The translations under genes were made by a program, and so were the position numbers. 64,000 bases of DNA, taken from positions 433,708 through 497,707 of the forward strand of contig JAFQXL010000004.1 in the NCBI GenBank assembly GCA_017406985.1, given 5' to 3'. Numbering within the stretch: the stretch's first letter is position 1; every line of letters starts with the position of its first letter. Shown piece after piece: positions 1-64,000 of the stretch. This stretch comes from Candidatus Saccharimonadota bacterium (GTDB lineage Bacteria; Patescibacteriota; Saccharimonadia; Saccharimonadales; Saccharimonadaceae). The notes under the pieces were generated by a model. The model saw nothing but the letters and a program-made list of their open reading frames with translations, was not told the origin of the DNA and ran no database searches.

Positions 1-275
1 AAAACATAGACACTGTCGTCTTTTTCTAAAACAAAGCTCGCGGAAAACGTTTCGTCTTTTTTTCCGATAATGTCTCTCGCGGAGAGGATAACGTCGCGCG
101 AAGTATAGTCAATTCCGCCGACAAGCGCGTCAGCTTCTTTATTCTTAACTTTTTCACAAGCTTCTTCGAGGGAGTTAACAAAAATAGGCTCAAAATCTTC
201 GAATTTTTCTCTAGCTTCTTTTGTCGCCGCTTTAATTATTCCGTTTTCTTGTTCTGGAAAAACTATTCTGATCAT
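1..275 (-). CDS. Phosphate acetyltransferase-like protein, N-terminal part (runs off the window)
   Basis: An open frame starts at an ATG at 275 and stays open to the window edge (about 91 residues). It contains EADALVGGIDYTSRDVI followed by a TFSASFVL stretch. This resembles the part of phosphotransacetylases (acetyl-CoA + phosphate to acetyl phosphate) that reads EADGVVSGAAHSSSDTL...ASAFF. The region before that motif is shorter than in the usual enzyme, so a PTA_PTB-family relative is also possible. The start overlaps the end of the upstream glycosyltransferase gene by 44 bases and has no clear Shine-Dalgarno sequence, which suggests translational coupling. The catalytic C-terminal half is not visible. 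Confidence 0.55.
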   Translation of the reverse strand, partial: MIRIVFPEQENGIIKAATKEAREKFEDFEPIFVNSLEEACEKVKNKEADALVGGIDYTSRDVILSARDIIGKKDETFSASFVLEKDDSVYV

Positions 276-2940
276 ATATTAAGTATATCATAGGTAACAG
301 ATAGACGTGAAGAGCGTTCGGGAGGCCGGAAAAGAAGATGAGTTGGAAGAGAAAGGCGACGAAGAGCGCGAGAGAAAAGGCATTAAACTTAATTTTTTCG
401 AGCTTAAAGAAAGTGATAATCGACATAATAAGGGCGAAAATCCCGAAAAGGCCGGTTTCAAGAAGAGTCTCGAGATATTCATTCTGGACAATCTCTTTTT
501 TATGTCCCTGTTTTTCGGGGAAATGACGATACAGCTCGGTTCCGGCAGAGCCAACGCCGGTCCCAAAGAGTAAGTTCGTCGGGTTTTCGGTCGAGATTTT
601 TAAGGCGAACTCGGCAAGCTCGAGACGGCGGTTTGTAGATTCTTCGACATAACCGTTAAAGTCAGGGGAATTATCTTCTGCTGGTTCGACTTCTTGAGAC
701 TTCTTCTTTAGAGGCTCAGTATGTCCGAGTTTATCGAAAGTAAGTTGAGAAAGGGCGCGATTTATCCCGGTTACATAGTTCGCGTCGGTCGGACCGATTG
801 TCGAGAGAATCCCTTGAAGATTTAAGCTAAAGATAAACGTAAAGAATATAAGCACGAGAAGCTTTATAAGACTTTTAAGACTTTTTCGAAAATGAATTAA
901 GAGGATAAACGCTCCGAGGAGAAAGGCAAAAATCGCTCCGCGAGAGAGAGTTAAGAAAAGGGTAGTTAAACTTAAAATCGCGACGAGAAGATAGTTTATT
1001 TGACTTTTTCTATTTTTATTTTTTAATAGGGAATTAAGGCTTAAGAAAATCGGCGCGAGAAGGAGAGAACCCATAAACTGCGGCTCGGGAGAAAAACCGT
1101 TTGGATGGGCGAAACCAAAAGTTTTAGAGACGCAGTTTTCGCAGAGAAGAGTTAAACTTTTATCGGCACCTATAGCGTCGAGAAAAACCTGAACGATACA
1201 GAAAAGACAAACGAGAGCAGTCGTAAAGAGAAAGATTTTCTTCGTATTTTTTATTAAAGTAGCGTTTCGAACAAGGTCTTTTATTCCTAAAATAGAGATA
1301 AAGAGGCAGAGGACTACACCGACAGTTAAAATCCCGCGGAGCTTATCGCTCGACCAGAGAAGAGTTAAAACGAGAAAAAGCGGAGCAAAAAGGAGCGGAG
1401 TTTTTAGATTTTCTTTAAGATATTTTAGAACCGGTTTTAGGCTGAGGAGTGCAAAAAACCCGAGCCAGATTAAGGGAAGAGTCAGCTCGAGATACATCGA
1501 GCTAGTTTCGCCGAGGATAAATTTCGGAAAATTCGAGAAGAAGAGAACGGCAGGAAAGGTCATAAAGAGGAAACTTCGAAGTCCCAGCGAGCCGATTTTA
1601 ATAGTTTTTTCCGTTTCTAAACGAGGCTTTTTTAGCGGGAGCTTTAGGGAATTAATCTCCTTTTTGATTTTCTTGACAAAGTTTTCCCGAGAGAATTTTT
1701 CGACAGATTTAGAAATTTTCTTCGAGTCGAGGGGAACTGTCCGCTTTTCAAATTTCTTTAAGGTTTTTTCAAGCGATTTTTCGGTCGGCTCGTCGAAGAA
1801 AAAGCCATTAACGTTTTCTTTAATATAATCTAGAGCGCCACCTTTTTTTAAAGCGATAACCGGACAGCCGGCGCTCATCGCTTCGACCGGCGCGATTCCG
1901 AACGGCTCTTCGCTCGGGAAGATAAACGCGTTCGCAAGGCTCGAGAGAAAAGCGAGATCTTGTTTTTTCAGAGGTTCGAGGAAGAGAATATTCTTCGAGT
2001 CTCCCGCAAGTTTTTTAAGCTTTCGGTTTTCCGGACCGTTTCCGATGAGAACCAAAGGAAGGTCTAGCTTTTTAAAAGTTTTAATGAGTAAATTGAGATT
2101 TTTCCAACTAACTTGGCGTGAAAAATTTAAATAAAATCCGTTCGGAAATCTAGTTAGAACTTCCGCGACTATGCTTAAGTTATCCACATTTTTGAGATTG
2201 GTGTAAAACTTTTGTTCGGATTTAAGCCCTTGATTTTCTTTAATTTTTATGTTTTCGTATGAAAGTCCTAGCATTTGCTTTTTCGTGATTTTTATTGTAT
2301 TATTTACAATTTCTTTAATTTGACTTTTCCCTACTTTCCTGTTGTAGTTATCCACATATTGTGCGAAAAACTCCGTATTAACAGGGGGAGAAATTACCTT
2401 TGATTCCCTTTTATAATAAGTCTTAATTTCGCTTTTAGCGAACTTCGAGATTGTTAAATATTTCGTCGGATTCTCGGAAGCCTTTAGGTCATTTTGTTTT
2501 AACTTCGGGGCGAGCCTCTTAAAAACTGCCCGAACGAGGGGGTTGAAGCCTTTAAATCCCGGATTTTTTAGATATTCCTCATATTTACCCCAATAATATT
2601 GAGTCGGGACATGGCAATAACAGAGGTGGACGCCGTCTGTTTTAACGAATTTTGCGTCGGAGCCGGTAATCGAGATAACGAGGTCATAGCCTTTTAGATC
2701 TAAATTTTTAAAATATCTTTGTCTTAAAGGCGCGATCAAACGACGAAATTTTGCCGGAAAAGCATCTAAATATCCGGTTTGAACATCAGCATCCTTAAAC
2801 CAGTCAATTCTCTCTTCCCTGTATTGGCTCGTATAAATCGGAGCGTCGGGATAGAGCCTATGTAGCTCTAAAAGAACCTGCTCCGCGCCCCCGACCTCCG
2901 TTAGCCAATCTATAACGAGCGCAACTTTTAGTTTTTTCAT
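232..2940 (-). CDS. Glycosyltransferase family 4 fused to an O-antigen ligase/polymerase-like membrane domain
   Basis: This 902-residue protein has two parts. Residues 1 to about 430 are a GT-B glycosyltransferase: the N-terminal VALVIDW...GGAEQVLLEL, and a SEEPFGIAPVEAM motif near residue 341 that supplies the E-x7-E donor-binding pattern. Residues from about 450 to the end are strongly hydrophobic with roughly ten to twelve membrane segments. A late loop with QNEYLETLLETGLFG resembles the Wzy_C/WaaL signature of O-antigen ligases and polymerases. The fusion suggests that one protein both adds a sugar and polymerises or transfers the lipid-linked glycan. The start overlaps the end of the sugar-transferase gene by 4 bases. 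A 56-codon segment at residues 196-252 interrupts the GT domain and is listed separately. The exact substrates cannot be read from sequence. Confidence 0.8.
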   Translation of the reverse strand: MKKLKVALVIDWLTEVGGAEQVLLELHRLYPDAPIYTSQYREERIDWFKDADVQTGYLDAFPAKFRRLIAPLRQRYFKNLDLKGYDLVISITGSDAKFVKTDGVHLCYCHVPTQYYWGKYEEYLKNPGFKGFNPLVRAVFKRLAPKLKQNDLKASENPTKYLTISKFAKSEIKTYYKRESKVISPPVNTEFFAQYVDNYNRKVGKSQIKEIVNNTIKITKKQMLGLSYENIKIKENQGLKSEQKFYTNLKNVDNLSIVAEVLTRFPNGFYLNFSRQVSWKNLNLLIKTFKKLDLPLVLIGNGPENRKLKKLAGDSKNILFLEPLKKQDLAFLSSLANAFIFPSEEPFGIAPVEAMSAGCPVIALKKGGALDYIKENVNGFFFDEPTEKSLEKTLKKFEKRTVPLDSKKISKSVEKFSRENFVKKIKKEINSLKLPLKKPRLETEKTIKIGSLGLRSFLFMTFPAVLFFSNFPKFILGETSSMYLELTLPLIWLGFFALLSLKPVLKYLKENLKTPLLFAPLFLVLTLLWSSDKLRGILTVGVVLCLFISILGIKDLVRNATLIKNTKKIFLFTTALVCLFCIVQVFLDAIGADKSLTLLCENCVSKTFGFAHPNGFSPEPQFMGSLLLAPIFLSLNSLLKNKNRKSQINYLLVAILSLTTLFLTLSRGAIFAFLLGAFILLIHFRKSLKSLIKLLVLIFFTFIFSLNLQGILSTIGPTDANYVTGINRALSQLTFDKLGHTEPLKKKSQEVEPAEDNSPDFNGYVEESTNRRLELAEFALKISTENPTNLLFGTGVGSAGTELYRHFPEKQGHKKEIVQNEYLETLLETGLFGIFALIMSIITFFKLEKIKFNAFSLALFVAFLFQLIFFSGLPNALHVYLLPMIYLIYDQNSFSRTRKRNN
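2178..2357. repeat. 168-bp in-frame segment bounded by 12-bp direct repeats containing DnaA boxes
   Basis: AGTTATCCACAT occurs at 2178-2189 and again at 2346-2357, exactly 168 bases (56 codons) apart. Both copies contain a perfect DnaA box, TTATCCACA. The segment lies inside the glycosyltransferase gene and keeps its frame; both repeats encode Val-Asp-Asn (residues 196 and 252). The intervening residues fall between the PPVNTEFF strand and the FYLNFSRQ strand, where GT4 proteins normally have only a short linker. Its codons (TAC, AAC, AGG, AGT, GTA) differ from those of the surrounding gene. Confidence 0.6.
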
Positions 2941-4355
2941 TTCGCCCCCTTTCCTGTTAAGACGATTTTAATTGTTTTAAAAAGGATTTCAAAATCGAAA
3001 CGAACCGACCAGTTTTCGACATAATAAATATCGAGAGCGCGGCGCTCTTTAAAGCTGATGTCTCTTCGTCCGGAGACTTGCGCGAGACCGGTTAAGCCGG
3101 ATTTAACAGAAAGAAGCAGGCTTCGGTCGCCATAATTTTTTAATTCTCCCGGAACGAGCGCGCGCGGACCGACAAGCGAAATATCTCCTTTCAAGACATT
3201 TATAATCTGGGGGAGTTCGTCGAGAGAAGTTTTTCTTAAAAAGTCTCCGAATTTAGTGATTCTTGGATCGTTTTTAAGATAGTCGCCGTTTTTACGATAT
3301 TCTTTTATTAACTCTTCCGCGTTTTTAATAATTCTCTGTTTTTGCATTTTTAAAAACGCCTGTTCTGGAGTTAAGCCGGAATATTCCGGTTTCATTGAGC
3401 GGAATTTATAGATTTTTACTTTTTTATTAAACCTACTTAAGCGAATTTGAGAATAGAGCGCTTTAGAATTCGGACTTAAAAGTTTTTGAATTATAAAGAT
3501 TATCGCCATCGGGACTAGAGCAATAATAAAGCTTACCCCGCCGAGAATTAAGTCCATCGCGCGTTTCGTCGCTTTTGCGCCGCCGATTAGGGGAGTTGCT
3601 TTTACTAAAATCGCCGGAGTATTCCCGACTAGCTCGAGTTCGCCGAGATGCGTCGAGAGGCTTGTTTCAGTCGGGACAAAATAATAAAGAAGGTGTTTTT
3701 CGACTGCCTGTTTATAAACATATTCAGTTCTATTTTCGTCGGTTTGAAAAATTATATCCGGTTTAGTTTTTTCCAGAGCCTTCTTTAATGACGAATATCT
3801 TAAAGTTTTTCGGAGGTCTTTCGGAATTAAACTCGCCTTACTAACAATTCCAACAATTTTATAACCCTCTTCCGGAAAACCTAAAATATTATCAATTAAA
3901 CTCGCGGTATTTTCGCTATTCCCTATTATAAGAACTTTTCTTAAGCCAATTTTTTGCCGAAGGATTAAGTTTCGAACCCCTTTAATAACTGTGCGCATAA
4001 TAAAGAGAGAGAGGAAGCAAGTTAACATCGCGTAAAGCGCAATCGGGCGGACCGGAAAGAGGTCGGTTTTTAAGAAAAAATCTACCGTAATAATCGACAT
4101 AACTCCGATAATGCTCGCGGTTAAAAGTCTTAAAGTTTCAGAGGCCTTTGAGCGATTTAAAATTACGTTTTTATTATAAAGGCCGAGAGCGAAGAGGATA
4201 AAAATCCAAACCGGAAGAAGAATACTTGTCGCAAGGACAAACTGACTAGGGTTCGACTCGAAATAATATGGGCGAGAGTCGATATGGATACGAATTAAGT
4301 AGGCATAAAGAAAAGAGGTGACGATTGCGATTATATCACCTATAATCAACGCCAC
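2937..4355 (-). CDS. Polyprenyl-phosphate sugar phosphotransferase (WcaJ/WbaP-like)
   Basis: The N-terminal half has about four membrane segments and a nucleotide-binding-like stretch (KVLIIGNSENTASLIDNIL). The last ~200 residues are the bacterial sugar transferase domain: KRAMDLILGG, then KIYKFRSM, TSLDELPQIINVLKGDISLVGPR and GLTGLAQVSGR. The family transfers a sugar-1-phosphate from a nucleotide sugar to undecaprenyl phosphate and so starts a surface polysaccharide. It is the first gene of the operon that continues with the GT4-ligase fusion. The start is uncertain. The first standard start codon is GTG at 4355, but the only good Shine-Dalgarno (AGGAGG, 4390-4395) lies just before two in-frame ATT codons (4383-4388). 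An ATT start would add about ten residues, including KRETGVVFR, that look natural before the first membrane helix. Confidence 0.88.
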   Translation of the reverse strand: MALIIGDIIAIVTSFLYAYLIRIHIDSRPYYFESNPSQFVLATSILLPVWIFILFALGLYNKNVILNRSKASETLRLLTASIIGVMSIITVDFFLKTDLFPVRPIALYAMLTCFLSLFIMRTVIKGVRNLILRQKIGLRKVLIIGNSENTASLIDNILGFPEEGYKIVGIVSKASLIPKDLRKTLRYSSLKKALEKTKPDIIFQTDENRTEYVYKQAVEKHLLYYFVPTETSLSTHLGELELVGNTPAILVKATPLIGGAKATKRAMDLILGGVSFIIALVPMAIIFIIQKLLSPNSKALYSQIRLSRFNKKVKIYKFRSMKPEYSGLTPEQAFLKMQKQRIIKNAEELIKEYRKNGDYLKNDPRITKFGDFLRKTSLDELPQIINVLKGDISLVGPRALVPGELKNYGDRSLLLSVKSGLTGLAQVSGRRDISFKERRALDIYYVENWSVRFDFEILFKTIKIVLTGKGAK

Positions 4356-4419
4356 CCTAAAAACTACACCAGTTTCCCTTTTAATAATACCTCCTGAAAT
4401 ATCTGTCGCTTATGGTTAT

Positions 4420-4448
4420 ATTTTACTAGGGTTACTTGTGTTTTTCAA
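4420..4448 (-). promoter_or_regulatory. Promoter of the sugar-transferase operon
   Basis: On the minus strand, TTGAAA (4443-4448) and TAAAAT (4420-4425) are separated by exactly 17 bases, about 65 bases upstream of the sugar-transferase gene. This is a close match to a housekeeping sigma promoter. Confidence 0.65.
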
Positions 4449-4463
4449 GAGGATTGATTTATT

Positions 4464-5696
4464 TTAAATAAGTTTCTTTAATACTTCGAGGAGTTTATCG
4501 ATTTGTTCTGGGGTGTTTTGATAGCCGAAAGAGAGGCGAACAAGTGGAGGAAAATGCATTCTATGATCAAGATAATAATGAACGCAGAAATAGCCAGTTC
4601 TTGTCATAATCCCCTCGTTTGCGAGGGCTTCGCCGAGAAGATGAGAATCTAGACCATCGACGTAAAAACTCATAGTTGAGCTTGGCTCATAATTTAAAAG
4701 ATGGAGCTTTCCTTTGTGACTACGGCGCTCTTCAATATCTTTATCGACTTCGCCGGTCGAGCCGTATTTTTCGAAAAAGTCAAAAACTCTTTGTTCGTTC
4801 TCTTCTAAAGTTTTCTTCGTGGATTTAGGGAGCTTTTCAAGCCAGTCGATCGCGGAGCCGAGCGCAATAATCTCGCCCCAAGCCTGTAGTCCAGCTTCGA
4901 ACTTCGTATAGAGATGATCCGGATTATCTTTCGAGAGAAGATAAGTTTCTAAATCGACATCGTCGACCATTCCGCCGCCAATAAAGCTCGTCTCGATTAA
5001 CGGTTCGAAATCTTTTCGCATAATAATCCCGCCGAGAGAAGGAGCATACATTTTATGCGCCGAAAAACAAATTGCATCCGCTTCACACTTTTCTAAGATA
5101 AATGAACTGTGCGCCATTGCCTGCGCCGCATCAATCACAATATAGCCGTTATTTTTATGAACAAATTTCACGACCTCTTTTAGATTTTTTAAAACGCGAC
5201 CGTCGATATTCGAAGCGCAGTTTAAAACAACGAGTGAGTTTTTTGGAATATCTTTTAGATTAACCGAACCGTCCGAGTTTCTTTTAACAACTTTTCGCTT
5301 TAAGCCGGTTCGCTTCGCAAAAGCAATCGTTGAGAGAAAAGGAGAGTTATGTTCAATTTCACTCGTCACGACATATTTAATTTTAGCTTTTTTTGCGTCA
5401 AACTGAGACAGGATTAAATTTAAGCCGTAAGTCGTATTTGAGGTAAAACTAACAAAATAATCTTTCTTTTTAAGTTTTAGGTAATTTAAAACTTTTTCGC
5501 GGGTAGCGTTTACTTTTTCGTCAGTAATTCTTCCCCATTTATATTTTACGCGTTCACCACAAGAATTATGTTCTTTATAATATTTCTCTAAAGTTTCGAT
5601 TACGGGCTCCGGACGTAAACTTTGGCAAGCGCCGTCAAGATAAATATCTTTCTCATTTAAGTAGCTAAAGTCGTTTTTTGAAGATTTTTTAAACAT
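4464..5696 (-). CDS. Class V PLP-dependent aminotransferase, cysteine desulfurase-like
   Basis: This is a 410-residue fold-type I PLP enzyme. The start has YLDGACQSL, typical of the class V family. The AVVLNCASNIDGR-like and IDAAQAMAH stretches match the cofactor-binding core. The PLP lysine is in CFSAHKMYAPSLGG near residue 212. A cysteine in RTGYFCVHYY near residue 371 sits where cysteine desulfurases (SufS/IscS) carry their catalytic cysteine, and VRLSFGYQNTPEQID closes the domain. The likely reaction is cysteine to alanine with sulfur transfer for Fe-S clusters or tRNA thiolation. A related isopenicillin-N-epimerase-type role cannot be excluded, because no scaffold gene (sufU, iscU) is nearby. 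It follows the GT2 gene with a good AAGGAG ribosome site. Confidence 0.8.
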   Translation of the reverse strand: MFKKSSKNDFSYLNEKDIYLDGACQSLRPEPVIETLEKYYKEHNSCGERVKYKWGRITDEKVNATREKVLNYLKLKKKDYFVSFTSNTTYGLNLILSQFDAKKAKIKYVVTSEIEHNSPFLSTIAFAKRTGLKRKVVKRNSDGSVNLKDIPKNSLVVLNCASNIDGRVLKNLKEVVKFVHKNNGYIVIDAAQAMAHSSFILEKCEADAICFSAHKMYAPSLGGIIMRKDFEPLIETSFIGGGMVDDVDLETYLLSKDNPDHLYTKFEAGLQAWGEIIALGSAIDWLEKLPKSTKKTLEENEQRVFDFFEKYGSTGEVDKDIEERRSHKGKLHLLNYEPSSTMSFYVDGLDSHLLGEALANEGIMTRTGYFCVHYYLDHRMHFPPLVRLSFGYQNTPEQIDKLLEVLKKLI

Positions 5697-5710
5697 ATTT
5701 TCTCCTTTTT

Positions 5711-5752
5711 AGTTATCCACAAGTGGGTAAAACTTGTTCGGGTTTTTTCGTT
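5711..5752. repeat. DnaA-box repeat copy between two genes
   Basis: AGTTATCCACA at 5711-5721 is a third copy of the repeat that bounds the segment in the 902-residue gene, including a perfect TTATCCACA box. It is followed by GGGTAAAACTTGTTCGG, similar to the GTGTAAAACTTTTGTTCGG that follows the copy at 2178. The homology therefore extends beyond the box itself. Confidence 0.5.
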
Positions 5753-5758
5753 CGGTTT

Positions 5759-6742
5759 TTAAGACTTGTTCGGTTTTACAGAGGTAGATTCTAGATTTCG
5801 GGAATGCTTCTTTGAAACGATATAGAGCGGACGATTTTGGGTTTCGGCGTGGATATGGGAAATATAGAGCGCCGTAATTGCTTGAGAAACTAATACTAGA
5901 CCGACAAGGAAGGTAATAAAGATTGCCATCTGGACCGCACCGTTCCAATAAAGTTTAAGCGGATCGCCTAAGATATACTGATTAATAATACAGAAGCTTC
6001 CGAGTAGGAACGAACCGATTGTGATAAAAATTCCGACATAGCCGAAGACTACGAGCGGGGTAGTCGACATCGAGATAAAACTGTCAATCGCAAGATTAAA
6101 GAGCTTCTTGAAGTTATAGCTCGGCTCTCCCGCCATACGCTCGCCATAAGTATAATAAATATCTTTTTTCTCATAGCCGAGCCAATCAACAAGACCGCGA
6201 GTAATGCGGTTATGCTCGGTTAGCTCATTAAACTCGTCGACGACGATGCGGTCCATTAGACGGAAGTCAGTCGAGCCAGGGACGGTCGTTTTATTTCCCA
6301 TAATTCTGAGCAGTTTATAGAAAAGCTTTGAACCGAGTTTCGGGATTAAGCCGTGTTTTGTATAATGATCGCGAACACCGGTTACGATTTCGGCGCCATC
6401 TTCCCAAGCCTTAATAAAGTCTTTAATTTTTTCCGGAGGCTGTTGTCCGTCCGAATCGATCGTCATGACAGCGTCGCCTGTAGCATATTTTAGACCGGCG
6501 GAGAGCGCCATCTCTTTTCCGAAGTTACGAACCAAAGAGACAACTTTCATATCTTTGTTCTTCTCAGCATAGCTCTGCAGAATTTCAAGGGTTTTGTCTT
6601 TTGAGCCGTCATTCACTAAAACTAATTCAAAATTATAGTCCTCAATTTTCTGAACTTCAGGGATTAAGCGTCCATCAAGGAACTTTCTAATTCCTTTTTC
6701 TTCATTACAAACCGGAATTACGATTGAGATTTTTTTAGTCAT
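5759..6742 (-). CDS. GT2 glycosyltransferase with two C-terminal membrane helices (DPM1/GtrB-like)
   Basis: This 327-residue protein begins with SIVIPVCNEEKGI, the GT-A nucleotide-binding strand. It carries LVLVNDGSKDKTLEIL and a TIDSDGQQPPE motif (DxD, near residue 95) for metal and nucleotide-sugar binding. Two hydrophobic helices follow near residues 225-290. This matches polyprenyl-phosphate glycosyltransferases (GtrB, dolichyl-phosphate mannose synthase-like), which load a sugar onto undecaprenyl phosphate at the membrane. The GT-C-like protein at 37-39 kb could use such a donor. The ATG overlaps the stop of the LexA-like gene (ATGA), so the two are co-transcribed. Confidence 0.85.
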   Translation of the reverse strand: MTKKISIVIPVCNEEKGIRKFLDGRLIPEVQKIEDYNFELVLVNDGSKDKTLEILQSYAEKNKDMKVVSLVRNFGKEMALSAGLKYATGDAVMTIDSDGQQPPEKIKDFIKAWEDGAEIVTGVRDHYTKHGLIPKLGSKLFYKLLRIMGNKTTVPGSTDFRLMDRIVVDEFNELTEHNRITRGLVDWLGYEKKDIYYTYGERMAGEPSYNFKKLFNLAIDSFISMSTTPLVVFGYVGIFITIGSFLLGSFCIINQYILGDPLKLYWNGAVQMAIFITFLVGLVLVSQAITALYISHIHAETQNRPLYIVSKKHSRNLESTSVKPNKS

Positions 6743-7095
6743 TTTTTATCTCCTCTTTTTTCTTCTTCGATTCCATCAATACCAAGAATAAAGGCGGCTT
6801 TTCTCAAAATAGCTTTTTCTTCTTCAGTAGCGGTGTACATTCTAGCTTTAAAAAGGCTAGTTGTTTCCGGAAAAGTTAAGTCGACAACTTCAAGCGCGCG
6901 GGCTTCGCCTTCGCCAGATTTTTTCAAAGCGCCAAGGGCGACGAGGTGGTCAATATGTTCGGCGACACTAGCGACAGATTTTAACTCTAGACCGGCGGCG
7001 ATTTCGCGATAAGTCGGGGAGACGCCGTTTTTGTCCTTATAATCAGAAATAAAGTCTAAAATTCGCTTCTGCTTCTTCGTAATTTTAATTCCCAT
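6739..7095 (-). CDS. LexA-like winged-helix DNA-binding protein without the protease domain
   Basis: The product is 118 residues with the chosen start. Residues 1-65 match the LexA DNA-binding domain (KKQKRILDFISDYKDKNG, then VSPTYREIAAGLELKSVASV and HIDHLVALGALKK). The remaining ~50 residues are too short for the S24 autoprotease and hold no recognisable Ser-Lys dyad, so it cannot self-cleave as LexA does. I chose the ATG at 7095 because a TATAAT box ends 9 bases before it; the ATG seven codons upstream would sit inside that promoter. It may repress its own operon with the GT2 and aminotransferase genes. The target is unknown. Confidence 0.75.
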   Translation of the reverse strand: MGIKITKKQKRILDFISDYKDKNGVSPTYREIAAGLELKSVASVAEHIDHLVALGALKKSGEGEARALEVVDLTFPETTSLFKARMYTATEEEKAILRKAAFILGIDGIEEEKRGDKK

Positions 7096-7104
7096 ATTAG
7101 TATA

Positions 7105-7113
7105 ATTATAACA
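7105..7113 (-). promoter_or_regulatory. Extended -10 promoter of the LexA-like gene, leaderless
   Basis: Minus-strand TGTTATAAT has its TATAAT at 7105-7110, nine bases before the ATG at 7095. It overlaps the stop region of the upstream LCP gene. Confidence 0.55.
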
Positions 7114-7115
7114 CA

Positions 7116-8861
7116 TTATTCGGCAGTATAACCTACGCCAAGGATAACGACGAAGTCGGCGCCGGTCGTGTCGATTCCATCCGGAAGATAGGTTGAGTCG
7201 AGGGATTTTATATTATAATAAGTTTCGAGGCGCTCTTTTGTCGCGGATTTATTCGTTAAGCTATAGAGGTAGATTTTCTCGAAATATTCTCCCGCCGGAG
7301 CGTTTCCTGTATTTAAGACATTAAAGCTAGATTTTATTAACTCATTTTTTTCTTTTTCAGCTACCCCCTCGACGCCAGAGCCGTTTAAAACTAAGATTTT
7401 TGCATTTTCAAGCGTTACGGGATTTGTCATTAAACTAGATTTTATATATTCCTGAATACTCGAATAATTCCCGACTCCAGCGACCGGATAGACATAAGAA
7501 ATTCCACTAATATAACCGGTTGTAAAATAATTATTTCCAGTCCCAGTTAACGGAATCTGGCGAATCGAAGAGATGTCAGTTCCGGCGAGAACCTTCGCGC
7601 CGGCAGTAATTGTATCAGCATTAAGGTTCGAACGGACATTATCCCCCAAGATATTAACGAAATTGACTAATTCCGGAACGCCAAGATTCATAGTCGAGAT
7701 TTTTTCTTTAATCGCGATTAAAATCTTTTGTTGAGAAGCGGCGCGAGTAAAGTCGCCATTTTCGGTTCCGTGTCTTGCGCGAGCAAGACCGAGCGCCTGT
7801 TCCCCGTTTAAGGACACTGGGGCGCCGGCTTTAATAAAGGTTTTAGTCCAGTCGTCATTAATATCTTCGTCGAGAGTTACAGTTATTCCGCCAATCGCAT
7901 CGACAATCTGAATTAGAGACATCCAGTTTAAGTGAGCATAATATTGAATTTCGAGACCGAGCATATTTTCGACGCGCTCTTTCAAGGCTCTCGAGCCGCC
8001 AGCTTCGTTATTTCCATCTTTATTTTCGCAATAATAAAGCTCGTTAATTTTTCCAGTCGCGGTACAAGTATCGGTTTTTAAATCACGTGGAAGAGAAACC
8101 ATCGCAATATCTCTTGATTTTTGATCGAGAGAGACGACCATAATCGAGTCGGTAAGCTGGGCGCCGTCATGGACACCGTCCGCTTCATTTCCCGCCATAT
8201 CATAGCCAGAAGTTCCGAAGATAAGCAAATTCGTTCGTCCGTTTTCGTCGGTTTTTAATTCTGCCGGCCCGAGGACAATCGAGCGAAGAAAGTCGAAAAG
8301 ACCGGATTCGCCGTTTGTAATTTTTAGCATAATCGAATCGCCCCAAATAAAAGCGATGAGTAGAAGACAAGTTATCGGAGCGACAACAAAAGACAAGATT
8401 TTATGACGAAAAATAAAAAGTTTTTTATGTTTTTTCGAACGATTTTTTCGTTTTTCTCTTTTTGCTTTTCGGCGAGCTTCCCTTAAGTCATCCGAGTCAA
8501 ATTCTAACTCTTCATCTTCTTCGACACCTAAAATGTCCCGAGCATAAGAACGCGGACGGCTCGGCTCGACAGTCTTCGTTTCCCTTTTAATAAAGCCAGC
8601 TTCTTTCATTTTTGAAGCGGAAGAAATTTTATTAGAAATGCCTGAAGTTTTTAAGACGCGCGTCTTTTTTTCCGGAGTTTTTGGGGCTTTTTTAAAGACG
8701 GCGCGGTCGGTCGAACTACTAATATTACGGCGAGCGCGACGCGTCGCGAAAGGATCGCCAGTTTCTACACTAAGATATCCAGAAGAAAAACGGCTTTTAC
8801 TCGAAGCACTCGCTTTTTCCGAGCGAGTCTTTAGTCCGTCAATAAAAGAATTATTAGCCAA
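7116..8861 (-). CDS. LytR-CpsA-Psr (LCP) family protein with LytR C-terminal domain
   Basis: This 581-residue protein starts with about 145 basic, low-complexity cytoplasmic residues, then one membrane helix (about 150-172). The extracytoplasmic LCP domain contains TDSIMVVSLD, SLPRDLK, GGITVTLDEDI, LNGEQALGLARAR and DFTRAASQQ, with the arginines and aspartates that bind the pyrophosphate of the lipid-linked polymer. The last ~100 residues (KILVLNGSGVEG) match the LytR_C domain. LCP proteins transfer undecaprenyl-linked glycopolymers to peptidoglycan. The start is TTG at 8861, chosen because GGAGG lies only four to five bases upstream. It lies next to the polysaccharide genes, which fits anchoring of their product. 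Confidence 0.9.
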   Translation of the reverse strand: MANNSFIDGLKTRSEKASASSKSRFSSGYLSVETGDPFATRRARRNISSSTDRAVFKKAPKTPEKKTRVLKTSGISNKISSASKMKEAGFIKRETKTVEPSRPRSYARDILGVEEDEELEFDSDDLREARRKAKREKRKNRSKKHKKLFIFRHKILSFVVAPITCLLLIAFIWGDSIMLKITNGESGLFDFLRSIVLGPAELKTDENGRTNLLIFGTSGYDMAGNEADGVHDGAQLTDSIMVVSLDQKSRDIAMVSLPRDLKTDTCTATGKINELYYCENKDGNNEAGGSRALKERVENMLGLEIQYYAHLNWMSLIQIVDAIGGITVTLDEDINDDWTKTFIKAGAPVSLNGEQALGLARARHGTENGDFTRAASQQKILIAIKEKISTMNLGVPELVNFVNILGDNVRSNLNADTITAGAKVLAGTDISSIRQIPLTGTGNNYFTTGYISGISYVYPVAGVGNYSSIQEYIKSSLMTNPVTLENAKILVLNGSGVEGVAEKEKNELIKSSFNVLNTGNAPAGEYFEKIYLYSLTNKSATKERLETYYNIKSLDSTYLPDGIDTTGADFVVILGVGYTAE

Positions 8862-8933
8862 TTTTCCTCCGTTTTTATATATCTATTTTACCATATCCGG
8901 AATAGATTTTACAGAGGAGAAAACGTTTTTATA

Positions 8934-8942
8934 TGTTATACT
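8934..8942 (+). promoter_or_regulatory. Extended -10 promoter of rnpA
   Basis: TGTTATACT ends 11 bases before the ATG at 8954. The transcript would start only a few bases before the start codon, and no Shine-Dalgarno sequence is present. Confidence 0.45.
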
Positions 8943-8953
8943 ATATATATTAT

Positions 8954-9292
8954 ATGTTAGCAAAAAGATACAGATTTCATTCAAGAGGCGGAGTGAATTT
9001 TACCTATAAAAACGGTAAAACAATTCGCACGCCAAAAATATCTTTAGTTTTTGCAAAAAATTCGAGAAACCATCAGAGGTTTGCGGTAGTTATTTCGAAA
9101 AAAGTGATTAAGTCGGCGGTCGGAAGAAATCGAGTTAGAAGACGAGTCTATGAAGCGATTAGATTAAATCTTCCAGAATTTAAAGATAAAAAAGATTGTA
9201 TTTTCGTCATTTATTCTAAAAGTATAAAAGAAATGAGCTTCTTAGAGCTTAGAAAACTCATTTCTGATTTATTATTCCAAAGCAGAAATTAA
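8954..9292 (+). CDS. rnpA: Ribonuclease P protein component
   Basis: The protein is 112 residues from the ATG at 8954, a normal length for RnpA. It contains the RNR signature in GRNRVRRRVYEAIR and the preceding FAVVISKKVIKSAV strand, which form the basic groove that binds precursor tRNA with the RNase P RNA. The upstream ATG at 8933 overlaps the -10 box, so the later start is preferred. Unlike the usual rpmH-rnpA-yidC-jag order on one strand, rnpA faces jag and yidC here; the rnpA and khpB stop codons are one base apart. No RNase P RNA is visible in this window. Confidence 0.93.
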   Translation: MLAKRYRFHSRGGVNFTYKNGKTIRTPKISLVFAKNSRNHQRFAVVISKKVIKSAVGRNRVRRRVYEAIRLNLPEFKDKKDCIFVIYSKSIKEMSFLELRKLISDLLFQSRN

Positions 9293-9293
9293 T

Positions 9294-9770
9294 TTATTCT
9301 TCTTCAGCAGGGATATCTTTCTTTGAGATAATAAGATGTCTTGCGCGACCTTCGCCCTCGGAGTGAGTTTCGATGTCGGAATAATCTTGCGCGAGTTTAT
9401 GGACAACACGGCGGTCGGCAGCGTTTAGCTCGATAGTCATCGGCTCGCCAGTCGAGCGGACTTTAGAAATCCAGCCTTCAGCTTTCTGTTCAATACGATC
9501 GGCGCGCTGTCTCTTATAGTCGGCGACGTCGACATTAACACGAGTTAATTCCCCGCCACGAGAAACTAAACTTTGAGAAACGATATATTGAAGCGCGCGT
9601 AAATTATCGGCGTTTCGACCGATTAAAAGCGAGTTTAGACTTGTCGACGGAACACTTAATTGAATTACGTCGTCTTCGACTGTCGACCAGACAGCGACAT
9701 TAATTCCGAAGAAACTTAAAAGATCTTCGAGGTATTTTGTAGCGAAGCGGATAGATTCGTCACGATTCAT
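9294..9770 (-). CDS. khpB: KhpB/Jag RNA-binding protein (KH and R3H domains)
   Basis: The product is 158 residues. The middle has a KH-type fold with the LLIGRNADNLRALQYIVSQ helix, and the C-terminal part is an R3H domain with AADRRVVHKLAQDYSDIETHSE, including the R-x3-H pair. The classical Jag_N domain is missing or replaced by a short ~35-residue start. KhpB binds many RNAs and affects cell elongation and division in Gram-positive bacteria. Its start overlaps the yidC stop by four bases, the usual yidC-jag coupling. Confidence 0.9.
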   Translation of the reverse strand: MNRDESIRFATKYLEDLLSFFGINVAVWSTVEDDVIQLSVPSTSLNSLLIGRNADNLRALQYIVSQSLVSRGGELTRVNVDVADYKRQRADRIEQKAEGWISKVRSTGEPMTIELNAADRRVVHKLAQDYSDIETHSEGEGRARHLIISKKDIPAEEE

Positions 9771-10798
9771 GGTTTTCTCCTTTTACTTTTTAAATCTTTC
9801 GCTTTTATACGCGTAATTTTTGTTCCGGTTTTTTTATTTTCAACAACTTCAGCTTCCTGAATTTGTTTAGTTTTTTGGTTCAATTCCTTTAAAATAGCGC
9901 GGTCGGTATTATCGTCCATCTCGTCGTCAACACGATTTAGGATAACACGATATTGAAGAGTCGAAATTAAGTTCGAGAGCATATAGTAGAAACAGAGCGC
10001 GCCCGGAAGATTTATTGTAATCATGAGCATCATTAAAGGCATCATAAAGGTCATTTGTCCACTAACCATCTCATTAAGGTCGTCCTGATTCGGATCTTTT
10101 CCAGCTTTCGCATCTTCCATCATACGTTTCCAAGTTCCGCCTTTTTTCTTCTTTTTACCCTGAGACGCCATTTGCATCTTCGAGTTTAAGAACTGAATCA
10201 AAGCGGCACCGACCGCAAAAGCGAGAACAATCCACTGGCTAACACTACCGGTTCCCGGACGGACAGATAAATCGACTAAACCGAAGAGCATCGGCTTAAA
10301 TTCATAAGTCGGGTTCTCTTCGCCTTCTTGTTTGTTCTCGATTTTTTCAAAATAAGTTTTTTGTTGAGAGATTACTTCGGAGATTTTATCAAGCGAGGCG
10401 ACCGGAGCGTAGGCACGTTTCTCGAGATAATCGTTCGTAGTCGGGAGAGCCATTACGCGAATTGCGGTAAACATCGCGATAAAAATCGGGAGTTGAATTA
10501 AAATCGTCCAAATCGAGCTCATCGGTTTTACGCCACGGCGCTTATATAAATCCATCATCTGGAGCGATTCCATCTGTTTATTTCCATTACAGCGTTTTCT
10601 AATTTCAGTAAGCTCCGGCTGAATCTTTCGCATTAATTTAGTCTGATATAACTGTTTCTTCATAAGCGGCCAAGTTAAGAATTTAACGATAATCGTAAAG
10701 AGGATAATCGCAAGACCAAAGTCGCCAACGAAGTTATAAATTACAAAAAGAATATTAACAATTGGATTTACAATTAAAAAGTCAATTAACTCAAACAT
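9767..10798 (-). CDS. yidC: Membrane protein insertase YidC/Oxa1
   Basis: This 343-residue protein has the Oxa1 core. A first helix near residues 12-35 leads into TIIVKFLTWPLMKKQLYQT, then the cytoplasmic loop KIQPELTEIRKRCNG, and later helices carry IWTILIQLPIFIAMFTAIR and FMMPLMMLMITINLPGALCFYY. It inserts proteins into the membrane alone or with SecYEG. A basic C-terminal tail may touch ribosomes. There is no large periplasmic domain, so it is the short Gram-positive type. A consensus promoter ends eight bases before the ATG and there is no Shine-Dalgarno sequence. Confidence 0.93.
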   Translation of the reverse strand: MFELIDFLIVNPIVNILFVIYNFVGDFGLAIILFTIIVKFLTWPLMKKQLYQTKLMRKIQPELTEIRKRCNGNKQMESLQMMDLYKRRGVKPMSSIWTILIQLPIFIAMFTAIRVMALPTTNDYLEKRAYAPVASLDKISEVISQQKTYFEKIENKQEGEENPTYEFKPMLFGLVDLSVRPGTGSVSQWIVLAFAVGAALIQFLNSKMQMASQGKKKKKGGTWKRMMEDAKAGKDPNQDDLNEMVSGQMTFMMPLMMLMITINLPGALCFYYMLSNLISTLQYRVILNRVDDEMDDNTDRAILKELNQKTKQIQEAEVVENKKTGTKITRIKAKDLKSKRRKP

Positions 10799-10806
10799 AT
10801 AGGTTC

Positions 10807-10835
10807 ATTATACTATAGGGGTGAGAAAAATTCAA
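10807..10835 (-). promoter_or_regulatory. Promoter of yidC-khpB, leaderless
   Basis: Minus-strand TTGAAT (10830-10835), a 17-base spacer and TATAAT (10807-10812) lie with the -10 box only eight bases before the yidC ATG. The predicted transcription start coincides with the start codon. The promoter begins next to the end of the upstream ABC transporter gene. Confidence 0.7.
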
Positions 10836-10837
10836 TT

Positions 10838-12664
10838 CTATTTTATCTTCGAGTTTACAGTCTTTGTATTTTCGGCGTCATTTAGATAACCACCGTCGTC
10901 GCCTCTGTCGTCTTTTTGAATTATAAAGTCATTATTAACACTCGGCTCAGCATAGTTCGCGGTCATAAGTTCGCGATAGAGAGCGGATTTTTCAAAAACT
11001 TCGTGGTTTCGCCCTTTAGCGGATACTTTTCCGCGATCTAGGACGATAACTTGGTCCGCAAGCTGCATAATCTGGGCCTTATGAGTAATAATAATTACAG
11101 TATGGTCCTCTTTTAAGTCCTTTAGGATCTCGATTATATCGGCGACAGAAGCTGGATCAATATTCGAGACAACTTCGTCGAAGAGGAGAATTTCCGCTTG
11201 AGAGAGGAGGGCGCGAGCAATTGCAAGTTTTTTTAGTTGTCCGTCCGAGAGAACCGGATTTTCTTCGTCGATAATCGTATTAATTCCGTAAGGGAGCTTT
11301 TCAATATCTTTATAGATTCCGACGCGCTTTAAGGCGGAAATCTGATTTTTTAAGTCAGAATCAATAAGCGATAAATTATCTTTAATACTCATTTTAAAGG
11401 CAAAAGATTTTTGAAAAACACCAGAAACATTCGAGCTATAAACTTTTTTCGTATAGTTATAAATACTTTCGTCGTCAATTAAAATTGAGCCGGATTTAAC
11501 GCGGTAGAGGCGATAAAGGAGATTTATAATTGTAGTCTTCCCTGCCCCCGGATGGCCGACGATAGCAGTAATTTCGTTCGGGAGAGCTTTAAAGCTGACA
11601 TTTCTTAAAATTTTCTTATTCTTTAAATCATAATTAACATGATCGAAAGTAACTACTCCGTTTATATAATCATTATCAACGTCACCATATTCAATCTCGG
11701 CGGTTTCGTTTGTATAATTTAAAATATGTTTAATTCGGTTTATACGGACGGTATAATGAGAAAGATTTAAGAACTGTTCAAGAATCTCGTCAGTATTAGT
11801 AATAACCATTTCAAAATAAGAAACAAGGAGAACGAGTTTATCGAGTGTCATCTTATTATCTAAAACGAGCGCAGCAAGAAGAACATAAAGCGCGATTTTT
11901 CCGACGTAAACAATCATCGGGATTTTACAATAGCGCGAAGTCATAAAGACATATTGTTTATCATATTGAATATCATAATCTCTACGGCTTTTATCGAGAC
12001 GCTTTGTTAAGTTCGGCATTATATTTAGAGATTTAACCTGCTTTAGATTTCCGAGCATCTGATTTAAGATATCAATGATTTTATCCTGATATTTTCTAGT
12101 CCCCTCATAATATTTCGCGATTTTTCGAGAGTTATTATTCATAATTTTTAGATAAATCACGTCGATTATAAGCGCGATTAAAGCAACCCAAATATTATAG
12201 CTCGCGAAGATAATAAAGATAACTGCGAGCTGGATTAAGCCAGTAAAAGCGTCCGAAGCGGCGTCGACAGCATAAACAATATAAGAAACATCTTCGGAAC
12301 AAGTATCGGTAATTTTTCCTTTACTGATTTTTTCTAGGATTGAGTCGTTATTTGCGATATGTTCAAAAAGTTCCTGCTGGACTGTAGAATAATAATGATG
12401 AGAAAGGCGGACATAAACGTGATAATTCCAAGAAAGAAAAGCAAACTGAAGAACATAAAAGAGGAGATATAAAACTACATAAAACCAAATAGCTTTAAAT
12501 TCGCCACGGTCGGTTAAGACACCAATAATTCCGGCGGTAGCAAGAGGCGGGAGAAGGCTCGCGAGATTATAGAGCATATTCGAAACAAAAATCTGGATTA
12601 TCTCAAACTTTTTACCCGGAGCCAAACTAATTATTTGTTTTATAACCTCAAAGTGATTATGCAT
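10838..12664 (-). CDS. ABC exporter, fused membrane and ATPase domains
   Basis: This 608-residue half-transporter has six membrane segments in the first ~310 residues. The nucleotide-binding domain at about 335-575 holds Walker A GHPGAGKTT, the signature LSDGQLKKLAIARALL, Walker B ILLFDEVVSNID and a switch histidine in VIIITHKAQ. It would work as a homodimer and export a lipid, peptide or drug; the substrate is not evident. It lies between rpmH and yidC, a place where these two genes are usually close together. The TAAAAT box is only six bases before the ATG and overlaps the rpmH terminator tail. Confidence 0.88.
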   Translation of the reverse strand: MHNHFEVIKQIISLAPGKKFEIIQIFVSNMLYNLASLLPPLATAGIIGVLTDRGEFKAIWFYVVLYLLFYVLQFAFLSWNYHVYVRLSHHYYSTVQQELFEHIANNDSILEKISKGKITDTCSEDVSYIVYAVDAASDAFTGLIQLAVIFIIFASYNIWVALIALIIDVIYLKIMNNNSRKIAKYYEGTRKYQDKIIDILNQMLGNLKQVKSLNIMPNLTKRLDKSRRDYDIQYDKQYVFMTSRYCKIPMIVYVGKIALYVLLAALVLDNKMTLDKLVLLVSYFEMVITNTDEILEQFLNLSHYTVRINRIKHILNYTNETAEIEYGDVDNDYINGVVTFDHVNYDLKNKKILRNVSFKALPNEITAIVGHPGAGKTTIINLLYRLYRVKSGSILIDDESIYNYTKKVYSSNVSGVFQKSFAFKMSIKDNLSLIDSDLKNQISALKRVGIYKDIEKLPYGINTIIDEENPVLSDGQLKKLAIARALLSQAEILLFDEVVSNIDPASVADIIEILKDLKEDHTVIIITHKAQIMQLADQVIVLDRGKVSAKGRNHEVFEKSALYRELMTANYAEPSVNNDFIIQKDDRGDDGGYLNDAENTKTVNSKIK

Positions 12665-12670
12665 ATTTTT

Positions 12671-12679
12671 ATTTTATCA
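12671..12679 (-). promoter_or_regulatory. Extended -10 promoter of the ABC exporter, leaderless
   Basis: Minus-strand TGATAAAAT has its TAAAAT at 12671-12676, six bases before the ATG at 12664. Confidence 0.5.
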
Positions 12680-12700
12680 TAAAAATAAGCCCTTACGGGC
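12679..12700 (-). terminator. Terminator after rpmH
   Basis: GCCC-TTAC-GGGC at 12689-12700 forms a short hairpin. On the minus strand it is followed by TTATTTTTAT, a run of T, directly after the rpmH stop. Confidence 0.7.
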
Positions 12701-12705
12701 CTATT

Positions 12706-12843
12706 TTAGTAAGTTAAGCGAGCGCGACCTTTAATACGGCGGCGTTTAAGGACTTTTTGTCCACTAGAAGTCGCGTTTCGTTTCATAAAGCCGTGTTCTT
12801 GTTTGCGCTGGCGCTTGTGTGGCTGATAAGTACGCTTTGGCAT
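12706..12843 (-). CDS. rpmH: 50S ribosomal protein L34
   Basis: This 45-residue gene was found by reading the minus strand. It begins [19 protein letters not shown] and continues [20 protein letters not shown], the conserved basic L34 sequence, at the family's normal length. It lies directly left of the presumed origin, as in most bacteria. GAAAGGAAGAAAA before the ATG gives a moderate ribosome site. A terminator follows it. Confidence 0.96.
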
Positions 12844-13139
12844 TTTTCTTCCTTTCTTTTTACGCCAAACATTTCTAAAAACTTTACAAAGCCGTTTTGG
12901 CGCTTTTTAGTATTTGTAAATTACTTAATATTATATCGTAGTTTTCCTCTTTTTTCAAGGAGTTTTCCACGTAATAATTAGATTAAAGAGGTCTTCTGTG
13001 GAAAAGTTCTACCTCTGTTAGTGAAAAATAATATTATAAAATATTAAAAATATTGAATTTTTCTGTGGAAAAGTTTAGAGGAATTTGTTATAATGTAGAT
13101 AATATAAGAAGGTCGGGTGGGAGAAAAGGAGGTTTTTAG
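12844..13139. other. Candidate replication-origin region, left part (rpmH-dnaA gap)
   Basis: This 296-base gap separates rpmH from dnaA, which are divergently transcribed. DnaA-box-like sites are TTTTCCACG at 12963-12971 and TGTGGAAAA (reverse of TTTTCCACA) at 12997-13005 and 13064-13072. Between the last two lies an almost pure A+T stretch (about 13021-13062), suitable as an unwinding element. No gene is visible in the gap. Confidence 0.55.
13086..13094 (+). promoter_or_regulatory. Extended -10 promoter of dnaA
   Basis: TGTTATAAT lies 45 bases before the dnaA ATG. A strong AAGGAGG (13126-13132) follows at normal spacing, so dnaA has a leader, unlike many genes here. A DnaA-like box at 13064-13072 sits just upstream, so autoregulation is plausible. 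Confidence 0.6.
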
Positions 13140-14516
13140 ATGTTTGACGTGTGGAAAAATGTGCTCGAGGAGATGAAGCATAAGGTTTCTCACGAAAAAT
13201 TTCTAACTTACCTTCAAGAAACTACGCTCGAGGGGGTCGAAGACGGGGTAGCAAAAATTGGCGTTAAAAATATTTTCATGAGTATAAACGTCAAGAAAAA
13301 TTTCAATAAAGAGATTATTAAGGCTTTAAATAATAACGGCGTCGAGGTAAAATCCGCTGAATATATTGTTAAAGATAGCGGAAATAAAGTTAAGAAGTCG
13401 CGCGAAGTTATTTCTAGAGACGAGATTTTAAAGACAACAGAAAGAAAGTCGAAACCAACAAGAATAATCGAGAATAATCCGATTCGTTCTTCCCTTTCGA
13501 CCGGACTAATTCCAGAGTTTAACTTCGATAATTTCGTCGTCGGAACAAATAACGATGTGGCGGTTTATACGGCGAAGATGGTAGTTAAAGACCCTGGAGG
13601 AAAAAGAAACCCATTCTTTCTTTATGGGAAATCTGGCGTCGGAAAAACTCATTTAGTTCAAGCGATCGGAAACGAACTTTTAAAACAGAATCCAAAATTA
13701 AAAGTTTTATATGTTCCGATTAATAGATTTTATTCGGATTTTATCGACGCGCTTAAAGCGAATAAACCGGAAGCTTTTACGAAGAAATATTATAATCTCG
13801 ACGTTTTAATTGTCGACGATTTTCAGATGATTATCGGGAAAGATAAGTCTCAAGACGAGTTTTTTAATCTCTTTAACGAGATGTATCTATCGAAGAGACA
13901 GATTATCGTCACTTGTGATAGATTACCAGATGAGATTAAAGATTTAGACGTTCGACTTTCTTCAAGATTAACTCAATCCGGAGCTTATGATATTCAGCTT
14001 CCGAGCTTCGAAGATAAATGCGCGATTTTACAGTCTAAGGCGGAGTTCGACGGAGTTGAGATTGAGCGAGAAGCAATAGAATATATCGCAGAGAATGTAA
14101 AAACGAATGTTCGAGATTTAAATTCAGAATATGAGAAGTTAATCGCGTTCGCGGAACTCAGGGGGATGTCGCCACTTCAGATTATAAGCTCTGGATATAC
14201 GAATACGTCTTCGAGTTTACATAAAAATACGACGACACCGAAGAAAATTATTAGTACGGTCGCGAAGTATTATGAGATGCCGGTTTCGACAATGCTTTCG
14301 AAATCGCGAGTCGCGCATATTAAAAACGCGAGACAAGTCGCGATGTATCTAATGCAAAATGAGCTTGGTTTATCAACGACGAAGACGGCGCATGAGCTCG
14401 GAATGAAAGACCATACAACAGTTATGAACGGGGTAAGAAGAATTAATAGTGAAATGAAAATGAATTTTAAGCTTCGAGAAGAAATCGGAACGCTTCGGGA
14501 GACGATTTATGAATAG
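13140..14516 (+). CDS. dnaA: Chromosomal replication initiator DnaA
   Basis: The 458-residue protein has all four DnaA parts: a short N-terminal domain (FDVWKNVLEEM), a linker, an AAA+ domain with Walker A LYGKSGVGKTHLVQAIG near residue 160 and Walker B VLIVDDFQM near 222, and the C-terminal helix-turn-helix with KTAHELGMKDHTTVMNGV. It binds DnaA boxes, melts oriC and loads the helicase; dnaB is at 39-40 kb. It heads dnaA-dnaN-recF. A perfect ribosome site fixes the start. Confidence 0.97.
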   Translation: MFDVWKNVLEEMKHKVSHEKFLTYLQETTLEGVEDGVAKIGVKNIFMSINVKKNFNKEIIKALNNNGVEVKSAEYIVKDSGNKVKKSREVISRDEILKTTERKSKPTRIIENNPIRSSLSTGLIPEFNFDNFVVGTNNDVAVYTAKMVVKDPGGKRNPFFLYGKSGVGKTHLVQAIGNELLKQNPKLKVLYVPINRFYSDFIDALKANKPEAFTKKYYNLDVLIVDDFQMIIGKDKSQDEFFNLFNEMYLSKRQIIVTCDRLPDEIKDLDVRLSSRLTQSGAYDIQLPSFEDKCAILQSKAEFDGVEIEREAIEYIAENVKTNVRDLNSEYEKLIAFAELRGMSPLQIISSGYTNTSSSLHKNTTTPKKIISTVAKYYEMPVSTMLSKSRVAHIKNARQVAMYLMQNELGLSTTKTAHELGMKDHTTVMNGVRRINSEMKMNFKLREEIGTLRETIYE

Positions 14517-14762
14517 TTGTTTAAAAAGTTGCGAGAAAGTCTGTGAAAAAGTTTGTGAATTAATTGCGAGTTTTTATTGTGGAATAGTTAGAGTTTTTAA
14601 GTATTCCACGCGTTTTTCGAGTTTTCCATATAGTTTTCCAAAAGTTTTCCCACTAGTTTTAAACATGGGATTTTTACGTTTTGTCTCTGTTAAACGGGAG
14701 TTTTCCTCGATTTCCACATAGCCTACTACTATTACTATTAAATATTTAATAAGGAGAAAGAA
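14517..14762. other. Candidate replication-origin region, right part (dnaA-dnaN gap)
   Basis: The 246-base gap holds a run of DnaA-box-like sites: TGTGGAATA 14578-14586, TATTCCACG 14602-14610, TTTTCCATA 14622-14630, TTTTCCAAA 14634-14642, TTTTCCCAC 14645-14653 and ATTTCCACA 14710-14718. Most lie in the same orientation. An open frame of 70 codons here is an accident of this composition. The dnaN ribosome site AAGGAG lies at its right end. Confidence 0.6.
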
Positions 14763-15866
14763 ATGGAAATAAATGTAGATCAAAGTAAACTTGCTAAAGC
14801 ATTAGCGGTTGTTTCCAAAGTAGCAACTAACGGAAAGACGACTTTACCGATTTTAAATAATGTTTTAATTAGAGTTTTAGATTCAAAAGTAACTTTAACT
14901 ACAACTAATTTAGATATGGCGGTAGTAGATTATTTACCAACTTCTAAGTCGAAAAATGGCGAAATTACGGTTCCGGCGAGACTTTTAGCAGATTTTGTCG
15001 CGAATCTTCCGAAAGGAGAAGTTAAAATTACGACTTCTGATATGAAGATAACTACATCTTCAGGAAAATATAAATCAACTATGAACGGAAGTGATGCTTC
15101 TGATTTTCCGGAACTTCCAGAGTTAAATGAGGAAAAATCGGTTATTTATAAAATTCCAGTAGAAGATTTTAAAGAAGGAATGAGCGCTGTAAAGATTTGT
15201 GCTTCGAACGACACGACGAGGCCGGCGCTTACGGGAGTATATTTTAATACGGCGGACGGAGCTTTATTTGTCGCGGCGACGGACGGATATAGACTCGCGG
15301 AGAAGAAACTAATTTCGGAGGTTTCTTCGGAAGTTAAAGCGATTGTTCCGGCGAATACAATTTCGGAAGTCTTATCTTCCCTTTCGGAAGAAGTTGAAGA
15401 GGTAGAGATTTTATTCGACGAAGCAGAAGTTTGTTTTAGGATGGGTGAGATTGAGATTACTTCAAAATATATAGACGGTTCTTTCCCAGATTATCGTAAG
15501 TTAATTCCGGAAAAAGTCGATGTTAGTTTAACGCTTAAAAAGGCGGATATTCTTCGAGTAACGAAGTTAGCAGCTCTGTTTGCACGAGAAGTCGGAGGTT
15601 CGATTATCTTAGAAACTTCTAGTGCGGAGGGGGTTCTAAAGGTTTCTTCAGTCGCGAACGAGTTTGGGGAAAATACTTCGGAAATCGAGACAGAAGTCTC
15701 GGGCGATGCGAAAGTAATTTTAAATTCGAGATATTTACTCGACGCTTTAAACGCTTTATCGGAAGAAGAACTTAAGCTCGGGATTTCTGGAAGTCTTCAA
15801 CCGGTAAAAATTGAGAATAATAAAAATACCGATTATATTCATATTGTAATGCCTCTAAAGGGGTAA
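14763..15866 (+). CDS. dnaN: DNA polymerase III beta subunit (sliding clamp)
   Basis: This 367-residue protein has the three-fold clamp repeat. It begins INVDQSKLAKALAVVSKVA, with TLPILNNVLIRV, the middle domain TRPALTGVYFNTADGALFVAATDGYRLA, and the C-terminal PVKIENNKNTDYIHIVMPL ending that lines the partner-binding cleft. Two copies form the ring that tethers the polymerase to DNA. It lies right after dnaA and only one base before the recF start, the classic order. Confidence 0.96.
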   Translation: MEINVDQSKLAKALAVVSKVATNGKTTLPILNNVLIRVLDSKVTLTTTNLDMAVVDYLPTSKSKNGEITVPARLLADFVANLPKGEVKITTSDMKITTSSGKYKSTMNGSDASDFPELPELNEEKSVIYKIPVEDFKEGMSAVKICASNDTTRPALTGVYFNTADGALFVAATDGYRLAEKKLISEVSSEVKAIVPANTISEVLSSLSEEVEEVEILFDEAEVCFRMGEIEITSKYIDGSFPDYRKLIPEKVDVSLTLKKADILRVTKLAALFAREVGGSIILETSSAEGVLKVSSVANEFGENTSEIETEVSGDAKVILNSRYLLDALNALSEEELKLGISGSLQPVKIENNKNTDYIHIVMPLKG

Positions 15867-15867
15867 A

Positions 15868-16893
15868 ATGATCATAAAATCAATTAAACTTTCGAACTTT
15901 AGGTGTCACGAGACGTTTAATTTTGATTTTAAAAAGAAGACATCGGTTATCGTTGGTGAAAATGGAAGTGGAAAAACATCGGTTCTCGAGGCAATTTATA
16001 TTGCACTTTTAGGAAAATCTTTTCGAGCAACAGATACGGATATAATCAAAAGGGGTGCGGAGTTCTATCGGATTGAAGTGGATTTTTTAAGTGGAGAAAA
16101 AACAGTTGTAGTTTATGGAGATAATAACGGAGTTTTTAAAAAACAATTTTTAGTCGGAGAGAAAAAGAATTTAAGACTTCCGAAAAAATATCGTTATCCG
16201 GTCGTTTTATTCCTTCCGGGGGATTTACATTTAATCGAGTCTTCGCCGACGAGAAAACGAGATTTTTTTGACCGGATTTTATCGGAATTAGACGATTCTT
16301 ATTCTTCCCTACTTAGTCGCTATGAAAAAGCCTTAAGACAACGAAATGATTTACTGAAAAAATGTTCGGAATATTCTTTAGAAGAAGTATGCCCAATGAT
16401 CTTTTCGTGGAACGTAATGCTCGCGAAATACGGAGTAGAGATTAGAGAGAGGCGAGAAAAAATGATTGCGGAGATAAACTCGAGACTCACCTCGACCTAT
16501 CGTTCGATTGCGGAAAACTCTGACGAGGTTTTAGTTTCTTATAATTTACAGGGAGACTCGGTTTCGGAGAGTGAATATTTAGCGAGGTTAGAAAGCGAGC
16601 TTTCGCGCGATTTAATTTTAGGACATACTGGATTCGGGGCGCATCGAGATAATTATGAATTTATTTTTAACGGTTCGGAGGCGAACGGTTCGGCGAGCCG
16701 AGGAGAAGTTCGTTCGATTATTTTAGCTCTAAAATTTATCGAGGCGGAAATGATTTATGAACGAGTAGGAAAAAGACCGATTGTTCTTCTGGACGATGTT
16801 TTTTCGGAGCTCGACGAGACGAGACAGAAATCTTTAACTTCAAATTTTAAAGATAATCAAGTTATTATTACGAGCGTAGATGTTGTAGACTAG
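15868..16893 (+). CDS. recF: DNA replication and repair ATPase RecF
   Basis: The 341-residue protein begins IIKSIKLSNFRCHETFNFDF, followed by Walker A VGENGSGKTSVLEAIYIALLG. Near the end it has the SMC-like signature GSASRGEVRSIILALKF and Walker B PIVLLDDVFSELDETR. RecF binds ss/dsDNA junctions and helps load RecA at gaps. It is slightly shorter than the usual ~360-370 residues. The ATG follows the dnaN stop after one base, so the two are translationally coupled. Confidence 0.95.
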   Translation: MIIKSIKLSNFRCHETFNFDFKKKTSVIVGENGSGKTSVLEAIYIALLGKSFRATDTDIIKRGAEFYRIEVDFLSGEKTVVVYGDNNGVFKKQFLVGEKKNLRLPKKYRYPVVLFLPGDLHLIESSPTRKRDFFDRILSELDDSYSSLLSRYEKALRQRNDLLKKCSEYSLEEVCPMIFSWNVMLAKYGVEIRERREKMIAEINSRLTSTYRSIAENSDEVLVSYNLQGDSVSESEYLARLESELSRDLILGHTGFGAHRDNYEFIFNGSEANGSASRGEVRSIILALKFIEAEMIYERVGKRPIVLLDDVFSELDETRQKSLTSNFKDNQVIITSVDVVD

Positions 16894-16920
16894 AAAAAGC
16901 GCCGGAGGGGCCGGCGCTTT
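16894..16920. terminator. Bidirectional terminator between recF and the lipoprotein gene
   Basis: GCGCCGG (16899-16905) and CCGGCGC (16911-16917) form a seven-base-pair GC-rich stem. An A-run on the left gives TTTTT on the minus strand and TTT follows on the plus strand. It lies between two convergent genes. Confidence 0.75.
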
Positions 16921-16926
16921 AGAGGG

Positions 16927-17499
16927 TTATAGATAGATGTAATTTTCGAGATTATTAACTTCGTTTAGAGATAGAGCTTTAAGAAGTTCCGGAAGAACTT
17001 CTAGTGTTTCGGTATGAACTAAGACGGTAGGCGACGTATCTTTATCGACGATAGTCATTAAAATCTGATGCTCGGAGCGATCGAAATCATAATAGGCGAT
17101 AATTTCATCTTCGGATTTCCCGAAAAGTAGATTTGGGACATTACCTTCGTTAATCGTATAGATAAAAACTTTATATCCATAAATATCTACGATATATTCG
17201 ATAATGCTATTACTTTTCATGTAATCCTCGACTATATTTGTCGCTCCGCAAGCATATAAATAATCTTTTAAGTTTAGATAGTTATTATCTTTATCCCAAA
17301 AGTCATTTATATCTGGTAAGACCTTTGCTTCTTCTATCTCCTCCAATTTCTCTGGTTCCTTTGTTTTTTCTACTGTTTCCTCCTGTATTTTATATTGAAT
17401 TTTTACCGGTTCCCTACTCTCTTTAATGGAAGAAGCTTTTGTTCCGCAAGCTGAAAGAATAAAAGTTAATAAAATAAGTAAACCTAAAGATTTTTTCAT
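16927..17499 (-). CDS. Putative lipoprotein of unknown function
   Basis: This 190-residue protein starts with a lipoprotein signal, MKKSLGLLILLTFILSACGT, with the lipobox LSAC and the modified cysteine at residue 18. A glutamate/lysine-rich linker follows to about residue 60, then a mixed alpha/beta domain (YLYACGATNIVEDYMKS, YGYKVFIYTINEG) that I do not recognise. The mature protein would sit on the outer face of the membrane. AGGAGG seven bases before the ATG fixes the start. It has its own promoter with a palindrome, listed separately. Confidence 0.75.
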   Translation of the reverse strand: MKKSLGLLILLTFILSACGTKASSIKESREPVKIQYKIQEETVEKTKEPEKLEEIEEAKVLPDINDFWDKDNNYLNLKDYLYACGATNIVEDYMKSNSIIEYIVDIYGYKVFIYTINEGNVPNLLFGKSEDEIIAYYDFDRSEHQILMTIVDKDTSPTVLVHTETLEVLPELLKALSLNEVNNLENYIYL

Positions 17500-17556
17500 A
17501 TCTGCACCTCCTAAAATTCGATAGATTTTTTATAGTATCTATTAACTCTTGTTTAT

Positions 17557-17585
17557 ATTATATCATAAAAATGATAAAAAATCAA
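17557..17585 (-). promoter_or_regulatory. Promoter of the lipoprotein gene with an operator-like palindrome
   Basis: Minus-strand TTGATT (17580-17585), 17 bases, TATAAT (17557-17562). TATCAT-AAAA-ATGATA at 17561-17576 is a perfect inverted repeat spanning the spacer and touching the -10 box, a good position for a repressor site. Confidence 0.55.
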
Positions 17586-17608
17586 TAATGCTTATGACTA
17601 GGTATCTG

Positions 17609-18238
17609 TTAGCTTTGAGTGGTGAGTGACTTCATAATAATCTTTGGAGAAGTTAGATTAAAACTGTTTCCCCAATTTGTAAGATTAGTCTTAAAAGAGG
17701 GTTCGTCGTTAGTGTTAATGTAGATACGGTCGGAAGCGGCGTTTTTATCTGTGCGATCTATAACGGTTATGAGAAAATCTTTTCCATAATTTTCGTCGGT
17801 GCGAGCATAGATTGTATATTTTCTACCATCTGAAGTATTAAAGAAGAATTGATAGGTATATTTTGGCTGGTTACTAAGTTTTTTAAATCCTTCTTCTTCA
17901 ATTGTTCCGGTAATAATATTATCGGCTTCGCCCTCTTTTGGAGTGTTCTTTTCCGGGGCTGTATTAGATTCTTCTAAAATGAACTCTTCAAGGTTAGATA
18001 ATAATTCTGAATCGTGGATTTTTCCGATAGTATAATCTAGAAGGTAGCGGTTTTCAAAATAAACCGCGGGCTGATTATCACTATCGTCCGGGCCGTGGTT
18101 GACCTCTTCACTTACCATTTTAATTCTAAAAACCATGAGGATTATTGAAATAACTACAATTCCCGCAATAAAAACACCTAATAATATGATAACCTTTTTA
18201 GCTCGAGGATTTTTTAATAAATTTCCATAATTTTCCAT
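17609..18238 (-). CDS. Single-pass membrane protein of unknown function
   Basis: The product is 209 residues, with about 14 cytoplasmic residues, one membrane helix (about 16-40, VIILLGVFIAGIVVISIIL) and a soluble outer part. The outer part has a YTYQFFFNTSDGRKYTIYARTDE strand pattern and is rich in Asn, Asp and Thr. No family is recognised. It is the last gene of the operon that begins at 24891 and starts a few bases after the stop of the 671-residue hydrolase, so a supporting role for the exported wall enzymes is plausible. Confidence 0.7.
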   Translation of the reverse strand: MENYGNLLKNPRAKKVIILLGVFIAGIVVISIILMVFRIKMVSEEVNHGPDDSDNQPAVYFENRYLLDYTIGKIHDSELLSNLEEFILEESNTAPEKNTPKEGEADNIITGTIEEEGFKKLSNQPKYTYQFFFNTSDGRKYTIYARTDENYGKDFLITVIDRTDKNAASDRIYINTNDEPSFKTNLTNWGNSFNLTSPKIIMKSLTTQS

Positions 18239-18239
18239 G

Positions 18240-20255
18240 TTAGTTCTCCGGTAACGATTCGTAGGTTTTATTTATAATATCGATTGCATCTTTAGTGCAT
18301 CCAGTATGGACTGTTTTAGTACAAGTACCATTAAAGGTATGGATATGGACGTGAGACTGGGTGTTATTAGCACAGACAGGAGGGCCGATAATAGTCATGT
18401 TCTGTCCAACTTCAAAATGGTCGCCGACTTTAATAGTCGAATCATAAAGAGTGTGTCCGATCCAGTAATTACGTCCGTCGTCGCCCTTGAAAGTTATAGA
18501 ACCGCATTTAGGATCGCCGTTATAGCCGCTAGAATTTTTTGTAACCGTTCCAGAAGTGATAGCGACAACTTGAGCTCCGGCGGAATAATACATCATGTCT
18601 CCCTCACTTCCACCATATTCAGAAGCCTTACTCGGCTCTAACTTTATTCCAGTATCAACGGCAGTATAATCGTGATGGCAACTAGAGTAACTTGAGCATG
18701 GAACTGGAGAGAGAGCGGTTGCTAGACCGTTTTTTCCGTTTAAGATGTTAGCTTTAGTTGCGCCGGCAATCGGGAAGGCATATTTATCTCCGTCAATATC
18801 TATAATGGTAGTGCCACCAGAACTTCCACCACAATTTGAGGTTTTATTAGTAATGGCTTGATAAATAGTTTTGGCGAAGAGTTTAGTTCCGTCTGGAACA
18901 GTCGGGTGAACATCCATAGAACCGCCTTCGTCTGCGACATATTTAGTCGGGTCGGAGGAAACAGCGCCAGACCAATCGGCAACTACTACGTTATTATGTT
19001 CGGTTTTTAGGCTATTAAAGAGGGCGTTATTTCCGGTGTAGTCGTGTGCTCCGAGAGAATAGTTTGTAACGAAAACAACTTTACTACTTCCGGCTTTAGA
19101 TAAGACTTTTTCGGCGTCGGATTTTTTAATATTATCGGTATTAGTTCCGAGCGCAAAGACGATAATATCAGGAACACTGCTTATAGATTCGAGAATTTCT
19201 ACGCCCTTAGGAAAACCGCGCCCGACTTCGGCGTCAATAGTAACACTCGGCATTAGGTTTTTGATTTCGTCTGTAGAACGGACGGTAATTGAGTCGCCAA
19301 TAATTAGAACGTTAGAACCGTCTTCGCCACTTGACTTAGAGCCTCCAGAACTACCTCCAGATGGAGAGTCACCCGGGTCGACGGAGTCGAAATCACCATT
19401 TAGGTATTTTTGATAAAAATCTTTAGCGGCTTGGCGGCGAGCTAGATTTTCGCTTGTACCCGTACGACATCCACTACAGTTCTCGTAAGTTGTTGCGACA
19501 TAATCAGCCATTGAATCAACAGAGTCTTTATTGAGGAACTCCTTATAATCTCCGTTAAAGATTTCTTCATAGACAAAGTTTAAGGCGGCACACCATAATG
19601 ACTTATAATCGTCTTCAGAAACTTTTGACTTTAGTGCGTCGTCAGAAAGTCTTCCCCACTCCTTATAGGCGTCTCCGTCAAAGTAGGTGTCATAAAGTCC
19701 AAGACCCTTCATGACGTTTAAATAATGTTCTCGACGAGTTTTATAGGTCCATTGGGCGAAGCTAAGACCGATACCCTGAACCGCGGTTCCGGCACTATAT
19801 GGACCACCAATACAAGAAGAATGGTGTTCATTTGGACCGGTCCAAACAGTATAGGCATTACCTTCTTGAGTTTTACAGCCTTTATCGCGAGCATTGTTGT
19901 AGGAATCTTCTTGTCGAGTCGGAGATCCTCCTTCGCGAGAGAAGTTACCTAGTAGGGCGGCAGTTTGTTCGGGGGTAAAACCGTAGCTACGAAGCCCAGA
20001 CCAAAGTTTTTCGTCTTTTGTATCTCCGGTAAAATTACAATTTCCACCACCAGTAGAGCAGGTATTTTTATTTTTACTTGTAGTAGGGTTATAGAAAAGG
20101 ATGTCGTTCTGAGAGAATTCTTCGTCGCGACCGGTCGGGAGGACGACTTTAGCGGAGGCGGGGAGAATAATTCCGGCGTCAATAATAATCGCTAAAATCG
20201 AGATAAAACAGAAAGAAGACTTTAAAAACTTTTTCAGAAAATTTCCGACCTTCAT
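18240..20255 (-). CDS. Exported three-domain wall hydrolase: phage-tail-lysozyme-like, SGNH hydrolase and M23 peptidase-like
   Basis: The 671-residue protein starts with an export signal (about residues 10-35). Residues ~75-230 resemble the phage tail lysozyme domain (LWSGLRSYGFTPEQTAALLG, NFSREGG with a candidate catalytic Glu). After a Gly/Ser linker, residues ~315-470 are an SGNH/GDSL esterase: VLIIGDSI, GRG, GTN and a final DVHP triad. Residues ~510-650 look like an M23 endopeptidase: HDYTAVD near 527 gives H-x3-D, and HVHIH near 638 gives the HxH zinc ligands. Together it could cut glycan strands, remove O-acetyl groups and cleave peptide bridges. A TATAAT box eight bases before the ATG gives it an internal promoter. 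Self-wall remodelling and attack on a host wall are both possible. Confidence 0.8.
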   Translation of the reverse strand: MKVGNFLKKFLKSSFCFISILAIIIDAGIILPASAKVVLPTGRDEEFSQNDILFYNPTTSKNKNTCSTGGGNCNFTGDTKDEKLWSGLRSYGFTPEQTAALLGNFSREGGSPTRQEDSYNNARDKGCKTQEGNAYTVWTGPNEHHSSCIGGPYSAGTAVQGIGLSFAQWTYKTRREHYLNVMKGLGLYDTYFDGDAYKEWGRLSDDALKSKVSEDDYKSLWCAALNFVYEEIFNGDYKEFLNKDSVDSMADYVATTYENCSGCRTGTSENLARRQAAKDFYQKYLNGDFDSVDPGDSPSGGSSGGSKSSGEDGSNVLIIGDSITVRSTDEIKNLMPSVTIDAEVGRGFPKGVEILESISSVPDIIVFALGTNTDNIKKSDAEKVLSKAGSSKVVFVTNYSLGAHDYTGNNALFNSLKTEHNNVVVADWSGAVSSDPTKYVADEGGSMDVHPTVPDGTKLFAKTIYQAITNKTSNCGGSSGGTTIIDIDGDKYAFPIAGATKANILNGKNGLATALSPVPCSSYSSCHHDYTAVDTGIKLEPSKASEYGGSEGDMMYYSAGAQVVAITSGTVTKNSSGYNGDPKCGSITFKGDDGRNYWIGHTLYDSTIKVGDHFEVGQNMTIIGPPVCANNTQSHVHIHTFNGTCTKTVHTGCTKDAIDIINKTYESLPEN

Positions 20256-20263
20256 ATAAGATA

Positions 20264-20272
20264 ATTATATCA
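20264..20272 (-). promoter_or_regulatory. Extended -10 promoter of the wall hydrolase, leaderless
   Basis: Minus-strand TGATATAAT has its TATAAT at 20264-20269, eight bases before the ATG at 20255. It lies at the end of the upstream PEGA-protein gene. Confidence 0.55.
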
Positions 20273-20279
20273 AAAACCG

Positions 20280-20939
20280 TTAGCAGTTTGAATAGGAAAT
20301 ATCGTAATTTTTTAGATTTATATTATTTTCTTCGAGATAATTTAAGGCTTTTTGTTTTAATTTTTGGACTTCGTCGTCGAGACAAGTATAGAGATAAACA
20401 TTTAATTTAACTTTACTGCCGGATTTTTCGGCGGAGATTTTAATTCCCTCTTGATAGCTAGAATAAGGAGTAACTCCCCAAATCGGATCGGTTCCGGTAT
20501 AATCTTCATGGAACTTATCGGCTCTAAAATCAGAAATTCTTTGCGCGATCCCGGCTTCTTTTTCGTTATCTTTATAGAAAGTGCCGTTTTCATTTTCTTC
20601 ATTTAAGTATTCATAAAGATAGGCTGTTTCATTTGCGTTCGCGGTAATAGAATTATGATAAGAGATAAAACCGGTTTTATCGATTTTTACATCATAGGTT
20701 CCCGGAACGACTTTAATAGTTGTATTAGTTGGATAAATTTCGCCGTTAATTTTAACGATAGCGTCGCTCGGAGCGACGAGAATTTTTATTTCAGAAGTTT
20801 TATCGATGTTGAGGAAAAAGTTAATAATAGAAAAGATAATTATTCCGAGAAAAATCAAAATTAAAATAATAATTGAAACCTTAAAAAACTTTTTCTGTTT
20901 TTCGTTTGAGTTAGCTCTAAAAAAACTTTTTCTATCCAT
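20280..20939 (-). CDS. Membrane-anchored PEGA-domain protein
   Basis: This 219-residue protein has a basic start, one membrane helix (about 20-43) and an outer PEGA-type beta domain at about 48-105 (IKILVAPSDAIVKINGEIY, VVPGTYDVKIDKTGF). Such domains are common in surface proteins and bind partners or wall material. The C-terminal ~100 residues (DPIWGVTPYSSYQEGI) form an unrecognised domain. Its ATG overlaps the stop of the upstream hydrolase by one base (TAATG). Confidence 0.75.
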   Translation of the reverse strand: MDRKSFFRANSNEKQKKFFKVSIIILILIFLGIIIFSIINFFLNIDKTSEIKILVAPSDAIVKINGEIYPTNTTIKVVPGTYDVKIDKTGFISYHNSITANANETAYLYEYLNEENENGTFYKDNEKEAGIAQRISDFRADKFHEDYTGTDPIWGVTPYSSYQEGIKISAEKSGSKVKLNVYLYTCLDDEVQKLKQKALNYLEENNINLKNYDISYSNC

Positions 20940-22201
20940 TAATTCCCTTTCCAGCGATAAGCTTTAAATGTTCCAGAGTTATCATAGAAATTACCGATTT
21001 CGCCGGTGCGTTCGCCGTAAGAGGCACTAGCGATTTTTCCGACGCCGTTTACGACAACGTACATTTCGATATGACCGTTACTTAAGCGAATATCGCCCGG
21101 CTTTAGAGAGCTAGTATTATTCGGGACTTCTTCGAATTTACCAGAATTCGTTACGTAGTTCCAAGTTGCGCCATGTCCAGAGATTCCGCAACAAATAAAG
21201 TTTGGATCGACACCAGAATAGCGGAAGACGGTCGCGACGAAAGCATCACAGCTAGCGCCGATACGAGCATAATAATCGCCATAATTAGAGAGACCGACGT
21301 CGGCGAGAGCAGTTTTATAAGAATCACGAGCGTTTAAGCCGTGTCCGTGTTCCGGCCAAGCGAGAGCGAGAGCGGTCGCGTTTAAGTCGCCGTTTCCGGA
21401 AGAATTACCGGTAGAACAACTAGAATAGCCGGAAGAACCGCCAATCGCGGCGTAGATTAAGAAAGCGCCTGGTTGTTGGTTCGCGGCGACCATCGGCCCG
21501 TTGTCGGTTCTAATTTGTTTCCAATTTGGATTTTTAGAAGAGTCGCGTTTTTCGTCGGCGAGGTTCATAACATAAGGCGAGCCTTCGCCACGGTTAGCTT
21601 CGGCTTCGGAGAAACCGAGACTACGAGCTTGAGAAATATAAGCTTGAGCGACGCCGTTATAACGGAAAAAGAGAGTTTTTACGCCGTCGTCAGTATTAAG
21701 ATTTAAACCGGAAGCATATTTATCGCGAGTTAACTTTGCGGCGATGTCGGTTTGGCGCTGAAACTCTTCGTCCGAAATATTTCCCGCCGGAAGAAAAGCA
21801 TTTTCATTACTACCGCCACCAGTATAAGAATAGAGCTGATAGACACCCTGTCCGTTTGCGGGGTTATATTTTTTTAGACCAGTTTCACGATAATGCATGA
21901 CGGCGAGGACTTTCCAAGGGATATTATATTTATTGGCGGATTTTTCATAGAACTGCTGGTTCTCAGCGATCATTTTTAAGGCATCTTCACTTAAAACTGG
22001 ATTACCGTTATAGAGCTGATTATCGCCAGATAAAACGGAGCCGGAGCTAGGAGTACAAGTTTCGCCGTCTGGGTCATAATAGAAGATATTATTTAAATCG
22101 AACATATCCCAGACAGTTTCTTTAATTGCGAAAACATTAAGCGGAGAGAGCGCAAAAATTAAGCTTAAACTAAAGACAATGAAAGCTTTTAACCTATTCA
22201 T
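20939..22201 (-). CDS. Exported lytic transglycosylase-like protein with C-terminal NlpC/P60- or CHAP-like domain
   Basis: The 420-residue protein has a signal peptide (about 1-25). Residues ~75-180 resemble lysozyme-like transglycosylases: PWKVLAVMHYRETGL supplies a catalytic Glu near residue 105, followed by GQGVYQLYSYTGGG. The last ~135 residues look like a papain-fold peptidase, with Cys in IGASCDAFVATVFRYSG near 313 and His in LSNGHIEMYVV near 376. It would cut both sugar and peptide parts of peptidoglycan outside the cell. It sits between the 897-residue membrane protein (4-base overlap) and the PEGA protein. Confidence 0.8.
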   Translation of the reverse strand: MNRLKAFIVFSLSLIFALSPLNVFAIKETVWDMFDLNNIFYYDPDGETCTPSSGSVLSGDNQLYNGNPVLSEDALKMIAENQQFYEKSANKYNIPWKVLAVMHYRETGLKKYNPANGQGVYQLYSYTGGGSNENAFLPAGNISDEEFQRQTDIAAKLTRDKYASGLNLNTDDGVKTLFFRYNGVAQAYISQARSLGFSEAEANRGEGSPYVMNLADEKRDSSKNPNWKQIRTDNGPMVAANQQPGAFLIYAAIGGSSGYSSCSTGNSSGNGDLNATALALAWPEHGHGLNARDSYKTALADVGLSNYGDYYARIGASCDAFVATVFRYSGVDPNFICCGISGHGATWNYVTNSGKFEEVPNNTSSLKPGDIRLSNGHIEMYVVVNGVGKIASASYGERTGEIGNFYDNSGTFKAYRWKGN

Positions 22202-24891
22202 GCTACAAGACTCCTAGTTCTAAGGTCGGCATAAGTAATTTCTGGGAGGAGGTAAGCGAAAATATTTTTTAATTTTTCTTCTTTAAAGGTCGGAACCTTT
22301 GCTTCTTTTTCTTCTTCCGGCGGAGTATTTTCCGCGAGATAATTCATGTAGTCGATAAAGGCGATAAATTCTTCAGCTTCTTCTTTAGTTTTTCCGGTAT
22401 AGCGAGCGAGAAGTCCGGCTTCGCTCGTGTCGATTGGATTTTTTTCATAATAGTCAGTTTTATAACTCAGAATTGGATTTTTAATTGAGCCGTCTTCGCC
22501 GCGGTATTCTTCAAGTTCCATTTGTGTTCCGATTCGAGCGGTTTCGTCGAAATGTTGGAGATAAATTAAATCTTCATAATAAGGATTTTCTTCGCTCATC
22601 ACGCAGTAGCTTCCGAGCGCCCAACCTTCAGTCTCTGGGCTCATATCTTCAACAGCATTAACAAGGTCGATAACGTCGTTTAAAATCGGGATATTATCGG
22701 CGAAGCCGAAGCTAGTTTGGAAAGCGTTTGCGATATTGGCGTCATAGACGCCGAACGGACTGTCGCGCTCGTCACAATACATAGTTTTCTTAGCAAGAAG
22801 ACTGTCTGAGATAACTTCATAAGTTCCGTCGGACTTTTTAGTAACATTTCTTGATAAGACCTCGAGATATTTTGGATCGTCGCTCGCGACTTTCATAACT
22901 TTTGGATCAGTCGCAGGGATTTCTACACCATACATATCACAAGCGGCGCCGATGTCCGAGAGTTTTTCGCAGGTGGCGCTATCGGCGAAAACTTGAGAAT
23001 AATCTGTTCCGGCGAGTTCGGTATCGACTTCGAAACCTGGATCAGAGATACTATCGGCGAAAGTTTTTGTTCCGAAAGAATTAAAGAGATAAGAGAAAGA
23101 GTTCCCGGCGATACTAGCGACAGAGCTAATCGAGCCAAGGAGAGAACTCGATTTATTTATAACGGCAAGCTTCGTGGCGATAGAACCGAGGAAAGTATCG
23201 GGATTACTAACGTCGAAAGGCGAAGCGTTTTTACGATTTATCTCGGCTTCATAAGCATTGGCGACTTGAGTCTGGCGACTATAGGCGGCGGCGATTTCTT
23301 TAGTTGCGAGAAGCTGTCCGCTTGAGCCACGCGAAACTTTTTTATTTCCGAGAGCGGCGCCTTTAACGAAAGTTTCGCCGGCCGGAACTCCAGCGAGAGA
23401 TTCGGCGGTATTTTCGAATAATGCGCTCGCGATTTTCGGGATTAAGACGGAGAGAGTCGCGGAAATTCCGGCTTGGAGAGCGGCGTTTATAATAACGGTT
23501 TTAGCGACAGAAGCGAGAGAATTAACAATTCCGCCACTTAAAATTCCGACGGCGATACTAGCGACAGCTCCGACGGCGCGAAGCCCGCCACAGGCTTTAT
23601 TACTGGCAGCGGTTAGACCGATTGCGAAGCCCGAAGCGAGAAAAGCGGATTCGACTGAATAATTTTTAGTTTTATTTAGGTTTGGGCTTACTCCGGCGAG
23701 GACATTAGCGAAGCCTTCGGCTTGAATCGGGGCGCCAGTCACTTCTTTCTCTTCCCCGCTCTCGACGTCGGTATAAGTTGTCGTTACTTCTTCGTTTAAG
23801 AAATTTAAAAGCTGATGTTCGGCGGCTTGGTTTCCGTCCCCGGCTTTAGTTTTAGAAATATTTTCAACGTTACTTAAGAAATAATTTATAGCCTGATAAA
23901 TCTCGGCGGCGGCGACAGAAATAGAAATCATATTCGCGACCTTAAGCGCGGCACAAGCGACATTCGCGGTATCGGCGGCGCGACCAGCGGCGTTCATTAA
24001 ATAACTTCGAGCTTGAGCGCGAGAATCGACACCTTTCGAGTTTCCGATATCTTCGCCGGATTTAACTTTTTCGGTATGAGTTTTTCCTTCGTCATCGGTA
24101 TATTCGTGTTCAATTACGGTATTAACTCTTGAGGAAGTTCCGCCGTCGAAGAGATCGGTTTCGGTCTTTCGGTAAGCTTTTGTATCAGCGTCGTTGTCGC
24201 CAGTTTGGTTATAGCTACGGTAGAGGTTTCTCGAAACCCCTAATTTTGTAAACACAAAAGTAGCAGGTTTATCATAAAAATTCGAGCTTCGTCCGCGCTT
24301 AGCTTTTGTATAAGCTTCGCGGAAGTTAACGTCGTTCGTATAAACTTCGCGGAAATTTCCGGAGTTAATTTTAATTCCGCCCCAATCGAGAGTATATTTT
24401 TCGCCAGAGCTAGCGACGGTAATCCCTTGAGCCTGTAATCTTTCTTCTAAATATTCCGGAAATTCGCCATGTTTTCCATCTAAAAGTTCTTCGGTTATGC
24501 GTAAAGTATTTTCAGAATAGGAGCCGAACATAGTGTCGGTAGCGCGAGTAATTAAAGTTTCAATTTGGTTTCCGAGAGTCCCGACGGAGAAAAACATAAA
24601 AGCGATAGCCGCGACAATTATTCCGGCGATAGCAAGAAGCGGAGCTTGTTTTTTAATTTTTGCGAGCTGGTTTAAGCCGTTTGCTTTTTTAGCGGTTTTA
24701 ATTTTATCAGACAGAGATTTTCCAGAGCCGGTAAACTTAAACTGATTCTCTAATTCCCTAGCTGAAGAAACTTCGTTTTCTTCCGGAGAGAGATTTTCGG
24801 TTGTTTCTTCAAGATTTCTAAGATCTTCTTTTACTGACTTCAAAAAATCAGGGGTAATACTATCCTTTTCTAGATAATTTTTATTCGGCAT
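22198..24891 (-). CDS. Large membrane protein of unknown function heading the wall-hydrolase operon
   Basis: The 897-residue product has ~85 charged cytoplasmic residues, a membrane helix near 87-110 (LLAIAGIIVAAIAFMFFSVG), and a long outer part with several Ala/Gly-rich hydrophobic stretches around residues 300-520. These stretches (VACAALKVANMISISVAAAE, GAVASIAVGILSGGIVNSL) look like membrane hairpins or a pore-forming core. The C-terminal third has a few cysteines (MYCDERDSPFG, GSYCVMSEE). I recognise no family. Its position, overlapping the transglycosylase gene by four bases, suggests that it works with exported wall enzymes, as a scaffold or secreted toxin-like protein. Confidence 0.75.
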   Translation of the reverse strand: MPNKNYLEKDSITPDFLKSVKEDLRNLEETTENLSPEENEVSSARELENQFKFTGSGKSLSDKIKTAKKANGLNQLAKIKKQAPLLAIAGIIVAAIAFMFFSVGTLGNQIETLITRATDTMFGSYSENTLRITEELLDGKHGEFPEYLEERLQAQGITVASSGEKYTLDWGGIKINSGNFREVYTNDVNFREAYTKAKRGRSSNFYDKPATFVFTKLGVSRNLYRSYNQTGDNDADTKAYRKTETDLFDGGTSSRVNTVIEHEYTDDEGKTHTEKVKSGEDIGNSKGVDSRAQARSYLMNAAGRAADTANVACAALKVANMISISVAAAEIYQAINYFLSNVENISKTKAGDGNQAAEHQLLNFLNEEVTTTYTDVESGEEKEVTGAPIQAEGFANVLAGVSPNLNKTKNYSVESAFLASGFAIGLTAASNKACGGLRAVGAVASIAVGILSGGIVNSLASVAKTVIINAALQAGISATLSVLIPKIASALFENTAESLAGVPAGETFVKGAALGNKKVSRGSSGQLLATKEIAAAYSRQTQVANAYEAEINRKNASPFDVSNPDTFLGSIATKLAVINKSSSLLGSISSVASIAGNSFSYLFNSFGTKTFADSISDPGFEVDTELAGTDYSQVFADSATCEKLSDIGAACDMYGVEIPATDPKVMKVASDDPKYLEVLSRNVTKKSDGTYEVISDSLLAKKTMYCDERDSPFGVYDANIANAFQTSFGFADNIPILNDVIDLVNAVEDMSPETEGWALGSYCVMSEENPYYEDLIYLQHFDETARIGTQMELEEYRGEDGSIKNPILSYKTDYYEKNPIDTSEAGLLARYTGKTKEEAEEFIAFIDYMNYLAENTPPEEEKEAKVPTFKEEKLKNIFAYLLPEITYADLRTRSLVA

Positions 24892-24916
24892 AAAATAAGA
24901 CCTTGATTATGGATTT

Positions 24917-24925
24917 ATTATACCA
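24917..24925 (-). promoter_or_regulatory. Extended -10 promoter of the wall-hydrolase operon
   Basis: Minus-strand TGGTATAAT has its TATAAT at 24917-24922, 25 bases before the ATG at 24891. A weak AAGG lies before the start. Confidence 0.5.
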
Positions 24926-24977
24926 CTTTTATGTTAATTTCTAAAGCATAAACGATATGGAAGATTTATTTTAGATA

Positions 24978-24986
24978 TGATAAAAT
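24978..24986 (+). promoter_or_regulatory. Extended -10 promoter of the rhodanese-like gene
   Basis: TGATAAAAT lies 22 bases before the ATG at 25009, with GGAGG (24996-25000) between. It is divergent from the promoter of the 897-residue protein. Confidence 0.5.
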
Positions 24987-25008
24987 AGAGAAAATGGAGG
25001 TTTTATAA

Positions 25009-25743
25009 ATGGTTAAAAAAACAGATATAGAAGAGACGCCGGTATTACTTAAGGCGATTGCGATTGCGGCGCCGATTATCGTCGGGGTTTTAGCAATTTT
25101 AATTATTATGTTCTCGACTTTTAAAGCGCTTTCGAATTACGATCCGGAAGAACTTTCGGCTTTACCGACGCCAGAAGTTTCAGAAGGCATGCGAGGAGAA
25201 ATGGGGATTGATAAAAATATTAACGAAACGACAATCGATAACTATCTCGGACGCTCGGATTCGGTTTATCGCGACATGAGAATGTTAGTTGACGAGGCAG
25301 ACTATTCGAAGATTGATGGAGATTCTTATCTTTCTGGAATCGTTAACGGATTTGAGGTTGTCCCTCTACCTTATCTAATTTATCCGGAAGGATTACCGGA
25401 AGAAGTCGGTGAGAGTTATAATGGAAAAACTTTATTCTCGAAAGATACGGACGGAAAATATGTCGCGAATTATATTGAGTCGGAACAGATTTTAGAAGAC
25501 CTCTTCCCGAAAGATAAAAATATCTTCTTAATGTGTGGCGGCGGTGGATATGCCGGAATGACGAAGAAATTATTAGTCTCGCTTGGATGGGATGAAAATA
25601 AGATTTATAACGTTGGGGGATATTGGTATTACGAGGGCGAGAATAAGACTTCGATAAAAATGACAATTGACGGAACGGAGACTTATGCGTTCTGGAGACT
25701 TGATTATCATACGATAGACTTTAACGAACTACATAAGAAATAA
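25009..25743 (+). CDS. Membrane-anchored rhodanese-like protein
   Basis: This 244-residue protein has one membrane helix (about 17-40) and an outer rhodanese-type domain. NYLGRSDSVYRDMRMLVD marks the start of the fold. IFLMCGGGGYAGMTKKLL near residue 174 gives the active-site cysteine loop, followed by SLGWDENKIYNVGGYWYYEG, the usual closing strand-loop. Rhodanese domains carry a persulfide on the cysteine or sense oxidants. The domain lies outside the cytoplasm, which points to redox or sulfur chemistry at the surface. The next gene, two bases downstream, is a similarly anchored thioredoxin-fold protein. Confidence 0.75.
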   Translation: MVKKTDIEETPVLLKAIAIAAPIIVGVLAILIIMFSTFKALSNYDPEELSALPTPEVSEGMRGEMGIDKNINETTIDNYLGRSDSVYRDMRMLVDEADYSKIDGDSYLSGIVNGFEVVPLPYLIYPEGLPEEVGESYNGKTLFSKDTDGKYVANYIESEQILEDLFPKDKNIFLMCGGGGYAGMTKKLLVSLGWDENKIYNVGGYWYYEGENKTSIKMTIDGTETYAFWRLDYHTIDFNELHKK

Positions 25744-25744
25744 G

Positions 25745-26284
25745 ATGGTAAGAAAAAGCGAGCGTAATTCAAATTCGAGATTGGCTATCTTCTCGATTTT
25801 AACGCTCGTTTTTCTAGCGATTTTAGGATTTATTGTCTTTCTGGTTTTAAAAAATTCGGAGGTTTCGGCGCCGGTCGTTTCTGAGCAGGTTGTTTTAGAT
25901 TCGGAATATGTCGGGACGGATGGAAAACAAATCGAGATGACCGAGATTTCGGAAGACGTCTCGGGAGTTTTAGAGGGGCTAATTTCTGAAAAGAAGTCGT
26001 TTGTAGTTTATGTTTCCCTGCCGGTTTGTTCCGGAGTTACGGCGGAATTTAAAGAACACGTTTTAAAGTTCCAAAAAGAAAATAAACTGAGTTTTTATTA
26101 TTTAACTTCGGATTATGTAAAAGACACTTCGATTTATAATTCTATAAAATATTTTCCGAGCGTAATTATTTATAATAAAGGGGAGATGGTTAATTTCTTA
26201 AGATTTGACTCGGACGAGGATAAAGGATTTTATAGCTCGTATGACGGATTTTCGAAGTGGTTTAAGGTGAACGTTTCGTTTTAA
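25745..26284 (+). CDS. Membrane-anchored thioredoxin-fold-like protein without a CxxC motif
   Basis: The product is 179 residues with a basic start and one membrane helix at about 14-36. The outer domain has the pattern of a thioredoxin fold: SFVVYVSLPVCSGVTAEFKE with a single cysteine in place of CxxC, then LSFYYLTSDYV, and KYFPSVIIYNKGE with the conserved cis-proline position. The single cysteine rules out a normal disulfide reductase; it may be a chaperone or partner of the neighbouring rhodanese protein. The family assignment is by pattern only. Confidence 0.6.
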   Translation: MVRKSERNSNSRLAIFSILTLVFLAILGFIVFLVLKNSEVSAPVVSEQVVLDSEYVGTDGKQIEMTEISEDVSGVLEGLISEKKSFVVYVSLPVCSGVTAEFKEHVLKFQKENKLSFYYLTSDYVKDTSIYNSIKYFPSVIIYNKGEMVNFLRFDSDEDKGFYSSYDGFSKWFKVNVSF

Positions 26285-26289
26285 TTATT

Positions 26290-26970
26290 ATGGACGAGGT
26301 TATTTTAATTGATAAGCCGGATAATATAACGAGCTTCGGTGTTGTCGCGAGAGTCCGAAGAGTTCTTCGAGATAAAAACGGAGGAGTCAAAGTTAAAGTC
26401 GGGCATACGGGGACGCTTGATCCGTTCGCGACGGGACTTTTAATCCTGCTCGCGGGAAAAGCGACGAAAAGGTCGAACGAGTTTTTAAAGAAAGATAAAG
26501 AATATGTCGCGGAGATTTTTCTCGGGGCGACTTCGACGACAGGAGATCCAGAGGGAGAAATTTCTAAGGTTTCTAGTCGAGTTCCGAGTTTTTCGGAAGT
26601 TTCTGAGGCTTGTTCGAAGTTTGTTGGAGAAATCTCGCAGAAAGTTCCGGCGTTTTCGGCGGTAAAAATTAATGGGGAGAGGGCGTATAAATTAGCTAGA
26701 TCTGGCGTCGATGTCGAGACGCCAGTTAGAAAAGTCTCGATTTATTCTCTAGAGATTCTAGAATATAATTATCCGATTTTAAAGATTCGGGCGTTTGTTT
26801 CTTCAGGAACATATATCCGGACTTTAGGAGAAGATATCGGCGCTAGTTTAGGCGTTGGGGGATATTTAACTTCGCTTCGGAGGACGAAGATTGGAGATTA
26901 TTCGGTCGACGAGGCGATAAAATTAGAAGATTTTATGAGCGACGGCGGTAGTTCTAATAGCGTGGTATAA
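26290..26970 (+). CDS. truB: tRNA pseudouridine-55 synthase TruB
   Basis: The 226-residue protein starts EVILIDKPDNITSFGVV and has the catalytic aspartate in HTGTLDPFATGLLILLAGKAT, then KEYVAEIFLGATSTTGDPEG, KVPAFSAVKINGERAY and SSGTYIRTLGEDIG. It makes pseudouridine 55 in the T loop of tRNAs. It is shorter than the E. coli form because the C-terminal PUA domain is absent, as in several small genomes. It starts five bases after the previous stop with no Shine-Dalgarno sequence, so reinitiation is likely. Confidence 0.94.
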   Translation: MDEVILIDKPDNITSFGVVARVRRVLRDKNGGVKVKVGHTGTLDPFATGLLILLAGKATKRSNEFLKKDKEYVAEIFLGATSTTGDPEGEISKVSSRVPSFSEVSEACSKFVGEISQKVPAFSAVKINGERAYKLARSGVDVETPVRKVSIYSLEILEYNYPILKIRAFVSSGTYIRTLGEDIGASLGVGGYLTSLRRTKIGDYSVDEAIKLEDFMSDGGSSNSVV

Positions 26971-26971
26971 T
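26963..26971 (+). promoter_or_regulatory. Extended -10 promoter of the MurE-like gene, leaderless
   Basis: TGGTATAAT ends nine bases before the ATG at 26981 and overlaps the end of truB. Confidence 0.5.
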
Positions 26972-26980
26972 AATATTATT

Positions 26981-28243
26981 ATGAGTTTAAAGGATAAGGT
27001 TACTGATTTAATTCCTGGATATAATAAGATAGTTCTTCCCTATCATTTCGTTAGAGCGGGAGTTGCGGGGATAAGATATGGATTTCCTGGGAAAAAACTG
27101 ACAGTTATCGGAGTTACGGGGACGAACGGAAAAACTTCGACTTCGTTTATGATTTGGAAAATGTTAAACGCGAGCGGAAGGAAGGCTGGACTTTTAACGA
27201 CGATCGGCTGGGGAGATTTTAAAAATTTTCATAGCCAAATTGAGCATATGACAACGGCGGACTCGTTTACGTTAAATAAACGAATTAAAGCGATTTTAGA
27301 CGCGGGAGCGGAATATCTCGTTCTCGAGGTAACGTCGCATGCGATGTGTCAGTTTAGGACGCTCGGGATTCCGATTGAGATTGCGGTAATGACGAACGTA
27401 ACGCACGAACATTTAGACTATCATAAGACGTTCGAAAATTATCGAAAAGCAAAAATAAAACTTTTTAAAAAAGCGAAGTTCGGAGTTACGAACGCGGATG
27501 ATAAAAGTTCGGCTTATTTTAGCCAAGCGGTTTCGGACGGAGTTACCTATGGAATTAAGCGAGGGATGTTAAAAGCGCAGAACATAAAGTTAACTCCGAG
27601 CGGAGTTTCTTATGAGGTAAAAGATTTTAAAATCGAGACGCAGATTCCCGGAGAGTTTACGGTTTATAATTCTCTAGCGGCGACGGCGGTAGGGTTAAAG
27701 CTCGGACTAACGGAGGAAGAAATCCACGACGGGATTTTAAGTTTAGAATCGGTCGAGGGGAGAATGAACCGGGTTTCGCTCGGACAGAATTTTGAAGCGA
27801 TTGTCGACTATGCACATACGCCGGACGCTTTTTCGAAAGTTTTTGATTCGGTCTATCCAAATAAGAACGGACGGATTATTTCCCTGTTCGGCGGGGCGGG
27901 ACGACGAGACGAAACGACGAGAGATGAGCGCGGAGAGATAGCTGCGAAATATTCGGATATTTGTATAATTACGGAAGACGACTCGCGCGACGAAAAACCA
28001 GAGGCGATAGCAAAGATGTTTTTAGTCGGGTGCGAGAGAGCCGGAAAAATTTTAGATAAAGACGTCTTTATCGAGCTTGACCGTGCGAAAGCAATAGAAA
28101 AAGCAGTTTCGATGGCGAAAAGAGGAGATATTGTTTTAGTTTTAGGAAAAGGACACGAGAAGACGATTTTAAAAGCGGACGGATCGCATCCGTTCGAGGA
28201 TTTAAAAGAAACGGAAAAAGCTATTCGAAAAATTATAAAGTAG
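26981..28243 (+). CDS. MurE-like UDP-MurNAc-tripeptide ligase lacking the N-terminal domain
   Basis: The 420-residue Mur ligase has the ATP loop VIGVTGTNGKTSTSFMIWKM near residue 47, LTTIGWG, TTADSF, the carbamylated-lysine region VLEVTSHAM, HLDYH, and the C-terminal domain with GGAGRRDETTRDERGEIA and VLGKGHEKT. These fit MurE, which adds the third stem-peptide residue. Usual MurE proteins have ~480-500 residues; the first ~80 that hold the UDP part are nearly missing here. The DNPR specificity loop for diaminopimelate reads EDDSRDE instead, so the added amino acid is uncertain. Confidence 0.85.
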   Translation: MSLKDKVTDLIPGYNKIVLPYHFVRAGVAGIRYGFPGKKLTVIGVTGTNGKTSTSFMIWKMLNASGRKAGLLTTIGWGDFKNFHSQIEHMTTADSFTLNKRIKAILDAGAEYLVLEVTSHAMCQFRTLGIPIEIAVMTNVTHEHLDYHKTFENYRKAKIKLFKKAKFGVTNADDKSSAYFSQAVSDGVTYGIKRGMLKAQNIKLTPSGVSYEVKDFKIETQIPGEFTVYNSLAATAVGLKLGLTEEEIHDGILSLESVEGRMNRVSLGQNFEAIVDYAHTPDAFSKVFDSVYPNKNGRIISLFGGAGRRDETTRDERGEIAAKYSDICIITEDDSRDEKPEAIAKMFLVGCERAGKILDKDVFIELDRAKAIEKAVSMAKRGDIVLVLGKGHEKTILKADGSHPFEDLKETEKAIRKIIK

Positions 28244-28252
28244 TTATGCTTG

Positions 28253-28261
28253 TGATATAAT
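28253..28261 (+). promoter_or_regulatory. Extended -10 promoter of the PilB-like gene
   Basis: TGATATAAT lies 23 bases before the ATG at 28285, with a weak GGTGG ribosome site between. Confidence 0.45.
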
Positions 28262-28284
28262 TAAGATAGTAAACTGGGTGGAAA

Positions 28285-29925
28285 ATGGACGAACAAGAGA
28301 TACAACAAAAGAGACGAGATAATGAAGAAGCCGCGACGCAAAATCGGGCGAGAATTTTAGGTCTTCCCTATCTTGATACGAGGTCGTTTGAGAATACGAT
28401 TCCGCTTGTTCCGAACGTAATCGATAAATCCGAGATGCACGAGAACTATATTATTCCGCTTCAAAAAGGCGGAAATGAAGAACATTATCAGTTTATGGTA
28501 ACGTCTCAAACTCCGCGTTCGGTAATCGATAAAAAGACGCAACAATATGCGAATTATGGCGAGAAAGTTGATTTCTTCTTAATTTCTCTATCTGGCTATA
28601 ACGTTTTCATGCTTAGATATGACCCGCCGAAAGAGGTTCATTATGACGATATTAAAATTGCTTCCGAAGGAGATTCGGAGACACTTGCTTCGGTTTCACA
28701 GACATTAAATTCGGTTGGGACAGATAAAGTTTTTGACTTCTTACTCGACCAAGCAGATAGGCTAGGAGCTTCAGATATTCATATTGAAAACTTACGCGAT
28801 TCGATTCGAATTAGGATGCGTGTCGACGGAATTTTACACCCAGTAGCGAATATTAACCGAGATAGATACCGCGTTTTCATGGGCGAGTTATCGAGCCGCG
28901 CGGGAGTTTCGACGGCGGCAACAACGCCACAATCTGGACACATGCAGAAAGACGTTTTTGTTGACGGAGTATCACATCTTCTAAATATTCGTGTTGAGAC
29001 GATTCCGACGATGTATGGACAAGACGCGGTTCTTCGTCTCTTTAACTTTGACGAAAGTTTACTTAATCTAGATTTACTCGGTTTAACGGAAGAAGAATTA
29101 GCGGAGATTCGCGAAGTCGTTTCGCACCCGAGAGGACTAGTCTTAATGGTAGGTCCGACAGGTTCAGGTAAATCGACGACGCTCTATTCGATTATTAACG
29201 CGTTAAACTCGACGGACAGGAAGATTATTACACTTGAGGACCCGATTGAATATGGGATTACGGGAATTTCGCAGATTCCGATTGATACGACCGGAGGAGG
29301 CTCGTTTGCGGACGGGCTAAGGTCGGTTCTACGTCTCGATCCGGATGTTGTGATGGTCGGCGAGATTCGCGACGGCGATACGGCGAAAACGGCGATTCAA
29401 GCGTCGATTACGGGGCATTTAGTTCTTTCCTCGTTCCACGCTAACACGACAGCGGCGGCGTTCTCGCGTATGATTGATTTAATTGGAACGAACCCGATTT
29501 TCTCGAGCTCGATTCGGATGGTGATTGCGCAGAGGCTTGTTCGTCATCTTTCTGATTCAAAAGAGGCTTATACGCCAGACGAGGCGACGAAAAAATATAT
29601 TGCGCGAGTTTTAGATGGACTTTCGAACGAGACGATTTCAGAAAAACTTGGGTTCGACTTTAATCCGGATGACTATAAGCTTTATAAAGCGGTTCCGTCC
29701 GGAGAGGAAGATCCGTTTGGATATAAAGGACGAAACGTAATTATGGAACAGCTATCGGTTACGGAAGAGATTCAGAAATATATCCGCGGAGACGTTGAAG
29801 ATATAAATACGGACGCAATCGAGAAGACCGCGAAAGGTATCGGAATGATTACGCTAGAACAGAAAGGCGTTCTCGCGGCGCTTCGCGGAGATACGACATT
29901 AGACGAAGTTGCGCGCGTAATATAA
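28285..29925 (+). CDS. Type IV pilus assembly ATPase PilB/GspE-like
   Basis: This 546-residue secretion ATPase has an N-terminal domain typical of GspE/PilB. ASDIHIENLRDSIRIRMRVDG leads into the catalytic part: Walker A VGPTGSGKSTTLYSII near residue 290, the Asp box ITLEDPIEYG, Walker B LRLDPDVVMVGEIRDGDTA and the His box TGHLVLSSFHANTT. It powers pilus extension or DNA-uptake fibres at the inner membrane. The four-cysteine zinc site of many PilB proteins is absent. No other type IV pilus gene is adjacent, although comEC and comFC are in the window. A terminator follows immediately. Confidence 0.9.
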   Translation: MDEQEIQQKRRDNEEAATQNRARILGLPYLDTRSFENTIPLVPNVIDKSEMHENYIIPLQKGGNEEHYQFMVTSQTPRSVIDKKTQQYANYGEKVDFFLISLSGYNVFMLRYDPPKEVHYDDIKIASEGDSETLASVSQTLNSVGTDKVFDFLLDQADRLGASDIHIENLRDSIRIRMRVDGILHPVANINRDRYRVFMGELSSRAGVSTAATTPQSGHMQKDVFVDGVSHLLNIRVETIPTMYGQDAVLRLFNFDESLLNLDLLGLTEEELAEIREVVSHPRGLVLMVGPTGSGKSTTLYSIINALNSTDRKIITLEDPIEYGITGISQIPIDTTGGGSFADGLRSVLRLDPDVVMVGEIRDGDTAKTAIQASITGHLVLSSFHANTTAAAFSRMIDLIGTNPIFSSSIRMVIAQRLVRHLSDSKEAYTPDEATKKYIARVLDGLSNETISEKLGFDFNPDDYKLYKAVPSGEEDPFGYKGRNVIMEQLSVTEEIQKYIRGDVEDINTDAIEKTAKGIGMITLEQKGVLAALRGDTTLDEVARVI

Positions 29926-29935
29926 TATATGGATT

Positions 29936-29965
29936 AAAAAATATACCCTTTCGGGTATATTTTTT
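29936..29965. terminator. Bidirectional terminator between the PilB-like gene and the ABC transporter
   Basis: AAAAA-ATATACCC-TTTC-GGGTATAT-TTTTT at 29936-29965 forms a perfect stem flanked by A and T runs on both strands, between convergent genes. Confidence 0.85.
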
Positions 29966-29974
29966 ATTGGCCCG

Positions 29975-32209
29975 TTATTCGGAGCGTAAGGCTTCCACCG
30001 GGTCCTTTCTACTGGCGCGAGCTGCCGGGGCCGCCCCTGCGGCCATGGTTAATACAATCGAGATTGTAATTAAGACGATGGCTTGGAAAATATCCATCGA
30101 CGTAATATTTTCGATATGTGCAACTATCGAAACAATTGCATTAACCGCTAAACTAAGTAACCAAGCGACCGTTACACCGATTAAGCCGGCGATAAATCCT
30201 TCGATAATAGTTTCGGCTCTAAAGACGCGGACAACGTCTTTTTTACTGGCGCCGATTGCGCGAAGGATACCGATCTCTTTAGTTCTTTCAAGAACAGAGA
30301 TATAGGTAATAATTCCAATCATAATGCTCGAAACGACGAGCGAAATAGCGACGAACGCGATTAAGACATAAGAGAGCATATTAACGACGCTTTTAATCGT
30401 CTTAATCATTTCTTGAGTCGAATCTTTATAGACAATTTTATCAGAGGTAGATTCGTTATATTTATCAAGAAATTCGTTAACTTTTTTCTTATCGTCTTCG
30501 GTTTTAGCGTAGAAGCTAATAACTTTCGGAGAGTCGATATCGAAATCGGAAGAAGCGTTAACGACTTCTTCGACGAGCTCATGACTATAAGCGAGGAAGC
30601 CAGTATCGTCACTATCGGTTTTTCCGGTCGCGACACCAACGATTTTTACTTCTTTAGCGTTGTCGTAATCTTCCCCGTTTAAGCTAACACGATAAGTTTT
30701 TCCGATAATATCAGAATAGTTTAGACCGACGTTTCCTGAAACTAATTCCCTACCGTTATTTATATTATCGATAAATTGATCAAGAGCGCTTCGGCGAGCA
30801 AGATTTAGAGTATAAGCCGAGCTTAGAGAAAACTTTTTATCTCTGCCGACGATTAAGACGAGCTCAGAAGAGTTTTCCGGAAACTTTCCAGAGAGAATCT
30901 CATACGGCGTTTCGGAAATTAACTCTTTAACGGAGCTTTTTAGAAAATCTTCTTCCGAGACGAGATTACTTGTGCTGTTCGAGCCGAGAAGAGAGAGTAG
31001 GTCATTATCTTTAATCGGGCTAATCGTAATAACTTCGTTTTCGTCGTTTTTATCGAGAATCTTTATGTCGACGCCATAATTATAATTAACGGTGTCGACA
31101 AAACTATTTAATTCTTTTTGATTATCTTCGATATATTTTTTCAAAGATTTTGTGTCGTTATGGCGAATTTGGCTCTGTTTCGAGACGCTAAAGTTAGTTC
31201 TAATATCGTCTTCCGCGACGATGTCTCCGTTCGCTTTAGAATTATCTTCTTTAATAGATGTTAAATTGTATCCGCTCTCAATATAGTCGCGGTCGACGGT
31301 AATTTCAGACGGGAGGGTTTTAGTTCCGGCGATATTTCCGACATATTGATTAACGCCGTTCGCGAGAGCTAAAATTAAAGCAATTCCGATAATTCCGATT
31401 GAGCCGGCGACGGCGGTTAAAACGGTTCGTCCGCGCTTTGTCATTAAATTATTCTTCGAGAGGGAGAGCGCGGTAAGAAGGCTCATAGAAGTATATTTTG
31501 TATTTTCTTCTACGTCTTCTTCGTTTTTACCGTCGAACGGCATCGTATCTCCGATAATTTTTCCATCTTTTACATTGATAATACGAGTCGAATATTCTTT
31601 CGCTAGGTCAGGGTTATGGGTAACCATAACGACGAGTTTATCTTTTGCAATTTCTTTAAGAAGATCCATAATCTGGACGCTAGTTTTCGAGTCGAGCGCA
31701 CCGGTTGGCTCGTCCGCGAGAATAATACTCGGGTTATTAACAAGAGCGCGAGCGATGGCGACGCGCTGCATCTGTCCGCCGGAAAGCTGACGTGGGAGCT
31801 TATTTATATGATCCTCTAAGCCGACTTTTTTGAGAGCTTCTTTAGCGCGATTTTTTCGCTCGATTTTAGAAACGCCAGAAAGAGTTAAAGCGAGTTCGAC
31901 GTTCGACAAGATAGACTGGTGAGAAATTAGATTATAAGACTGGAAGACAAAACCGACTTTATGGTTACGGTAGGTATCCCAATCACGGTCATAATAATCC
32001 TTGGTCGAAACGCCGTCGATAATTAAATCACCGCTCGTATATCGATCAAGTCCGCCGATAATATTAAGTAAAGTAGTTTTTCCCGAGCCGGAAGGTCCAA
32101 GAATCGACACAAACTCGTTTCGACGTAAGTTAATCGAAACATCGTCTAACGCTTTTAGCTCGACTTCGTCTGTGCGATAGATTTTTGAGACATTTTTAAC
32201 TTCTAACAT
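29975..32209 (-). CDS. ABC transporter, ATPase fused to FtsX/MacB-type permease
   Basis: The 744-residue protein starts with a LolD/MacB-type ATPase: ILGPSGSGKTTLLNIIGG, QLSGGQMQRVAIARALV, IILADEPTGALDSKT. After a linker, a helix near residue 265 begins the MacB-like permease. It has a large outer domain (about 290-600) and three C-terminal helices with VLERTKEIGILRAIGASKKDV and a final DPVEALRSE. This fused order is typical of MacB-like mechanotransducers that expel peptides, toxins or lipoproteins rather than carry small solutes through a channel. It is one of three such systems in the window. Confidence 0.88.
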   Translation of the reverse strand: MLEVKNVSKIYRTDEVELKALDDVSINLRRNEFVSILGPSGSGKTTLLNIIGGLDRYTSGDLIIDGVSTKDYYDRDWDTYRNHKVGFVFQSYNLISHQSILSNVELALTLSGVSKIERKNRAKEALKKVGLEDHINKLPRQLSGGQMQRVAIARALVNNPSIILADEPTGALDSKTSVQIMDLLKEIAKDKLVVMVTHNPDLAKEYSTRIINVKDGKIIGDTMPFDGKNEEDVEENTKYTSMSLLTALSLSKNNLMTKRGRTVLTAVAGSIGIIGIALILALANGVNQYVGNIAGTKTLPSEITVDRDYIESGYNLTSIKEDNSKANGDIVAEDDIRTNFSVSKQSQIRHNDTKSLKKYIEDNQKELNSFVDTVNYNYGVDIKILDKNDENEVITISPIKDNDLLSLLGSNSTSNLVSEEDFLKSSVKELISETPYEILSGKFPENSSELVLIVGRDKKFSLSSAYTLNLARRSALDQFIDNINNGRELVSGNVGLNYSDIIGKTYRVSLNGEDYDNAKEVKIVGVATGKTDSDDTGFLAYSHELVEEVVNASSDFDIDSPKVISFYAKTEDDKKKVNEFLDKYNESTSDKIVYKDSTQEMIKTIKSVVNMLSYVLIAFVAISLVVSSIMIGIITYISVLERTKEIGILRAIGASKKDVVRVFRAETIIEGFIAGLIGVTVAWLLSLAVNAIVSIVAHIENITSMDIFQAIVLITISIVLTMAAGAAPAARASRKDPVEALRSE

Positions 32210-32216
32210 ATTATAT

Positions 32217-32225
32217 ATTATAACA
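32217..32225 (-). promoter_or_regulatory. Extended -10 promoter of the fused ABC transporter, leaderless
   Basis: Minus-strand TGTTATAAT has its TATAAT at 32217-32222, seven bases before the ATG at 32209. Confidence 0.55.
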
Positions 32226-32229
32226 CGTT

Positions 32230-33696
32230 TTAGTCTTCAGAATTTTCTTCGGTCTCCGTTTCGCTCTTTTCGGATTCTTCGGTCGCTTTGTCGATTTCAG
32301 AGCGAATATAGCGTTGGAACTTTGTATAGTTATAGAGAGAGCTAGAGCTAACGTCAGTCGAGGCGCCAGCCGGGATAACGACGCTTTGGCCGTTAATATT
32401 ACCAGTTCCAAACTGTTTTCGAGTATCGATAGAGGTTAAGTCGCCTTTCATGCCGACGACGAAGTCGATAACGGTTCTCATTTCCGCCATAGTAACATTT
32501 GTTTTAATGTTATTTCCGAGGTCGTCAATCATAGAAATGACTTTTACAGGGTTAGCGAGAATGCCGATAGAGAGGGCTTTAGCTTTTATTGCGTTCATAA
32601 TGCGTTGTTGGTTAATCTCGCGGTCGAAGTTCGAGTTAGCGAGACCATAACCGCCTTTAGCGTTTCGGGCGCGAGCGAGCCTTAAAACAGTATCGCCATC
32701 AAGGTTATAGTTCATACCTTTATCGAGCTTTAAGTTCTGCATACAATAATCGAGGATTCCGCGTTCGTCGGTAGCGTGAACATCGACATCAATTCCGCCG
32801 AGAGTATTTACGACGTCACGGAGGACGCTAAAGTCGACAGCGACGTAATATTGAATGTTAAGGCCAGTAACTTCAGCGATTTTCTTCGAGAAATACTTAG
32901 CACCTTTTTCTTTATCGTCGTCGAAGTTTCGCTTTGCGCAGAAATAAGTCGCGTTAATTTTTCCTTTATAGCCGACAGAACAGTAAATCGATTCTTCACC
33001 TGGAACGGAATAATTAACCCAGAGGTCGCGCGGAATCGAGAAGACAGAACCGATTTTTTTATCTTGGTCGATCGAGGCAACAAGGATAGAATCGGTTAAT
33101 TCGGCGCCACCATGTCCTTCGTCGTCTTCGGCGGTACCGAAGATTAAGACGTTTGTTCGGCCATACTCGTCTTTAGCAAGCGGAGAGCCGATAAGAATAT
33201 CCATCGGGTTTCCTTGAAAGACGTTCGAGGTTTTCGAGAGGATTGTCCAGACGTAGAAACCGCCCGCGACAATAGCGATGATTAAGAAAATTAAGAAGCC
33301 AATAAAGATTTTTACGCCGAGCGGAGTTTTTCGTTTAGCTTTTTTCTCGGCTTTTTTACGAGCCCTTTCAGCTTTTTTGTCGTATTTCTTGTTATTATTA
33401 CGACGTTCGCGCGTTTCGAGACGGGATTTGTTTTTAGATAAAGTATCTTCGTCCATCTCGATTATGTCGTCTTTTTTATCATAAAGATCGTCAATATCAT
33501 AGAGGTCGTCATCATCTAAGAAAGTGTTATCTTCTTCGGTATCAAAATCAACACCGTTATCAATCGCCGATTCGGCGAGGACATCTTCGTTCGCTTTAGC
33601 GACATCGCGCGGAATCATCATAGGATCGACGACTTTACGACGTGTAGATTTTGAGGACCTAGTAGTCCTTTTCGTAGTTTTTTTATTAGCCACCAT
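32230..33696 (-). CDS. Second LytR-CpsA-Psr (LCP) family protein
   Basis: The 488-residue protein has a long basic and acidic cytoplasmic start (about 125 residues), one membrane helix (about 130-155) and an LCP domain. The domain carries ELTDSILVASID, SIPRDLWVNY, DVVNTLGGIDVDVHATD, LDGDTVLRLARARNAK and NFDREINQQRIM. It lacks the LytR_C tail of the copy at 7.1-8.9 kb and ends in a Glu/Ser-rich tail. LCP enzymes attach polymers to peptidoglycan. Two copies suggest two polymers or different stages. The ATG is preceded by GGAG. A cysteine pair in the outer domain (ESIYCSVGY, NATYFCAKR) may form a disulfide. Confidence 0.9.
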   Translation of the reverse strand: MVANKKTTKRTTRSSKSTRRKVVDPMMIPRDVAKANEDVLAESAIDNGVDFDTEEDNTFLDDDDLYDIDDLYDKKDDIIEMDEDTLSKNKSRLETRERRNNNKKYDKKAERARKKAEKKAKRKTPLGVKIFIGFLIFLIIAIVAGGFYVWTILSKTSNVFQGNPMDILIGSPLAKDEYGRTNVLIFGTAEDDEGHGGAELTDSILVASIDQDKKIGSVFSIPRDLWVNYSVPGEESIYCSVGYKGKINATYFCAKRNFDDDKEKGAKYFSKKIAEVTGLNIQYYVAVDFSVLRDVVNTLGGIDVDVHATDERGILDYCMQNLKLDKGMNYNLDGDTVLRLARARNAKGGYGLANSNFDREINQQRIMNAIKAKALSIGILANPVKVISMIDDLGNNIKTNVTMAEMRTVIDFVVGMKGDLTSIDTRKQFGTGNINGQSVVIPAGASTDVSSSSLYNYTKFQRYIRSEIDKATEESEKSETETEENSED

Positions 33697-33751
33697 TATT
33701 ACTCCACTTTAATATAACTATTCTATCATAGAAAAAAGTCTATTTCAATTC

Positions 33752-33780
33752 TTGATTTTTTCTCTTTATCACTCTATAAT
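33752..33780 (+). promoter_or_regulatory. Promoter of the two-gene MacB-like operon, leaderless
   Basis: TTGATT (33752-33757), 17 bases, TATAAT (33775-33780), then eight bases to the ATG at 33789. A start of transcription about seven bases after the -10 box coincides with the ATG. Confidence 0.65.
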
Positions 33781-33788
33781 GTATTTTA

Positions 33789-34946
33789 ATGAAAAGCGAG
33801 GAAGATAAAAGCTCGAGAGAGCTAATTGAACTTGATGGGATTTGTCGTAGCTATGGATATGGCGACGCTGAATCTTTTGCGCTAAAAAATTTCTCCCTAA
33901 CAGTTAAGCGGGGGGAGTTTATTATGATTATGGGACCGTCGGGATGCGGAAAGACGACGCTTTTAAACGTTTTAGGGCTACTTGATAAGCCGACGGCAGG
34001 AAGCTATTTCTTAAATGGACAGAAGGTAAGCGGATTTTCGAGCCGTAAAAAAGCAAAATTGCGCGCGAAGAATATTGGATTTATCTTCCAAGATTTTAAT
34101 TTAATTCCGAATTTATCAGTAATCGAGAACGTCGCTTTGCCTTTAGTTTATTCGGGAGCGACGAAGACACACCGCTTAATTCAAGCTTCGGATACTCTTT
34201 CGAGATTCCATCTTCAAGAGAGGGAATACTTCTTCCCCTCTCAACTTTCGGGCGGACAGAAACAGAGAGTTGCGATCGCGAGGTCTTTAGTTTCGAAACC
34301 GGAAATTATTCTCGCGGATGAGCCGACCGGAAACCTTGATTCGAGAAGTTCACATATCGTGATGGAAGAGCTTAGAAAGATACATTCTGAAGGAAATACG
34401 ATTATCATGGTAACGCATAACCCGAATTTAACGACTTATGCGACGCGCGTGATTCACATGTTAGACGGCGGAATCGACGAAGATATTAAGACCGTTTCGG
34501 ACGAAGATTTACCGATTCCGATTCATGATAGATTCGAGAGAGACGAAGAAGATGAGAATGAGCCGGAACAATTTATCTTTAGAGGAGTTCAGCTTGAAGC
34601 GGATACGGAGAAATTCGAAGAAAGAAAGAACTTAATTTTAACGAGAGATAAAAATCCGGAAGAACTTGGACAGGTTCTAAATAAGAACGGGAAAGTTGAG
34701 AAAAAAGAAGAAGTTAAAGAGGAAGAAGAAAAGAAAGAACCGCTAGTTCCGGTCGAGGAGAAGCCGGAGATGCGTCCGGTAGAGACTTTAACTCCAGAGC
34801 CGCCAAAAAAGAAAGTGTTGAAGAAGAAGGCGGTAAAGAAGAAAAACGCGATGCCGGTAGTCGGGTTACATTCAAGCGGAGACCCGTCGGTAAGATTAAA
34901 AGAGAAGCCGACGATTGAAGAGCTAGTGAAGAAGGAGGAAAAATAA
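33789..34946 (+). CDS. MacB/LolD-type ABC ATPase with a long charged tail
   Basis: The first ~235 residues are a standard ATPase: MIMGPSGCGKTTLLNVLG, QLSGGQKQRVAIARSLV, IILADEPTGNLDSR and the switch IIMVTHNPN. The remaining ~150 residues are an unusual tail, first mixed, then strongly Lys/Glu/Pro-rich (VKEEEEKKEPLVPVEEKPE, PKKKVLKKKAVKKKNAMP). It works with the permease encoded next; the stop and ATG overlap by one base (TAATG). The tail is not part of known LolD/MacB ATPases and may bind membrane lipids or another protein. Confidence 0.85.
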   Translation: MKSEEDKSSRELIELDGICRSYGYGDAESFALKNFSLTVKRGEFIMIMGPSGCGKTTLLNVLGLLDKPTAGSYFLNGQKVSGFSSRKKAKLRAKNIGFIFQDFNLIPNLSVIENVALPLVYSGATKTHRLIQASDTLSRFHLQEREYFFPSQLSGGQKQRVAIARSLVSKPEIILADEPTGNLDSRSSHIVMEELRKIHSEGNTIIMVTHNPNLTTYATRVIHMLDGGIDEDIKTVSDEDLPIPIHDRFERDEEDENEPEQFIFRGVQLEADTEKFEERKNLILTRDKNPEELGQVLNKNGKVEKKEEVKEEEEKKEPLVPVEEKPEMRPVETLTPEPPKKKVLKKKAVKKKNAMPVVGLHSSGDPSVRLKEKPTIEELVKKEEK

Positions 34947-36193
34947 TGGGGTTATTACTTCGAACACATCTAGGGCTAGCGAGAATTTCCTTAAAAGAGA
35001 GAAAAGGACGAACCTTTTTAACTTGTCTTGGAATTGCGATTGGGGTTGCGAGTATTATTTTGATTTTAAGCTTAATGGGAAGTGTAAACAACTTAATTAA
35101 GACGCAAGTCGAAGCGATCGGCGGAAACTTAATCGTTGTTCGTCCGAATGATAGTAAAGACGAAGTAACAGATATTTTAAGCGAGCTAACTTCGACAAAT
35201 CATTTTAATAAGTCGAATTTAACTCTTTCGGACGTAACGACGATTAGCGCGCTTAATCTAGAAAAAAATGTTGAGGCGGAATATCCGGTAATGGCGGTAG
35301 CGCCGCTCGCGATTTCGACGAATACACTAGTCGGCGAAAAGACAGTCGAAGCGGGAAATGTTTTAGGAACAACCGAAGAGCTACAAGATTTAATCGGATT
35401 GACACTTAAGTCGGGAACATTCTTAAAAAATGGAACGTTTAAGTCGGCGGTAATCGGAAAAGATTTATCTCTGAAACTATTTGGGACGAGCGAGCCGGTC
35501 GGAAAGACTTTTACGCTTCTTGGAGAGAGATTTATCGTCGTCGGGATTTTATCGGAGTCTAATTCCCCGATTAACTTTAATAACGTAAACTTCGACGATA
35601 CGGTTTTAGTAAACGTTAATCAGCTAAAAAATCTCGACACGGCTTTACAAATTCAACAAATTAATATTAAAGTTGCGAATGAAGAAAAGACGGCGGAGAC
35701 GGCGAAGAAAATCGAAGAACAGCTCTCGATTTCAAAAAACGGCGAAAAGAATTTTAAAGTCGCCTATGGGGATGAGATTACACATCCGGCCGGCTCGCTC
35801 TTTGATATTGTTTCAGGGATGCTAACGCTTGTCGCGAGTATTTCTTTGATTGTCGGGGGGATCGGAGTAATGAATATCATGTTAGTTTCGGTCGCGGAGA
35901 GGACGCATGAAATCGGAGTTAGAAAAGCGGTCGGAGCGTCGAACATGAATATCTTCTTGCAGTTCTTATTCGAGAGTTTAATTCTCTGTATGATCGGCGG
36001 GGTTCTAGGATTAGCGCTCGGATATGCGGTTTCGTTCTTAATCTCGATAATTACGCCGTTTAAACCGTTTATTAGCGTAGAAATCGTTATGTCGGCGCTC
36101 TATATTTCGGTAGTAGTCGGAACATTGTTCGGGCTTTATCCGGCAGTAAAGGCTTCGCGCCGTAATCCGATTGATTCTCTTAAAGCGAACTAA
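34946..36193 (+). CDS. MacB/FtsX-type ABC permease
   Basis: This 415-residue protein has a first helix within GRTFLTCLGIAIGVASIILI and a periplasmic MacB_PCD domain (about 55-280). Three C-terminal helices follow with AERTHEIGVRKAVGASNMNIF and the ending RRNPIDSLKAN. It pairs with the ATPase encoded just upstream. The family uses ATP hydrolysis to move a periplasmic domain and push substrates across or off the membrane. No outer-membrane partner is expected in a single-membrane cell. Confidence 0.88.
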   Translation: MGLLLRTHLGLARISLKERKGRTFLTCLGIAIGVASIILILSLMGSVNNLIKTQVEAIGGNLIVVRPNDSKDEVTDILSELTSTNHFNKSNLTLSDVTTISALNLEKNVEAEYPVMAVAPLAISTNTLVGEKTVEAGNVLGTTEELQDLIGLTLKSGTFLKNGTFKSAVIGKDLSLKLFGTSEPVGKTFTLLGERFIVVGILSESNSPINFNNVNFDDTVLVNVNQLKNLDTALQIQQINIKVANEEKTAETAKKIEEQLSISKNGEKNFKVAYGDEITHPAGSLFDIVSGMLTLVASISLIVGGIGVMNIMLVSVAERTHEIGVRKAVGASNMNIFLQFLFESLILCMIGGVLGLALGYAVSFLISIITPFKPFISVEIVMSALYISVVVGTLFGLYPAVKASRRNPIDSLKAN

Positions 36194-36213
36194 TTTGATT
36201 TATCGCTATAATA

Positions 36214-36222
36214 TGGTATAAT
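36214..36222 (+). promoter_or_regulatory. Extended -10 promoter of tsaD, leaderless
   Basis: TGGTATAAT ends six bases before the ATG at 36229. No Shine-Dalgarno sequence is present. Confidence 0.6.
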
Positions 36223-36228
36223 AAACTT

Positions 36229-37263
36229 ATGCTAATTTTAGGGATTGAAACTTCTTGTGACGAGACGGCGGCGGCAATAGTTGAAGACGGCGTTAAAGTT
36301 TTGTCGAACGTGGTTGTTTCGCAGATTGATATTTTTGCGGAATATGGAGGGGTGATTCCGGAAGTTGCGGCGAGAAACCATCTTGAAGTAATGATGCCGG
36401 TAGTTAATAAAGCATTAAGTGATGCGAAGAAAACTTGGGACGAGATAGACGCGATTGCGGTAACGCATACGCCTGGACTTTTAGGATCGCTTTTAATCGG
36501 GACTTTAACGGCGAGAACCTTAGCGATTTTACATAAGAAACCGCTTTATGCGGTTCACCATTTAAAGTCTCATATTTATGCGAACTGGCTAGAAAAAGAA
36601 GAGATGCCGGAGTTCCCGCTTCTTTCGCTTGTAGTTTCCGGAGGACATACACAGATTTTAAGAATGGATGCGCACGAGTCTTTCGAAATTATCGGGACGA
36701 CGAGGGACGACGCGGTCGGGGAGTGTTTCGATAAAGTTGCGAAAATTTTAGGTCTTCCCTATCCTGGCGGGCCGGCAATCTCGAAAGCCGGTAAAACTGG
36801 CGATAAAAACCGTTATAAATTACCGAAGCCGAATGTTGAAGGACTTGATTTTAGCTTTTCAGGGTTAAAGACGGCGGTTCTTCGCTCGGTTCAGAGCGAA
36901 CTAGGACTTCCGATTTCACATCCGTCTTATGACTTAAAAAATCATTTAGATTCTAGACAGATAGCGGATTTTTCGGCGTCGTTCGAGAAGACGGCGGTCG
37001 ATTATCTTTTAGAGAAATTAGAAAAAGCTTACTTTCTTTACCCTAATACAAAATCATTTGTGTTTGCGGGCGGAGTCTCGGCAAACGAACTTTTAAGACT
37101 TTCGGCGAAAGAAAGATTTAAAAACGTTTTCTTCCCGGAGATAAAATATTCTGGAGATAACGGCGCGATGGTTGCCGCGGCGGCATATTTTGAAATAAAA
37201 AACGGAGTAGAGCCAACAAATCCGTATAAGTTAAATATTATTCCCCGCTCGGAGATTCGGTAG
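36229..37263 (+). CDS. tsaD: tRNA threonylcarbamoyladenosine transferase TsaD
   Basis: The 344-residue protein has the ASKHA/Kae1 motifs: LGIETSCDETAAAIVEDG at the start, VIPEVAARNHLEVMMPVV, VTHTPGLLGSLLIG, AVHHLKSHIYANW (metal-binding histidines), SLVVSGGHTQIL, PYPGGPAIS and FAGGVSANELLR. It transfers the threonylcarbamoyl group to A37 of ANN-decoding tRNAs together with TsaB and TsaE, which are not in this window. Its last 26 bases overlap the end of the convergent membrane-protein gene. Confidence 0.96.
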   Translation: MLILGIETSCDETAAAIVEDGVKVLSNVVVSQIDIFAEYGGVIPEVAARNHLEVMMPVVNKALSDAKKTWDEIDAIAVTHTPGLLGSLLIGTLTARTLAILHKKPLYAVHHLKSHIYANWLEKEEMPEFPLLSLVVSGGHTQILRMDAHESFEIIGTTRDDAVGECFDKVAKILGLPYPGGPAISKAGKTGDKNRYKLPKPNVEGLDFSFSGLKTAVLRSVQSELGLPISHPSYDLKNHLDSRQIADFSASFEKTAVDYLLEKLEKAYFLYPNTKSFVFAGGVSANELLRLSAKERFKNVFFPEIKYSGDNGAMVAAAAYFEIKNGVEPTNPYKLNIIPRSEIR

Positions 37264-38773
37264 CTTCGACAGCCGGTTCGGATGTCTCGGTATTACTTGC
37301 GGAATAGAGATAAATTCGGTCGGAGTTTTGGGACTTTGAATTTGTAATAATTCGGTCGAGATTATAGTTTTCAAAGGCGGAAGTTTCGCCTTCTTCAAGA
37401 TTTTCTTCGATTTGTCCGAGAGTCGCGAGTTTTTTCTCGGTTTTTTCCGGAAGACGGTTAACGATTTTGATGTCTTTATGGTTAATTAAAGCGGTATCGG
37501 CGAGAATTTTATAGAAGTTATATTCGCTTTCGTTTAAAACGACGAGAGTCGAGCCGTCTTCGACGTGATTGCGGATTAGGCTTAAATCGTTTGTAAACTG
37601 GTTTGCGACGGCAGGATTATAGCGATAACCGAAGATAAAATGAGAAATATCGCTTGTAATCATAACGCCGAGGAAAATCGCAATCGGGACGATTCCGAAG
37701 ACACGGGCGTAAGGGTTTTCTGGGAAAAGACCATACCATTTATTTAAGATATAGCGGAAGCCATGAGCGATTAAAATTGCGAGCGGGAGGATAAGGAGAA
37801 TTGCGCAACTAGGATTAAAACCGGAGATAATGATAGTAAAGACGATTAGATAAGTCGCGATAGAATTTCTAGAGGCAAAGAAACCATGATAGGTAGAGAT
37901 TAGACCGGTAATCGCGAGGGCGAGCGACGCAAGACCGATAAGAGGAGCAAGGAAAGTACTTTCAACCATACCGCTCCACTTAAAGAACGGGATAAAGGCT
38001 TCTTTAATATTTTCGAGATAATTACTCCAAGAAAAGTCGTTCATAAAGAGGAGGCCAGTAATCGTTGCTTGTCCGCGGAGAGCGTTCATAACAATTAAAG
38101 TAACGCCGCCGAGAACGAGGAGCGTAACGAGAAAAAGCGGGATTTTCGGGAGATGGGTAATCGTAAAGCGAAGATGCGGATGAGCAAAAGCATAGAAAAC
38201 GATAAAGATTGCGAGATAAATCATATATGGAGTAAAGAGACTAAGGAGCAAGACGATTGCGAAGATAAAACAGTAGAAAGGTTTCGGCTTATTTACTCCT
38301 TGAATTTTCGAGCCAAGCCAGAAAAGAAGAGTCGGCCAAAAGACGGTCATAATTAAAGGAGTCCCAGAGCCGGCGATATAAAGAAAGCTCGACGAAAGGA
38401 CGGCGAGAACACTCGCCATAATCGCGACGTTATTTTTAAACCAGCGGTTTAAGAGGAGGATAAAGAGAAAGCCAAGTAGACCGCCGATAATAATACTCGG
38501 GAGTTTAATTCCGTAAGGGGTAAGGCCGAGTAGAATAATACTGACTTTCTGAAGAACATGATAAGGAAGGTCAATAATATTCCCTGAAAGGATTGTATCT
38601 TTATTTAAGTTTCGACTTATTACGACGGATTCCATTTCGTCGGCCGAGAGACCGTTCGGGGTAATGGTCGGGAGCCAAACGAGCATAATTGCGAAAAGGA
38701 CTCCAAGCAAAAGATAGCCGATTCCGAATCGGTGGCGATACAGAAACATTTTAGATATAGTATGTTTTTTCAT
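37238..38773 (-). CDS. GT-C-like membrane glycosyltransferase (PMT/ArnT family)
   Basis: The 511-residue protein has about ten to twelve membrane segments. An early outer loop TPNGLSADEMESVVISRNL carries the acidic pair (DE) typical of family 39/GT-C enzymes that take sugars from polyprenyl-phosphate donors. A C-terminal outer domain (about 390-511) ends in a Glu/Ser-rich tail. It would glycosylate surface proteins or polymers; a GT2 enzyme that could make its donor lies at 5.8-6.7 kb. The assignment rests on topology and the acidic motif. The gene end overlaps tsaD tail-to-tail. Confidence 0.6.
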   Translation of the reverse strand: MKKHTISKMFLYRHRFGIGYLLLGVLFAIMLVWLPTITPNGLSADEMESVVISRNLNKDTILSGNIIDLPYHVLQKVSIILLGLTPYGIKLPSIIIGGLLGFLFILLLNRWFKNNVAIMASVLAVLSSSFLYIAGSGTPLIMTVFWPTLLFWLGSKIQGVNKPKPFYCFIFAIVLLLSLFTPYMIYLAIFIVFYAFAHPHLRFTITHLPKIPLFLVTLLVLGGVTLIVMNALRGQATITGLLFMNDFSWSNYLENIKEAFIPFFKWSGMVESTFLAPLIGLASLALAITGLISTYHGFFASRNSIATYLIVFTIIISGFNPSCAILLILPLAILIAHGFRYILNKWYGLFPENPYARVFGIVPIAIFLGVMITSDISHFIFGYRYNPAVANQFTNDLSLIRNHVEDGSTLVVLNESEYNFYKILADTALINHKDIKIVNRLPEKTEKKLATLGQIEENLEEGETSAFENYNLDRIITNSKSQNSDRIYLYSASNTETSEPAVEATESPSGE

Positions 38774-38823
38774 AACTTCCCACTCTAGGTTAGATTTATT
38801 ATATCACGAATAGAACAAAATAT

Positions 38824-40176
38824 CTAATCGTCGGAAGAGTGTTCTTCGTCAATAGATAAGAATTGATCATGTTTTTCATCGAAAAAGAATTTAATACGAC
38901 CGATTGGACCATGACGGTGTTTAACGATATTTAACTCGGTTATATTAGTTTTTTCATAGCCCTCTTCTTGATGATAGTAATCTGGACGATGTAGGAACAT
39001 GACAAGATCGGCGTCCTGTTCGATTGAGCCGGATTCACGGAGATCAGAAAGGACTGGGCGCGGATCGTCTCGACCGGTAACTTGACGGTTAAGCTGAGCG
39101 AGAGCGAGGACCGGGATTTCAAGTTCGCGAGCGAGAGTTTTTAAGCCGCGGGAAATTTCTGTAACTTCTTGAGTTCTTTGTCCACGATAGCGGTCGGTTC
39201 CTTCAATAAGAGTTAAATAGTCGATAATAACGATACCGATGTCGTGGTCGTGCATGGCGCGACGAGCCTTATTTCTAATTTCGAGGATGTTCATGCCGCT
39301 TGTATCATCAATATAAATCGGGACCTCACTCATTACTCCGAGGGCATCGCCAATTTTTGAAAAATCTTCATCTGAGATATTTCCGGTTCGGATATTCCAA
39401 GAATCGACGCCGGAAATTGGAGAAATCATACGGTCGATAATCTCATTTTTGGCCATCTCGAGCGAGAAGAAGAGGACACCTTTTTTGTTAATGTCGGCGA
39501 TATTATAAGCGAGATTCTGAGCCAAGGTAGTCTTACCCATTGCCGGACGAGCGCCGAGGATAATTAAGTCGCCTTTTTGGAAACCAGCGGTTTTTTTATC
39601 GATGTCCGGAAAACCAGTTTTAAGTCCGCGGAGCGCGCCTTTATTTTTATGGAGATTTTCCATACGCTCGAAAGCATCGACGAGAAGTTCGCTCATAGGA
39701 GTATAATCGCTTTTAATAGTTTTATCGGAGACTTCAAAGAGGTCCTTTTCGGCGGCGCCGAGCAGTTCCCCGACTTCTTTACTGCCGTCATAAGCACCTT
39801 CGACAATCGAGCTTCCAGCTCTAATTAAACGACGGCGCACAGAGGCTTTTTCGATAAGGTCGGCATAAGACTTAACGTGGGAAGCGGTCGGGACGGCGTT
39901 AGTCAAGTCGGCAAGATAAGGAGAGCCGCCAACTTCTTTTAAAACTTTCTGGTTTCTAAGTTCGGAAGTAATAGTTAAAAGGTCAATCGGCTGGCCATGT
40001 TCATAGAGCGAGACCATAGCGCGATAGACGGTAGCGTGTTTTTTATCATAAAAATCTTTATCGGAAAGTTTTTCAAGAATTTCTGGAAAAGCGGTATCGT
40101 CGATTAAGATTGCGCCGAGGAGCGACCTTTCGGCTTCTGTATCCTGTGGGGTAATTCGTCCTTCTTTTTCTGCCAT
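38824..40176 (-). CDS. dnaB: Replicative DNA helicase DnaB
   Basis: The 450-residue protein has the DnaB N-terminal domain (ITPQDTEAERSLLGAILID) and the RecA-like domain: TGFPDIDKKTAGFQKGDLII, Walker A LGARPAMGKTTLAQNLA near residue 205, SLEMAKNEI, Walker B VIIDYLTLIEG, and ALAQLNRQV...LSDLRESGSIEQDAD. It unwinds DNA at the fork as a hexamer. No intein or insertion is seen. The ATG overlaps the dnaX stop by one base, so the helicase and clamp-loader genes form one unit. Confidence 0.96.
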   Translation of the reverse strand: MAEKEGRITPQDTEAERSLLGAILIDDTAFPEILEKLSDKDFYDKKHATVYRAMVSLYEHGQPIDLLTITSELRNQKVLKEVGGSPYLADLTNAVPTASHVKSYADLIEKASVRRRLIRAGSSIVEGAYDGSKEVGELLGAAEKDLFEVSDKTIKSDYTPMSELLVDAFERMENLHKNKGALRGLKTGFPDIDKKTAGFQKGDLIILGARPAMGKTTLAQNLAYNIADINKKGVLFFSLEMAKNEIIDRMISPISGVDSWNIRTGNISDEDFSKIGDALGVMSEVPIYIDDTSGMNILEIRNKARRAMHDHDIGIVIIDYLTLIEGTDRYRGQRTQEVTEISRGLKTLARELEIPVLALAQLNRQVTGRDDPRPVLSDLRESGSIEQDADLVMFLHRPDYYHQEEGYEKTNITELNIVKHRHGPIGRIKFFFDEKHDQFLSIDEEHSSDD

Positions 40177-41687
40177 TAAAACACCTCCTGCCCACTCGCT
40201 TCTTTAACTTCTCCTCCCATTATATCAGATAATTTGTCAATTTGTTTCTGTTCTTTCTGACTTAGAGTTTTAGTCTCTTTGGTCGGGAAGACAGCGTCGT
40301 CCGGAACTTTTTCTTCAGAAACATCGATAACCATAACTTGATAACCCGGAGCGGTCTCGCGCAGGACGCTTAAGTTCCCGCGACTTTTCAATATATTAAC
40401 ATAGGTTTTCGATTTTGGATAAATAGAGATATTATTTCCGTCGATTTTAAAGCGAGATTCTTCGACGGTTGCGCCGAGCATACCGTTTATATCTTTAATT
40501 TCGTTAACGTAGGCTTTAAGATCGATTTTTCCGGCTTGGATTACGGAGTCGGTTAAAGCGGCGACTTCCGGCTCTTTTTCAACAGGAGCGGCTTCGAGAC
40601 GTTCCTTTTCCGCCTTCTTGGATTTTTCGATTCTCGCAAGAAGAGCAGCTTTTTTAGAACTGGTTTCTTCGTCGGAGAGGACGCGACGAGGATAAACGTT
40701 AGGTTTTGAGGTGGACGGATTTGGAGTTGGCGAGGCGACTACTTGAGCAGTCGGAACTTTTTCGCTATCTAGAAAAGCAACGAGAAGCTTTGCTTCGGCG
40801 AAAGGATATTGAACATTAAAGAGATTAGAGATAAGATTTAAAGTCTTTCCGGTCGGTTTTTCGATAATTTTTTCGATAATTTCGCTAGACAAAGTTTCGG
40901 CGGAAGTTCCGGAATTTAAGAGGTCTTTTAAAGCGTCCGTAACAGAGATTCCCTGTTCGAAGTTATCTAAAATTTGACGAATTTTTAATTCGTTCGGTAA
41001 ACCGAGAGCTTCTTCGATGTCTTTTTCGGTAATCTCTTCTCCTTTAGATTTAAGATTTGAGATTTGGTCGAGGAGAGAGATTGAGTCGCGGAAGCTACCA
41101 CCGCCGCGAGAGACGATAATATCTAGAGCTTCTTTTTTAATTTTAATTCCCTCTTTTTCGGCAACAGTTTTTAAGTGTTTAAACATTGTGTCGCCGTCGG
41201 CGAGTTTAAAATTAAAAATCTGAGCTCTTGAAGTAATTGTAATCGGAACTTTTTCGAGGTTAGTCGTCGCGAGGAGGAAGATAACGTGTTCCGGCGGTTC
41301 TTCGAGAATTTTTAAAAGAGCGTTAAAGGCGGATTTAGAGAGCATGTGAAACTCGTCGATAATATAGATTTTATATTTCCCTTCGCTCGGAGCAATCATA
41401 GCTTTTTCGCGGAGGTCGCGGATATTATCGACACCAGTATTACTTGCGCCATCTATTTCAATAATGTCGACATAAGAGTCTTCTAATTCATATTCAAATC
41501 CGTTAATTTCGTGAGCAAAAATCCTCGCGACACTAGTCTTTCCGCAACCGCGCGGACCGGTAAAAATATAAGCATGAGAAAAGTTACCGGAACTAATCGC
41601 CTCCTTTAGAGGCTTCGTAACGGAATCTTGTCCAACGACCGTTTCAAGAGAAATCGGTCGGTATTTTCGATATAACGCCTTTCCCAT
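40176..41687 (-). CDS. dnaX: DNA polymerase III gamma/tau subunit
   Basis: The 503-residue protein opens with ALYRKYRPISLETVVGQDSV, then Walker A FTGPRGCGKTSVARIFA near residue 45, DIIEIDGASNTGVDNIRDL, Walker B YIIDEFHMLSKSAFNALLK and LATTNLEKVPITI. It is the ATPase of the clamp loader that places DnaN on DNA. The four zinc-binding cysteines that normally follow Walker A are missing: the stretch AHEINGFEYELEDSYVD has none. The C-terminal part (about 320-503) is charged and weakly conserved. A TAAAAT box lies nine bases before the ATG. Confidence 0.95.
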   Translation of the reverse strand: MGKALYRKYRPISLETVVGQDSVTKPLKEAISSGNFSHAYIFTGPRGCGKTSVARIFAHEINGFEYELEDSYVDIIEIDGASNTGVDNIRDLREKAMIAPSEGKYKIYIIDEFHMLSKSAFNALLKILEEPPEHVIFLLATTNLEKVPITITSRAQIFNFKLADGDTMFKHLKTVAEKEGIKIKKEALDIIVSRGGGSFRDSISLLDQISNLKSKGEEITEKDIEEALGLPNELKIRQILDNFEQGISVTDALKDLLNSGTSAETLSSEIIEKIIEKPTGKTLNLISNLFNVQYPFAEAKLLVAFLDSEKVPTAQVVASPTPNPSTSKPNVYPRRVLSDEETSSKKAALLARIEKSKKAEKERLEAAPVEKEPEVAALTDSVIQAGKIDLKAYVNEIKDINGMLGATVEESRFKIDGNNISIYPKSKTYVNILKSRGNLSVLRETAPGYQVMVIDVSEEKVPDDAVFPTKETKTLSQKEQKQIDKLSDIMGGEVKEASGQEVF

Positions 41688-41696
41688 ATTACTTCT

Positions 41697-41705
41697 ATTT
41701 TATCA
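41697..41705 (-). promoter_or_regulatory. Extended -10 promoter of dnaX-dnaB, leaderless
   Basis: Minus-strand TGATAAAAT has its TAAAAT at 41697-41702, nine bases before the dnaX ATG at 41687. It is divergent from the rnhB promoter within 45 bases. Confidence 0.5.
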
Positions 41706-41714
41706 TAAAATCTC

Positions 41715-41723
41715 TGTTATAAT
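41715..41723 (+). promoter_or_regulatory. Extended -10 promoter of the RNase HII-YraN gene, leaderless
   Basis: TGTTATAAT ends seven bases before the ATG at 41731. No Shine-Dalgarno sequence is present. Confidence 0.6.
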
Positions 41724-41730
41724 TGAATCT

Positions 41731-42657
41731 ATGGAGAGAGTTATTTTAGGGATCGATGAAGTTGGGCGAGGACCGTATGCGGGGCCGCTTGTAATCGGGG
41801 CTTGTATCTTGCCGACTGATCGAGAAAATAACCCTTGGATTTCTGAATTAAACGATAGTAAAAAGCTAACTAGAATAAAACGTGAAGAGCTTTATAAAAT
41901 CATTAAAGAAAAAGCAGTTTCGGCGACAGGTTGGGTTTCTGCTTCTGAACTAGACGAAATCGGAATTTCTGAGGCGCTTCGGCTTGCGACGAGGCGAGCG
42001 GTTGAAAAAATCCGAAAGACAAAAACGCCGTTTTCGGAAATTATAATCGACGGGATTTCGAATTTTCTCTCTAATACTTCTCTTTCGAAATATGTAACGA
42101 CAATGAAGAAAGCGGACTTTTATGTTAAAGAAGTTTCGGCGGCTTCGATTGTGGCGAAAGTTGAAAGAGATAATTATATGATTAAATTAGCCGAAAAATA
42201 TCCGGGGTATGGGTTTGAAAAACACGTTGGATATGGGACGAGACAACACCAAGCGGCGATGGAGAAGCTAGGGTTAACGCCGGAACACCGCTGTTCTTTT
42301 GCGCCGGTAAGAAAATTAAAGAATACGACTAAAATCGGAAATAAGGCAGAAGGAATTGTCGCGGATTTTTTAGAAAAATCTGGACACGAGATTTTAGCGA
42401 GAAATTATAAAACAAAATTATTTGAAGTTGATATTATTTCTGAAAAGGACGGGGTAGTTTATTTTACGGAAGTAAAACATCGGAGAAACTCTGACTATGG
42501 TTCCCCGAAAATGTTTGTTGATGAAAAGAAGATAGAAAAAATGAAGCTCGGGGCAGAGTGTTTAATGAAAAATAAAAACAAGAGTTTTAGATTAGCGGTA
42601 GGGTGTACTTTAGGAGAGGATTTTAGATTTTTAGAATGGTTCCCGCTTGACTTTTAA
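41731..42657 (+). CDS. rnhB: Fusion of ribonuclease HII and a YraN/UPF0102-family nuclease domain
   Basis: Residues 1 to ~195 are RNase HII: VILGIDEVGRGPYAGPLVIG with the catalytic Asp-Glu, LNDSKKLTRIKREEL, EIIIDGISN, ASIVAKVERDNYM and YGTRQHQAAMEKLGLTPEHR. Residues ~200-305 match YraN: GNKAEGIVADFLEKSGHEIL, FEVDIISEKDGVVYFTEVKHR, the D...ExK pattern of restriction-like nucleases. RNase HII removes ribonucleotides from DNA; YraN is poorly known. The two genes are often neighbours elsewhere, and here they form one frame without a stop. Confidence 0.9.
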   Translation: MERVILGIDEVGRGPYAGPLVIGACILPTDRENNPWISELNDSKKLTRIKREELYKIIKEKAVSATGWVSASELDEIGISEALRLATRRAVEKIRKTKTPFSEIIIDGISNFLSNTSLSKYVTTMKKADFYVKEVSAASIVAKVERDNYMIKLAEKYPGYGFEKHVGYGTRQHQAAMEKLGLTPEHRCSFAPVRKLKNTTKIGNKAEGIVADFLEKSGHEILARNYKTKLFEVDIISEKDGVVYFTEVKHRRNSDYGSPKMFVDEKKIEKMKLGAECLMKNKNKSFRLAVGCTLGEDFRFLEWFPLDF

Positions 42658-42713
42658 GTTTTCTTTAAGTTTCGTGCGAGATAATTAAAGAAGATAAAAA
42701 AAGAAAGGTATTT

Positions 42714-44240
42714 ATGTTTAAAAATATGCTAAAGAGGAGCTTCCTTTCGATAAAACGGAAGTTCGGACGGACCGTTATCCTGACACTAATCTTCTTTATG
42801 ATGGCGAATTTAGTTTTAGCGGCGTTTATTATTAAATCGGCGGTTTCGGCGCAGATGGACTATGCGAAATCGACACTCGGTGGAACGGTTTCGATTCAGG
42901 CGGATATGGATTCAATCCGCGAAAATCAGAAAACGGAGATGGAAAAAGGTGGTGACCCGCGCGAAATGTTTAAAGAGATGGCGCGACCAAGTGTTGACGT
43001 TAATACGGCGAACGAGATTGCGACGAATTATTCTGATTATGTTCGTGATTATTCTTACTCGGTTTCGACTTCGGCGAACTCGAATAATTTAGAGACGGTC
43101 GAGACGAAAAGTAATGGTGGCGGGATGCAAATGCCGGGTGGATTTGGTGGTGCTGATGGGAAGAGCTCGAGCTCTTCAAGTACGGCGCTTGATACTGATA
43201 TTACGATTTCGGGTGTAAACGCTTATGCCTATATCGACGGCGTAAAGAATGAGTCGATGACAATTAAAGACGGAAGCTATTTCGACGAGGATTCGACCGA
43301 TAAAGCTTTAATCTCTTATGAGTTTGCGGAATTAAACGGGCTTTCAGTCGGAGATACCTTTACACTTAAAAACGCCTATACAGAAGCGGAAGTCAGCTTA
43401 ACTGTAATTGGGATTTATGATACGTCGGAAGAGAGAGCGGATGCGAACACGATTTATATGAACACGGAAACGGCGGCGAAATTCTTAAGCACGGAAGATT
43501 ATAATAATGGAAACTATAATGTCGATAATGTAAACTTTTATATGACTAATTCCGACAAGGCAGAAGAATTTGTCTCGAAAATTAATTCGGACTATACGAG
43601 CCTCGCGGAGAATAATTTAAAAGTTGCGGTCGATACGAGCGAGTACGACTCGATTTCGGGTTCGATTGAATCGGTCGGAGGATTTGCGAATACAATCTTA
43701 ATTATTGTAATTATCGCGGCGATTATTATCGTAACGCTTATCGTAATGATTAACGTAAAAGACAGGCGCTATGAAATCGGGGTTCTCATGTCGCTCGGCG
43801 CGAGCAAGAAAAACGTAATCGGACAGATTATCGCGGAGCTTATAATTGTCGGGACGCTCGGGTTTATACTCGCTTCTGCGACGGGGACGGTTTTCGCCGG
43901 AACTCTAGGTAAAAGCATTGTCGATTCGCAGACAGCTTCATCTAACTCGCAACAAGAAAAAAACTTCGGTCGTCCAGGGGCTTCGTCTTCTTCGAAAGGC
44001 TCTAATTCGGGAATGCCAGAGATGCCGACGGAAGGCTCAGACAGTGGTGCAAAGAATATGAAGACAAAGATGGCGGAAAACCGCAATAATAAAAAGGTTG
44101 AACTCGACATTAACGCGAAAGTAGAAGATTATCTCTTGCTCTTTATAACGGGTTATCTCGTAATTATCGTAGCGTTAATTCTACCGTCGATTAGTATTAT
44201 GCGCTATCAGCCAAAAGAAATCTTAGCGGGAAAGGAATAA
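42714..44240 (+). CDS. FtsX/MacB-type ABC permease
   Basis: The 508-residue protein has a first membrane helix at about 18-42 and a large outer domain (about 45-320) with a Ser/Gly/Met-rich segment (GGGMQMPGGFGGADGKSSSS). Helices follow at about 325-345, 370-395 and 475-500. MINVKDRRYEIGVLMSLGASKKNV is the FtsX coupling motif, and the end reads MRYQPKEILAGKE. A second low-complexity insert (about 400-455) lies between the last helices. It works with the ATPase encoded next. The substrate is unknown; peptide export or resistance is typical of the family. Confidence 0.85.
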   Translation: MFKNMLKRSFLSIKRKFGRTVILTLIFFMMANLVLAAFIIKSAVSAQMDYAKSTLGGTVSIQADMDSIRENQKTEMEKGGDPREMFKEMARPSVDVNTANEIATNYSDYVRDYSYSVSTSANSNNLETVETKSNGGGMQMPGGFGGADGKSSSSSSTALDTDITISGVNAYAYIDGVKNESMTIKDGSYFDEDSTDKALISYEFAELNGLSVGDTFTLKNAYTEAEVSLTVIGIYDTSEERADANTIYMNTETAAKFLSTEDYNNGNYNVDNVNFYMTNSDKAEEFVSKINSDYTSLAENNLKVAVDTSEYDSISGSIESVGGFANTILIIVIIAAIIIVTLIVMINVKDRRYEIGVLMSLGASKKNVIGQIIAELIIVGTLGFILASATGTVFAGTLGKSIVDSQTASSNSQQEKNFGRPGASSSSKGSNSGMPEMPTEGSDSGAKNMKTKMAENRNNKKVELDINAKVEDYLLLFITGYLVIIVALILPSISIMRYQPKEILAGKE

Positions 44241-44241
44241 T

Positions 44242-44889
44242 ATGAATACCTTAAAAGTTGAAAATCTATCTTACTCTTATCAAAATGCTTCGGGAACACA
44301 GAAAGTTTTAGACGACGTAAACGCGGAGTTTAAAGCGGGAAAAATGTATGCGATTGTCGGGGAGTCCGGTTCGGGAAAAACAACGTTACTTAGTTTAATC
44401 TCGGCGCTCGACAAGCTTCAAGACGGAGATATTAAGTATAATTCAAAGAGCTTAAAACGAATTTCGGGACAAGAATTTAGACTTAAATATGTTAATATCG
44501 TCTTCCAGTCGTATAACTTAATTAAATATATGACTGCGCGCGAGAACGTCGAAGTCGCTTCTGACTTCGACGGCCGGAAAGTTGATCCGGATAAATATCT
44601 TTCTAAGGTCGGGATTTCGAGCGAAGAAGGGCGAAGGCTAATCGGGAAACTTTCCGGCGGGCAACAACAACGTGTTGCGATCGCGCGCGCACTTGCCTCT
44701 AATTCCCCGATTATTATGGCGGACGAGCCGACCGGAAACCTAGACGAAGATACGGAAGAAAAGATTATTGAAATCTTTAAAGAATTAGCACATAAAGAAA
44801 ATAAAATCGTGATTATCGTCACCCACTCTAGACAAGTCGCGAATAAAGCGGACAAGGTTTTAACACTAAGACGCGGAAAACTATCTTAA
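44242..44889 (+). CDS. ABC ATPase paired with the FtsX-type permease
   Basis: This 215-residue ATPase has Walker A IVGESGSGKTTLLSLISALD, the signature KLSGGQQQRVAIARALA, Walker B IIMADEPTGNLDEDT and the switch histidine IIVTHSRQ. It belongs to the LolD/MacB/FtsE group that drives permeases of the type encoded one base upstream. The length is normal and there is no tail. About 50 bases separate it from the tRNA-Met gene. Confidence 0.9.
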   Translation: MNTLKVENLSYSYQNASGTQKVLDDVNAEFKAGKMYAIVGESGSGKTTLLSLISALDKLQDGDIKYNSKSLKRISGQEFRLKYVNIVFQSYNLIKYMTARENVEVASDFDGRKVDPDKYLSKVGISSEEGRRLIGKLSGGQQQRVAIARALASNSPIIMADEPTGNLDEDTEEKIIEIFKELAHKENKIVIIVTHSRQVANKADKVLTLRRGKLS

Positions 44890-44917
44890 AAATAGGGTTT
44901 TAAAGAACGCGTTTTTA

Positions 44918-44926
44918 TGGTATAAT
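44918..44926 (+). promoter_or_regulatory. Extended -10 promoter of tRNA-Met
   Basis: TGGTATAAT ends 11 bases before the tRNA's first base at 44938. Confidence 0.5.
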
Positions 44927-44937
44927 TAAAAAATAGT

Positions 44938-45014
44938 GGTACTATAGCTCAGCTGGTTAGAGCGTGGGACTCATAAGCCCAAGGTCGGTGGTTCGATCCC
45001 ACCTAGTACCACCA
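44938..45014 (+). tRNA. tRNA with CAT anticodon (Met, or Ile after lysidine modification)
   Basis: 77 bases with encoded CCA. The acceptor GGTACTA pairs with TAGTACC, the D arm is GCTCAGCTGGTTAGAGC, the anticodon loop is CTCATAA and the T arm is GGTGG-TTCGATC-CCACC. The first pair is G-C and there is no run of three G-C pairs in the anticodon stem as in an initiator, so it is an elongator. The closing pair 31-39 of the anticodon stem is an A-G mismatch. Confidence 0.93.
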
Positions 45015-45018
45015 TTTT

Positions 45019-45852
45019 TTATTCTTCTGGTCTTACGATCGGAATATTTTTAACGAGAGAGATAATCCGGTCTAAGATAGGAGTATTAGCTGGCTTAACG
45101 AAGCTAGGGGTTTTATCGATTAGGTCGACAGTAGTAACACCTTCGGTCGTTTGGAGACGGACAGAGCCAGAAAGAACCTTCTTCCCTAGTTCTGGATCTT
45201 TCTTTAATTTTACGCCGAAGTCATAATTTCTTGAAGTCGGCGAAGCGCAAGTAACGACGAGGTCGTTTAAACCACAAGAGAGATTAGCAGTTTCCGGTTT
45301 TCCGCCGTTTTGCATTAAGATAAGGCGCATTTCGTTTAAAACGGAGTTAATAAAATCGTCAAAATCAGGGGTAGCATATTTTAATCCCCAATAGCCGGCG
45401 CCGATAGCGTAAACATTTTTAAACGAACCACAGAGCATAGCGCCGATATTATCGTCGGTTCGGTCGAACGAGAGCCAGTTAGTCTTAAAGAGTTGCTCGA
45501 CGAGGTCGGAAGTCGCAGTCAAAGTTAGCGGTTTCTGGTTATTTAAATCGGCGGCGAAAGCTCCACCGGAAATAACAGAGAAATTATCGCCAAATTGTTT
45601 AAACGAAGCGATAGTTAAGAATCCTTTACTAGCACAGATTAGAGGTTTATCGTGAGGGAGAAAAAGCATTAATTTCGGCGCAGCGTTACTCGGGACAGCA
45701 AGAATATTAATTTCGCTTCCATCGATTACGGAAGTTAAGTTTTTGTCGGGATATTTCGCCGGATCATAATAGTCGACTTGATGACCGTTTCCGGTTAAAA
45801 TTTCTCCGAGCGCAGAGCCGAACGCACCCGCACCAAAAATTGCAATCTTCAT
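45019..45852 (-). CDS. gpsA: Glycerol-3-phosphate dehydrogenase [NAD(P)+]-like protein
   Basis: The 277-residue protein begins IAIFGAGAFGSALGEILTGNG, a dinucleotide-binding loop, and has ILAVPSNA, CASKGF, FKNVYAIGAGYWGLKYAT with the catalytic lysine, and CGLNDLVVTCASPTSRNYDFG. These match GpsA, which makes glycerol-3-phosphate for phospholipids. It is about 50 residues shorter than the usual enzyme, lacking part of both domains. The stop is five bases from the end of tRNA-Met on the opposite strand. Confidence 0.85.
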   Translation of the reverse strand: MKIAIFGAGAFGSALGEILTGNGHQVDYYDPAKYPDKNLTSVIDGSEINILAVPSNAAPKLMLFLPHDKPLICASKGFLTIASFKQFGDNFSVISGGAFAADLNNQKPLTLTATSDLVEQLFKTNWLSFDRTDDNIGAMLCGSFKNVYAIGAGYWGLKYATPDFDDFINSVLNEMRLILMQNGGKPETANLSCGLNDLVVTCASPTSRNYDFGVKLKKDPELGKKVLSGSVRLQTTEGVTTVDLIDKTPSFVKPANTPILDRIISLVKNIPIVRPEE

Positions 45853-45858
45853 AGGTTA

Positions 45859-45867
45859 ATTATATCA
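45859..45867 (-). promoter_or_regulatory. Extended -10 promoter of the gpsA-like gene, leaderless
   Basis: Minus-strand TGATATAAT has its TATAAT at 45859-45864, six bases before the ATG at 45852. Confidence 0.6.
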
Positions 45868-45884
45868 CGCTTATGGTTTTTAGA

Positions 45885-45911
45885 GAAGAAAAACCGCCCT
45901 TTCTAGGACGG
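45885..45911 (-). terminator. Terminator after the DegV-family gene
   Basis: On the minus strand CCGTCCT-AGAA-AGGGCGG (45894-45911, one U-G pair) is followed by TTTTTCTTC. The plus strand would have an A-C mismatch, so it acts mainly for the minus-strand gene. Confidence 0.65.
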
Positions 45912-45918
45912 ATTCTCT

Positions 45919-47037
45919 TTAGAGGTTACTTAAATCTGGGTCAGGATCTTTTAGATAGAGCGAAGAAATTCTTGAGATTTCTGTAATGTATTTTTTCATT
46001 AACTTAGTCTTCTCGTTTAGTTCGGCATCATATCTTTTATAATCATTCCCGATTGGCTCGTCTGGGCGGACATTCTTCGAAAGGTAGATAAGCCCGACGA
46101 CGTCGTCGCCAGCGTGGGCGCAGACTGCCGGAGTTAAGCGATGCGAAAGGTCGAGCTTCGCGTCTGGGCAACAACGCTTTATCTGTCTAGATAATTCGCG
46201 AGCATCTTTAAAGGCTTCGTCTTCTTTCGAGCCACCATAGACAATCCAGACTTCTCCACTGCTTGAATAAGCGGAGTCTCGGAACTCGGCGGTAAGGGCG
46301 TTTGCGAGCGCGCGTTTACCGCGGAAGATCTCTCCGGTTGCGTTAACTTTCCCTGTTCGCGGAACATACATAAGCGGAATATCTTTCTTCGATTCCGAGA
46401 CGAAAATCTTTTTTAGAGATTTTTTAGTCAAACTCGGATCGAGCTCGGAAAAATGTCGACTTTCTTCAACGAAATCGAAACTTTTCGAAGTAAATTCGTG
46501 AACAATGTGGTTTGCGAGAAACTGATTATAAGCGAAAACTTCTCCGACGGTATGATGTCCAGAATAGATAAAAGGCACCATTTTATAGAGGTAAAACCCT
46601 AATCCTCCGGAAACGCAAGAAGTATTTAAAACGATTAAGCGATTTTTTGCCTTTAAATTCGGCATTTTTTCGCTCATAGTTATAACGCTTTTTCTAACGC
46701 AAGAGTTAATACTCGAAAGCGACTCGCCGGTTCCCGCAAAGATAACGAATTTATGGTTTACTAGGGTTGCGCGTAAAATCTTATAGACCTTATCATGGTC
46801 AATTGAAGTTACGACTTTCTCGGCTCTTTCATTTTTTACTTCACTAAAGAACTGATCAAGTTCTTCGTTCGTATTAAAATTTTTCGGTTTTTCGCCGAGG
46901 ACCTTACAGTTAATCGGGATACTAAAAATATCTAGCTTTTCCAGTTCCCTGTTTGTCAGACCAGAACTGCTATCCGTAATAATTTGGCAGTTCTCGCGAG
47001 ACAAAAAAGTGTCTTTCTTGTAGAGTTTTCTACCCAT
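45919..47037 (-). CDS. DegV family protein (fatty-acid-binding EDD fold)
   Basis: The 372-residue protein starts near CQIITDSSSGLTNRELEKL, the DegV N-terminal motif. It continues with FSIPINCKVLG, VVTSIDHDKVYKIL, IFAGTGESLSSINSCV, LIVLNTSCVSGGLGFYLY and the C-terminal RGKRALANALTAEF and SHRLTPAVCAHAGDDVVGLIYL. DegV proteins (FakB) hold a fatty acid for phosphorylation by FakA. No kinase is in the window. It is longer than the usual ~280-residue form through an insertion after ~200. An AAGGAGG ribosome site is present. Confidence 0.8.
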   Translation of the reverse strand: MGRKLYKKDTFLSRENCQIITDSSSGLTNRELEKLDIFSIPINCKVLGEKPKNFNTNEELDQFFSEVKNERAEKVVTSIDHDKVYKILRATLVNHKFVIFAGTGESLSSINSCVRKSVITMSEKMPNLKAKNRLIVLNTSCVSGGLGFYLYKMVPFIYSGHHTVGEVFAYNQFLANHIVHEFTSKSFDFVEESRHFSELDPSLTKKSLKKIFVSESKKDIPLMYVPRTGKVNATGEIFRGKRALANALTAEFRDSAYSSSGEVWIVYGGSKEDEAFKDARELSRQIKRCCPDAKLDLSHRLTPAVCAHAGDDVVGLIYLSKNVRPDEPIGNDYKRYDAELNEKTKLMKKYITEISRISSLYLKDPDPDLSNL

Positions 47038-47075
47038 ATTATTCCCTCCTTAAAGTACATAATGTGCGATTTTTT

Positions 47076-47109
47076 AAAGCTAATTAGCTTTCCACCATTT
47101 TTTATTTTA
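47076..47109 (-). promoter_or_regulatory. Promoter and palindrome upstream of the DegV-family gene
   Basis: Minus-strand TAAAAT at 47104-47109 is followed by a perfect 16-base palindrome, AAAGCTAATTAGCTTT, at 47076-47091. The palindrome lies in the predicted leader, about 39 bases before the ATG, where a repressor or a stem-loop could act. Confidence 0.45.
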
Positions 47110-47116
47110 ACATAAT

Positions 47117-48319
47117 TTATCGCTCAAGGCAAGCGAGGGATTCGATATGAGGAGTACGCGGGAAAAAGTTAAACGCTTCGAGAGAAGTCAGCTTAAAACC
47201 GTCTTTAACTAAGACTTCGACATCGCGAACTTGAGTAATTGGGCTACAAGAGAGATAGATAATTCTCTTCGGTTTAACTTCAGTTAATTTTTGGACTAGT
47301 TTTTTATCGCAGCCGGCGCGAGGGGGATCTAAAATAACGGTAGAATCCGGAGTAATATATTCTAAGGCTTCTTCAGACTTCGCGAGGACAGGCTTCGCGT
47401 TTTTAATATTTTCGCAATTCTTTTCGAGCTCTTCGTAGGCGGACTTATCAATCTCGACGAGAGTTAAATCTTTATCGCTCGCGACAGAGAGACCGATTGT
47501 CCCGACACCGGAATAGAGGTCGAGAACTCGGCTGGCGTCTCCAACTAGTTCTTTAATACGAGTTAAAGCGAGTTCATAGACGGGTAAGTTAATTTGGAAA
47601 AAGCCGTTCGGAGAATAAGAATAAGTTTTACCGAGAAGACTATCTTCGAGGTTTTTAAACTTTGGGTGAGGCTGTTTCTTTTCAAAAAGTCCGCCTTCGA
47701 CTTCGCCTTTTTTGTTACAGCGTAAAAGGAGAGATTGATAACGTCTTGCTTCGTCGTTATTCGAGTTTAGTTCGGCAATAATTTCTTCAGCTTTCTTAAA
47801 GAGTTCGGGACGTTCAAGAGAGCTAGATTTAACGATAATCTTTCGGTGAGAACCGCGGAGATGCATCGCGGGTTTAATTAAGTTGTCCTCGAAGTCATAA
47901 TAGAGAGAATATTCCATTTTATTACGATAAAAATAAAAGTTTCCGTCTGATTTTAGAGGGATTTCTTTGTCCCAGAGATTTCGATAAAGTTCTTTTAAGA
48001 CGGCGATTTTCGACTCTTCTTCATATTTTTCGCTCATAATCTGCCAAGGAGAAGTCGAGAGATATTGTTCGTCTTTCGGCTCTATCCGATTTTTACTCGG
48101 ATTTTCGATTTCTTCGGCGACAGCTTCGATAAAGCTAGATTTTTTCTTAGTAAGGCGATATTTTTTAATTCCTTCATTAGGGAGAGCGTTCCAGAAAAAA
48201 GCTTTCATACCGTTTTCGAGCGTTCCGACGCCTTGTCCGGTTGGGGCGAATTTATCTACTTTTATCGGTTTATCCGGAATGACAACTTCGTCTAAATATC
48301 TTTTCCTATTTCTACTCAT
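47117..48319 (-). CDS. TrmA/RumA-family RNA (uracil-5-)-methyltransferase
   Basis: The 400-residue protein has an N-terminal TRAM-like part (VDKFAPTGQGVGTL), a central domain, and a methyltransferase domain. That domain carries GFFQINLPVYELAL, RVLDLYSGVGTIGLSVA (SAM binding), VILDPPRAGCDKKLV and the catalytic cysteine in IYLSCSPITQVRD, ending with NFFPRTPHIESLACLER. It makes 5-methyluridine in rRNA or tRNA. The cysteines of the RumA 4Fe-4S cluster are not present (QYLSTSPWQIMSEKYEEE in their place), so it may be closer to cluster-free TrmFO-independent forms. The exact target is unknown. Confidence 0.9.
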   Translation of the reverse strand: MSRNRKRYLDEVVIPDKPIKVDKFAPTGQGVGTLENGMKAFFWNALPNEGIKKYRLTKKKSSFIEAVAEEIENPSKNRIEPKDEQYLSTSPWQIMSEKYEEESKIAVLKELYRNLWDKEIPLKSDGNFYFYRNKMEYSLYYDFEDNLIKPAMHLRGSHRKIIVKSSSLERPELFKKAEEIIAELNSNNDEARRYQSLLLRCNKKGEVEGGLFEKKQPHPKFKNLEDSLLGKTYSYSPNGFFQINLPVYELALTRIKELVGDASRVLDLYSGVGTIGLSVASDKDLTLVEIDKSAYEELEKNCENIKNAKPVLAKSEEALEYITPDSTVILDPPRAGCDKKLVQKLTEVKPKRIIYLSCSPITQVRDVEVLVKDGFKLTSLEAFNFFPRTPHIESLACLER

Positions 48320-48326
48320 TTTTAAT

Positions 48327-48335
48327 ATTATAACA
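48327..48335 (-). promoter_or_regulatory. Extended -10 promoter of the methyltransferase gene, leaderless
   Basis: Minus-strand TGTTATAAT has its TATAAT at 48327-48332, seven bases before the ATG at 48319. Confidence 0.55.
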
Positions 48336-48346
48336 TTTTCTCTCTC

Positions 48347-49405
48347 TTATTCCCAGAGGTCGAGAGTTTTTAAAGATTTTAGCTTTTTAAATTTTTCAAG
48401 GCGCTTCTTATATTTTATTCTCGAGATTTTAATAATACTAAAAGTTAAAATAAGATAGATAAATAAAAAGAGCGGATTTTTCTTCGGAAATTCGAGAAGA
48501 AATTCAGTTTTGTTGTTTAGAAAATTAATAATTCCGATATGATAAGTTAAAACTAGATTCGAGAGAGCGCCAAAGAGATTTGTAAACGGGAGATTTAAAA
48601 GTCCAAAGAGGCCGGTAAAAAAACTTAAACCCATAGAGAGAGGGATAGTCGGGAGGATAAGGAGGTTAGAGAGAAGAGAGAGGAAGTTAAAACTACCGAA
48701 AAAATAAAGCTGGAGCGGAAGACAAGCAATCGAGGCAGAGAGTGAAGAGAGGATAATTTTTCCGGGGAAACTCGGGTTTTTCGGACCGTAGAAAAAGGTT
48801 TTTAGAACTGGAAAAAGGATGGTTATCCCGAAATAAGAGAGGATAGAAAACTCGAAACCTAAATTTGTTAAAAGATAAGGATTAGCTAAAAGACAAAAAC
48901 CGAGAGTTAAAAGGACGGTTCTTTCGGGTTTTAAGGTTCTTCCGAAAAACCAAGCAAGAAGACTGTAAACCGCGACGAAGCTAGCGCGGAGGAGCGAGGG
49001 CGAGAGACCGACGAGGTTAATATAAAAAAGAAGGAGGGCAAGCGAAAAATAGAGGGCGGAAAAACGTGAGATTTTTTCAAAAATTTTACGAGAGGCGGTA
49101 ATGATAATTGAGAGATGGGTTCCGGAGACGACAATAATATGGGCGAGGCCGACAGATTTCATTTTCTGTTCAATTCCCTCCGGTAGGTCGTCTTTTTCGC
49201 CGATAAGATAACTAAGACCGAGACCGGCAGTTTCTTCGTTCGAAGAGGCTTTAACTTTGTTTATAAAAGCAGTTTTTAGCTCTGGGAAGAGAGAGCTGGT
49301 GGTTTGAGAATTTTGGAGATTTTGAAGCGGAAAAAAGATATTAACTATAATTGAATAGATAATGATAAGAATAGAGATTAAACTTAAGATGTTCCCTTTT
49401 TTCAT
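48347..49405 (-). CDS. comEC: ComEC/Rec2-type DNA-uptake channel, membrane domain only
   Basis: The 352-residue membrane protein carries the ComEC Competence-domain motifs: GLSYLIGEKDDLPEGIEQKM, VGLAHIIVVSGTHLSIII, and GLSPSLLRASFVAVYSLLAWFFGR, with eight or nine membrane helices. ComEC forms the channel that passes single-stranded DNA into the cell during natural transformation. The C-terminal beta-lactamase-like nuclease domain is missing, as is most of the N-terminal OB domain; both may be encoded elsewhere. With comFC and a PilB-type ATPase in the same window, competence is plausible. Confidence 0.87.
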   Translation of the reverse strand: MKKGNILSLISILIIIYSIIVNIFFPLQNLQNSQTTSSLFPELKTAFINKVKASSNEETAGLGLSYLIGEKDDLPEGIEQKMKSVGLAHIIVVSGTHLSIIITASRKIFEKISRFSALYFSLALLLFYINLVGLSPSLLRASFVAVYSLLAWFFGRTLKPERTVLLTLGFCLLANPYLLTNLGFEFSILSYFGITILFPVLKTFFYGPKNPSFPGKIILSSLSASIACLPLQLYFFGSFNFLSLLSNLLILPTIPLSMGLSFFTGLFGLLNLPFTNLFGALSNLVLTYHIGIINFLNNKTEFLLEFPKKNPLFLFIYLILTFSIIKISRIKYKKRLEKFKKLKSLKTLDLWE

Positions 49406-49419
49406 GGTGCGTAGGCGGA

Positions 49420-49447
49420 ACTATACTCCGATTTTTTATTTTTGCAA
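49420..49447 (-). promoter_or_regulatory. Promoter of comEC
   Basis: Minus-strand TTGCAA (49442-49447), 16 bases, TATAGT (49420-49425), 15 bases before the ATG at 49405. The short leader has no Shine-Dalgarno sequence. Confidence 0.5.
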
Positions 49448-49500
49448 GCATAAGCAAGAAATATTTTGGATTTTTACAGAGATAAACGTTGTAAAAAATA

Positions 49501-49547
49501 CAATAAAATAGGCTTTCTTGTAATGCTTTTTTAGCACAAAAAAGCCT
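49501..49547 (-). terminator. Hairpin after the secretion operon
   Basis: AGGCTTT (49510-49516) pairs with AAAGCCT (49541-49547), with further pairs (TTGT/ACAA) inside. On the minus strand ATTTTATTG follows. It lies about 60 bases after the VirB4-like stop. The wider gap 49406-49605 holds this hairpin and the comEC promoter and no gene. Confidence 0.5.
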
Positions 49548-49605
49548 CAAAAATGTAACTTTTTTCTATTTTACCCCTATAAAACCGAACAAATAAGGGA
49601 CAATT

Positions 49606-51432
49606 TTATTGATTTGCTCGCTGAACTGGGTTAGTGGTGATTAACCCTTCTTCGGTTTCAGAGGCGATAACTTGGATATGGACGTGGTTCTGGCCGGCGA
49701 AGAAGAGACCTTGTCCAACCGGGAAGTTAGCGAGACGCTTCTTCTCTTCTTCAGTAAGTTTAAAGACGTCGGAAAGGACATCGACCGCGGCGGCGGATTG
49801 TTTTAAGAGAAGCTGAAGTGAAGAGTTATGGACAATTGCGCGGCCCATTTTATTGCTCATAAAGTCTTCAACGTCCTGCGTAATTGTAGTTAAACCAAGA
49901 TAATATTTACGAGCGCGTTTCGCGAGAGAAAAGAGGAAGTTTGCGGAATCGTCGTATTGCATAAGTTGCCACGCCTCATCAACGATAAGGAGACGTTTCC
50001 TCTGGTCGGCACGAACGACGTTCCAAATATGGTTTAAGACGATATACATCGCAACCGGACGAAGCTCGTCTTCGAGGTCGCGAATATTAAAGACGACCAT
50101 TGGGTTATTAATGTTAATATTCGACTGTTGAGAGAAGATACCGGCGAAAGTTCCAGTCGTATATTTTCGGAGACGCTGCGCGAGCTGTGGACCGGTTCCG
50201 CCCATGTGAAGAAGTGTATCGTAGAAGTTAATAATGGTCGGAGGGGTAGATTGATGTGTGAGCGGATCGGAAGTAATTCCGGCACGAGCATAAGTATCAA
50301 TAAGCGCCTGATCGAGGTCGGCTTCTTCGTTCGGAGTGAGAGCCGGCATAGACTGGCCATTTGGACCGATTTGCGCGCCACCGAGCATAAGACGAAAAAG
50401 ACCGTGAAGCGTAATAAGGTTAGCACGAAGGGCGTCGGAAGCGTCTTCAGTATCGATGACTTTCGGGAGATCGAACGGGTTAATACGGACGTCAGAATTA
50501 AGAGAAAGACGAACGTAAGAGCCGCCGACGGCGTCGCAGAGTCTCTGATATTCATTTTCAGGATCGATAATTAAGATTTCAGCACCAAGCATCATTGAGC
50601 GAAGCGCTTCGAGCTTAACGGTAAAGGATTTACCGGCACCAGATTTAGCGAAGACAACCATGTTCGCGTTCTCAAGCGTAAAGCGGTCGAAAATAACGAG
50701 ACCGTTATTATGCATATTGATTCCGTAGAGAATTCCGCGCTCTTGAGTTAAGTCGGCAGAAGTAAACGGGAAGCTAGTCGAGATTGCGCCAGTGTTCATG
50801 TTACGGCGAATTTGGAGCTGGTCGGTACACATCGGCATAGTTGAGTTCATTCCCTGCTCTTGTTGGGAAGTGGCGACTTTAGAAAAGACCATTTGTTGTC
50901 CAAAGAGAGTTTCGATTTTATGTTGGACGAAGTTAAGTTCGTCGAGACTATCTGCCCAGACCGTAACATAGAGACCGAAACGGAAGAATTTTTCAGCGCC
51001 GACTTGAAGCGCGTCACGAAGTTCCTCGGCGTCTTGGATAGCGGCGTCAGTTTCTGGGTTTCTAATACGACCTTTTTCGGCGTTAAGCGAAATATCGGCT
51101 TCGAGCTGAGTAACCTTTTTACGAAGGTTTTTCATAACGATAGTCGTATCGACAGGATAAACATACATAGAAATATCGAGAACTTCGTCGATATTAATTA
51201 ACGGAGAGAGCCAACCAGTATAGAGAGTGCGCGGATAGCCATAGACATAGATTGTACGGCCATATTTTGTGCCGAGACGGAAATAGCTAGAGTGAATTTC
51301 GATTGAACTCGGAGAGATAAGGTCGCGGAGGGTAGTAATTCCCTGCTCAAAGGCGCGCTGGATTTCCGCGTCTTCCATAGTTTGGGCTTGAGCCGCGAGT
51401 TCGGCGGCGGTCAGTTTCTTTCTTCTTGCCAT
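49606..51432 (-). CDS. VirB4/TraC-like type IV secretion ATPase
   Basis: The 608-residue protein has an N-terminal part (residues ~40-230) that resembles the middle of conjugative VirB4/TraC, and a RecA-like ATPase domain. The ATPase has Walker A FAKSGAGKSFTVKLEALR near residue 262, IIDPENEYQRLCDAVGG, Walker B LLIVDEAWQLMQYDDSA near 490, and TITQDVEDF. It powers assembly of a secretion channel or pilus at the cytoplasmic membrane. The start of a full VirB4 is encoded separately in the 268-residue gene just upstream; the two overlap by one base. It is the last gene of the PrgI operon. Confidence 0.9.
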   Translation of the reverse strand: MARRKKLTAAELAAQAQTMEDAEIQRAFEQGITTLRDLISPSSIEIHSSYFRLGTKYGRTIYVYGYPRTLYTGWLSPLINIDEVLDISMYVYPVDTTIVMKNLRKKVTQLEADISLNAEKGRIRNPETDAAIQDAEELRDALQVGAEKFFRFGLYVTVWADSLDELNFVQHKIETLFGQQMVFSKVATSQQEQGMNSTMPMCTDQLQIRRNMNTGAISTSFPFTSADLTQERGILYGINMHNNGLVIFDRFTLENANMVVFAKSGAGKSFTVKLEALRSMMLGAEILIIDPENEYQRLCDAVGGSYVRLSLNSDVRINPFDLPKVIDTEDASDALRANLITLHGLFRLMLGGAQIGPNGQSMPALTPNEEADLDQALIDTYARAGITSDPLTHQSTPPTIINFYDTLLHMGGTGPQLAQRLRKYTTGTFAGIFSQQSNININNPMVVFNIRDLEDELRPVAMYIVLNHIWNVVRADQRKRLLIVDEAWQLMQYDDSANFLFSLAKRARKYYLGLTTITQDVEDFMSNKMGRAIVHNSSLQLLLKQSAAAVDVLSDVFKLTEEEKKRLANFPVGQGLFFAGQNHVHIQVIASETEEGLITTNPVQRANQ

Positions 51433-52238
51433 TATGCTTGTCCTCCTTGTACTGGCTTTTCTCCTTTTTTGACATAAGTTGTCGCCATTTTATTAAAATC
51501 AATGAACGGTTCGCGAACGGCGGTATCTGGGTTATTAAAGTTATAGAAGAGCTCGGAAAGTTCTTTCGTGTTTAAGCGGACAGAGTGGATACCGATTTGG
51601 AAAAGTCCAGAGACGACCGACTCGACGCGGTTATTAATCTCAGAAACGGCTTTATCATAAGTCGCGCGGTCGATTTTAGTGACGACCGGCTCTTTAGAAC
51701 CGAAGACACCAGAGAAGATTCCTTTAACCTGTGTCGCGGCTTTTTCGGCATCGTTACTCGTATAATAAGGGATAACGATAAAGAAAGACTTATCCATAAT
51801 GTTTGCTTCTTGGGAGAGGATGTCGATAAAGTTAATATAGTCGTCCATAAGAACACCGAGAAGCATATTATCGGTGTTTTTTCTAATATCGTTTAAGCGT
51901 TCGAGGTAAGGACCGATATCGACGCGTTGAGAACGAATCATAATTTGAGTAGTAAAGTTAAGAGAGTTAATAAAACCTTGATAAGAATATTCGACGGCTT
52001 CGCGCTCTGACTCGGACATAAGGTCGAAGTTAATCGATTTACAAGCGATAACGGCGCGGAAAGAACCATCTTTCATAATTACGAGACCGTCGCGAAGTTC
52101 GGAAATAAGTAAGGTGGTTTGAGTCGCGGTATTACTGTCTGGGACGGCCTGGGCCTTGGCGTCCGGCGCTTCTGGAATTGCCATAGCGGCGCCTTGCGGA
52201 ACTTGAGGCATTTGTTGGACTGGTTGTTGTGGATTCAT
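51432..52238 (-). CDS. TraC/VirB4 N-terminal-domain-like protein (split partner of the ATPase)
   Basis: The 268-residue protein has a Pro/Gln-rich start, then a domain with LRDGLVIMKDGSFRAVIACK, INFDLMSESEREAVEYSYQ and FTTQIMIRSQRVDIGPYLE, the pattern of the N-terminal part of TraC/VirB4 proteins in Gram-positive conjugation systems. There is no ATPase motif. The order PrgI, this protein, ATPase equals a PrgI-VirB4 pair in which VirB4 has been split. The small overlap suggests that the two are made in equal amounts and work as one unit. Confidence 0.8.
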   Translation of the reverse strand: MNPQQPVQQMPQVPQGAAMAIPEAPDAKAQAVPDSNTATQTTLLISELRDGLVIMKDGSFRAVIACKSINFDLMSESEREAVEYSYQGFINSLNFTTQIMIRSQRVDIGPYLERLNDIRKNTDNMLLGVLMDDYINFIDILSQEANIMDKSFFIVIPYYTSNDAEKAATQVKGIFSGVFGSKEPVVTKIDRATYDKAVSEINNRVESVVSGLFQIGIHSVRLNTKELSELFYNFNNPDTAVREPFIDFNKMATTYVKKGEKPVQGGQA

Positions 52239-52250
52239 TTCTCTCTCCTT

Positions 52251-53372
52251 TTATGAACTAAATATTGCGGCTTGAGGTCCGTAGAGGTCGGGACGGTCAT
52301 TTTCTCGCTTAATGGTATCTGGGGATTGGTTATAGCGGTGTCCCGGTTCGGGTAAGTCGGGGAGTGGAACGGACATCGGCTGGAAAACCGGCGGAGTTCC
52401 TGCGACGGTCGGAGGCATCATATTATTAAACGGGTTTGGTTGTTGTTGAATCGGCTGTTGGATTGGTTGAGGTTGCGGAATTGGTGGTTGGATTTGTTGT
52501 GAAATTGGCTGAACTGGTTGTTGTGGCTGAGCCTGCTGTTGAATACGATTAGCCTGTTGAGCGATAGTTTGGATAGAAAAAGTATTATTGTTTGCGAGAT
52601 TAGTTAATTTTTGATTAACGGCGGCTTGGTTAAGAGAAGCTTGAGTTAACTGTTGGACAGATTGAACCGGTTGCGGAACTGGTTGTTGAATCGGTTGAGG
52701 TTGTTGTATCTGAATTGGTTGTGGAGCTGGTTGAGCATAGACTGCTTGAGTCGGAGTATAAGTTTGAGCCGGAGTTCCGACAAGTTCGTCGGTTCTTTGC
52801 ATAGCAGTGCGCATTCCTCGAACGAGCTCTTGTTTGCGGTTAGTTTGCTCGGCAGCGATAATACGGTCGATAACAGGGTTATCCGCTTCGAGGACGTCTT
52901 TAATTGTGTCGGCCTCGGCGGCATATTCGTCTTTCATAGTCGATTCTTCACCACGGATAGCATAGCCTTCAGTATCGACGATGTTTGCGAGGAAGCTTAA
53001 ACGATGCGAAGCTTCGTCTTCGGTAATGTCGCGAGTACGGGATTTTTCAATCTTTTTCGGAGCAATAATCTTAATAGTCGATTCCCTTTGGCCAGGAGTC
53101 CAGACGCGTTTATTTGGTTTTAGGTAAAAACCAACAAGAGCGGCTAAATAAGTTTCCATAGGCTGATCCTTGCGGACAGGGAGGGCTAAAATGCCAAAGA
53201 AAAAGATGAACGGGAGCGGAATAAGCGCAAGTAGAGGAAAAATTTGAAAAAGACCCCACGCCCCAGCAATTCCGGCCGCCGCTATAAGGAGATAGATAAA
53301 CTGTCTGAAGGTAAACGGCCCTAGAAGTTTATCCTCTGCCTCAACATCCTGAGGAACCTTATATTGAGCCAT
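52251..53372 (-). CDS. PrgI family (VirB3-like) membrane protein with Gln/Pro-rich tail
   Basis: The 373-residue protein begins QYKVPQDVEAEDKLLGPFTF, the PrgI start, then two membrane helices (about 26-48 and 50-70) and KPNKRVWTPGQRE. Up to ~200 it is charged; residues ~210-340 are mostly Gln and Pro (PIQIQQPQPIQQPVPQPVQ). PrgI is the VirB3 counterpart next to VirB4 in Gram-positive conjugation systems. The long tail is not part of the family and could be a flexible spacer or binding platform. The -10 box TTAAAAT lies about ten bases before the ATG. Confidence 0.85.
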   Translation of the reverse strand: MAQYKVPQDVEAEDKLLGPFTFRQFIYLLIAAAGIAGAWGLFQIFPLLALIPLPFIFFFGILALPVRKDQPMETYLAALVGFYLKPNKRVWTPGQRESTIKIIAPKKIEKSRTRDITEDEASHRLSFLANIVDTEGYAIRGEESTMKDEYAAEADTIKDVLEADNPVIDRIIAAEQTNRKQELVRGMRTAMQRTDELVGTPAQTYTPTQAVYAQPAPQPIQIQQPQPIQQPVPQPVQSVQQLTQASLNQAAVNQKLTNLANNNTFSIQTIAQQANRIQQQAQPQQPVQPISQQIQPPIPQPQPIQQPIQQQPNPFNNMMPPTVAGTPPVFQPMSVPLPDLPEPGHRYNQSPDTIKRENDRPDLYGPQAAIFSS

Positions 53373-53412
53373 ATATGTTTATATTTTAACATATCCGCTT
53401 TAAAAAAGATAT

Positions 53413-53441
53413 AAAAAACGCCACTTTTCGTGGCGTTTTTT
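53413..53441. terminator. Bidirectional terminator between the VirB6-like gene and PrgI
   Basis: AAAAAACGCCAC (53413-53424), loop TTTTC, GTGGCGTTTTTT (53430-53441) form a perfect 12-base-pair hairpin with A and T runs. It separates the VirB6-like gene from the PrgI-VirB4 genes on the same strand, so the two are separate units. Confidence 0.85.
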
Positions 53442-53444
53442 GAA

Positions 53445-56400
53445 CTAGTTATCGGCTAAATCGTCGGTTCCGTCGCCATCATCGGAAGATGGGATTGGTG
53501 GGGTTGGGCCACCTGAAGTAGGACCGTTATTTCCCCTTTTGCCTTTACGACGATTTTCACGATATTGTTCGTTTTCTTCGCGACGCTGGTTAAAGATTTC
53601 TTGACGGCGTTTATTGATTTCAAGAGCGTCGTAGATAGGCTCTTTCATCGAGTCGATATTCATGTTGCCAGAAGCAAGCTTTGTGATACGGCTTTCGAGC
53701 TGTTTGCGGAGTTGGGCATGGGCGAGTTCGGTTGCTTGTTTATCGCCATCTTCAGTATTTAGATCAATATCGTTCTCTATAGCCTTATTTAGTTTAACAC
53801 GGGCAACGATACCACCCCAAGTATCAGATTTCATTGAGATAAGATCACGAGCGGTAAGCGCTTTAAGATATTTGTCCATAACTTGTTGTGTAACTTGACT
53901 TTCAACCTGTTGTTCAAAGGCAGAACGTTTCTTTGTATGGATATTATCTTCCCATTTACCGGTCTTTGAGTTAAATTTCATACCGGTCATATGGGCGACC
54001 ATCGAGCGAATTTGTTCAGAACCAGAAGCAAAAGTCGGGAGAGCAGAAACTTCTTGCGGAAGCATAGAGTTCTCGATTGCCATACGAGCTTCGATAGCAC
54101 TATCGACAGTGTAACCGTTCTTTTCGGTAAACTGAGAGGTAATCTCTTCAAGGGCGGCATAGGCGGTTCGGTCGATACCGTTAAGTTTTGTACCTTCGAG
54201 ACCAGAAGCGAGGTTAATTTTAGTCTTATAGTTTGTGTCGCGGTCGTTATTAATTATGCCGGTTAGATATTGTTCCATCGTAACTTCTTGGGTATTACGT
54301 GCGCCAGAAGTATAAGCCCAAGTTTCCATGTTCATAAACTTACCAAGACGAGCGAGCGCCGGAGAAGCGTCTTTCATCATAAGGAAGTTCATAGCGAGAC
54401 GGTTCGACGCGTCTTCGCCGAGCTTAATTTTACCGGAGTTCATATATTCGGTCATATGAGAAGCGATTTTATCATAATCGCCACGTTTTGCGAGGATGTC
54501 ATGGGAAGCGATAATACCGTCGATATTATCATATTTAATCATATCTTCATATTGGCGCTCGACTTCGGCAGTAACCTGTTTATCCATGTAAGCCTCGAAG
54601 CGCTTAATATTAGCGGAGCGCTGTGCCTCACTTCTAGAGTAAGCGTCGCCGATAACATTAACGCGAGCTTGGTCGGCAAGACGACGGCCTTCCTCGGTTT
54701 TTTGGTTAATCTTATAACCAGTTGCACCGAGAGCGCCATTAACATATTTATTATAAGCATTAGCATGTTTAAGATCGCCAGCTTTATGAACCCCGTCATC
54801 ACGGTCATATCGCTCGGCGGCGCGCATAACAGTTTCGTTATAGAAGCGTTCGTCAGCTTCGTCATTTCGAGCTTTAGCGTCCATCTGAGTTCTAAGAGCG
54901 GTGTAATGGCTTCCCATTTGGGCGGCATGTTTAACGGCTTGTCCTTCGCGGATTCCATGTTCTTTCATGTAGTCGCCAAGTTGGCCGTAAGCGTTTTCAG
55001 TTGTAAGATTATCAGCTTGAAGCCTTAAGTCGGTTTCACGAGCTTCGGCTTCGGCATTCATATATTTATTAGCTCTTCTAAACGGAAGCTGGGTATAAAT
55101 CGGTTGATTATCTTTATCATAGCCAATTACGCGCTGATTTCGACGGAGGGCGTTAAGCTGTTCAGCTTGAAGATTAGCTTGAGTCTTATCAGCTTGATCC
55201 TGACGGAACTTAAGATTTGTCTTCTGTTTTGCGGCAGCGGCACGCCAAGAAGCGCCCGAAAGCGGGTTAAACGGTTTTTGCATCGCTTTATTAAGGGAGC
55301 GCTGTTTCGCGAGGTTCTTATATGGCTCGGTAACGCCTTTAATACCGGCGTTAGCTTTATTACCGAGTTTACCAAGAGCATTAGAGACACCGCCGAGGAT
55401 ACTACCCGCCATCTTCATAAGAGATAAGGCGAGGAAAAGCGGAAGAACCTGAACCGCGAGTCCGAGGATAATTCCGAGCATTGAGTTTGCGCTAGAGATA
55501 AAAATCCAAGAAGCGACCTTTGAAGCGCCGAAAAGAAGGGCGAACATCGGATAGAAGAAGAGCATCTGAGAGAAAGTAGAAGTCCACTTCTTAAACCATC
55601 TTTCAGTGTTCGGGAGGAGATAAGCGACGAAAGCGAGCGGAGCGATTGCGACAAGAAGAATTACGACCGCCTGACGGAGGGAGATGGTAACAAGACCGAT
55701 AATAACGGCGATAATACCACTTAAGATAACCGGAATAAGCGCGAGAAGAAGGCCGAGCGGACCGCCCGCAACTCCGACCGCGATTGCGCCAATAACGCCA
55801 CCAGCGGCGATAGTAGTAAAGACGTCATAGAAGCTAACAGATACGTCGCTTGAGAATTTACCATTATTTAGGGCCTCAGTCGCGACATTATTTAAGAAAT
55901 CATGAAGGCCTTTACCGACGATGTTACTGGCGTCGACCGCCATAACACAGATAATAAAGGATAAATTAACAAGAATCGCCGCGATAATTAAGCGCGGGAG
56001 AGCCTTTTTAATTCCGTAGTTAGAAAGACCGAAGCCGGTAACCTGAGAATAGATAACGACGAGGAGGAAGAGGATAAAGACGACGTTTGTAATATTTCGG
56101 ACATAGAGCCAAATTGTAAAGACAGGAGAACCTTCTTCCATAGAGATAGGCTCGACAACGAGGAAGTCCTCAATAACTCCGTAGATAGTATCAATTCCCT
56201 TTGCGAGGAAGGCCGTCGCCGGACAGAGGAGCCAGCCGAGACCGCCGACTTGAGAATAACAAGTCGCGTTTTCGGAAGATTCTTCGTCGTCTTCCTCCTC
56301 TTTATCTCCCTCTTCATCTTTTTTGTCGGTAATTTCGGTTTTTTCTTCAGTGGTTTCGGTAGTATCTTCGCCGGTCGAGCTAGGATCGCCAGGGACGGTC

Positions 56401-56561
56401 GTAGGGGTTTCTTCGGTCGTTTCAGTTGTAGTCGGAGTAACTGGAGTAGGGGTATTTGGGTCGGCAAAAACAGGGGTGGACTGGAACAAAATCGAGGCCA
56501 GTAAAACTAGCCCAACCACGGGAAAGGTTAACGCCCTTTTTATTCTCTCAATTATCTTCAT
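53445..56561 (-). CDS. VirB6/TrbL-like polytopic secretion protein with long C-terminal domain
   Basis: The 1038-residue protein has a signal-like helix (about 12-33), a Thr/Glu-rich outer linker (to ~110), then six or more membrane helices between ~140 and ~390 (FILFLLVVIYSQVTGFGLSN, LIIAAILVNLSFIICVMAVD, GVIGAIAVGVAGGPLGLLLA, ILLVAIAPLAFVAYLLPNTE). The topology and the WFKKWTSTFSQMLFFYPMFALLFGASK loop resemble VirB6/TrbL proteins, the core channel of type IV secretion. The remaining ~640 residues are a soluble, charged, helix-rich domain that ends in a Gly/Pro tail. Such a long extension is not usual for VirB6 and could contact the substrate or the split VirB4. Confidence 0.8.
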   Translation of the reverse strand: MKIIERIKRALTFPVVGLVLLASILFQSTPVFADPNTPTPVTPTTTETTEETPTTVPGDPSSTGEDTTETTEEKTEITDKKDEEGDKEEEDDEESSENATCYSQVGGLGWLLCPATAFLAKGIDTIYGVIEDFLVVEPISMEEGSPVFTIWLYVRNITNVVFILFLLVVIYSQVTGFGLSNYGIKKALPRLIIAAILVNLSFIICVMAVDASNIVGKGLHDFLNNVATEALNNGKFSSDVSVSFYDVFTTIAAGGVIGAIAVGVAGGPLGLLLALIPVILSGIIAVIIGLVTISLRQAVVILLVAIAPLAFVAYLLPNTERWFKKWTSTFSQMLFFYPMFALLFGASKVASWIFISSANSMLGIILGLAVQVLPLFLALSLMKMAGSILGGVSNALGKLGNKANAGIKGVTEPYKNLAKQRSLNKAMQKPFNPLSGASWRAAAAKQKTNLKFRQDQADKTQANLQAEQLNALRRNQRVIGYDKDNQPIYTQLPFRRANKYMNAEAEARETDLRLQADNLTTENAYGQLGDYMKEHGIREGQAVKHAAQMGSHYTALRTQMDAKARNDEADERFYNETVMRAAERYDRDDGVHKAGDLKHANAYNKYVNGALGATGYKINQKTEEGRRLADQARVNVIGDAYSRSEAQRSANIKRFEAYMDKQVTAEVERQYEDMIKYDNIDGIIASHDILAKRGDYDKIASHMTEYMNSGKIKLGEDASNRLAMNFLMMKDASPALARLGKFMNMETWAYTSGARNTQEVTMEQYLTGIINNDRDTNYKTKINLASGLEGTKLNGIDRTAYAALEEITSQFTEKNGYTVDSAIEARMAIENSMLPQEVSALPTFASGSEQIRSMVAHMTGMKFNSKTGKWEDNIHTKKRSAFEQQVESQVTQQVMDKYLKALTARDLISMKSDTWGGIVARVKLNKAIENDIDLNTEDGDKQATELAHAQLRKQLESRITKLASGNMNIDSMKEPIYDALEINKRRQEIFNQRREENEQYRENRRKGKRGNNGPTSGGPTPPIPSSDDGDGTDDLADN

Positions 56562-56590
56562 AGGAATAAGCCTGTTAGCTTTATGGCTTA

Positions 56591-56619
56591 ATTATATCAC
56601 ACATAAGCGGTTTAGTCAA
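56591..56619 (-). promoter_or_regulatory. Promoter of the VirB6-like gene
   Basis: Minus-strand TTGACT (56614-56619), 17 bases, TATAAT (56591-56596) is one of the best promoters in the window. The ~25-base leader contains AAGCC...GGCTT, a small hairpin just before the ATG. Confidence 0.7.
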
Positions 56620-56712
56620 TAGTATTATAGGGGTTATGTAATATAAAAAAATGGAAGAAATATTTTTTAATATGTTTATGCTTAAAATATAATAGCTAAA
56701 AAGTTGAAGATA

Positions 56713-56721
56713 TGGTATCAT
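56713..56721 (+). promoter_or_regulatory. Extended -10 promoter of the first pilin-like gene, leaderless
   Basis: TGGTATCAT ends six bases before the ATG at 56728. Confidence 0.45.
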
Positions 56722-56727
56722 AAAGGT

Positions 56728-57204
56728 ATGAAAAAGATTTTTAGTCTTGTTTTAGCGTTGATATTGGGGATAACAGTGACGACGGTGGTGTTTCCGAGTG
56801 AAACACAAGCCTGGAGCGAACTTTCTCAGGATAAATGTGAACATTCGATTTTAGGGCTTAGACCTTGGTTTGCGGGATTAACGGATGAGGCGAAAGATAG
56901 TACGGGGAAAGCAACTTGTATAATTAAGTCTCCTGGACAGATTTCGTCGGATAATCCGCAAGCAACCTATTTTTGGACGATTGTTTTAAATATTTCAGCG
57001 GATATTTCCCTGATTGCGGGGTATGTTGCGATTATATTTATGGTTTATGGCGGCTATAAATATATTATGTCGACAGGAGAACCTGGGAAAGTTGCGATGG
57101 CGAAGTCGATTATTACAAACGCTTTAATCGGGCTTGTAATTGCGATTTTAGCGACAGTAATCGTAAATACAATCTTAATGGTAATTGGGGCTAACGCAAG
57201 TTAA
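56728..57204 (+). CDS. VirB2/TrbC-like pilin, paralogue 1
   Basis: The 158-residue protein has an export signal (MKKIFSLVLALILGITVTTV), an outer part with two cysteines, and two C-terminal helices. The helices carry the family hallmark MVYGGYKYIMSTGEPGKVAMAKS and NALIGLVIAILATVIVNTIL. VirB2/TrbC proteins are the pilus subunits of type IV secretion. The ATG at 56728 is chosen over a TTG eight codons earlier because that TTG lies before the -10 box. It heads three co-directional genes. Confidence 0.8.
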   Translation: MKKIFSLVLALILGITVTTVVFPSETQAWSELSQDKCEHSILGLRPWFAGLTDEAKDSTGKATCIIKSPGQISSDNPQATYFWTIVLNISADISLIAGYVAIIFMVYGGYKYIMSTGEPGKVAMAKSIITNALIGLVIAILATVIVNTILMVIGANAS

Positions 57205-57213
57205 GGAGAAAAG

Positions 57214-57513
57214 ATGGAGAAATTTTTAGCAGATTGGGGGGAAGGTATGAACAAGGCGGCGGAAAATATCCCGAAAAATGGCGATGTTAGCCTAGTCGGA
57301 ATTTTAAACTGGTTTTATGCGCTAGCGGGGTTAGTCGCGGCGGGATTTATCGTCTATGGGGCGATAAATTATGCAATGACGCAGGGTGATCCTGGAAAAA
57401 TTAAACAAGCAGGACAGACGATTGCTTATGCGGTAATCGGGCTTGCGGTCGTGTTACTCGCGGCGGCGATTACGAACTTTATTGCTGGCGCAGCGGCAGG
57501 GACGGCAAGTTAG
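57214..57513 (+). CDS. VirB2/TrbC-like pilin, paralogue 2 (no signal peptide)
   Basis: The 99-residue protein has two helices joined by IVYGAINYAMTQGDPGKIKQAG, followed by AYAVIGLAVVLLAAAITNFI. It matches its neighbours in the two-helix pilin core but lacks an N-terminal signal helix, with a short polar start instead (MEKFLADWGEGMNKAAENIP). It could be a minor subunit or an inner-membrane pilin form. AAGGAGAAAAG before the ATG gives a good ribosome site. Confidence 0.78.
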   Translation: MEKFLADWGEGMNKAAENIPKNGDVSLVGILNWFYALAGLVAAGFIVYGAINYAMTQGDPGKIKQAGQTIAYAVIGLAVVLLAAAITNFIAGAAAGTAS

Positions 57514-57520
57514 GAGGAAT

Positions 57521-57952
57521 ATGAAAAAGATTTTAGGAATTTTAATCGCGCTTGGAATAACTATTTCGGGGATTTTTGTTTCAACGCCGGTAATGGCAGC
57601 AGACTGTACGGGTGGGATTTCAGATACGAGTTGCAATAAATCTTGTAGTGAAATTACGGATCCGACCTTAAAAGCGGCGGCGGGATGCGACACGTCCTCA
57701 GATGATTCTATAACAGGGCACCTTTTGAACATTATAAATTATGCGATTACAGCGGTCGGAATTATCGCGGTGCTCGTAATTGTGATGGGCGGACAGAGAT
57801 ATATAACGGCGCAAGGCGACCCTGGAAAAGTTAAGTCGGCAAAAGACATGGTTATGTATGCGGCGATTGCGCTTATAGTTTCGGTAATAGCGTTTGCGAT
57901 TGTGAATTTCGTGTCGCAAGCGATTACGTCGAATGCGAATACGGGAGTGTAG
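57521..57952 (+). CDS. VirB2/TrbC-like pilin, paralogue 3
   Basis: The 143-residue protein starts at the ATG at 57521, with AGGAGG three bases before it. It has a signal peptide (MKKILGILIALGITISGIF...VMAA), a cysteine-rich outer part (four cysteines in about 30 residues, probably disulfides) and the pilin core VLVIVMGGQRYITAQGDPGKVKSAKD with the helix MYAAIALIVSVIAFAIVNFV. It follows paralogue 2 by seven bases in the same transcript. Confidence 0.82.
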   Translation: MKKILGILIALGITISGIFVSTPVMAADCTGGISDTSCNKSCSEITDPTLKAAAGCDTSSDDSITGHLLNIINYAITAVGIIAVLVIVMGGQRYITAQGDPGKVKSAKDMVMYAAIALIVSVIAFAIVNFVSQAITSNANTGV

Positions 57953-57978
57953 GTTGCGACTACTACATAACTTACCTC

Positions 57979-58006
57979 TTGCGTTCTTCTTTTGATATGG
58001 TATAAT
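57979..58006 (+). promoter_or_regulatory. Strong promoter of pilin paralogue 4
   Basis: TTGCGT (57979-57984), 16 bases, TATAAT (58001-58006) with an extended TGG. A 32-base leader with AAAGGAAAC follows. This gives the gene its own strong promoter. Confidence 0.65.
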
Positions 58007-58038
58007 AACGTTAAGATAATAAAAGGAAACTTAATAAA

Positions 58039-58455
58039 ATGAAGATTTCTAACAAAATTAAAACAGTTGCAGCTGGTTCTGCTTCTGTGATTGCGGCGGG
58101 ATTAAATGCAGGTGCGGCGAACGCAGCTGTTGTCTATTGTCCGGATGGTAAAGCTTCTACTACTGGCGACCTTTCGGGATGTACTACTGGTAATAAAGGC
58201 GTAAACGCAAGCCAAAACAAGAATGACCTTATGTCTACCCTTACAACGATTATTAACGTTATCATCGGTGTAATCGGATTTGTTGCGGTTATCGTTATTA
58301 TCCTCGGCGGTGTTCAATATACAACTTCGGCTGGTGATCCAGGAAAAGTTAAAAAGGCAAAAGACACAATTCTCTACGGAATTATCGGTCTTGTTATCGC
58401 GCTCCTTGCGTTCGCAATCGTTAACTTCGTTCTTACTGCAGTTATGGGCAAATAG
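58039..58455 (+). CDS. VirB2/TrbC-like pilin, paralogue 4, probable major subunit
   Basis: The 138-residue protein has a signal helix, a short outer part with two cysteines and the core IVIILGGVQYTTSAGDPGKVKKAKD plus LYGIIGLVIALLAFAIVNFV. It alone among the pilins has its own consensus promoter and its own strong terminator. Its codons also differ: ATC, AAC, TTC, CTT and GTT are preferred where the neighbours use ATT, AAT and TTA. These are signs of high expression, so it is the best candidate for the main pilus subunit. Confidence 0.85.
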   Translation: MKISNKIKTVAAGSASVIAAGLNAGAANAAVVYCPDGKASTTGDLSGCTTGNKGVNASQNKNDLMSTLTTIINVIIGVIGFVAVIVIILGGVQYTTSAGDPGKVKKAKDTILYGIIGLVIALLAFAIVNFVLTAVMGK

Positions 58456-58464
58456 TTAACACTT

Positions 58465-58495
58465 AAAAATAGTCTCTTTATTAGAGACTATTTTT
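58465..58495 (+). terminator. Terminator after pilin paralogue 4
   Basis: AAAAATAGTCTCT-TTATT-AGAGACTATTTTT (58465-58495) is a 13-base-pair perfect hairpin ending in five T. Confidence 0.88.
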
Positions 58496-58530
58496 GTGCT
58501 AAAATTAGGATAGATAATTTAAGGAGAAAA

Positions 58531-58992
58531 ATGAAAATTAAGAATGTACTAGGAGCGGCGTTAGTAATAGCCTCGATTGGGCTAGTTGCTTCTTCCCCAG
58601 TTTTGGCGGTAGGTTGTCCGAAGGGTTCGGTTCGTGGCGAGGGGACGGAAGTTTCGACGCTAGCGGAATGTAACGTAAAACAAGACGATAGTTTGATGCC
58701 GACGATTACGAATATTATTAACGTGATTATCGGTGTACTTGGGGTGGTTGCGGTTATTGTCGTTATTCTCGGGGGGTTCCAGTATTTATCTTCGACTGGT
58801 GACCCGGGAAAGATCAAGAAGGCAAAAGACACGATTCTCTACGGAGTTATTGGACTAGTTGTCGCAATTTTAGCGTTCGCGATTGTTAACTTTGTCCTTT
58901 CGTCGCTTACTAGTTCTCCTTCGACGACTTCGACGTCTACTTCAACCTCAACTTCAACTTCAACTTCAGCTCCGACGCCAGATACACACTAA
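58531..58992 (+). CDS. VirB2/TrbC-like pilin, paralogue 5, with Ser/Thr repeat tail
   Basis: The 153-residue protein has a signal helix, a short outer part with two cysteines and the core VVILGGFQYLSSTGDPGKIKKAKD with LYGVIGLVVAILAFAIVNFV. The last ~25 residues are an alternating Thr-Ser tail from the repeat TCAACTTC, ending APTPDTH; paralogue 4 lacks it. Such a tail could be glycosylated or could extend from the pilus. The repeat tract could vary in length by slippage. It has its own TGCTAAAAT box, AAGGAG site and terminator. Confidence 0.82.
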   Translation: MKIKNVLGAALVIASIGLVASSPVLAVGCPKGSVRGEGTEVSTLAECNVKQDDSLMPTITNIINVIIGVLGVVAVIVVILGGFQYLSSTGDPGKIKKAKDTILYGVIGLVVAILAFAIVNFVLSSLTSSPSTTSTSTSTSTSTSTSAPTPDTH

Positions 58993-59013
58993 ACTCGAAG
59001 CGTAAAGAAACTT

Positions 59014-59037
59014 AAATCCCCTTTAAAGGGGATTTTT
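59014..59037 (+). terminator. Terminator after pilin paralogue 5
   Basis: AATCCCC (59015-59021) and GGGGATT (59028-59034) with a run of five T (59033-59037). Confidence 0.8.
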
Positions 59038-59114
59038 GTGGCTAAAGGCTTATGCTTGAGTTTTTAGAGAGATTAGATAAAATAGAGATAAGTGTTTAAA
59101 GCGTTTGGGACGTT

Positions 59115-59145
59115 TAAAAAATCTCCCGCAGTTTCCTACGGGAGA
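59115..59145 (-). terminator. Terminator after hsp20
   Basis: On the minus strand TCTCCCG (59139-59145), a ten-base loop, CGGGAGA (59122-59128) and TTTTTT (59116-59121). The 170-base gap 58993-59162 otherwise holds only this hairpin and the pilin terminator. Confidence 0.75.
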
Positions 59146-59162
59146 AATCTTCTAGATAAAAA

Positions 59163-59642
59163 CTAGCTAACGTTAATCTTTTTAGGAAGATTAATCTGTT
59201 CCTTTTCAAAGGTAATAGTAAGAACACCGTCTTTAAGCTCAGCTTTAACAGTTCCCTCTTCTTCACGAACCGGAACCGGAAGAGCGATTGTTCTACTAAA
59301 TTCACCCCAATAACATTCCTGAATGTGCCAGCGAGTTGTTTGTTCATCTTCGCCGCCACTAAGGATACCGGAGATAGTAAGAATATTATCTGAAATTGTA
59401 ACGTCGAGATCATTTTTCGAGATTCCAGCAGTACGAGCTTTGACAACAAGCTTGTCTGCGGTTTCGTAAACGTCTACGGCTAACTGACCTGGGAAGTCCT
59501 CAGGTTCATCCCACTCTTCTTCTGCTTCTGCGGGAGCATCGTCAACAGCAACACCTTTAGACTCAGGCACAGTGTCTTCATCTAAAAACGCAGCGGCTAA
59601 TTCGTCTTCCATAAGCACGTCGTCGTCATTTGAACGAGCCAT
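59163..59642 (-). CDS. Small heat shock protein, Hsp20 family
   Basis: The 159-residue protein has an acidic ~50-residue start and the alpha-crystallin domain: LAVDVYETADKLVVKARTAG, ISKNDLDVTISDNILTISG, RWHIQECYWGEFSRTIALP, VKAELKDGVLTITFEKE, ending in the short KINV tail that contacts neighbouring dimers. It holds unfolded proteins without ATP. The start has a GGAGG ribosome site and a TATAAT box about 45 bases upstream. No CIRCE or HAIR operator is seen. Confidence 0.93.
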   Translation of the reverse strand: MARSNDDDVLMEDELAAAFLDEDTVPESKGVAVDDAPAEAEEEWDEPEDFPGQLAVDVYETADKLVVKARTAGISKNDLDVTISDNILTISGILSGGEDEQTTRWHIQECYWGEFSRTIALPVPVREEEGTVKAELKDGVLTITFEKEQINLPKKINVS

Positions 59643-59715
59643 TTGCTTTCCTCCACTAAATTAACTATTGTTATGCTTATTATAAGAATATTTTTAAAAA
59701 AACACAAGAGGTTTT

Positions 59716-60414
59716 ATGAATTTCACGGTAAAAAATACAACATTTAGGTCGGTTTTAGACATAATTTACCCCTGTTATTGTCGGGGATGCGGAAAATTTG
59801 GCGAAGCATTTTGTTTGCGTTGTTATAATTACAACAAGGCGCTAAACCCGCCTTTTTCACGTGTTTTATTACCGGATTTCCATAAGCTTTTTGTTTGTGG
59901 ACTGAGAGAAGGGGTTTTATCCGACTTAGTTTCGGAATATAAATTTCATTCTCGAAGACAATATGCGCCGGTTTTAGCCTCAATGATGGCGGATTTAGCG
60001 TTTGGTTTATCTTCTGATATGATTATTGTGCCCCTGCCGACGATTCGGCGGCATATTCGGAGTCGAGGATTTGACCATATTTTCCTGTTGTGCTCAGAAT
60101 TAGCGCAGTTAACTGGATTTTCGGTAGTTCCTCTACTCTCTAGGAAGCGCGAGACGGTTCAAGTTGGGAAAAGCAGCAAGATTCGGCGGTTCCAAGCGAG
60201 AGAGGCTTTCTCGCTTAATCTAGAGGCGATTTCGGGCTATTTTGGGCGGTCTTCCCTGTCGTTTTCGGACTTTTTGAAACCGATTCTGATTGTTGACGAT
60301 GTTTGGACGACGGGGGCGTCAATGAAGTCTGCGAGCTTTATCCTGAGGTCTTTTGGGTTTCAAAAAGTTTATGGCGCTGTTCTCGCCAAAAATGACGGCT
60401 ACGAGTTTAGCTGA
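59716..60414 (+). CDS. comFC: ComFC-like phosphoribosyltransferase
   Basis: The 232-residue protein has an N-terminal zinc knuckle (YPCYCRGCGKFGEAFCLRC), then YKFHSRRQYAPVLASMM, IIVPLPTIRRHIRSRGFDH and the PRPP-binding loop ILIVDDVWTTGASMKSA near residue 195. It belongs to the ComF/GntX family, needed for natural transformation with the single-strand DNA handling proteins. The C-terminal end is shortly followed by a convergent pilin gene. AAGAGG precedes the ATG. Confidence 0.9.
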   Translation: MNFTVKNTTFRSVLDIIYPCYCRGCGKFGEAFCLRCYNYNKALNPPFSRVLLPDFHKLFVCGLREGVLSDLVSEYKFHSRRQYAPVLASMMADLAFGLSSDMIIVPLPTIRRHIRSRGFDHIFLLCSELAQLTGFSVVPLLSRKRETVQVGKSSKIRRFQAREAFSLNLEAISGYFGRSSLSFSDFLKPILIVDDVWTTGASMKSASFILRSFGFQKVYGAVLAKNDGYEFS

Positions 60415-60418
60415 TTGA

Positions 60419-60829
60419 TTATTGTTGAATATAATTTACACCAACAACAGAGGTAAGAACGAAGTTAACGATTGCGTAAGCGAGGAGCGAGATAATAAGA
60501 CCGATAATCGCGTAAAGAATTGTATTCTTCGCGTCGGTAACCTTTTTACTGTCGCCACCAGATAAAATATAGCGGAGACCGCCATAGATAAGCATAATAA
60601 CAGAGATAATACCAACGATAAGAAGGATAACGTTTGTAATTCGGCCGAAAACACCTTGATCGCCGATTAATTCGGCCGGCATTCCGTCTGCACGAGCGGC
60701 TTCCGCGCCCTGTTCAGCAGGGGTTTTTTCGCCTTCGGCGTAAACAGTTAAAGCTTTTCCAGTCCATAAACAGAGAGCCGCACCGACTCCAGTGAAGATT
60801 TGAGAGATGTTTTTGACAATTTTTTTCAT
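60419..60829 (-). CDS. VirB2/TrbC-like pilin, paralogue 6 (opposite strand)
   Basis: The 136-residue protein has a signal helix, an outer part rich in Ala, Glu and Gly without paired cysteines, and the core MLIYGGLRYILSGGDSKKVTDAKN with LYAIIGLIISLLAYAIVNFV. It is clearly related to the five pilins on the plus strand but has GGDSKKV in place of the GDPGKV found in the others. It stands alone between comFC and tRNA-Ser, so it may be a separate minor pilin. Confidence 0.82.
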   Translation of the reverse strand: MKKIVKNISQIFTGVGAALCLWTGKALTVYAEGEKTPAEQGAEAARADGMPAELIGDQGVFGRITNVILLIVGIISVIMLIYGGLRYILSGGDSKKVTDAKNTILYAIIGLIISLLAYAIVNFVLTSVVGVNYIQQ

Positions 60830-60932
60830 GAAGTTTTTAAATCTCGCATTTAGATTATAGCTCTATTATACTATTTTTTGAATTTTATGCAAGGTTTAAG
60901 AAAAATAAGGGGTGGCGGTCTGGAGGGTTTTA

Positions 60933-60941
60933 TGATAAAAT
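60933..60941 (+). promoter_or_regulatory. Extended -10 promoter of tRNA-Ser
   Basis: TGATAAAAT ends ten bases before the first tRNA base at 60952. Confidence 0.5.
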
Positions 60942-60951
60942 AGAGGTTGTT

Positions 60952-61044
60952 GGAGGGATACCCAAGTGGCTGAAGGGGACGGTTTGCTAAATCGTTAGTC
61001 TGGGGAAACCTGGAGCGGGAGTTCGAATCTCCCTCCCTCCGCCA
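60952..61044 (+). tRNA. tRNA-Ser (GCT)
   Basis: 93 bases with encoded CCA. Acceptor GGAGGGA/TCCCTCC, discriminator G, anticodon loop TTGCTAA (GCT), a long variable arm (TAGTCTGGGGAAACCTGG region) and T arm GGGAG-TTCGAAT-CTCCC. The long arm confirms a serine tRNA. Confidence 0.95.
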
Positions 61045-61062
61045 GTTTATTAGCGTTAAAAT

Positions 61063-61082
61063 TGCCCATCTGGGCATTTTTT
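61063..61082 (+). terminator. Terminator after tRNA-Ser
   Basis: TGCCCATCTGGGCA (61063-61076) followed by TTTTTT. Confidence 0.8.
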
Positions 61083-61084
61083 GA

Positions 61085-61118
61085 TACCACGCCTCGCCGT
61101 AAGGCGCGGCGGATATCA
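61085..61118. repeat. Long imperfect hairpin after tRNA-Ser
   Basis: GCC-T-CGCC-GTAA-GGCG-C-GGC pairs, flanked by GATACC and GGATATC. It is not followed by a T-run, so it is not an ordinary terminator. It resembles the hairpins in the tRNA operon at 63 kb in its position behind a tRNA. The rest of the gap to 61164 shows nothing clear. Confidence 0.4.
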
Positions 61119-61164
61119 AGAAAATACCAATCTATCGGCTTTTATTCTCGAATTGCTTTGAAAC

Positions 61165-61192
61165 AAAAAGCCCGCGAGATGCGAGCTTTTTT
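61165..61192 (-). terminator. Terminator after pyrE
   Basis: On the minus strand AGCTCGC-ATCTC-GCGGGCT (61169-61187, one T-G pair) is followed by TTTTT. Confidence 0.7.
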
Positions 61193-61199
61193 GGGTAGA

Positions 61200-61880
61200 T
61201 TATACGATATTTTTCCTTCCTTCCGGTCCGTATTGTTCGTAATATTTACGAATAGACTGGATAGTGCTGGTTAACGATTCCTTGCGAGACTTTAAGACCT
61301 CGCAGACATCTCTCATGGAGACGATTGCGGTAGTCTTAATCCCGTATTTCTCGGAGACTTCCTCAAGGGCGGTTTTTGTCTTGTCTGAACCATATTCCAT
61401 CCGGTCCAGAGAGACGACTTCGCCGACAATTTCGACGTCTGCCTGAGTCATGATGATTGGCATGACTTCTTCGATCGACTTGCCGCTGGTCGTAACGTCC
61501 TCGATAATGACGACTCGGTCGCCGTCTTTTAACTTAGAGCCGAGCAAGATTCCGGTGTCGCCATGGTCCTTGACCTCTTTACGGTTACTAGTGAAGCGAA
61601 CCGGCTTATTGAAGAGTTCGTGGAACTGGATAGCGGTGGCGGCGGCCAAAGGAATACCCTTGTAAGCCGGGCCGAAAACAACGTCGATATCTCTACCGAA
61701 GTTGTCGTTAATAGCTTCGGCATAAGCCATGCCGAGTTTCTTGAGTTGTTCCCCGTCGTTAAGCTCGCCCATGTTCATGAAAAATGGCGATTTTCTCCCT
61801 GATTTTAGGGTAAAATCTCCAAATTTCAGGGCGTTGCTCTCGAGGAGAAAGTCGACAAATTCCTGTTTGTAGTAGTCCAT
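61200..61880 (-). CDS. pyrE: Orotate phosphoribosyltransferase
   Basis: The 226-residue protein carries NALKFGDFTLKSGRKSPFFM, DVVFGPAYKGIPLAAATAI, FTSNRKEVKDHGDTG and the PRPP loop VVIIEDVTTSGKSIEEVMPI, all typical of PyrE. It joins orotate and PRPP to orotidine monophosphate in UMP synthesis. No other pyr gene is in the window, so the cell may scavenge orotate or use it in salvage. Codon choice (more C-ending codons such as GAC, CTC, GCC) looks a little different from the neighbours, which may hint at transfer. AGGAGG precedes the start. Confidence 0.95.
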   Translation of the reverse strand: MDYYKQEFVDFLLESNALKFGDFTLKSGRKSPFFMNMGELNDGEQLKKLGMAYAEAINDNFGRDIDVVFGPAYKGIPLAAATAIQFHELFNKPVRFTSNRKEVKDHGDTGILLGSKLKDGDRVVIIEDVTTSGKSIEEVMPIIMTQADVEIVGEVVSLDRMEYGSDKTKTALEEVSEKYGIKTTAIVSMRDVCEVLKSRKESLTSTIQSIRKYYEQYGPEGRKNIV

Positions 61881-61955
61881 AATCTACCTCCTATTTGTGA
61901 TGTGCGACTTTGAGATTTTTAAAAATTAAAAACAAAAATCCCTTGTATCGATGGT

Positions 61956-61984
61956 ATTATAACAGATTTTTTGGAGTTTGTCGA
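61956..61984 (-). promoter_or_regulatory. Promoter of pyrE
   Basis: Minus-strand TCGACA (61979-61984), 17 bases, extended TGT-TATAAT (TATAAT 61956-61961). The ~70-base leader contains AGGAGG before the ATG. Confidence 0.6.
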
Positions 61985-62000
61985 GAGATTTCTAGAGAGT

Positions 62001-62522
62001 TTAGAAGCCGAGAGAGCTGAGCCAGTCATTTAGCTTTTTAATTCCCTCTTCGGTTCGGGCGGACATGCCGGTCATATTAAAACCGTCGCCGATAACGTTA
62101 CTTTCGGGGAGTTCAACCTTGAGATCTTCATAAGTTCCGGCGTTACCGGAGCCTTCGTGGGTATTAAATGGGATAACAGTTTTATTTGAGAAATCGTGAT
62201 TGTCGAGGAAAGTATAAACAATCATTGGTAAATCGCTCCACCAAATCGGATAGCCGAGGAAAATTGTATCGTATTTTTCGATGTCGATTTCGTTTAGATA
62301 TTCCGGGCGAGCATCGCTTGCTTTTTCTTCGGTCGCGAGGTCGACGGTTTCCTGATAACCCTTTGGATAAGGGGCTTTTGGCTCGATTTTAAATTCGTCT
62401 GCGCCGGTTCTTTTGATAATTTCTTCCGCGAGAAGTTCGGTATTTCCAACCTCGATTTCGCCGACATTATAATTTTCGTCCGCTTTTGAGAAATAAACTA
62501 CGAGTATTTTCTTGTCTTGCAT
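62001..62522 (-). CDS. Flavodoxin
   Basis: The 173-residue protein begins KKILVVYFSKADENYNVGE, has AEEIIKRTGADEFKIEPKAPYP, IFLGYPIWWSDLPMIVYTFL with the FMN-contacting aromatic residues, and PFNTHEGSGNAGTY. This is the Flavodoxin_4 type with a modified phosphate loop, common in small fermenting bacteria. It binds FMN and carries low-potential electrons; its partner is unknown. AAGGAG precedes the ATG. Confidence 0.9.
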   Translation of the reverse strand: MQDKKILVVYFSKADENYNVGEIEVGNTELLAEEIIKRTGADEFKIEPKAPYPKGYQETVDLATEEKASDARPEYLNEIDIEKYDTIFLGYPIWWSDLPMIVYTFLDNHDFSNKTVIPFNTHEGSGNAGTYEDLKVELPESNVIGDGFNMTGMSARTEEGIKKLNDWLSSLGF

Positions 62523-62573
62523 TTTGGCTCCTTTGTATTATTATAGCGTAATATGAGAAATAAGTATGTGATT

Positions 62574-62582
62574 TGGTATAAT
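62574..62582 (+). promoter_or_regulatory. Extended -10 promoter of the deaminase gene, leaderless
   Basis: TGGTATAAT ends six bases before the ATG at 62589. No Shine-Dalgarno sequence is present. Confidence 0.6.
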
Positions 62583-62588
62583 TAAGAT

Positions 62589-63056
62589 ATGTATAGAAAA
62601 GAATTTATGAGTTTGGCGGTTGCCGAGGCGAGAATTGGGATTAAGTATAAACACGGTGGGCCGTTTGGGGCGGTGATTGTGAAAAATGGTAAGGTGATTG
62701 CATCGGGACATAACTGTGTTTTAAAGGAGAAAGATTCGACTTGTCATGGGGAAATTTCTGTGATTCGTAAGGCGGAAAAGGCTCTTAATACTTATGATTT
62801 GTCTGGCTGTGAACTTTATACGACGGCCGAGCCATGTCCGATGTGTCTAGGTGCGATATTATGGGCGAATATCGAGAAGGTGTATTATGGATGTTCGGCT
62901 GAGGATGCGGAGGTGATTGGTTTTAGGGACAAGAAGTTCGAGAAGATGTTCGGGGGATATTCAAAGAAGTTAGATTCGACGCTTGAGCAAAAAGACCAAG
63001 AGATGTGTTTAGAGGTTTTTGAGGAATATGAGGCTATGGAGGGGGAGGTGTATTAA
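62589..63056 (+). CDS. Guanine deaminase-like zinc nucleobase deaminase
   Basis: The 155-residue protein has the cytidine-deaminase fold: KHGGPFGAVIVKNGKVIASG, zinc and proton-shuttle motif STCHGEISVIRKAEKAL (H-x-E), and TTAEPCPMCLGAILWANIEK. The GGPFGAVIVK start, the YDLSGCELYT stretch and the ILWANIEKVYYGCSAEDA part are closer to Bacillus GuaD (guanine to xanthine) than to TadA, though TadA cannot be excluded. A tail beyond ~130 is rich in Glu. It may serve purine salvage. Confidence 0.82.
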   Translation: MYRKEFMSLAVAEARIGIKYKHGGPFGAVIVKNGKVIASGHNCVLKEKDSTCHGEISVIRKAEKALNTYDLSGCELYTTAEPCPMCLGAILWANIEKVYYGCSAEDAEVIGFRDKKFEKMFGGYSKKLDSTLEQKDQEMCLEVFEEYEAMEGEVY

Positions 63057-63150
63057 GGCTGGGGAAATCAGTGATATAATGTAAATAGTAAAAGATTTTT
63101 TATACTGAAGAAGCTTAAAGCGCACAAGAAAAATTGCGCGGAATAAATAA

Positions 63151-63204
63151 TGGTAAGCGCTAGCTCTAACATCGCTTCGCGATGTATCGCTGACGCGCTT
63201 TCCA
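63151..63204. repeat. 54-base hairpin element, copy A
   Basis: The element starts TGGTAAGCGC and ends GCGCTTTCCA, giving an outer stem of three plus six pairs, then TAGC/GCTG, and a perfect seven-pair tip ACATCGC-TTC-GCGATGT (63169-63185). On the minus strand the tip contains GCGAAGC. It shares about 41 of 49 bases with copy B, and both are followed by CCATAAAATC. Confidence 0.6.
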
Positions 63205-63264
63205 TAAAATCGGCTTATGGTAAGCCTTTCGCTTCGCAAAAGTCTTTCCAAACGTCGTCGACCA

Positions 63265-63292
63265 CAAAAAATGAGAGCAAGCTCTCTTTTTT
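63265..63292. terminator. Bidirectional terminator of the tRNA operon
   Basis: AAAAAATGAGAGCAAGCTCTCTTTTTT: GAGAG-CAAG-CTCTC with A and T runs on both sides. It ends the minus-strand tRNA operon and any plus-strand transcript. Confidence 0.8.
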
Positions 63293-63306
63293 GTAATCTC
63301 CTAGTT

Positions 63307-63381
63307 TGGTAGGGCAGGTTGGAATCGAACCAGCATTGTATCCTTAGAGGGGATATGTCCTATCCGTTGAACGACTGCCCC
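63307..63381 (-). tRNA. tRNA-Arg (TCT), with C at position 33
   Basis: 75 bases with encoded CCA. Acceptor GGGGCAG pairs with CTGCCCT (G-U at the first pair), D arm GTTCAACGGATAGGAC, anticodon stem TATCC/GGATA and T arm GCTGG-TTCGATT-CCAAC (G-C/T-A partly wobble). The loop reads CCTCTAA, so the anticodon is TCT and the normally invariant U33 is C. Confidence 0.85.
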
Positions 63382-63394
63382 AGTTGACGCGTTT

Positions 63395-63443
63395 TGGTGA
63401 CTCGGGCGGGAGTAGACTGTGCCTTCTCCGCTTCCTCGTCTCC
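63395..63443. repeat. Hairpin carrying a copy of the tRNA-Arg(CCT) 3' end
   Basis: 63393-63413 is identical to 63477-63497, the last part of tRNA-Arg(CCT) including CCA. The other arm (minus strand GGAGACGAGGAAGCGGAG) pairs back onto this copy with a few mismatches. The element lies 35 bases downstream of that tRNA on its own strand. Confidence 0.65.
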
Positions 63444-63478
63444 AAATGAAACAAGAACTTGAAGAGTTCTTTTTCCTT

Positions 63479-63555
63479 TGGTGACTCGGGCGGGAGTCGA
63501 ACCCACAACCTTCTCCTTAGGACGGAGCTGCTCTATCCAATTGAGCTACCAAGCC
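63479..63555 (-). tRNA. tRNA-Arg (CCT)
   Basis: 77 bases with encoded CCA. Acceptor GGCTTGG/CCGAGTC with two G-T pairs, D arm GCTCAATTGGATAGAGC, anticodon loop GTCCTAA (CCT) and T arm GTGGG-TTCGACT-CCCGC with one mismatch-like pair. Position 33 is the normal T. Confidence 0.9.
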
Positions 63556-63563
63556 CTGGATAT

Positions 63564-63618
63564 TGGTAGACCGGTCGCTCTAACGTCGCTTCGCTCCGTA
63601 TCGCTGACCGTTCTTCCA
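63564..63618. repeat. 55-base hairpin element, copy B
   Basis: It is homologous to copy A: the central GCTCTAAC-TCGCTTCGC-GTATCGCTGA is shared. The outer arms differ in base but still pair (AGA/TCT and CGGTCG/TGACCG here, AAGCGC/GCGCTT in copy A). It lies eight bases upstream of tRNA-Arg(CCT). Confidence 0.6.
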
Positions 63619-63687
63619 TAAAATCTACGGACTACGTCCGTTTTTATCTTCGATAAAACTTACCTTCGGTAAGTATCGATTTTATGG
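63616..63687. repeat. 72-base cloverleaf-forming element
   Basis: The ends CCATAAAATC (63616-63625) and GATTTTATGG (63678-63687) pair perfectly over ten bases. Inside are three hairpins: ACGGAC-TAC-GTCCGT (63627-63641), TTTTATC-TTC-GATAAAA (63642-63658) and CTTACC-TTC-GGTAAG (63659-63673). Only five bases (63626 and 63674-63677) are unpaired outside the loops. No coding frame is present. Confidence 0.65.
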
Positions 63688-63733
63688 TGATCTCGGCGGG
63701 AGTAAGCTGTCGCTTTCTCCGCTTCTCATCACC
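63685..63733. repeat. Hairpin carrying a copy of the tRNA-Glu 3' end
   Basis: 63685-63703 is identical to 63761-63779, the 3' end of tRNA-Glu with CCA. On the minus strand GGTGAT pairs with ATCACC, GCGGAG with CTCCCGC (one bulge) and AAGC-GACA-GCTT closes the tip. It is related to the hairpin at 63395-63443. Confidence 0.65.
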
Positions 63734-63760
63734 AATTGAATAGACCTACGGTCCATCCAT

Positions 63761-63835
63761 TGGTGATCTCGGCGGGAGTCGAACCCGCGTTGACGGGATG
63801 AAAACCCGTTGTACTAACCGTTATACTACGAGACC
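63761..63835 (-). tRNA. tRNA-Glu (TTC)
   Basis: 75 bases with encoded CCA. Acceptor GGTCTCG/CGAGATC, anticodon stem ACGGG/CCCGT with loop TTTTCAT (TTC), T arm GCGGG-TTCGACT-CCCGC. It is the first gene of a three-tRNA operon on the minus strand. Confidence 0.95.
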
Positions 63836-63859
63836 AATAAAATTAAAGTTCATAACTAT

Positions 63860-63887
63860 ATTATATCAAAAAATAAAGATATTTCAA
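63860..63887 (-). promoter_or_regulatory. Promoter of the tRNA operon
   Basis: Minus-strand TTGAAA (63882-63887), 16 bases, extended TGA-TATAAT (TATAAT 63860-63865), 24 bases before the first base of tRNA-Glu. Confidence 0.65.
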
Positions 63888-63889
63888 GC

Positions 63890-64000
63890 TTAATAATTGA
63901 GGTAGGTTTTTGTAATCTCGGGATGGGACTTATAAAGTTTATTTTTAGAGAAGTTTAAGGTTAAGAAATAGCTCGGGTAGAGGGCGTTTAACTTATGAAA
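63890..64000 (-). CDS. C-terminal end of an unidentified protein (cut by the window edge)
   Basis: A minus-strand frame is open from the window edge to a TAA at 63890-63892 and encodes 36 residues ending EITKTYLNY. It is too short to identify. The stop directly precedes the tRNA promoter, which fits the end of a real gene, but chance is possible. Confidence 0.35.
   Translation of the reverse strand, partial: FHKLNALYPSYFLTLNFSKNKLYKSHPEITKTYLNY

Follow-up and report, generated by a model that had tools for sequence, protein, structure and literature searches.

Gene-less units carrying copies of tRNA 3′ ends behind tRNA genes of Saccharibacteria: candidate mobile DNA cassettes

RESULTS

Three tRNA genes and two hairpin units in the window

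The window, that is, the whole stretch of 64,000 nucleotides of a Saccharibacteria genome that was analyzed, contains a cluster of three tRNA genes, two of which are followed by a terminator-like segment and a hairpin (Table 1). The Glu hairpin consists, in order, of an arm, a spacer, an inner stem (GCGGAG/CTCCCGC, with a bulged C), a tip, and the 19-nt copy, and in both hairpins the copied stretch, which forms the 3′ arm, corresponds to the hairpin's own tRNA from the T-loop to CCA. Thus, the claim of an earlier note on this DNA, that each hairpin carries an exact copy of the 3′ end of the tRNA upstream, was borne out at both genes. The terminator-like segment of the Glu unit occupies the position of the extended terminator palindrome of relatives. 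At 76 and 84 bp, the two units leave no room for a gene, and neither contains one for an integrase. The module behind the third gene gave a match to model R1 (see below) at 63215-63339 (42.6 bits, E 4e-8); it is related to the units but has no second tRNA-end copy. In Rfam 15, no family but tRNA matched within the window. A long palindromic sequence (GTTTATTAGCGTTAAAATTGCCCATCTGGGC...) begins behind tRNA-Ser(GCT), at 61045-61150, and is nearly identical to one behind tRNA-Ser(CGA) of the same genome; in relatives, such palindromes form the terminator part of units.

Table 1. Positions of the tRNA genes and associated features in the window
Feature	Position	Strand	Remarks
tRNA-Glu(TTC)	63761..63835	(-)	Putative dock of first unit; ARAGORN and Rfam
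Last 19 nt of tRNA-Glu	63761-63779	(-)	Original of the copied end
Glu tRNA-end copy ACTCCCGCCGAGATCACCA	63685-63703	(-)	19/19 against the tRNA original
Glu terminator-like hairpin segment GGACC-GTA-GGTCT	63736..63760	(-)	Between tRNA-Glu and hairpin; from the sequence
Glu class 1 hairpin	63685..63735	(-)	Model R2, 58.8 bits
Glu hairpin arm TTGGTGAT	63728-63735	(-)	
Whole Glu unit, CCA to CCA	63685-63760	(-)	76 bp
tRNA-Arg(CCT)	63479..63555	(-)	Putative dock of second unit; ARAGORN and Rfam
Last 19 nt of tRNA-Arg(CCT)	63479-63497	(-)	Original of the copied end
Arg(CCT) tRNA-end copy ACTCCCGCCCGAGTCACCA	63395-63413	(-)	19/19; 21/21 when the next two A are included
Arg(CCT) terminator-like hairpin AAGAACTcttcAAGTTCTTGTTT	63446..63478	(-)	Between the tRNA and its hairpin
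Arg(CCT) class 1 hairpin	63395..63445	(-)	Model R2, 44.4 bits; 3′ end is the 19-nt copy
Whole Arg(CCT) unit	63395-63478	(-)	84 bp
tRNA-Arg(TCT)	63307..63381	(-)	Third gene of the cluster; ARAGORN and Rfam
P3-P4-like structured module	63215..63309	(-)	Directly behind CCA of tRNA-Arg(TCT)
Module part CCAAAC-TAGGAG-hairpin-CGACGAC-GTTTGG	63248-63309	(-)	
Module hairpin AAAGACTTTTGCGAAGCGAAAGGCTT	63222-63247	(-)	

In the folds of both window hairpins, an outer stem leads through an internal loop to an inner stem, in which one C is bulged, and a hairpin forms the tip; the folding energies are -22 and -21 kcal/mol (RNA parameters), and the CCA of the class 1 copy is paired. Class 1 elements other than these lack the bulged base, and class 2 lacks the outer stem. 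The other arm had been said to differ between the two hairpins in step with their tRNAs; it does differ, but by one base pair only (T:A versus C:G), and the Arg hairpin has a mismatch. Covariation in the class 1 outer stem was not above shuffling among 14 related elements; the convincing fit to tRNAs is that of class 3, larger elements found in relatives. Several internal loops of class 1 and class 3 place GA opposite GA (CGAG/CGAG), which is the setting of sheared tandem G-A pairs and is possibly a protein-binding feature.

Copies behind the other tRNA genes of the genome

All 41 tRNA genes of the 731-kb genome that holds the window (G000) were surveyed for tRNA-end copies. In addition to the 19/19 matches for Glu and Arg(CCT), a third, decayed case was found behind tRNA-Ser(TGA) (17/19; G000:C3:378904), while for the remaining tRNAs the best copy within 400 nt reached at most 13/19. 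Copies thus stand behind three tRNAs and are lacking at most others, and these scores exclude chance; the survey likewise rules out composition as their source. Degenerate remnants of duplicated tRNA genes, which the earlier note had named as the case against its reading, were not seen, though most tRNAs of this genome lack copies; this origin was rejected, as the copies span the T-loop to CCA, are accompanied by an inverted arm, and share a core.

Distribution and anatomy of the units among relatives

The window elements apparently belong to a large, undescribed family: our literature search found no published description of such tRNA-end units, and the same layout was found when 174 genomes of this genus were searched (the genomes being mostly metagenome assembled, one per species). 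An exact pattern scan for the Glu layout across 85,000 species returned 95 stretches, and among the 80 that were read, the layout stood at a tRNA only in 3 Saccharibacteria. Three relatives that have names in the public collection are Saccharibacteria, and ruminant gut is the source of the two with a stated origin. In a first sample, about 11 of some 29 tRNA-Glu(TTC) loci had a second copy, and in one unit-rich genome (G126) it was seen behind about 17 of those tRNAs that were examined, with several unrelated cores. Across the genus and near relatives, 259 loci were sampled; 94 of them have a unit, and 29 of the 45 kinds of tRNA are represented among these. The rates are not genome averages, since the sample is biased to matches.

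The units are gene-less. Each begins with a terminator palindrome, which is followed by the inverted arm, the core, and finally the tRNA-end copy, and the length from CCA to CCA is bimodal (60 to 100 and 160 to 200 bp). Their conserved ends are the tRNA's own sequence (RTCACCA and a T-stem strand). Core families are common to different tRNAs, e.g., Thr(TGT) and Pro(CGG) of G126, and several unrelated cores occur at the same site. When eight loci of classes 1 to 4 were compared with Rfam, matches besides tRNA were at chance level only. A first test of arm fitting over all classes, using fixed windows, gave a modest signal (left arm, 6.14 versus 5.46 of 8; right arm, 5.50 versus 5.28); fitting is therefore claimed on the basis of class 3.

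Structural conservation and tRNA fit of the class 3 core

Class 3 has the best-defined core, a branched structure of about 135 nt. The model of this core, R1, was built from six copies and matched in 142 of 170 genus genomes, as well as in a sister genus (g8) and at one tRNA-Ser of another family within the phylum. There, a class 3-like element with a different P3 loop follows tRNA-Ser(GGA) (L361, G521:C9:9000-14500). In an alignment of 94 copies, which was fitted to the model and hence somewhat favors structure, all 35 of 35 pairs change on both sides, and paired cells amounted to 93%, compared with 69% after shuffling; sliding the strands abolished the signal. The loop bases AGGA, GA, GA, and GACG are 94 to 100% conserved.

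Of 87 class 3 copies examined, 83 follow a tRNA on the same strand, and for 71 of these 83 the distance from CCA is 30 to 60 nt. Pairing of the 5′ arm with the T-stem strand of its own tRNA was better than under all reassignments (0 of 2,000 as good), the 3′ end was most like the own tRNA in 71 of the 83, and the P2 hairpin can be read as the T-arm, first inverted and then direct.

Insertions were encountered at two class 3 loci. In L252 (G088:C28; positions 5915-8920), an insert of about 2.9 kb interrupts the P2 hairpin of a unit; it contains a transposase-like gene and two other genes and is flanked on both sides by GAACCCGCAG; the transposase-like gene is IS30-like by eye, and Pfam gives helix-turn-helix domains only. 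In L259 (G126:C3:140000-147000; positions 1577-3837), a 2-kb insert with a 592-aa reading frame and GCACCAGTAA common to both ends, separates tRNA-Gly(CCC) from its class 3 unit.

Mispairs in the stems

In the tRNA-fitted stem (P1), G·T and A·C mispairs occur at 5.9% and 6.2%, and in P3a, they occur at 0.9% and 1.2%, respectively, unlike the tRNA acceptor stems of the same genomes, where G·T reaches 7.5% and A·C only 0.2%. This parity of G·T and A·C points to DNA for these two stems, although for P1 the symmetry is no more than a hint. In P2 and the apical stem, G·T is above A·C, as in RNA. Earlier suggestions that the hairpins act as RNA, either as a decoy for the CCA-adding enzyme or RNases or as a processing hairpin, are weakened, since a terminator stands between the hairpin and the tRNA, the copied CCA is base paired, and A·C breaks in the tRNA-fitted stem are as frequent as G·T.

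Stacking, patchy presence, and grouping of cores

Stacking of units with exact CCA boundaries was observed in six comparisons. At tRNA-Lys(CTT) of G153, a unit that has a separate terminator and core lies between CCA and a second unit, and this second unit is found directly behind CCA in G147 (87% identity over 208 nt). An extra tRNA-proximal unit was likewise found for Tyr (G153 versus G147), Val (G105 versus G147), and Glu (G057 versus G085), and in the mixed-class stacks of G108 and G015, the extra unit is also tRNA proximal. Extra units in this position are what insertion at a tRNA-proximal site would predict. The Arg(CCT) unit is missing at the same gene in three relatives (G038, G054, and G161); of these, G038 is syntenic, and both G038 and G054 have Glu and Arg tRNA genes identical to those of the window, yet no unit at Arg(CCT).

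Within the genus, cores cluster by tRNA identity (41 changes versus 55 when shuffled), and copies from one genome are no more alike than copies from different genomes, giving no sign of within-genome bursts. The tRNA-wise grouping indicates either one unit lineage per tRNA or long persistence with rare jumps. At 10 of 94 loci, compared with 1 expected, the flank behind the second copy repeats the flank behind the first (t1=t2). These 10 loci can be explained by a simple tandem duplication of the tRNA end together with the terminator; for the remainder, this was rejected.

Search for a mover

No dedicated recombinase was found in the unit-rich genomes, which show one tyrosine recombinase each, of Xer type by size and spread. 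The Y1 transposase (PF01797) is present in one of nine unit-rich genus genomes (G000 is among the nine and lacks it) and in none of the sister-genus genomes, and reverse transcriptases showed no correlation with units. Tyrosine integrase, Y1 transposase, and reverse transcriptase were therefore rejected as dedicated movers. The window's own genome carries two reverse-transcriptase-like genes (RVT_1; G000:C1:39146-39859 and C3:64239-64877). The viral collection IMG/VR yielded only chance matches and no unit copies, and phage-borne units were rejected on this ground.

A 10.7-kb element encoding a large serine recombinase (PF00239 and PF07508) was found between tRNA-Glu and its class 1 hairpin in G047 (L106, G047:C7:54500-67600; positions 1285-12100), and similar sequence lies behind tRNA-Glu in G098 and G115 and behind tRNA-Arg(TCT) in G160. 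The ends of the element have only TCACCAA in common with the tRNA end. This recombinase was rejected as mover as well: such islands use the same tRNA end, but the hairpin stays outside.

DISCUSSION

The anatomy of the units, their match to the local tRNA, their stacking at exact boundaries, their patchy presence, and the structural conservation of one core were all observed directly. The most likely reading, to which we give an even chance, is that the units are gene-less, site-specific mobile DNA cassettes that dock at the tRNA 3′ end via a folded site. A cassette of about 60 to 200 bp would insert right behind CCA, leaving the tRNA intact and supplying a new terminator, and the end of the cassette away from the tRNA would bring a second tRNA-end copy, allowing more cassettes to stack tRNA proximally. 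Insertion would be enzymatic, with one DNA strand, in folded form, being recognized as the site, and the enzyme would act in trans, being encoded elsewhere, perhaps on a mobile element. Among the meanings offered by the earlier note, a mobile element fits best, given the patchiness, the arrays with exact CCA boundaries, and the shared cores with locally matched ends, but no integrase of the kind it invoked lies alongside. More speculatively, and somewhat doubtfully, any tRNA 3′ end might serve as attachment site for self-contained gene-less cassettes, which would then be a new class of mobile DNA driven by a recombination mechanism of Patescibacteria, each cassette rewriting its own inverted arm to fit the tRNA, restoring the terminator, and building arrays. 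Several observations count against cassettes: the searches for a dedicated recombinase and for viral copies found neither, G·T exceeds A·C in P2 and the apical stem, tRNA-wise grouping of cores is also expected from long vertical inheritance at each tRNA, and the t1=t2 repeats are as expected from tandem duplication; also to be weighed is the Thr-to-Pro case, which joins a donor core to the recipient tRNA end, an outcome that a simple crossover at the shared T-arm would not yield.

The main rival, which we regard as rather unlikely, is template switching during replication, with no enzyme devoted to it. Both the terminator and the tRNA end form hairpins by nature; the polymerase might turn at the terminator and copy back the flank and the tRNA end, yielding the inverted arm, and a second turn at the T-arm followed by resumption would leave direct-inverted-direct copies, which palindrome correction would afterwards keep fitted to each tRNA. 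Compensatory changes via template switching have been described (PMC8794818). The terminator palindrome often reaches CCA (the first 12 nt recur inverted, at 11/12 or better, in 45 of the 94 unit-bearing loci versus 30 of the 165 others), and the inverted-then-direct T-arm of P2 and the t1=t2 repeats point in the same direction. Template switching alone leaves unexplained a core of about 75 nt with 94 to 100% conserved loops that is common to tRNAs, genomes, and two genera, as well as stacks with different terminators and cores. Gene conversion, proposed earlier to keep the hairpins matched, may do so for the arms, with palindrome correction as an alternative, and is retained as a rival. A host function, with the units serving as a structured RNA or DNA element behind tRNA genes, e.g., a bidirectional terminator insulator or a tRNA-maturation RNA, appears improbable to us: persistence by tRNA identity, the extreme conservation of internal-loop bases, and the excess of G·T over A·C in P2 and the apical stem agree with it, but the units are present patchily (the first sample had them at about 11 of 29 tRNA-Glu loci, and G000 has them at 3 of 41 tRNAs), unrelated cores share one place, a terminator stands between tRNA and element, the CCA of the class 1 copy is paired, and Rfam gave no match. 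It is very improbable that the units are attachment-site remnants of ordinary tRNA-borne genomic islands whose inside was lost. Identical short units and boundaries recur across many species, and a tyrosine integrase was never found alongside; the large serine recombinase element at tRNA-Glu of three genomes would suit such an origin, but its ends match the tRNA end by TCACCAA only, with the hairpin outside the island. A regenerated tRNA with a displaced 3′ fragment is nevertheless the classical signature that islands leave (PMC4383910), and the units resemble tyrosine-integrase islands in showing an intact upstream tRNA, a displaced fragment downstream, and borders that both carry the tRNA 3′ end as a direct repeat (19/19 in both window units). 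They differ from such islands in their size (60 to 200 bp), in the lack of integrase and cargo, in the many tRNAs used per genome, and in the tRNA-fitted inverted arm.

The cassette reading has its closest parallel in integrons, whose integrases recognize attI in double-stranded form and attC as a folded site that has a spacer, extrahelical bases, and a variable tip (PMC8946536). The imperfect palindromic end site resembles attC in part: the window's class 1 elements have an outer stem, an unpaired spacer, an inner stem with one bulged base, and a variable tip, but the bulged base is lacking in the remaining class 1 elements and the outer stem in class 2. As in integron arrays, units stack at a fixed dock with the newest proximal; and like CALINs, they have no linked recombinase. 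Unlike integrons, the units lack genes, their genomes show no integron integrase (the one tyrosine recombinase per genome being Xer-like by size and spread), and their dock is a tRNA 3′ end that differs from tRNA to tRNA and is followed by the arms; the attC core (RYYYAAC/GTTRRRY) is also missing. Since integrase and attC core are missing, the likeness is one of working principle, not of membership. REP, MITE, and other palindromic repeats are likewise short, gene-less, structured, dispersed, and intergenic, but the unit ends are rewritten to the adjacent tRNA and the units occur almost only behind tRNA genes, and, unlike REP with RAYT/Y1, most unit-carrying genomes have no Y1 transposase. Quasipalindrome or template-switch mutations would account for inverted copies and perfect re-matching of arms, but the known events are small, and none has been described that builds conserved-core arrays behind tRNA genes.

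If template switching proved to be the explanation, the units would offer an exceptionally clear example from nature of hairpins that copy and repair themselves at tRNA genes. If the cassette reading is true, tRNA genes would be docking sites used in a new way: in these streamlined episymbiotic bacteria they would be platforms for integron-like arrays with no integron integrase, and one folded DNA site could be refitted to many different targets. This would bear on the origin of folded-strand recombination and on the unexplained hairpin-rich gaps in Patescibacteria genomes, and it may offer an entry point for DNA insertion into these hard-to-engineer bacteria.

Follow-up and report, generated by a model that had tools for sequence, protein, structure and literature searches.

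REP elements are short folded stretches of intergenic DNA that are moved by RAYT (Y1) transposases, and the repeats downstream of tyrT in E. coli (rtT RNA) contain about 19 nt copied from the tRNA 3' end. Here, we describe a folded element in a tRNA operon of a Candidatus Saccharimonadota bacterium, where, as in the tyrT repeats, echoes copy the 3' end of the preceding tRNA; E. coli tyrT/rtT differs in being longer, in being restricted to one locus and in lacking a cloverleaf, and no rtT match was obtained in our Rfam scans. Like bacterial MITEs and short palindromic repeats, the element is small, non-coding, palindromic, present in multiple copies at unrelated sites, and devoid of an enzyme of its own. 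Unlike MITEs, the copies found lie only at tRNA CCA ends, form a four-way junction with covariation, and have no known transposase partner. Mitochondrial repetitive and double-hairpin elements range from single and double hairpins to more elaborate ones, are potentially mobile and often lie near tRNA genes; they are likewise hairpins in compact genomes, but they are not anchored to tRNA 3' ends and no terminator layout is described for them (PMC2800124).

The window, the whole 64,000-nucleotide stretch analyzed here, comes from contig JAFQXL010000004.1 of the genome that we call G000. Its tRNA operon runs on the minus strand in the order promoter, tRNA-Glu, spacer, tRNA-Arg(CCT), spacer, tRNA-Arg(TCT), and putative terminator. 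ARAGORN and Rfam placed the first gene, tRNA-Glu(TTC), at 63761–63835, tRNA-Arg(CCT), downstream of the cloverleaf, at 63479–63555, and the last gene, tRNA-Arg(TCT), at 63307–63381. A consensus scan found a sigma-70-type promoter (TTGAAA-16-TATAAT, 11/12; 63860–63887, minus strand) upstream of tRNA-Glu and no promoter-like site between the Glu and Arg genes, so the Glu spacer is probably transcribed. With this single good promoter and none before the Arg genes, the proposal of an earlier, sequence-only reading that the spacer RNA is made along with the tRNAs is probable.

The Glu spacer contains, in order, a palindrome that begins inside the end of tRNA-Glu (ATCACCAATGGATGGACC-GTA-GGTCTATTCAATTGGTGAT, 63728–63767, minus strand), an exact 18-nt echo of the tRNA-Glu 3' end (CTCCCGCCGAGATCACCA, 63685–63702, minus strand), the cloverleaf, a further hairpin, and CTACCA. 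An exact 18-nt echo of the tRNA-Arg(CCT) 3' end lies in the Arg(CCT) spacer (63395–63412, minus strand). Such echoes, most of which start near the T loop, were seen not only after tRNA-Arg(CCT) but also after tRNA-Ser(TGA) and, in relatives, several tRNA-Glu and other genes (L068; L005, L017, L024, L027, L086), some of them two or three times in tandem. Elsewhere in the window (56704–60829), five or six consecutive short membrane proteins are mutually alike and, by eye, TrbC/VirB2-type pilin-like. The nearest named relatives of one window protein come from Candidatus Saccharibacteria genomes of animal gut and rumen.

The sequence-only reading had claimed a 72-base cloverleaf with ten-base complementary ends and three triloop hairpins between tRNA-Glu and tRNA-Arg(CCT). 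Its sequence, its coordinates (63616–63687) and its location between tRNA-Glu(TTC) and tRNA-Arg(CCT) are exact, and folding with both RNA and DNA parameters recovered the complementary ends and the hairpins on both strands. Both flanking genes lie on the minus strand, and this is the strand that matters for the cloverleaf, which corrects the earlier account. On this strand, 63687–63678 pair with 63625–63616 to form the 10-pair outer stem P1, which encloses hairpin 1 (63674–63658, loop GAA), hairpin 2 (63657–63643, loop GAA) and hairpin 3 (63641–63627, loop GTA), each of 6–7 pairs closed by a triloop. The first three minus-strand bases of the cloverleaf are the CCA of the exact tRNA-Glu 3'-end copy (63702–63685). 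The claim of only five unpaired bases holds for the junction, where five are free, but nine loop bases come on top.

The RNA fold reached −25.6 kcal/mol, with z of −6.6 on the plus and −6.0 on the minus strand, and the DNA fold gave z of −6.5 and −6.7 on the two strands; none of 200 shuffles folded as well. The paired fraction of 0.81 was the highest among junctions with at least three branches in all 80-nt stretches of the window, versus 0.75 for the best junction in three simulated 64-kb sequences. Overall, z is about −6.5 on both strands, whether as RNA or as DNA, and no four-way junction of the window is better paired. Further, an Rfam 15 scan of the window region returned no family match for the cloverleaf, and at the homologue loci the gathering score was reached by tRNA genes alone. 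The RF00005 matches were true tRNA genes only, in line with the earlier view of a cloverleaf without tRNA identity. We found no description of these elements in the literature searched, whose coverage was partial. The 72-base cloverleaf is real and one of a family of small folded DNA elements that had not been catalogued before.

A nucleotide search with the 141-bp region in 60 relatives gave no homologue of the cloverleaf body. The earlier reading had proposed a covariance search of Saccharibacteria genomes. A model built from the window copy alone found one homologue among 80 relatives, and in the genus it yielded six homologues in 5 of 174 genomes (E 6e-12 to 2e-5). In all, only 6 of the 174 genomes carry the element, which speaks against the mobile-element reading preferred below. 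Three homologues follow tRNA-Phe (G118, G033 and G198), and the others follow tRNA-Met (G194), tRNA-Val (G198) and tRNA-Pro (G168). All six lie on the tRNA strand at distance zero from the gene, its CCA forming the start of the outer stem; two of the tRNA-Phe copies start with CCACCA. Since the model search is blind to tRNA genes, this placement is a strong independent result. The copies occupy unrelated sites in six species (tRNAs of four isotypes at six sites, and the Glu echo), while the tRNA-Phe genes of G000 itself and of two other fetched loci are without the element. The nearest copies by sequence include those at different tRNAs in different species (G198-Val and G168-Pro, 70%; window and G198-Val, 69%). 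In the copies found, the family is restricted to tRNA CCA ends and to one genus of gut Saccharibacteria. Of the three suggestions of the sequence-only reading, that of a small mobile element agrees best with the recurrence of one fold at the ends of different tRNA genes across several species, and the most likely nature of the element is a non-autonomous palindromic DNA element.

Sequence identity between copies is 55–70%, and each copy folds by itself, with DNA z of −7 to −11. In the seven-copy alignment, whose fitting to the structure somewhat favours the covariation figures, 98.5% of pair cells are standard, both-sided changes occur at 18 of 29 pairs, and covariation is 0.506 versus a shuffled mean of 0.175 and at most 0.112 for slid versions. 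The homologues, on which the earlier reading had staked its claim, keep the pairing with compensating changes except at hairpin 3 in one copy (G033), where it is broken or degenerate. G-T pairs account for 3 of the 192 standard pairs in the cloverleaf copies; for comparison, they make up 7.6% in tRNAs (acceptor and T stems, 92 genes of the fetched loci). Their near-absence therefore favours pairing kept at the DNA level, and recent copying could be an alternative source of this scarcity.

The ten-base repeats, which had been considered as the ends of the element, do pair, but the element runs beyond them, through the further hairpin, to about 63564. Although the P1 arms are inverted repeats, the copies reach past them to YTACCA: 3' of P1 they carry GGAA or a close variant, then the hairpin P5 or a short hairpin, then YTACCA. 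P5, with conserved AGCGATAC...GTTAGAGC inside a variable outer stem, occurs in four of the seven copies as well as in a second window copy; two tRNA-Phe copies have a short hairpin at its place, and G118 is without it. In the window, this right part (63564–63615, minus strand) consists of AAGA, the P5 hairpin (ACGGTC-AGCGATAC..GTTAGAGC-GACCGGT) and a terminal CTACCA, and it is common to homologues L298, L300 and L301. Most copies continue into the fifth hairpin and YTACCA, so the extent of the window element is about 63564–63687.

A 54-nt repeat in the window corresponds to the right half of the element. The reduced second copy (63151–63220, minus strand; 82% match, direct repeat D3, alignment A10) has CCATAAgccgattTTATGG without the three hairpins, followed by P5 and CTTACCA, and it starts at the CTTACCA that closes the hairpins before it. 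As copies start at a CCA and finish in ACCA, elements can be stacked. The borders read ACCA to ACCACCA at both ends; this ACCA direct repeat is short and is present in every tRNA end anyway. At L301, 3' of tRNA-Val, AGAGCAAGTGGCYTACCATA-like units stand in tandem at the right end of the element. The pattern AGCGATAC..GTTAGAGC gave many viral-contig matches; no match to the cloverleaf model occurred among the 80 returned loci, and no phage record matched.

A hairpin followed by a T-rich tract, the usual criterion for an intrinsic terminator, was found on both the tRNA strand and the opposite strand. On the tRNA strand, hairpin 1 is followed by 5–7 T in the six homologues and by 4 in the window, where the run reads TTTTATC. 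On the opposite strand, hairpin 3 is followed by 5–6 T in the six homologues and by 5 in the window, where the candidate comprises plus-strand 63627–63641 and then TTTTTATC. Judged from these sequences, hairpins 1 and 3 with their T-runs look like a bidirectional intrinsic terminator. The element shares GC-containing hairpins and T-runs on both strands with intrinsic bidirectional terminators; in contrast to ordinary terminators, its hairpins are arms of a four-way junction that takes in the CCA, and it forms a family at several tRNAs. The next long reading frame beyond each homologue either is convergent or begins no closer than about 180 nt downstream, and therefore the element appears to end the tRNA unit there. 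The window copy sits inside the operon, its terminator looks weakened, and the two tRNA genes that follow it seemingly depend on read-through. The most likely role of the element would be that of a portable two-way terminator.

This layout also bears on whether the cloverleaf acts as RNA, either as a 3' trailer that pairs with the tRNA CCA and delays or guides 3' maturation, or as a released small RNA, which we consider unlikely. In the six homologues, a hairpin with 5–7 T precedes the rest of the fold, and the scarcity of G-T pairs and the lack of an Rfam match point the same way, even though every copy lies on the tRNA strand directly after the CCA, the window copy between tRNA genes behind a single good promoter is probably transcribed, and the long invariant AGCGATAC and GTTAGAGC of P5 could be read by a protein or an RNA. 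The related suggestion of a tRNA-like regulatory RNA was not borne out: Rfam finds real tRNA genes only, and the T-run of the homologues should end transcription before the full cloverleaf is made. A processing signal, also among the earlier suggestions, could still apply.

Taken together, the placement and the covariation are shown, whereas mobility and mechanism are what we infer: we lean towards a palindromic, non-autonomous DNA element, about 124 bp long, which lands at tRNA ACCA ends and carries terminators. Hairpin 1 with its T-run would end the tRNA transcript, hairpin 3 with its T-run on the other strand would end opposing transcription, and the T/A hairpin 2 would provide both T-runs, so that the three would make up a portable bidirectional terminator. 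The outer stem, including the tRNA's own CCA, and the P5 hairpin would form in single-stranded or cruciform DNA and may be what the moving machinery recognises, with ACCA left at both ends. In the window, the element would have come to sit mid-operon on a duplicated tRNA-Glu end, its broken T-run permitting read-through into the Arg genes.

A moving enzyme was sought among Y1 transposases in genus genomes and among tyrosine recombinases in the window's own genome. The element resembles REP in being short folded intergenic DNA; unlike in REP/RAYT systems, Y1 transposases (PF01797) were present in only 2 of the 48 genus genomes searched and in neither G000 nor G033, and a RAYT/Y1 mover was rejected on this ground. 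The only tyrosine recombinase of G000 resembles an ordinary XerC/D, and a dedicated integrase was rejected accordingly. This single XerC-like enzyme also weighs against another reading, in which a tyrosine recombinase or an integron-like system with its attachment sites in tRNA 3' ends once integrated here and left the element behind. Many integrase attachment sites begin close to the T loop, and so do the echoes that follow Glu, Arg, Ser and other tRNAs, but the spacing is 30–250 nt, no integrase is nearby, and the cloverleaf copies show a 4–7-nt repeat only, making such a remnant highly improbable.

Alternatively, no mobile element may be involved, and fold-back copying by replication template switching at tRNA ends or terminators, spread by gene conversion, may have produced the structures. 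Direct and inverted copies of tRNA 3' ends do alternate around palindromes, the arms copy the local tRNA end, and the pairing is Watson-Crick only. However, the same three hairpins and P5 recur at unrelated tRNAs in six species, which is hard to reach through independent fold-backs, and we regard this route as quite unlikely.

A second family of tRNA-tail elements (models R1 and R2) is commoner than the cloverleaf family. Its parts are P2 (GAACCC-GTA-GGGTTC), the core P3, in which GA mismatches stand in tandem, and the hairpin P4. It is situated about 60 nt downstream of many tRNA genes and includes a copy of the local tRNA 3' end (loci L119–L148 and L154–L173 besides the window). R1 matched 36 of 80 genomes, all of them among the 48 of the genus and none among the 32 of other genera, and R2 gave two weak matches outside the genus. 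In 32 copies, 96.9% of pairs hold, double changes occur at 29 of 29 pairs, and 19 of 854 standard pairs are G-T. In a sample of 77 copies chosen by model score, not at random, 38 follow a tRNA within 200 nt, invariably on the tRNA strand; in 29 of these 38, 10 nt or more of the 3' end of that very tRNA are present (0.8% for other tRNAs). The window copy (63248–63309, minus strand; R1, P3 core) starts at the tRNA-Arg(TCT) CCA, and its R1 match (E 2.5e-4, own genome) is independent of training. Its GAGAGC/GCTCTC hairpin with T6 is likely the operon terminator.

Several other tail structures were observed. In G013, near-identical related copies with P3 (L156–L159, L275) are found elsewhere than at tRNAs; their inverted ends, GGTGCTGGAC...GTCCAGCACC, resemble the tRNA-Tyr 3' end, and their spread is MITE-like. 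In the tRNA-Phe 3' flank of G000 (L047), inverted repeats with nested arms (ATAATTCGCA...TGCGAATTAT) make up a large multi-branched region, unlike either family by eye. Among fetched tRNA loci partly picked by model matches, multi-branched structures were counted in 36 of 144 3' flanks versus 12 of 144 5' flanks. Contigs G011:C14, G034:C9 and G020:C10 stop at most about 150 nt from a tRNA-Glu 3' end; assemblies may be breaking at the palindromic repeats there.

More broadly, we offer as a speculation, itself rather doubtful, that the tRNA 3' ends of this genus are landing sites of a new transposition route acting on folded single strands, either hairpins of DNA or RNA that ends in CCA and is copied by a polymerase. 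Such a route would spread several families of cruciform mini-elements that double as terminators and would reshape tRNA operons. Y1 transposases move comparable hairpins elsewhere. If our reading of the cloverleaf is true, a family of mobile terminators is fixed on the tRNA CCA ends of reduced-genome epibionts that seemingly do without these enzymes, and it offers a test case for folded DNA as a substrate of movement. The covariation provides a ready search model. Odd tRNA spacers would find an explanation in this family, as might some of the assembly breaks at tRNA genes, and the family bears on how read-through is gained and lost in tRNA operons.
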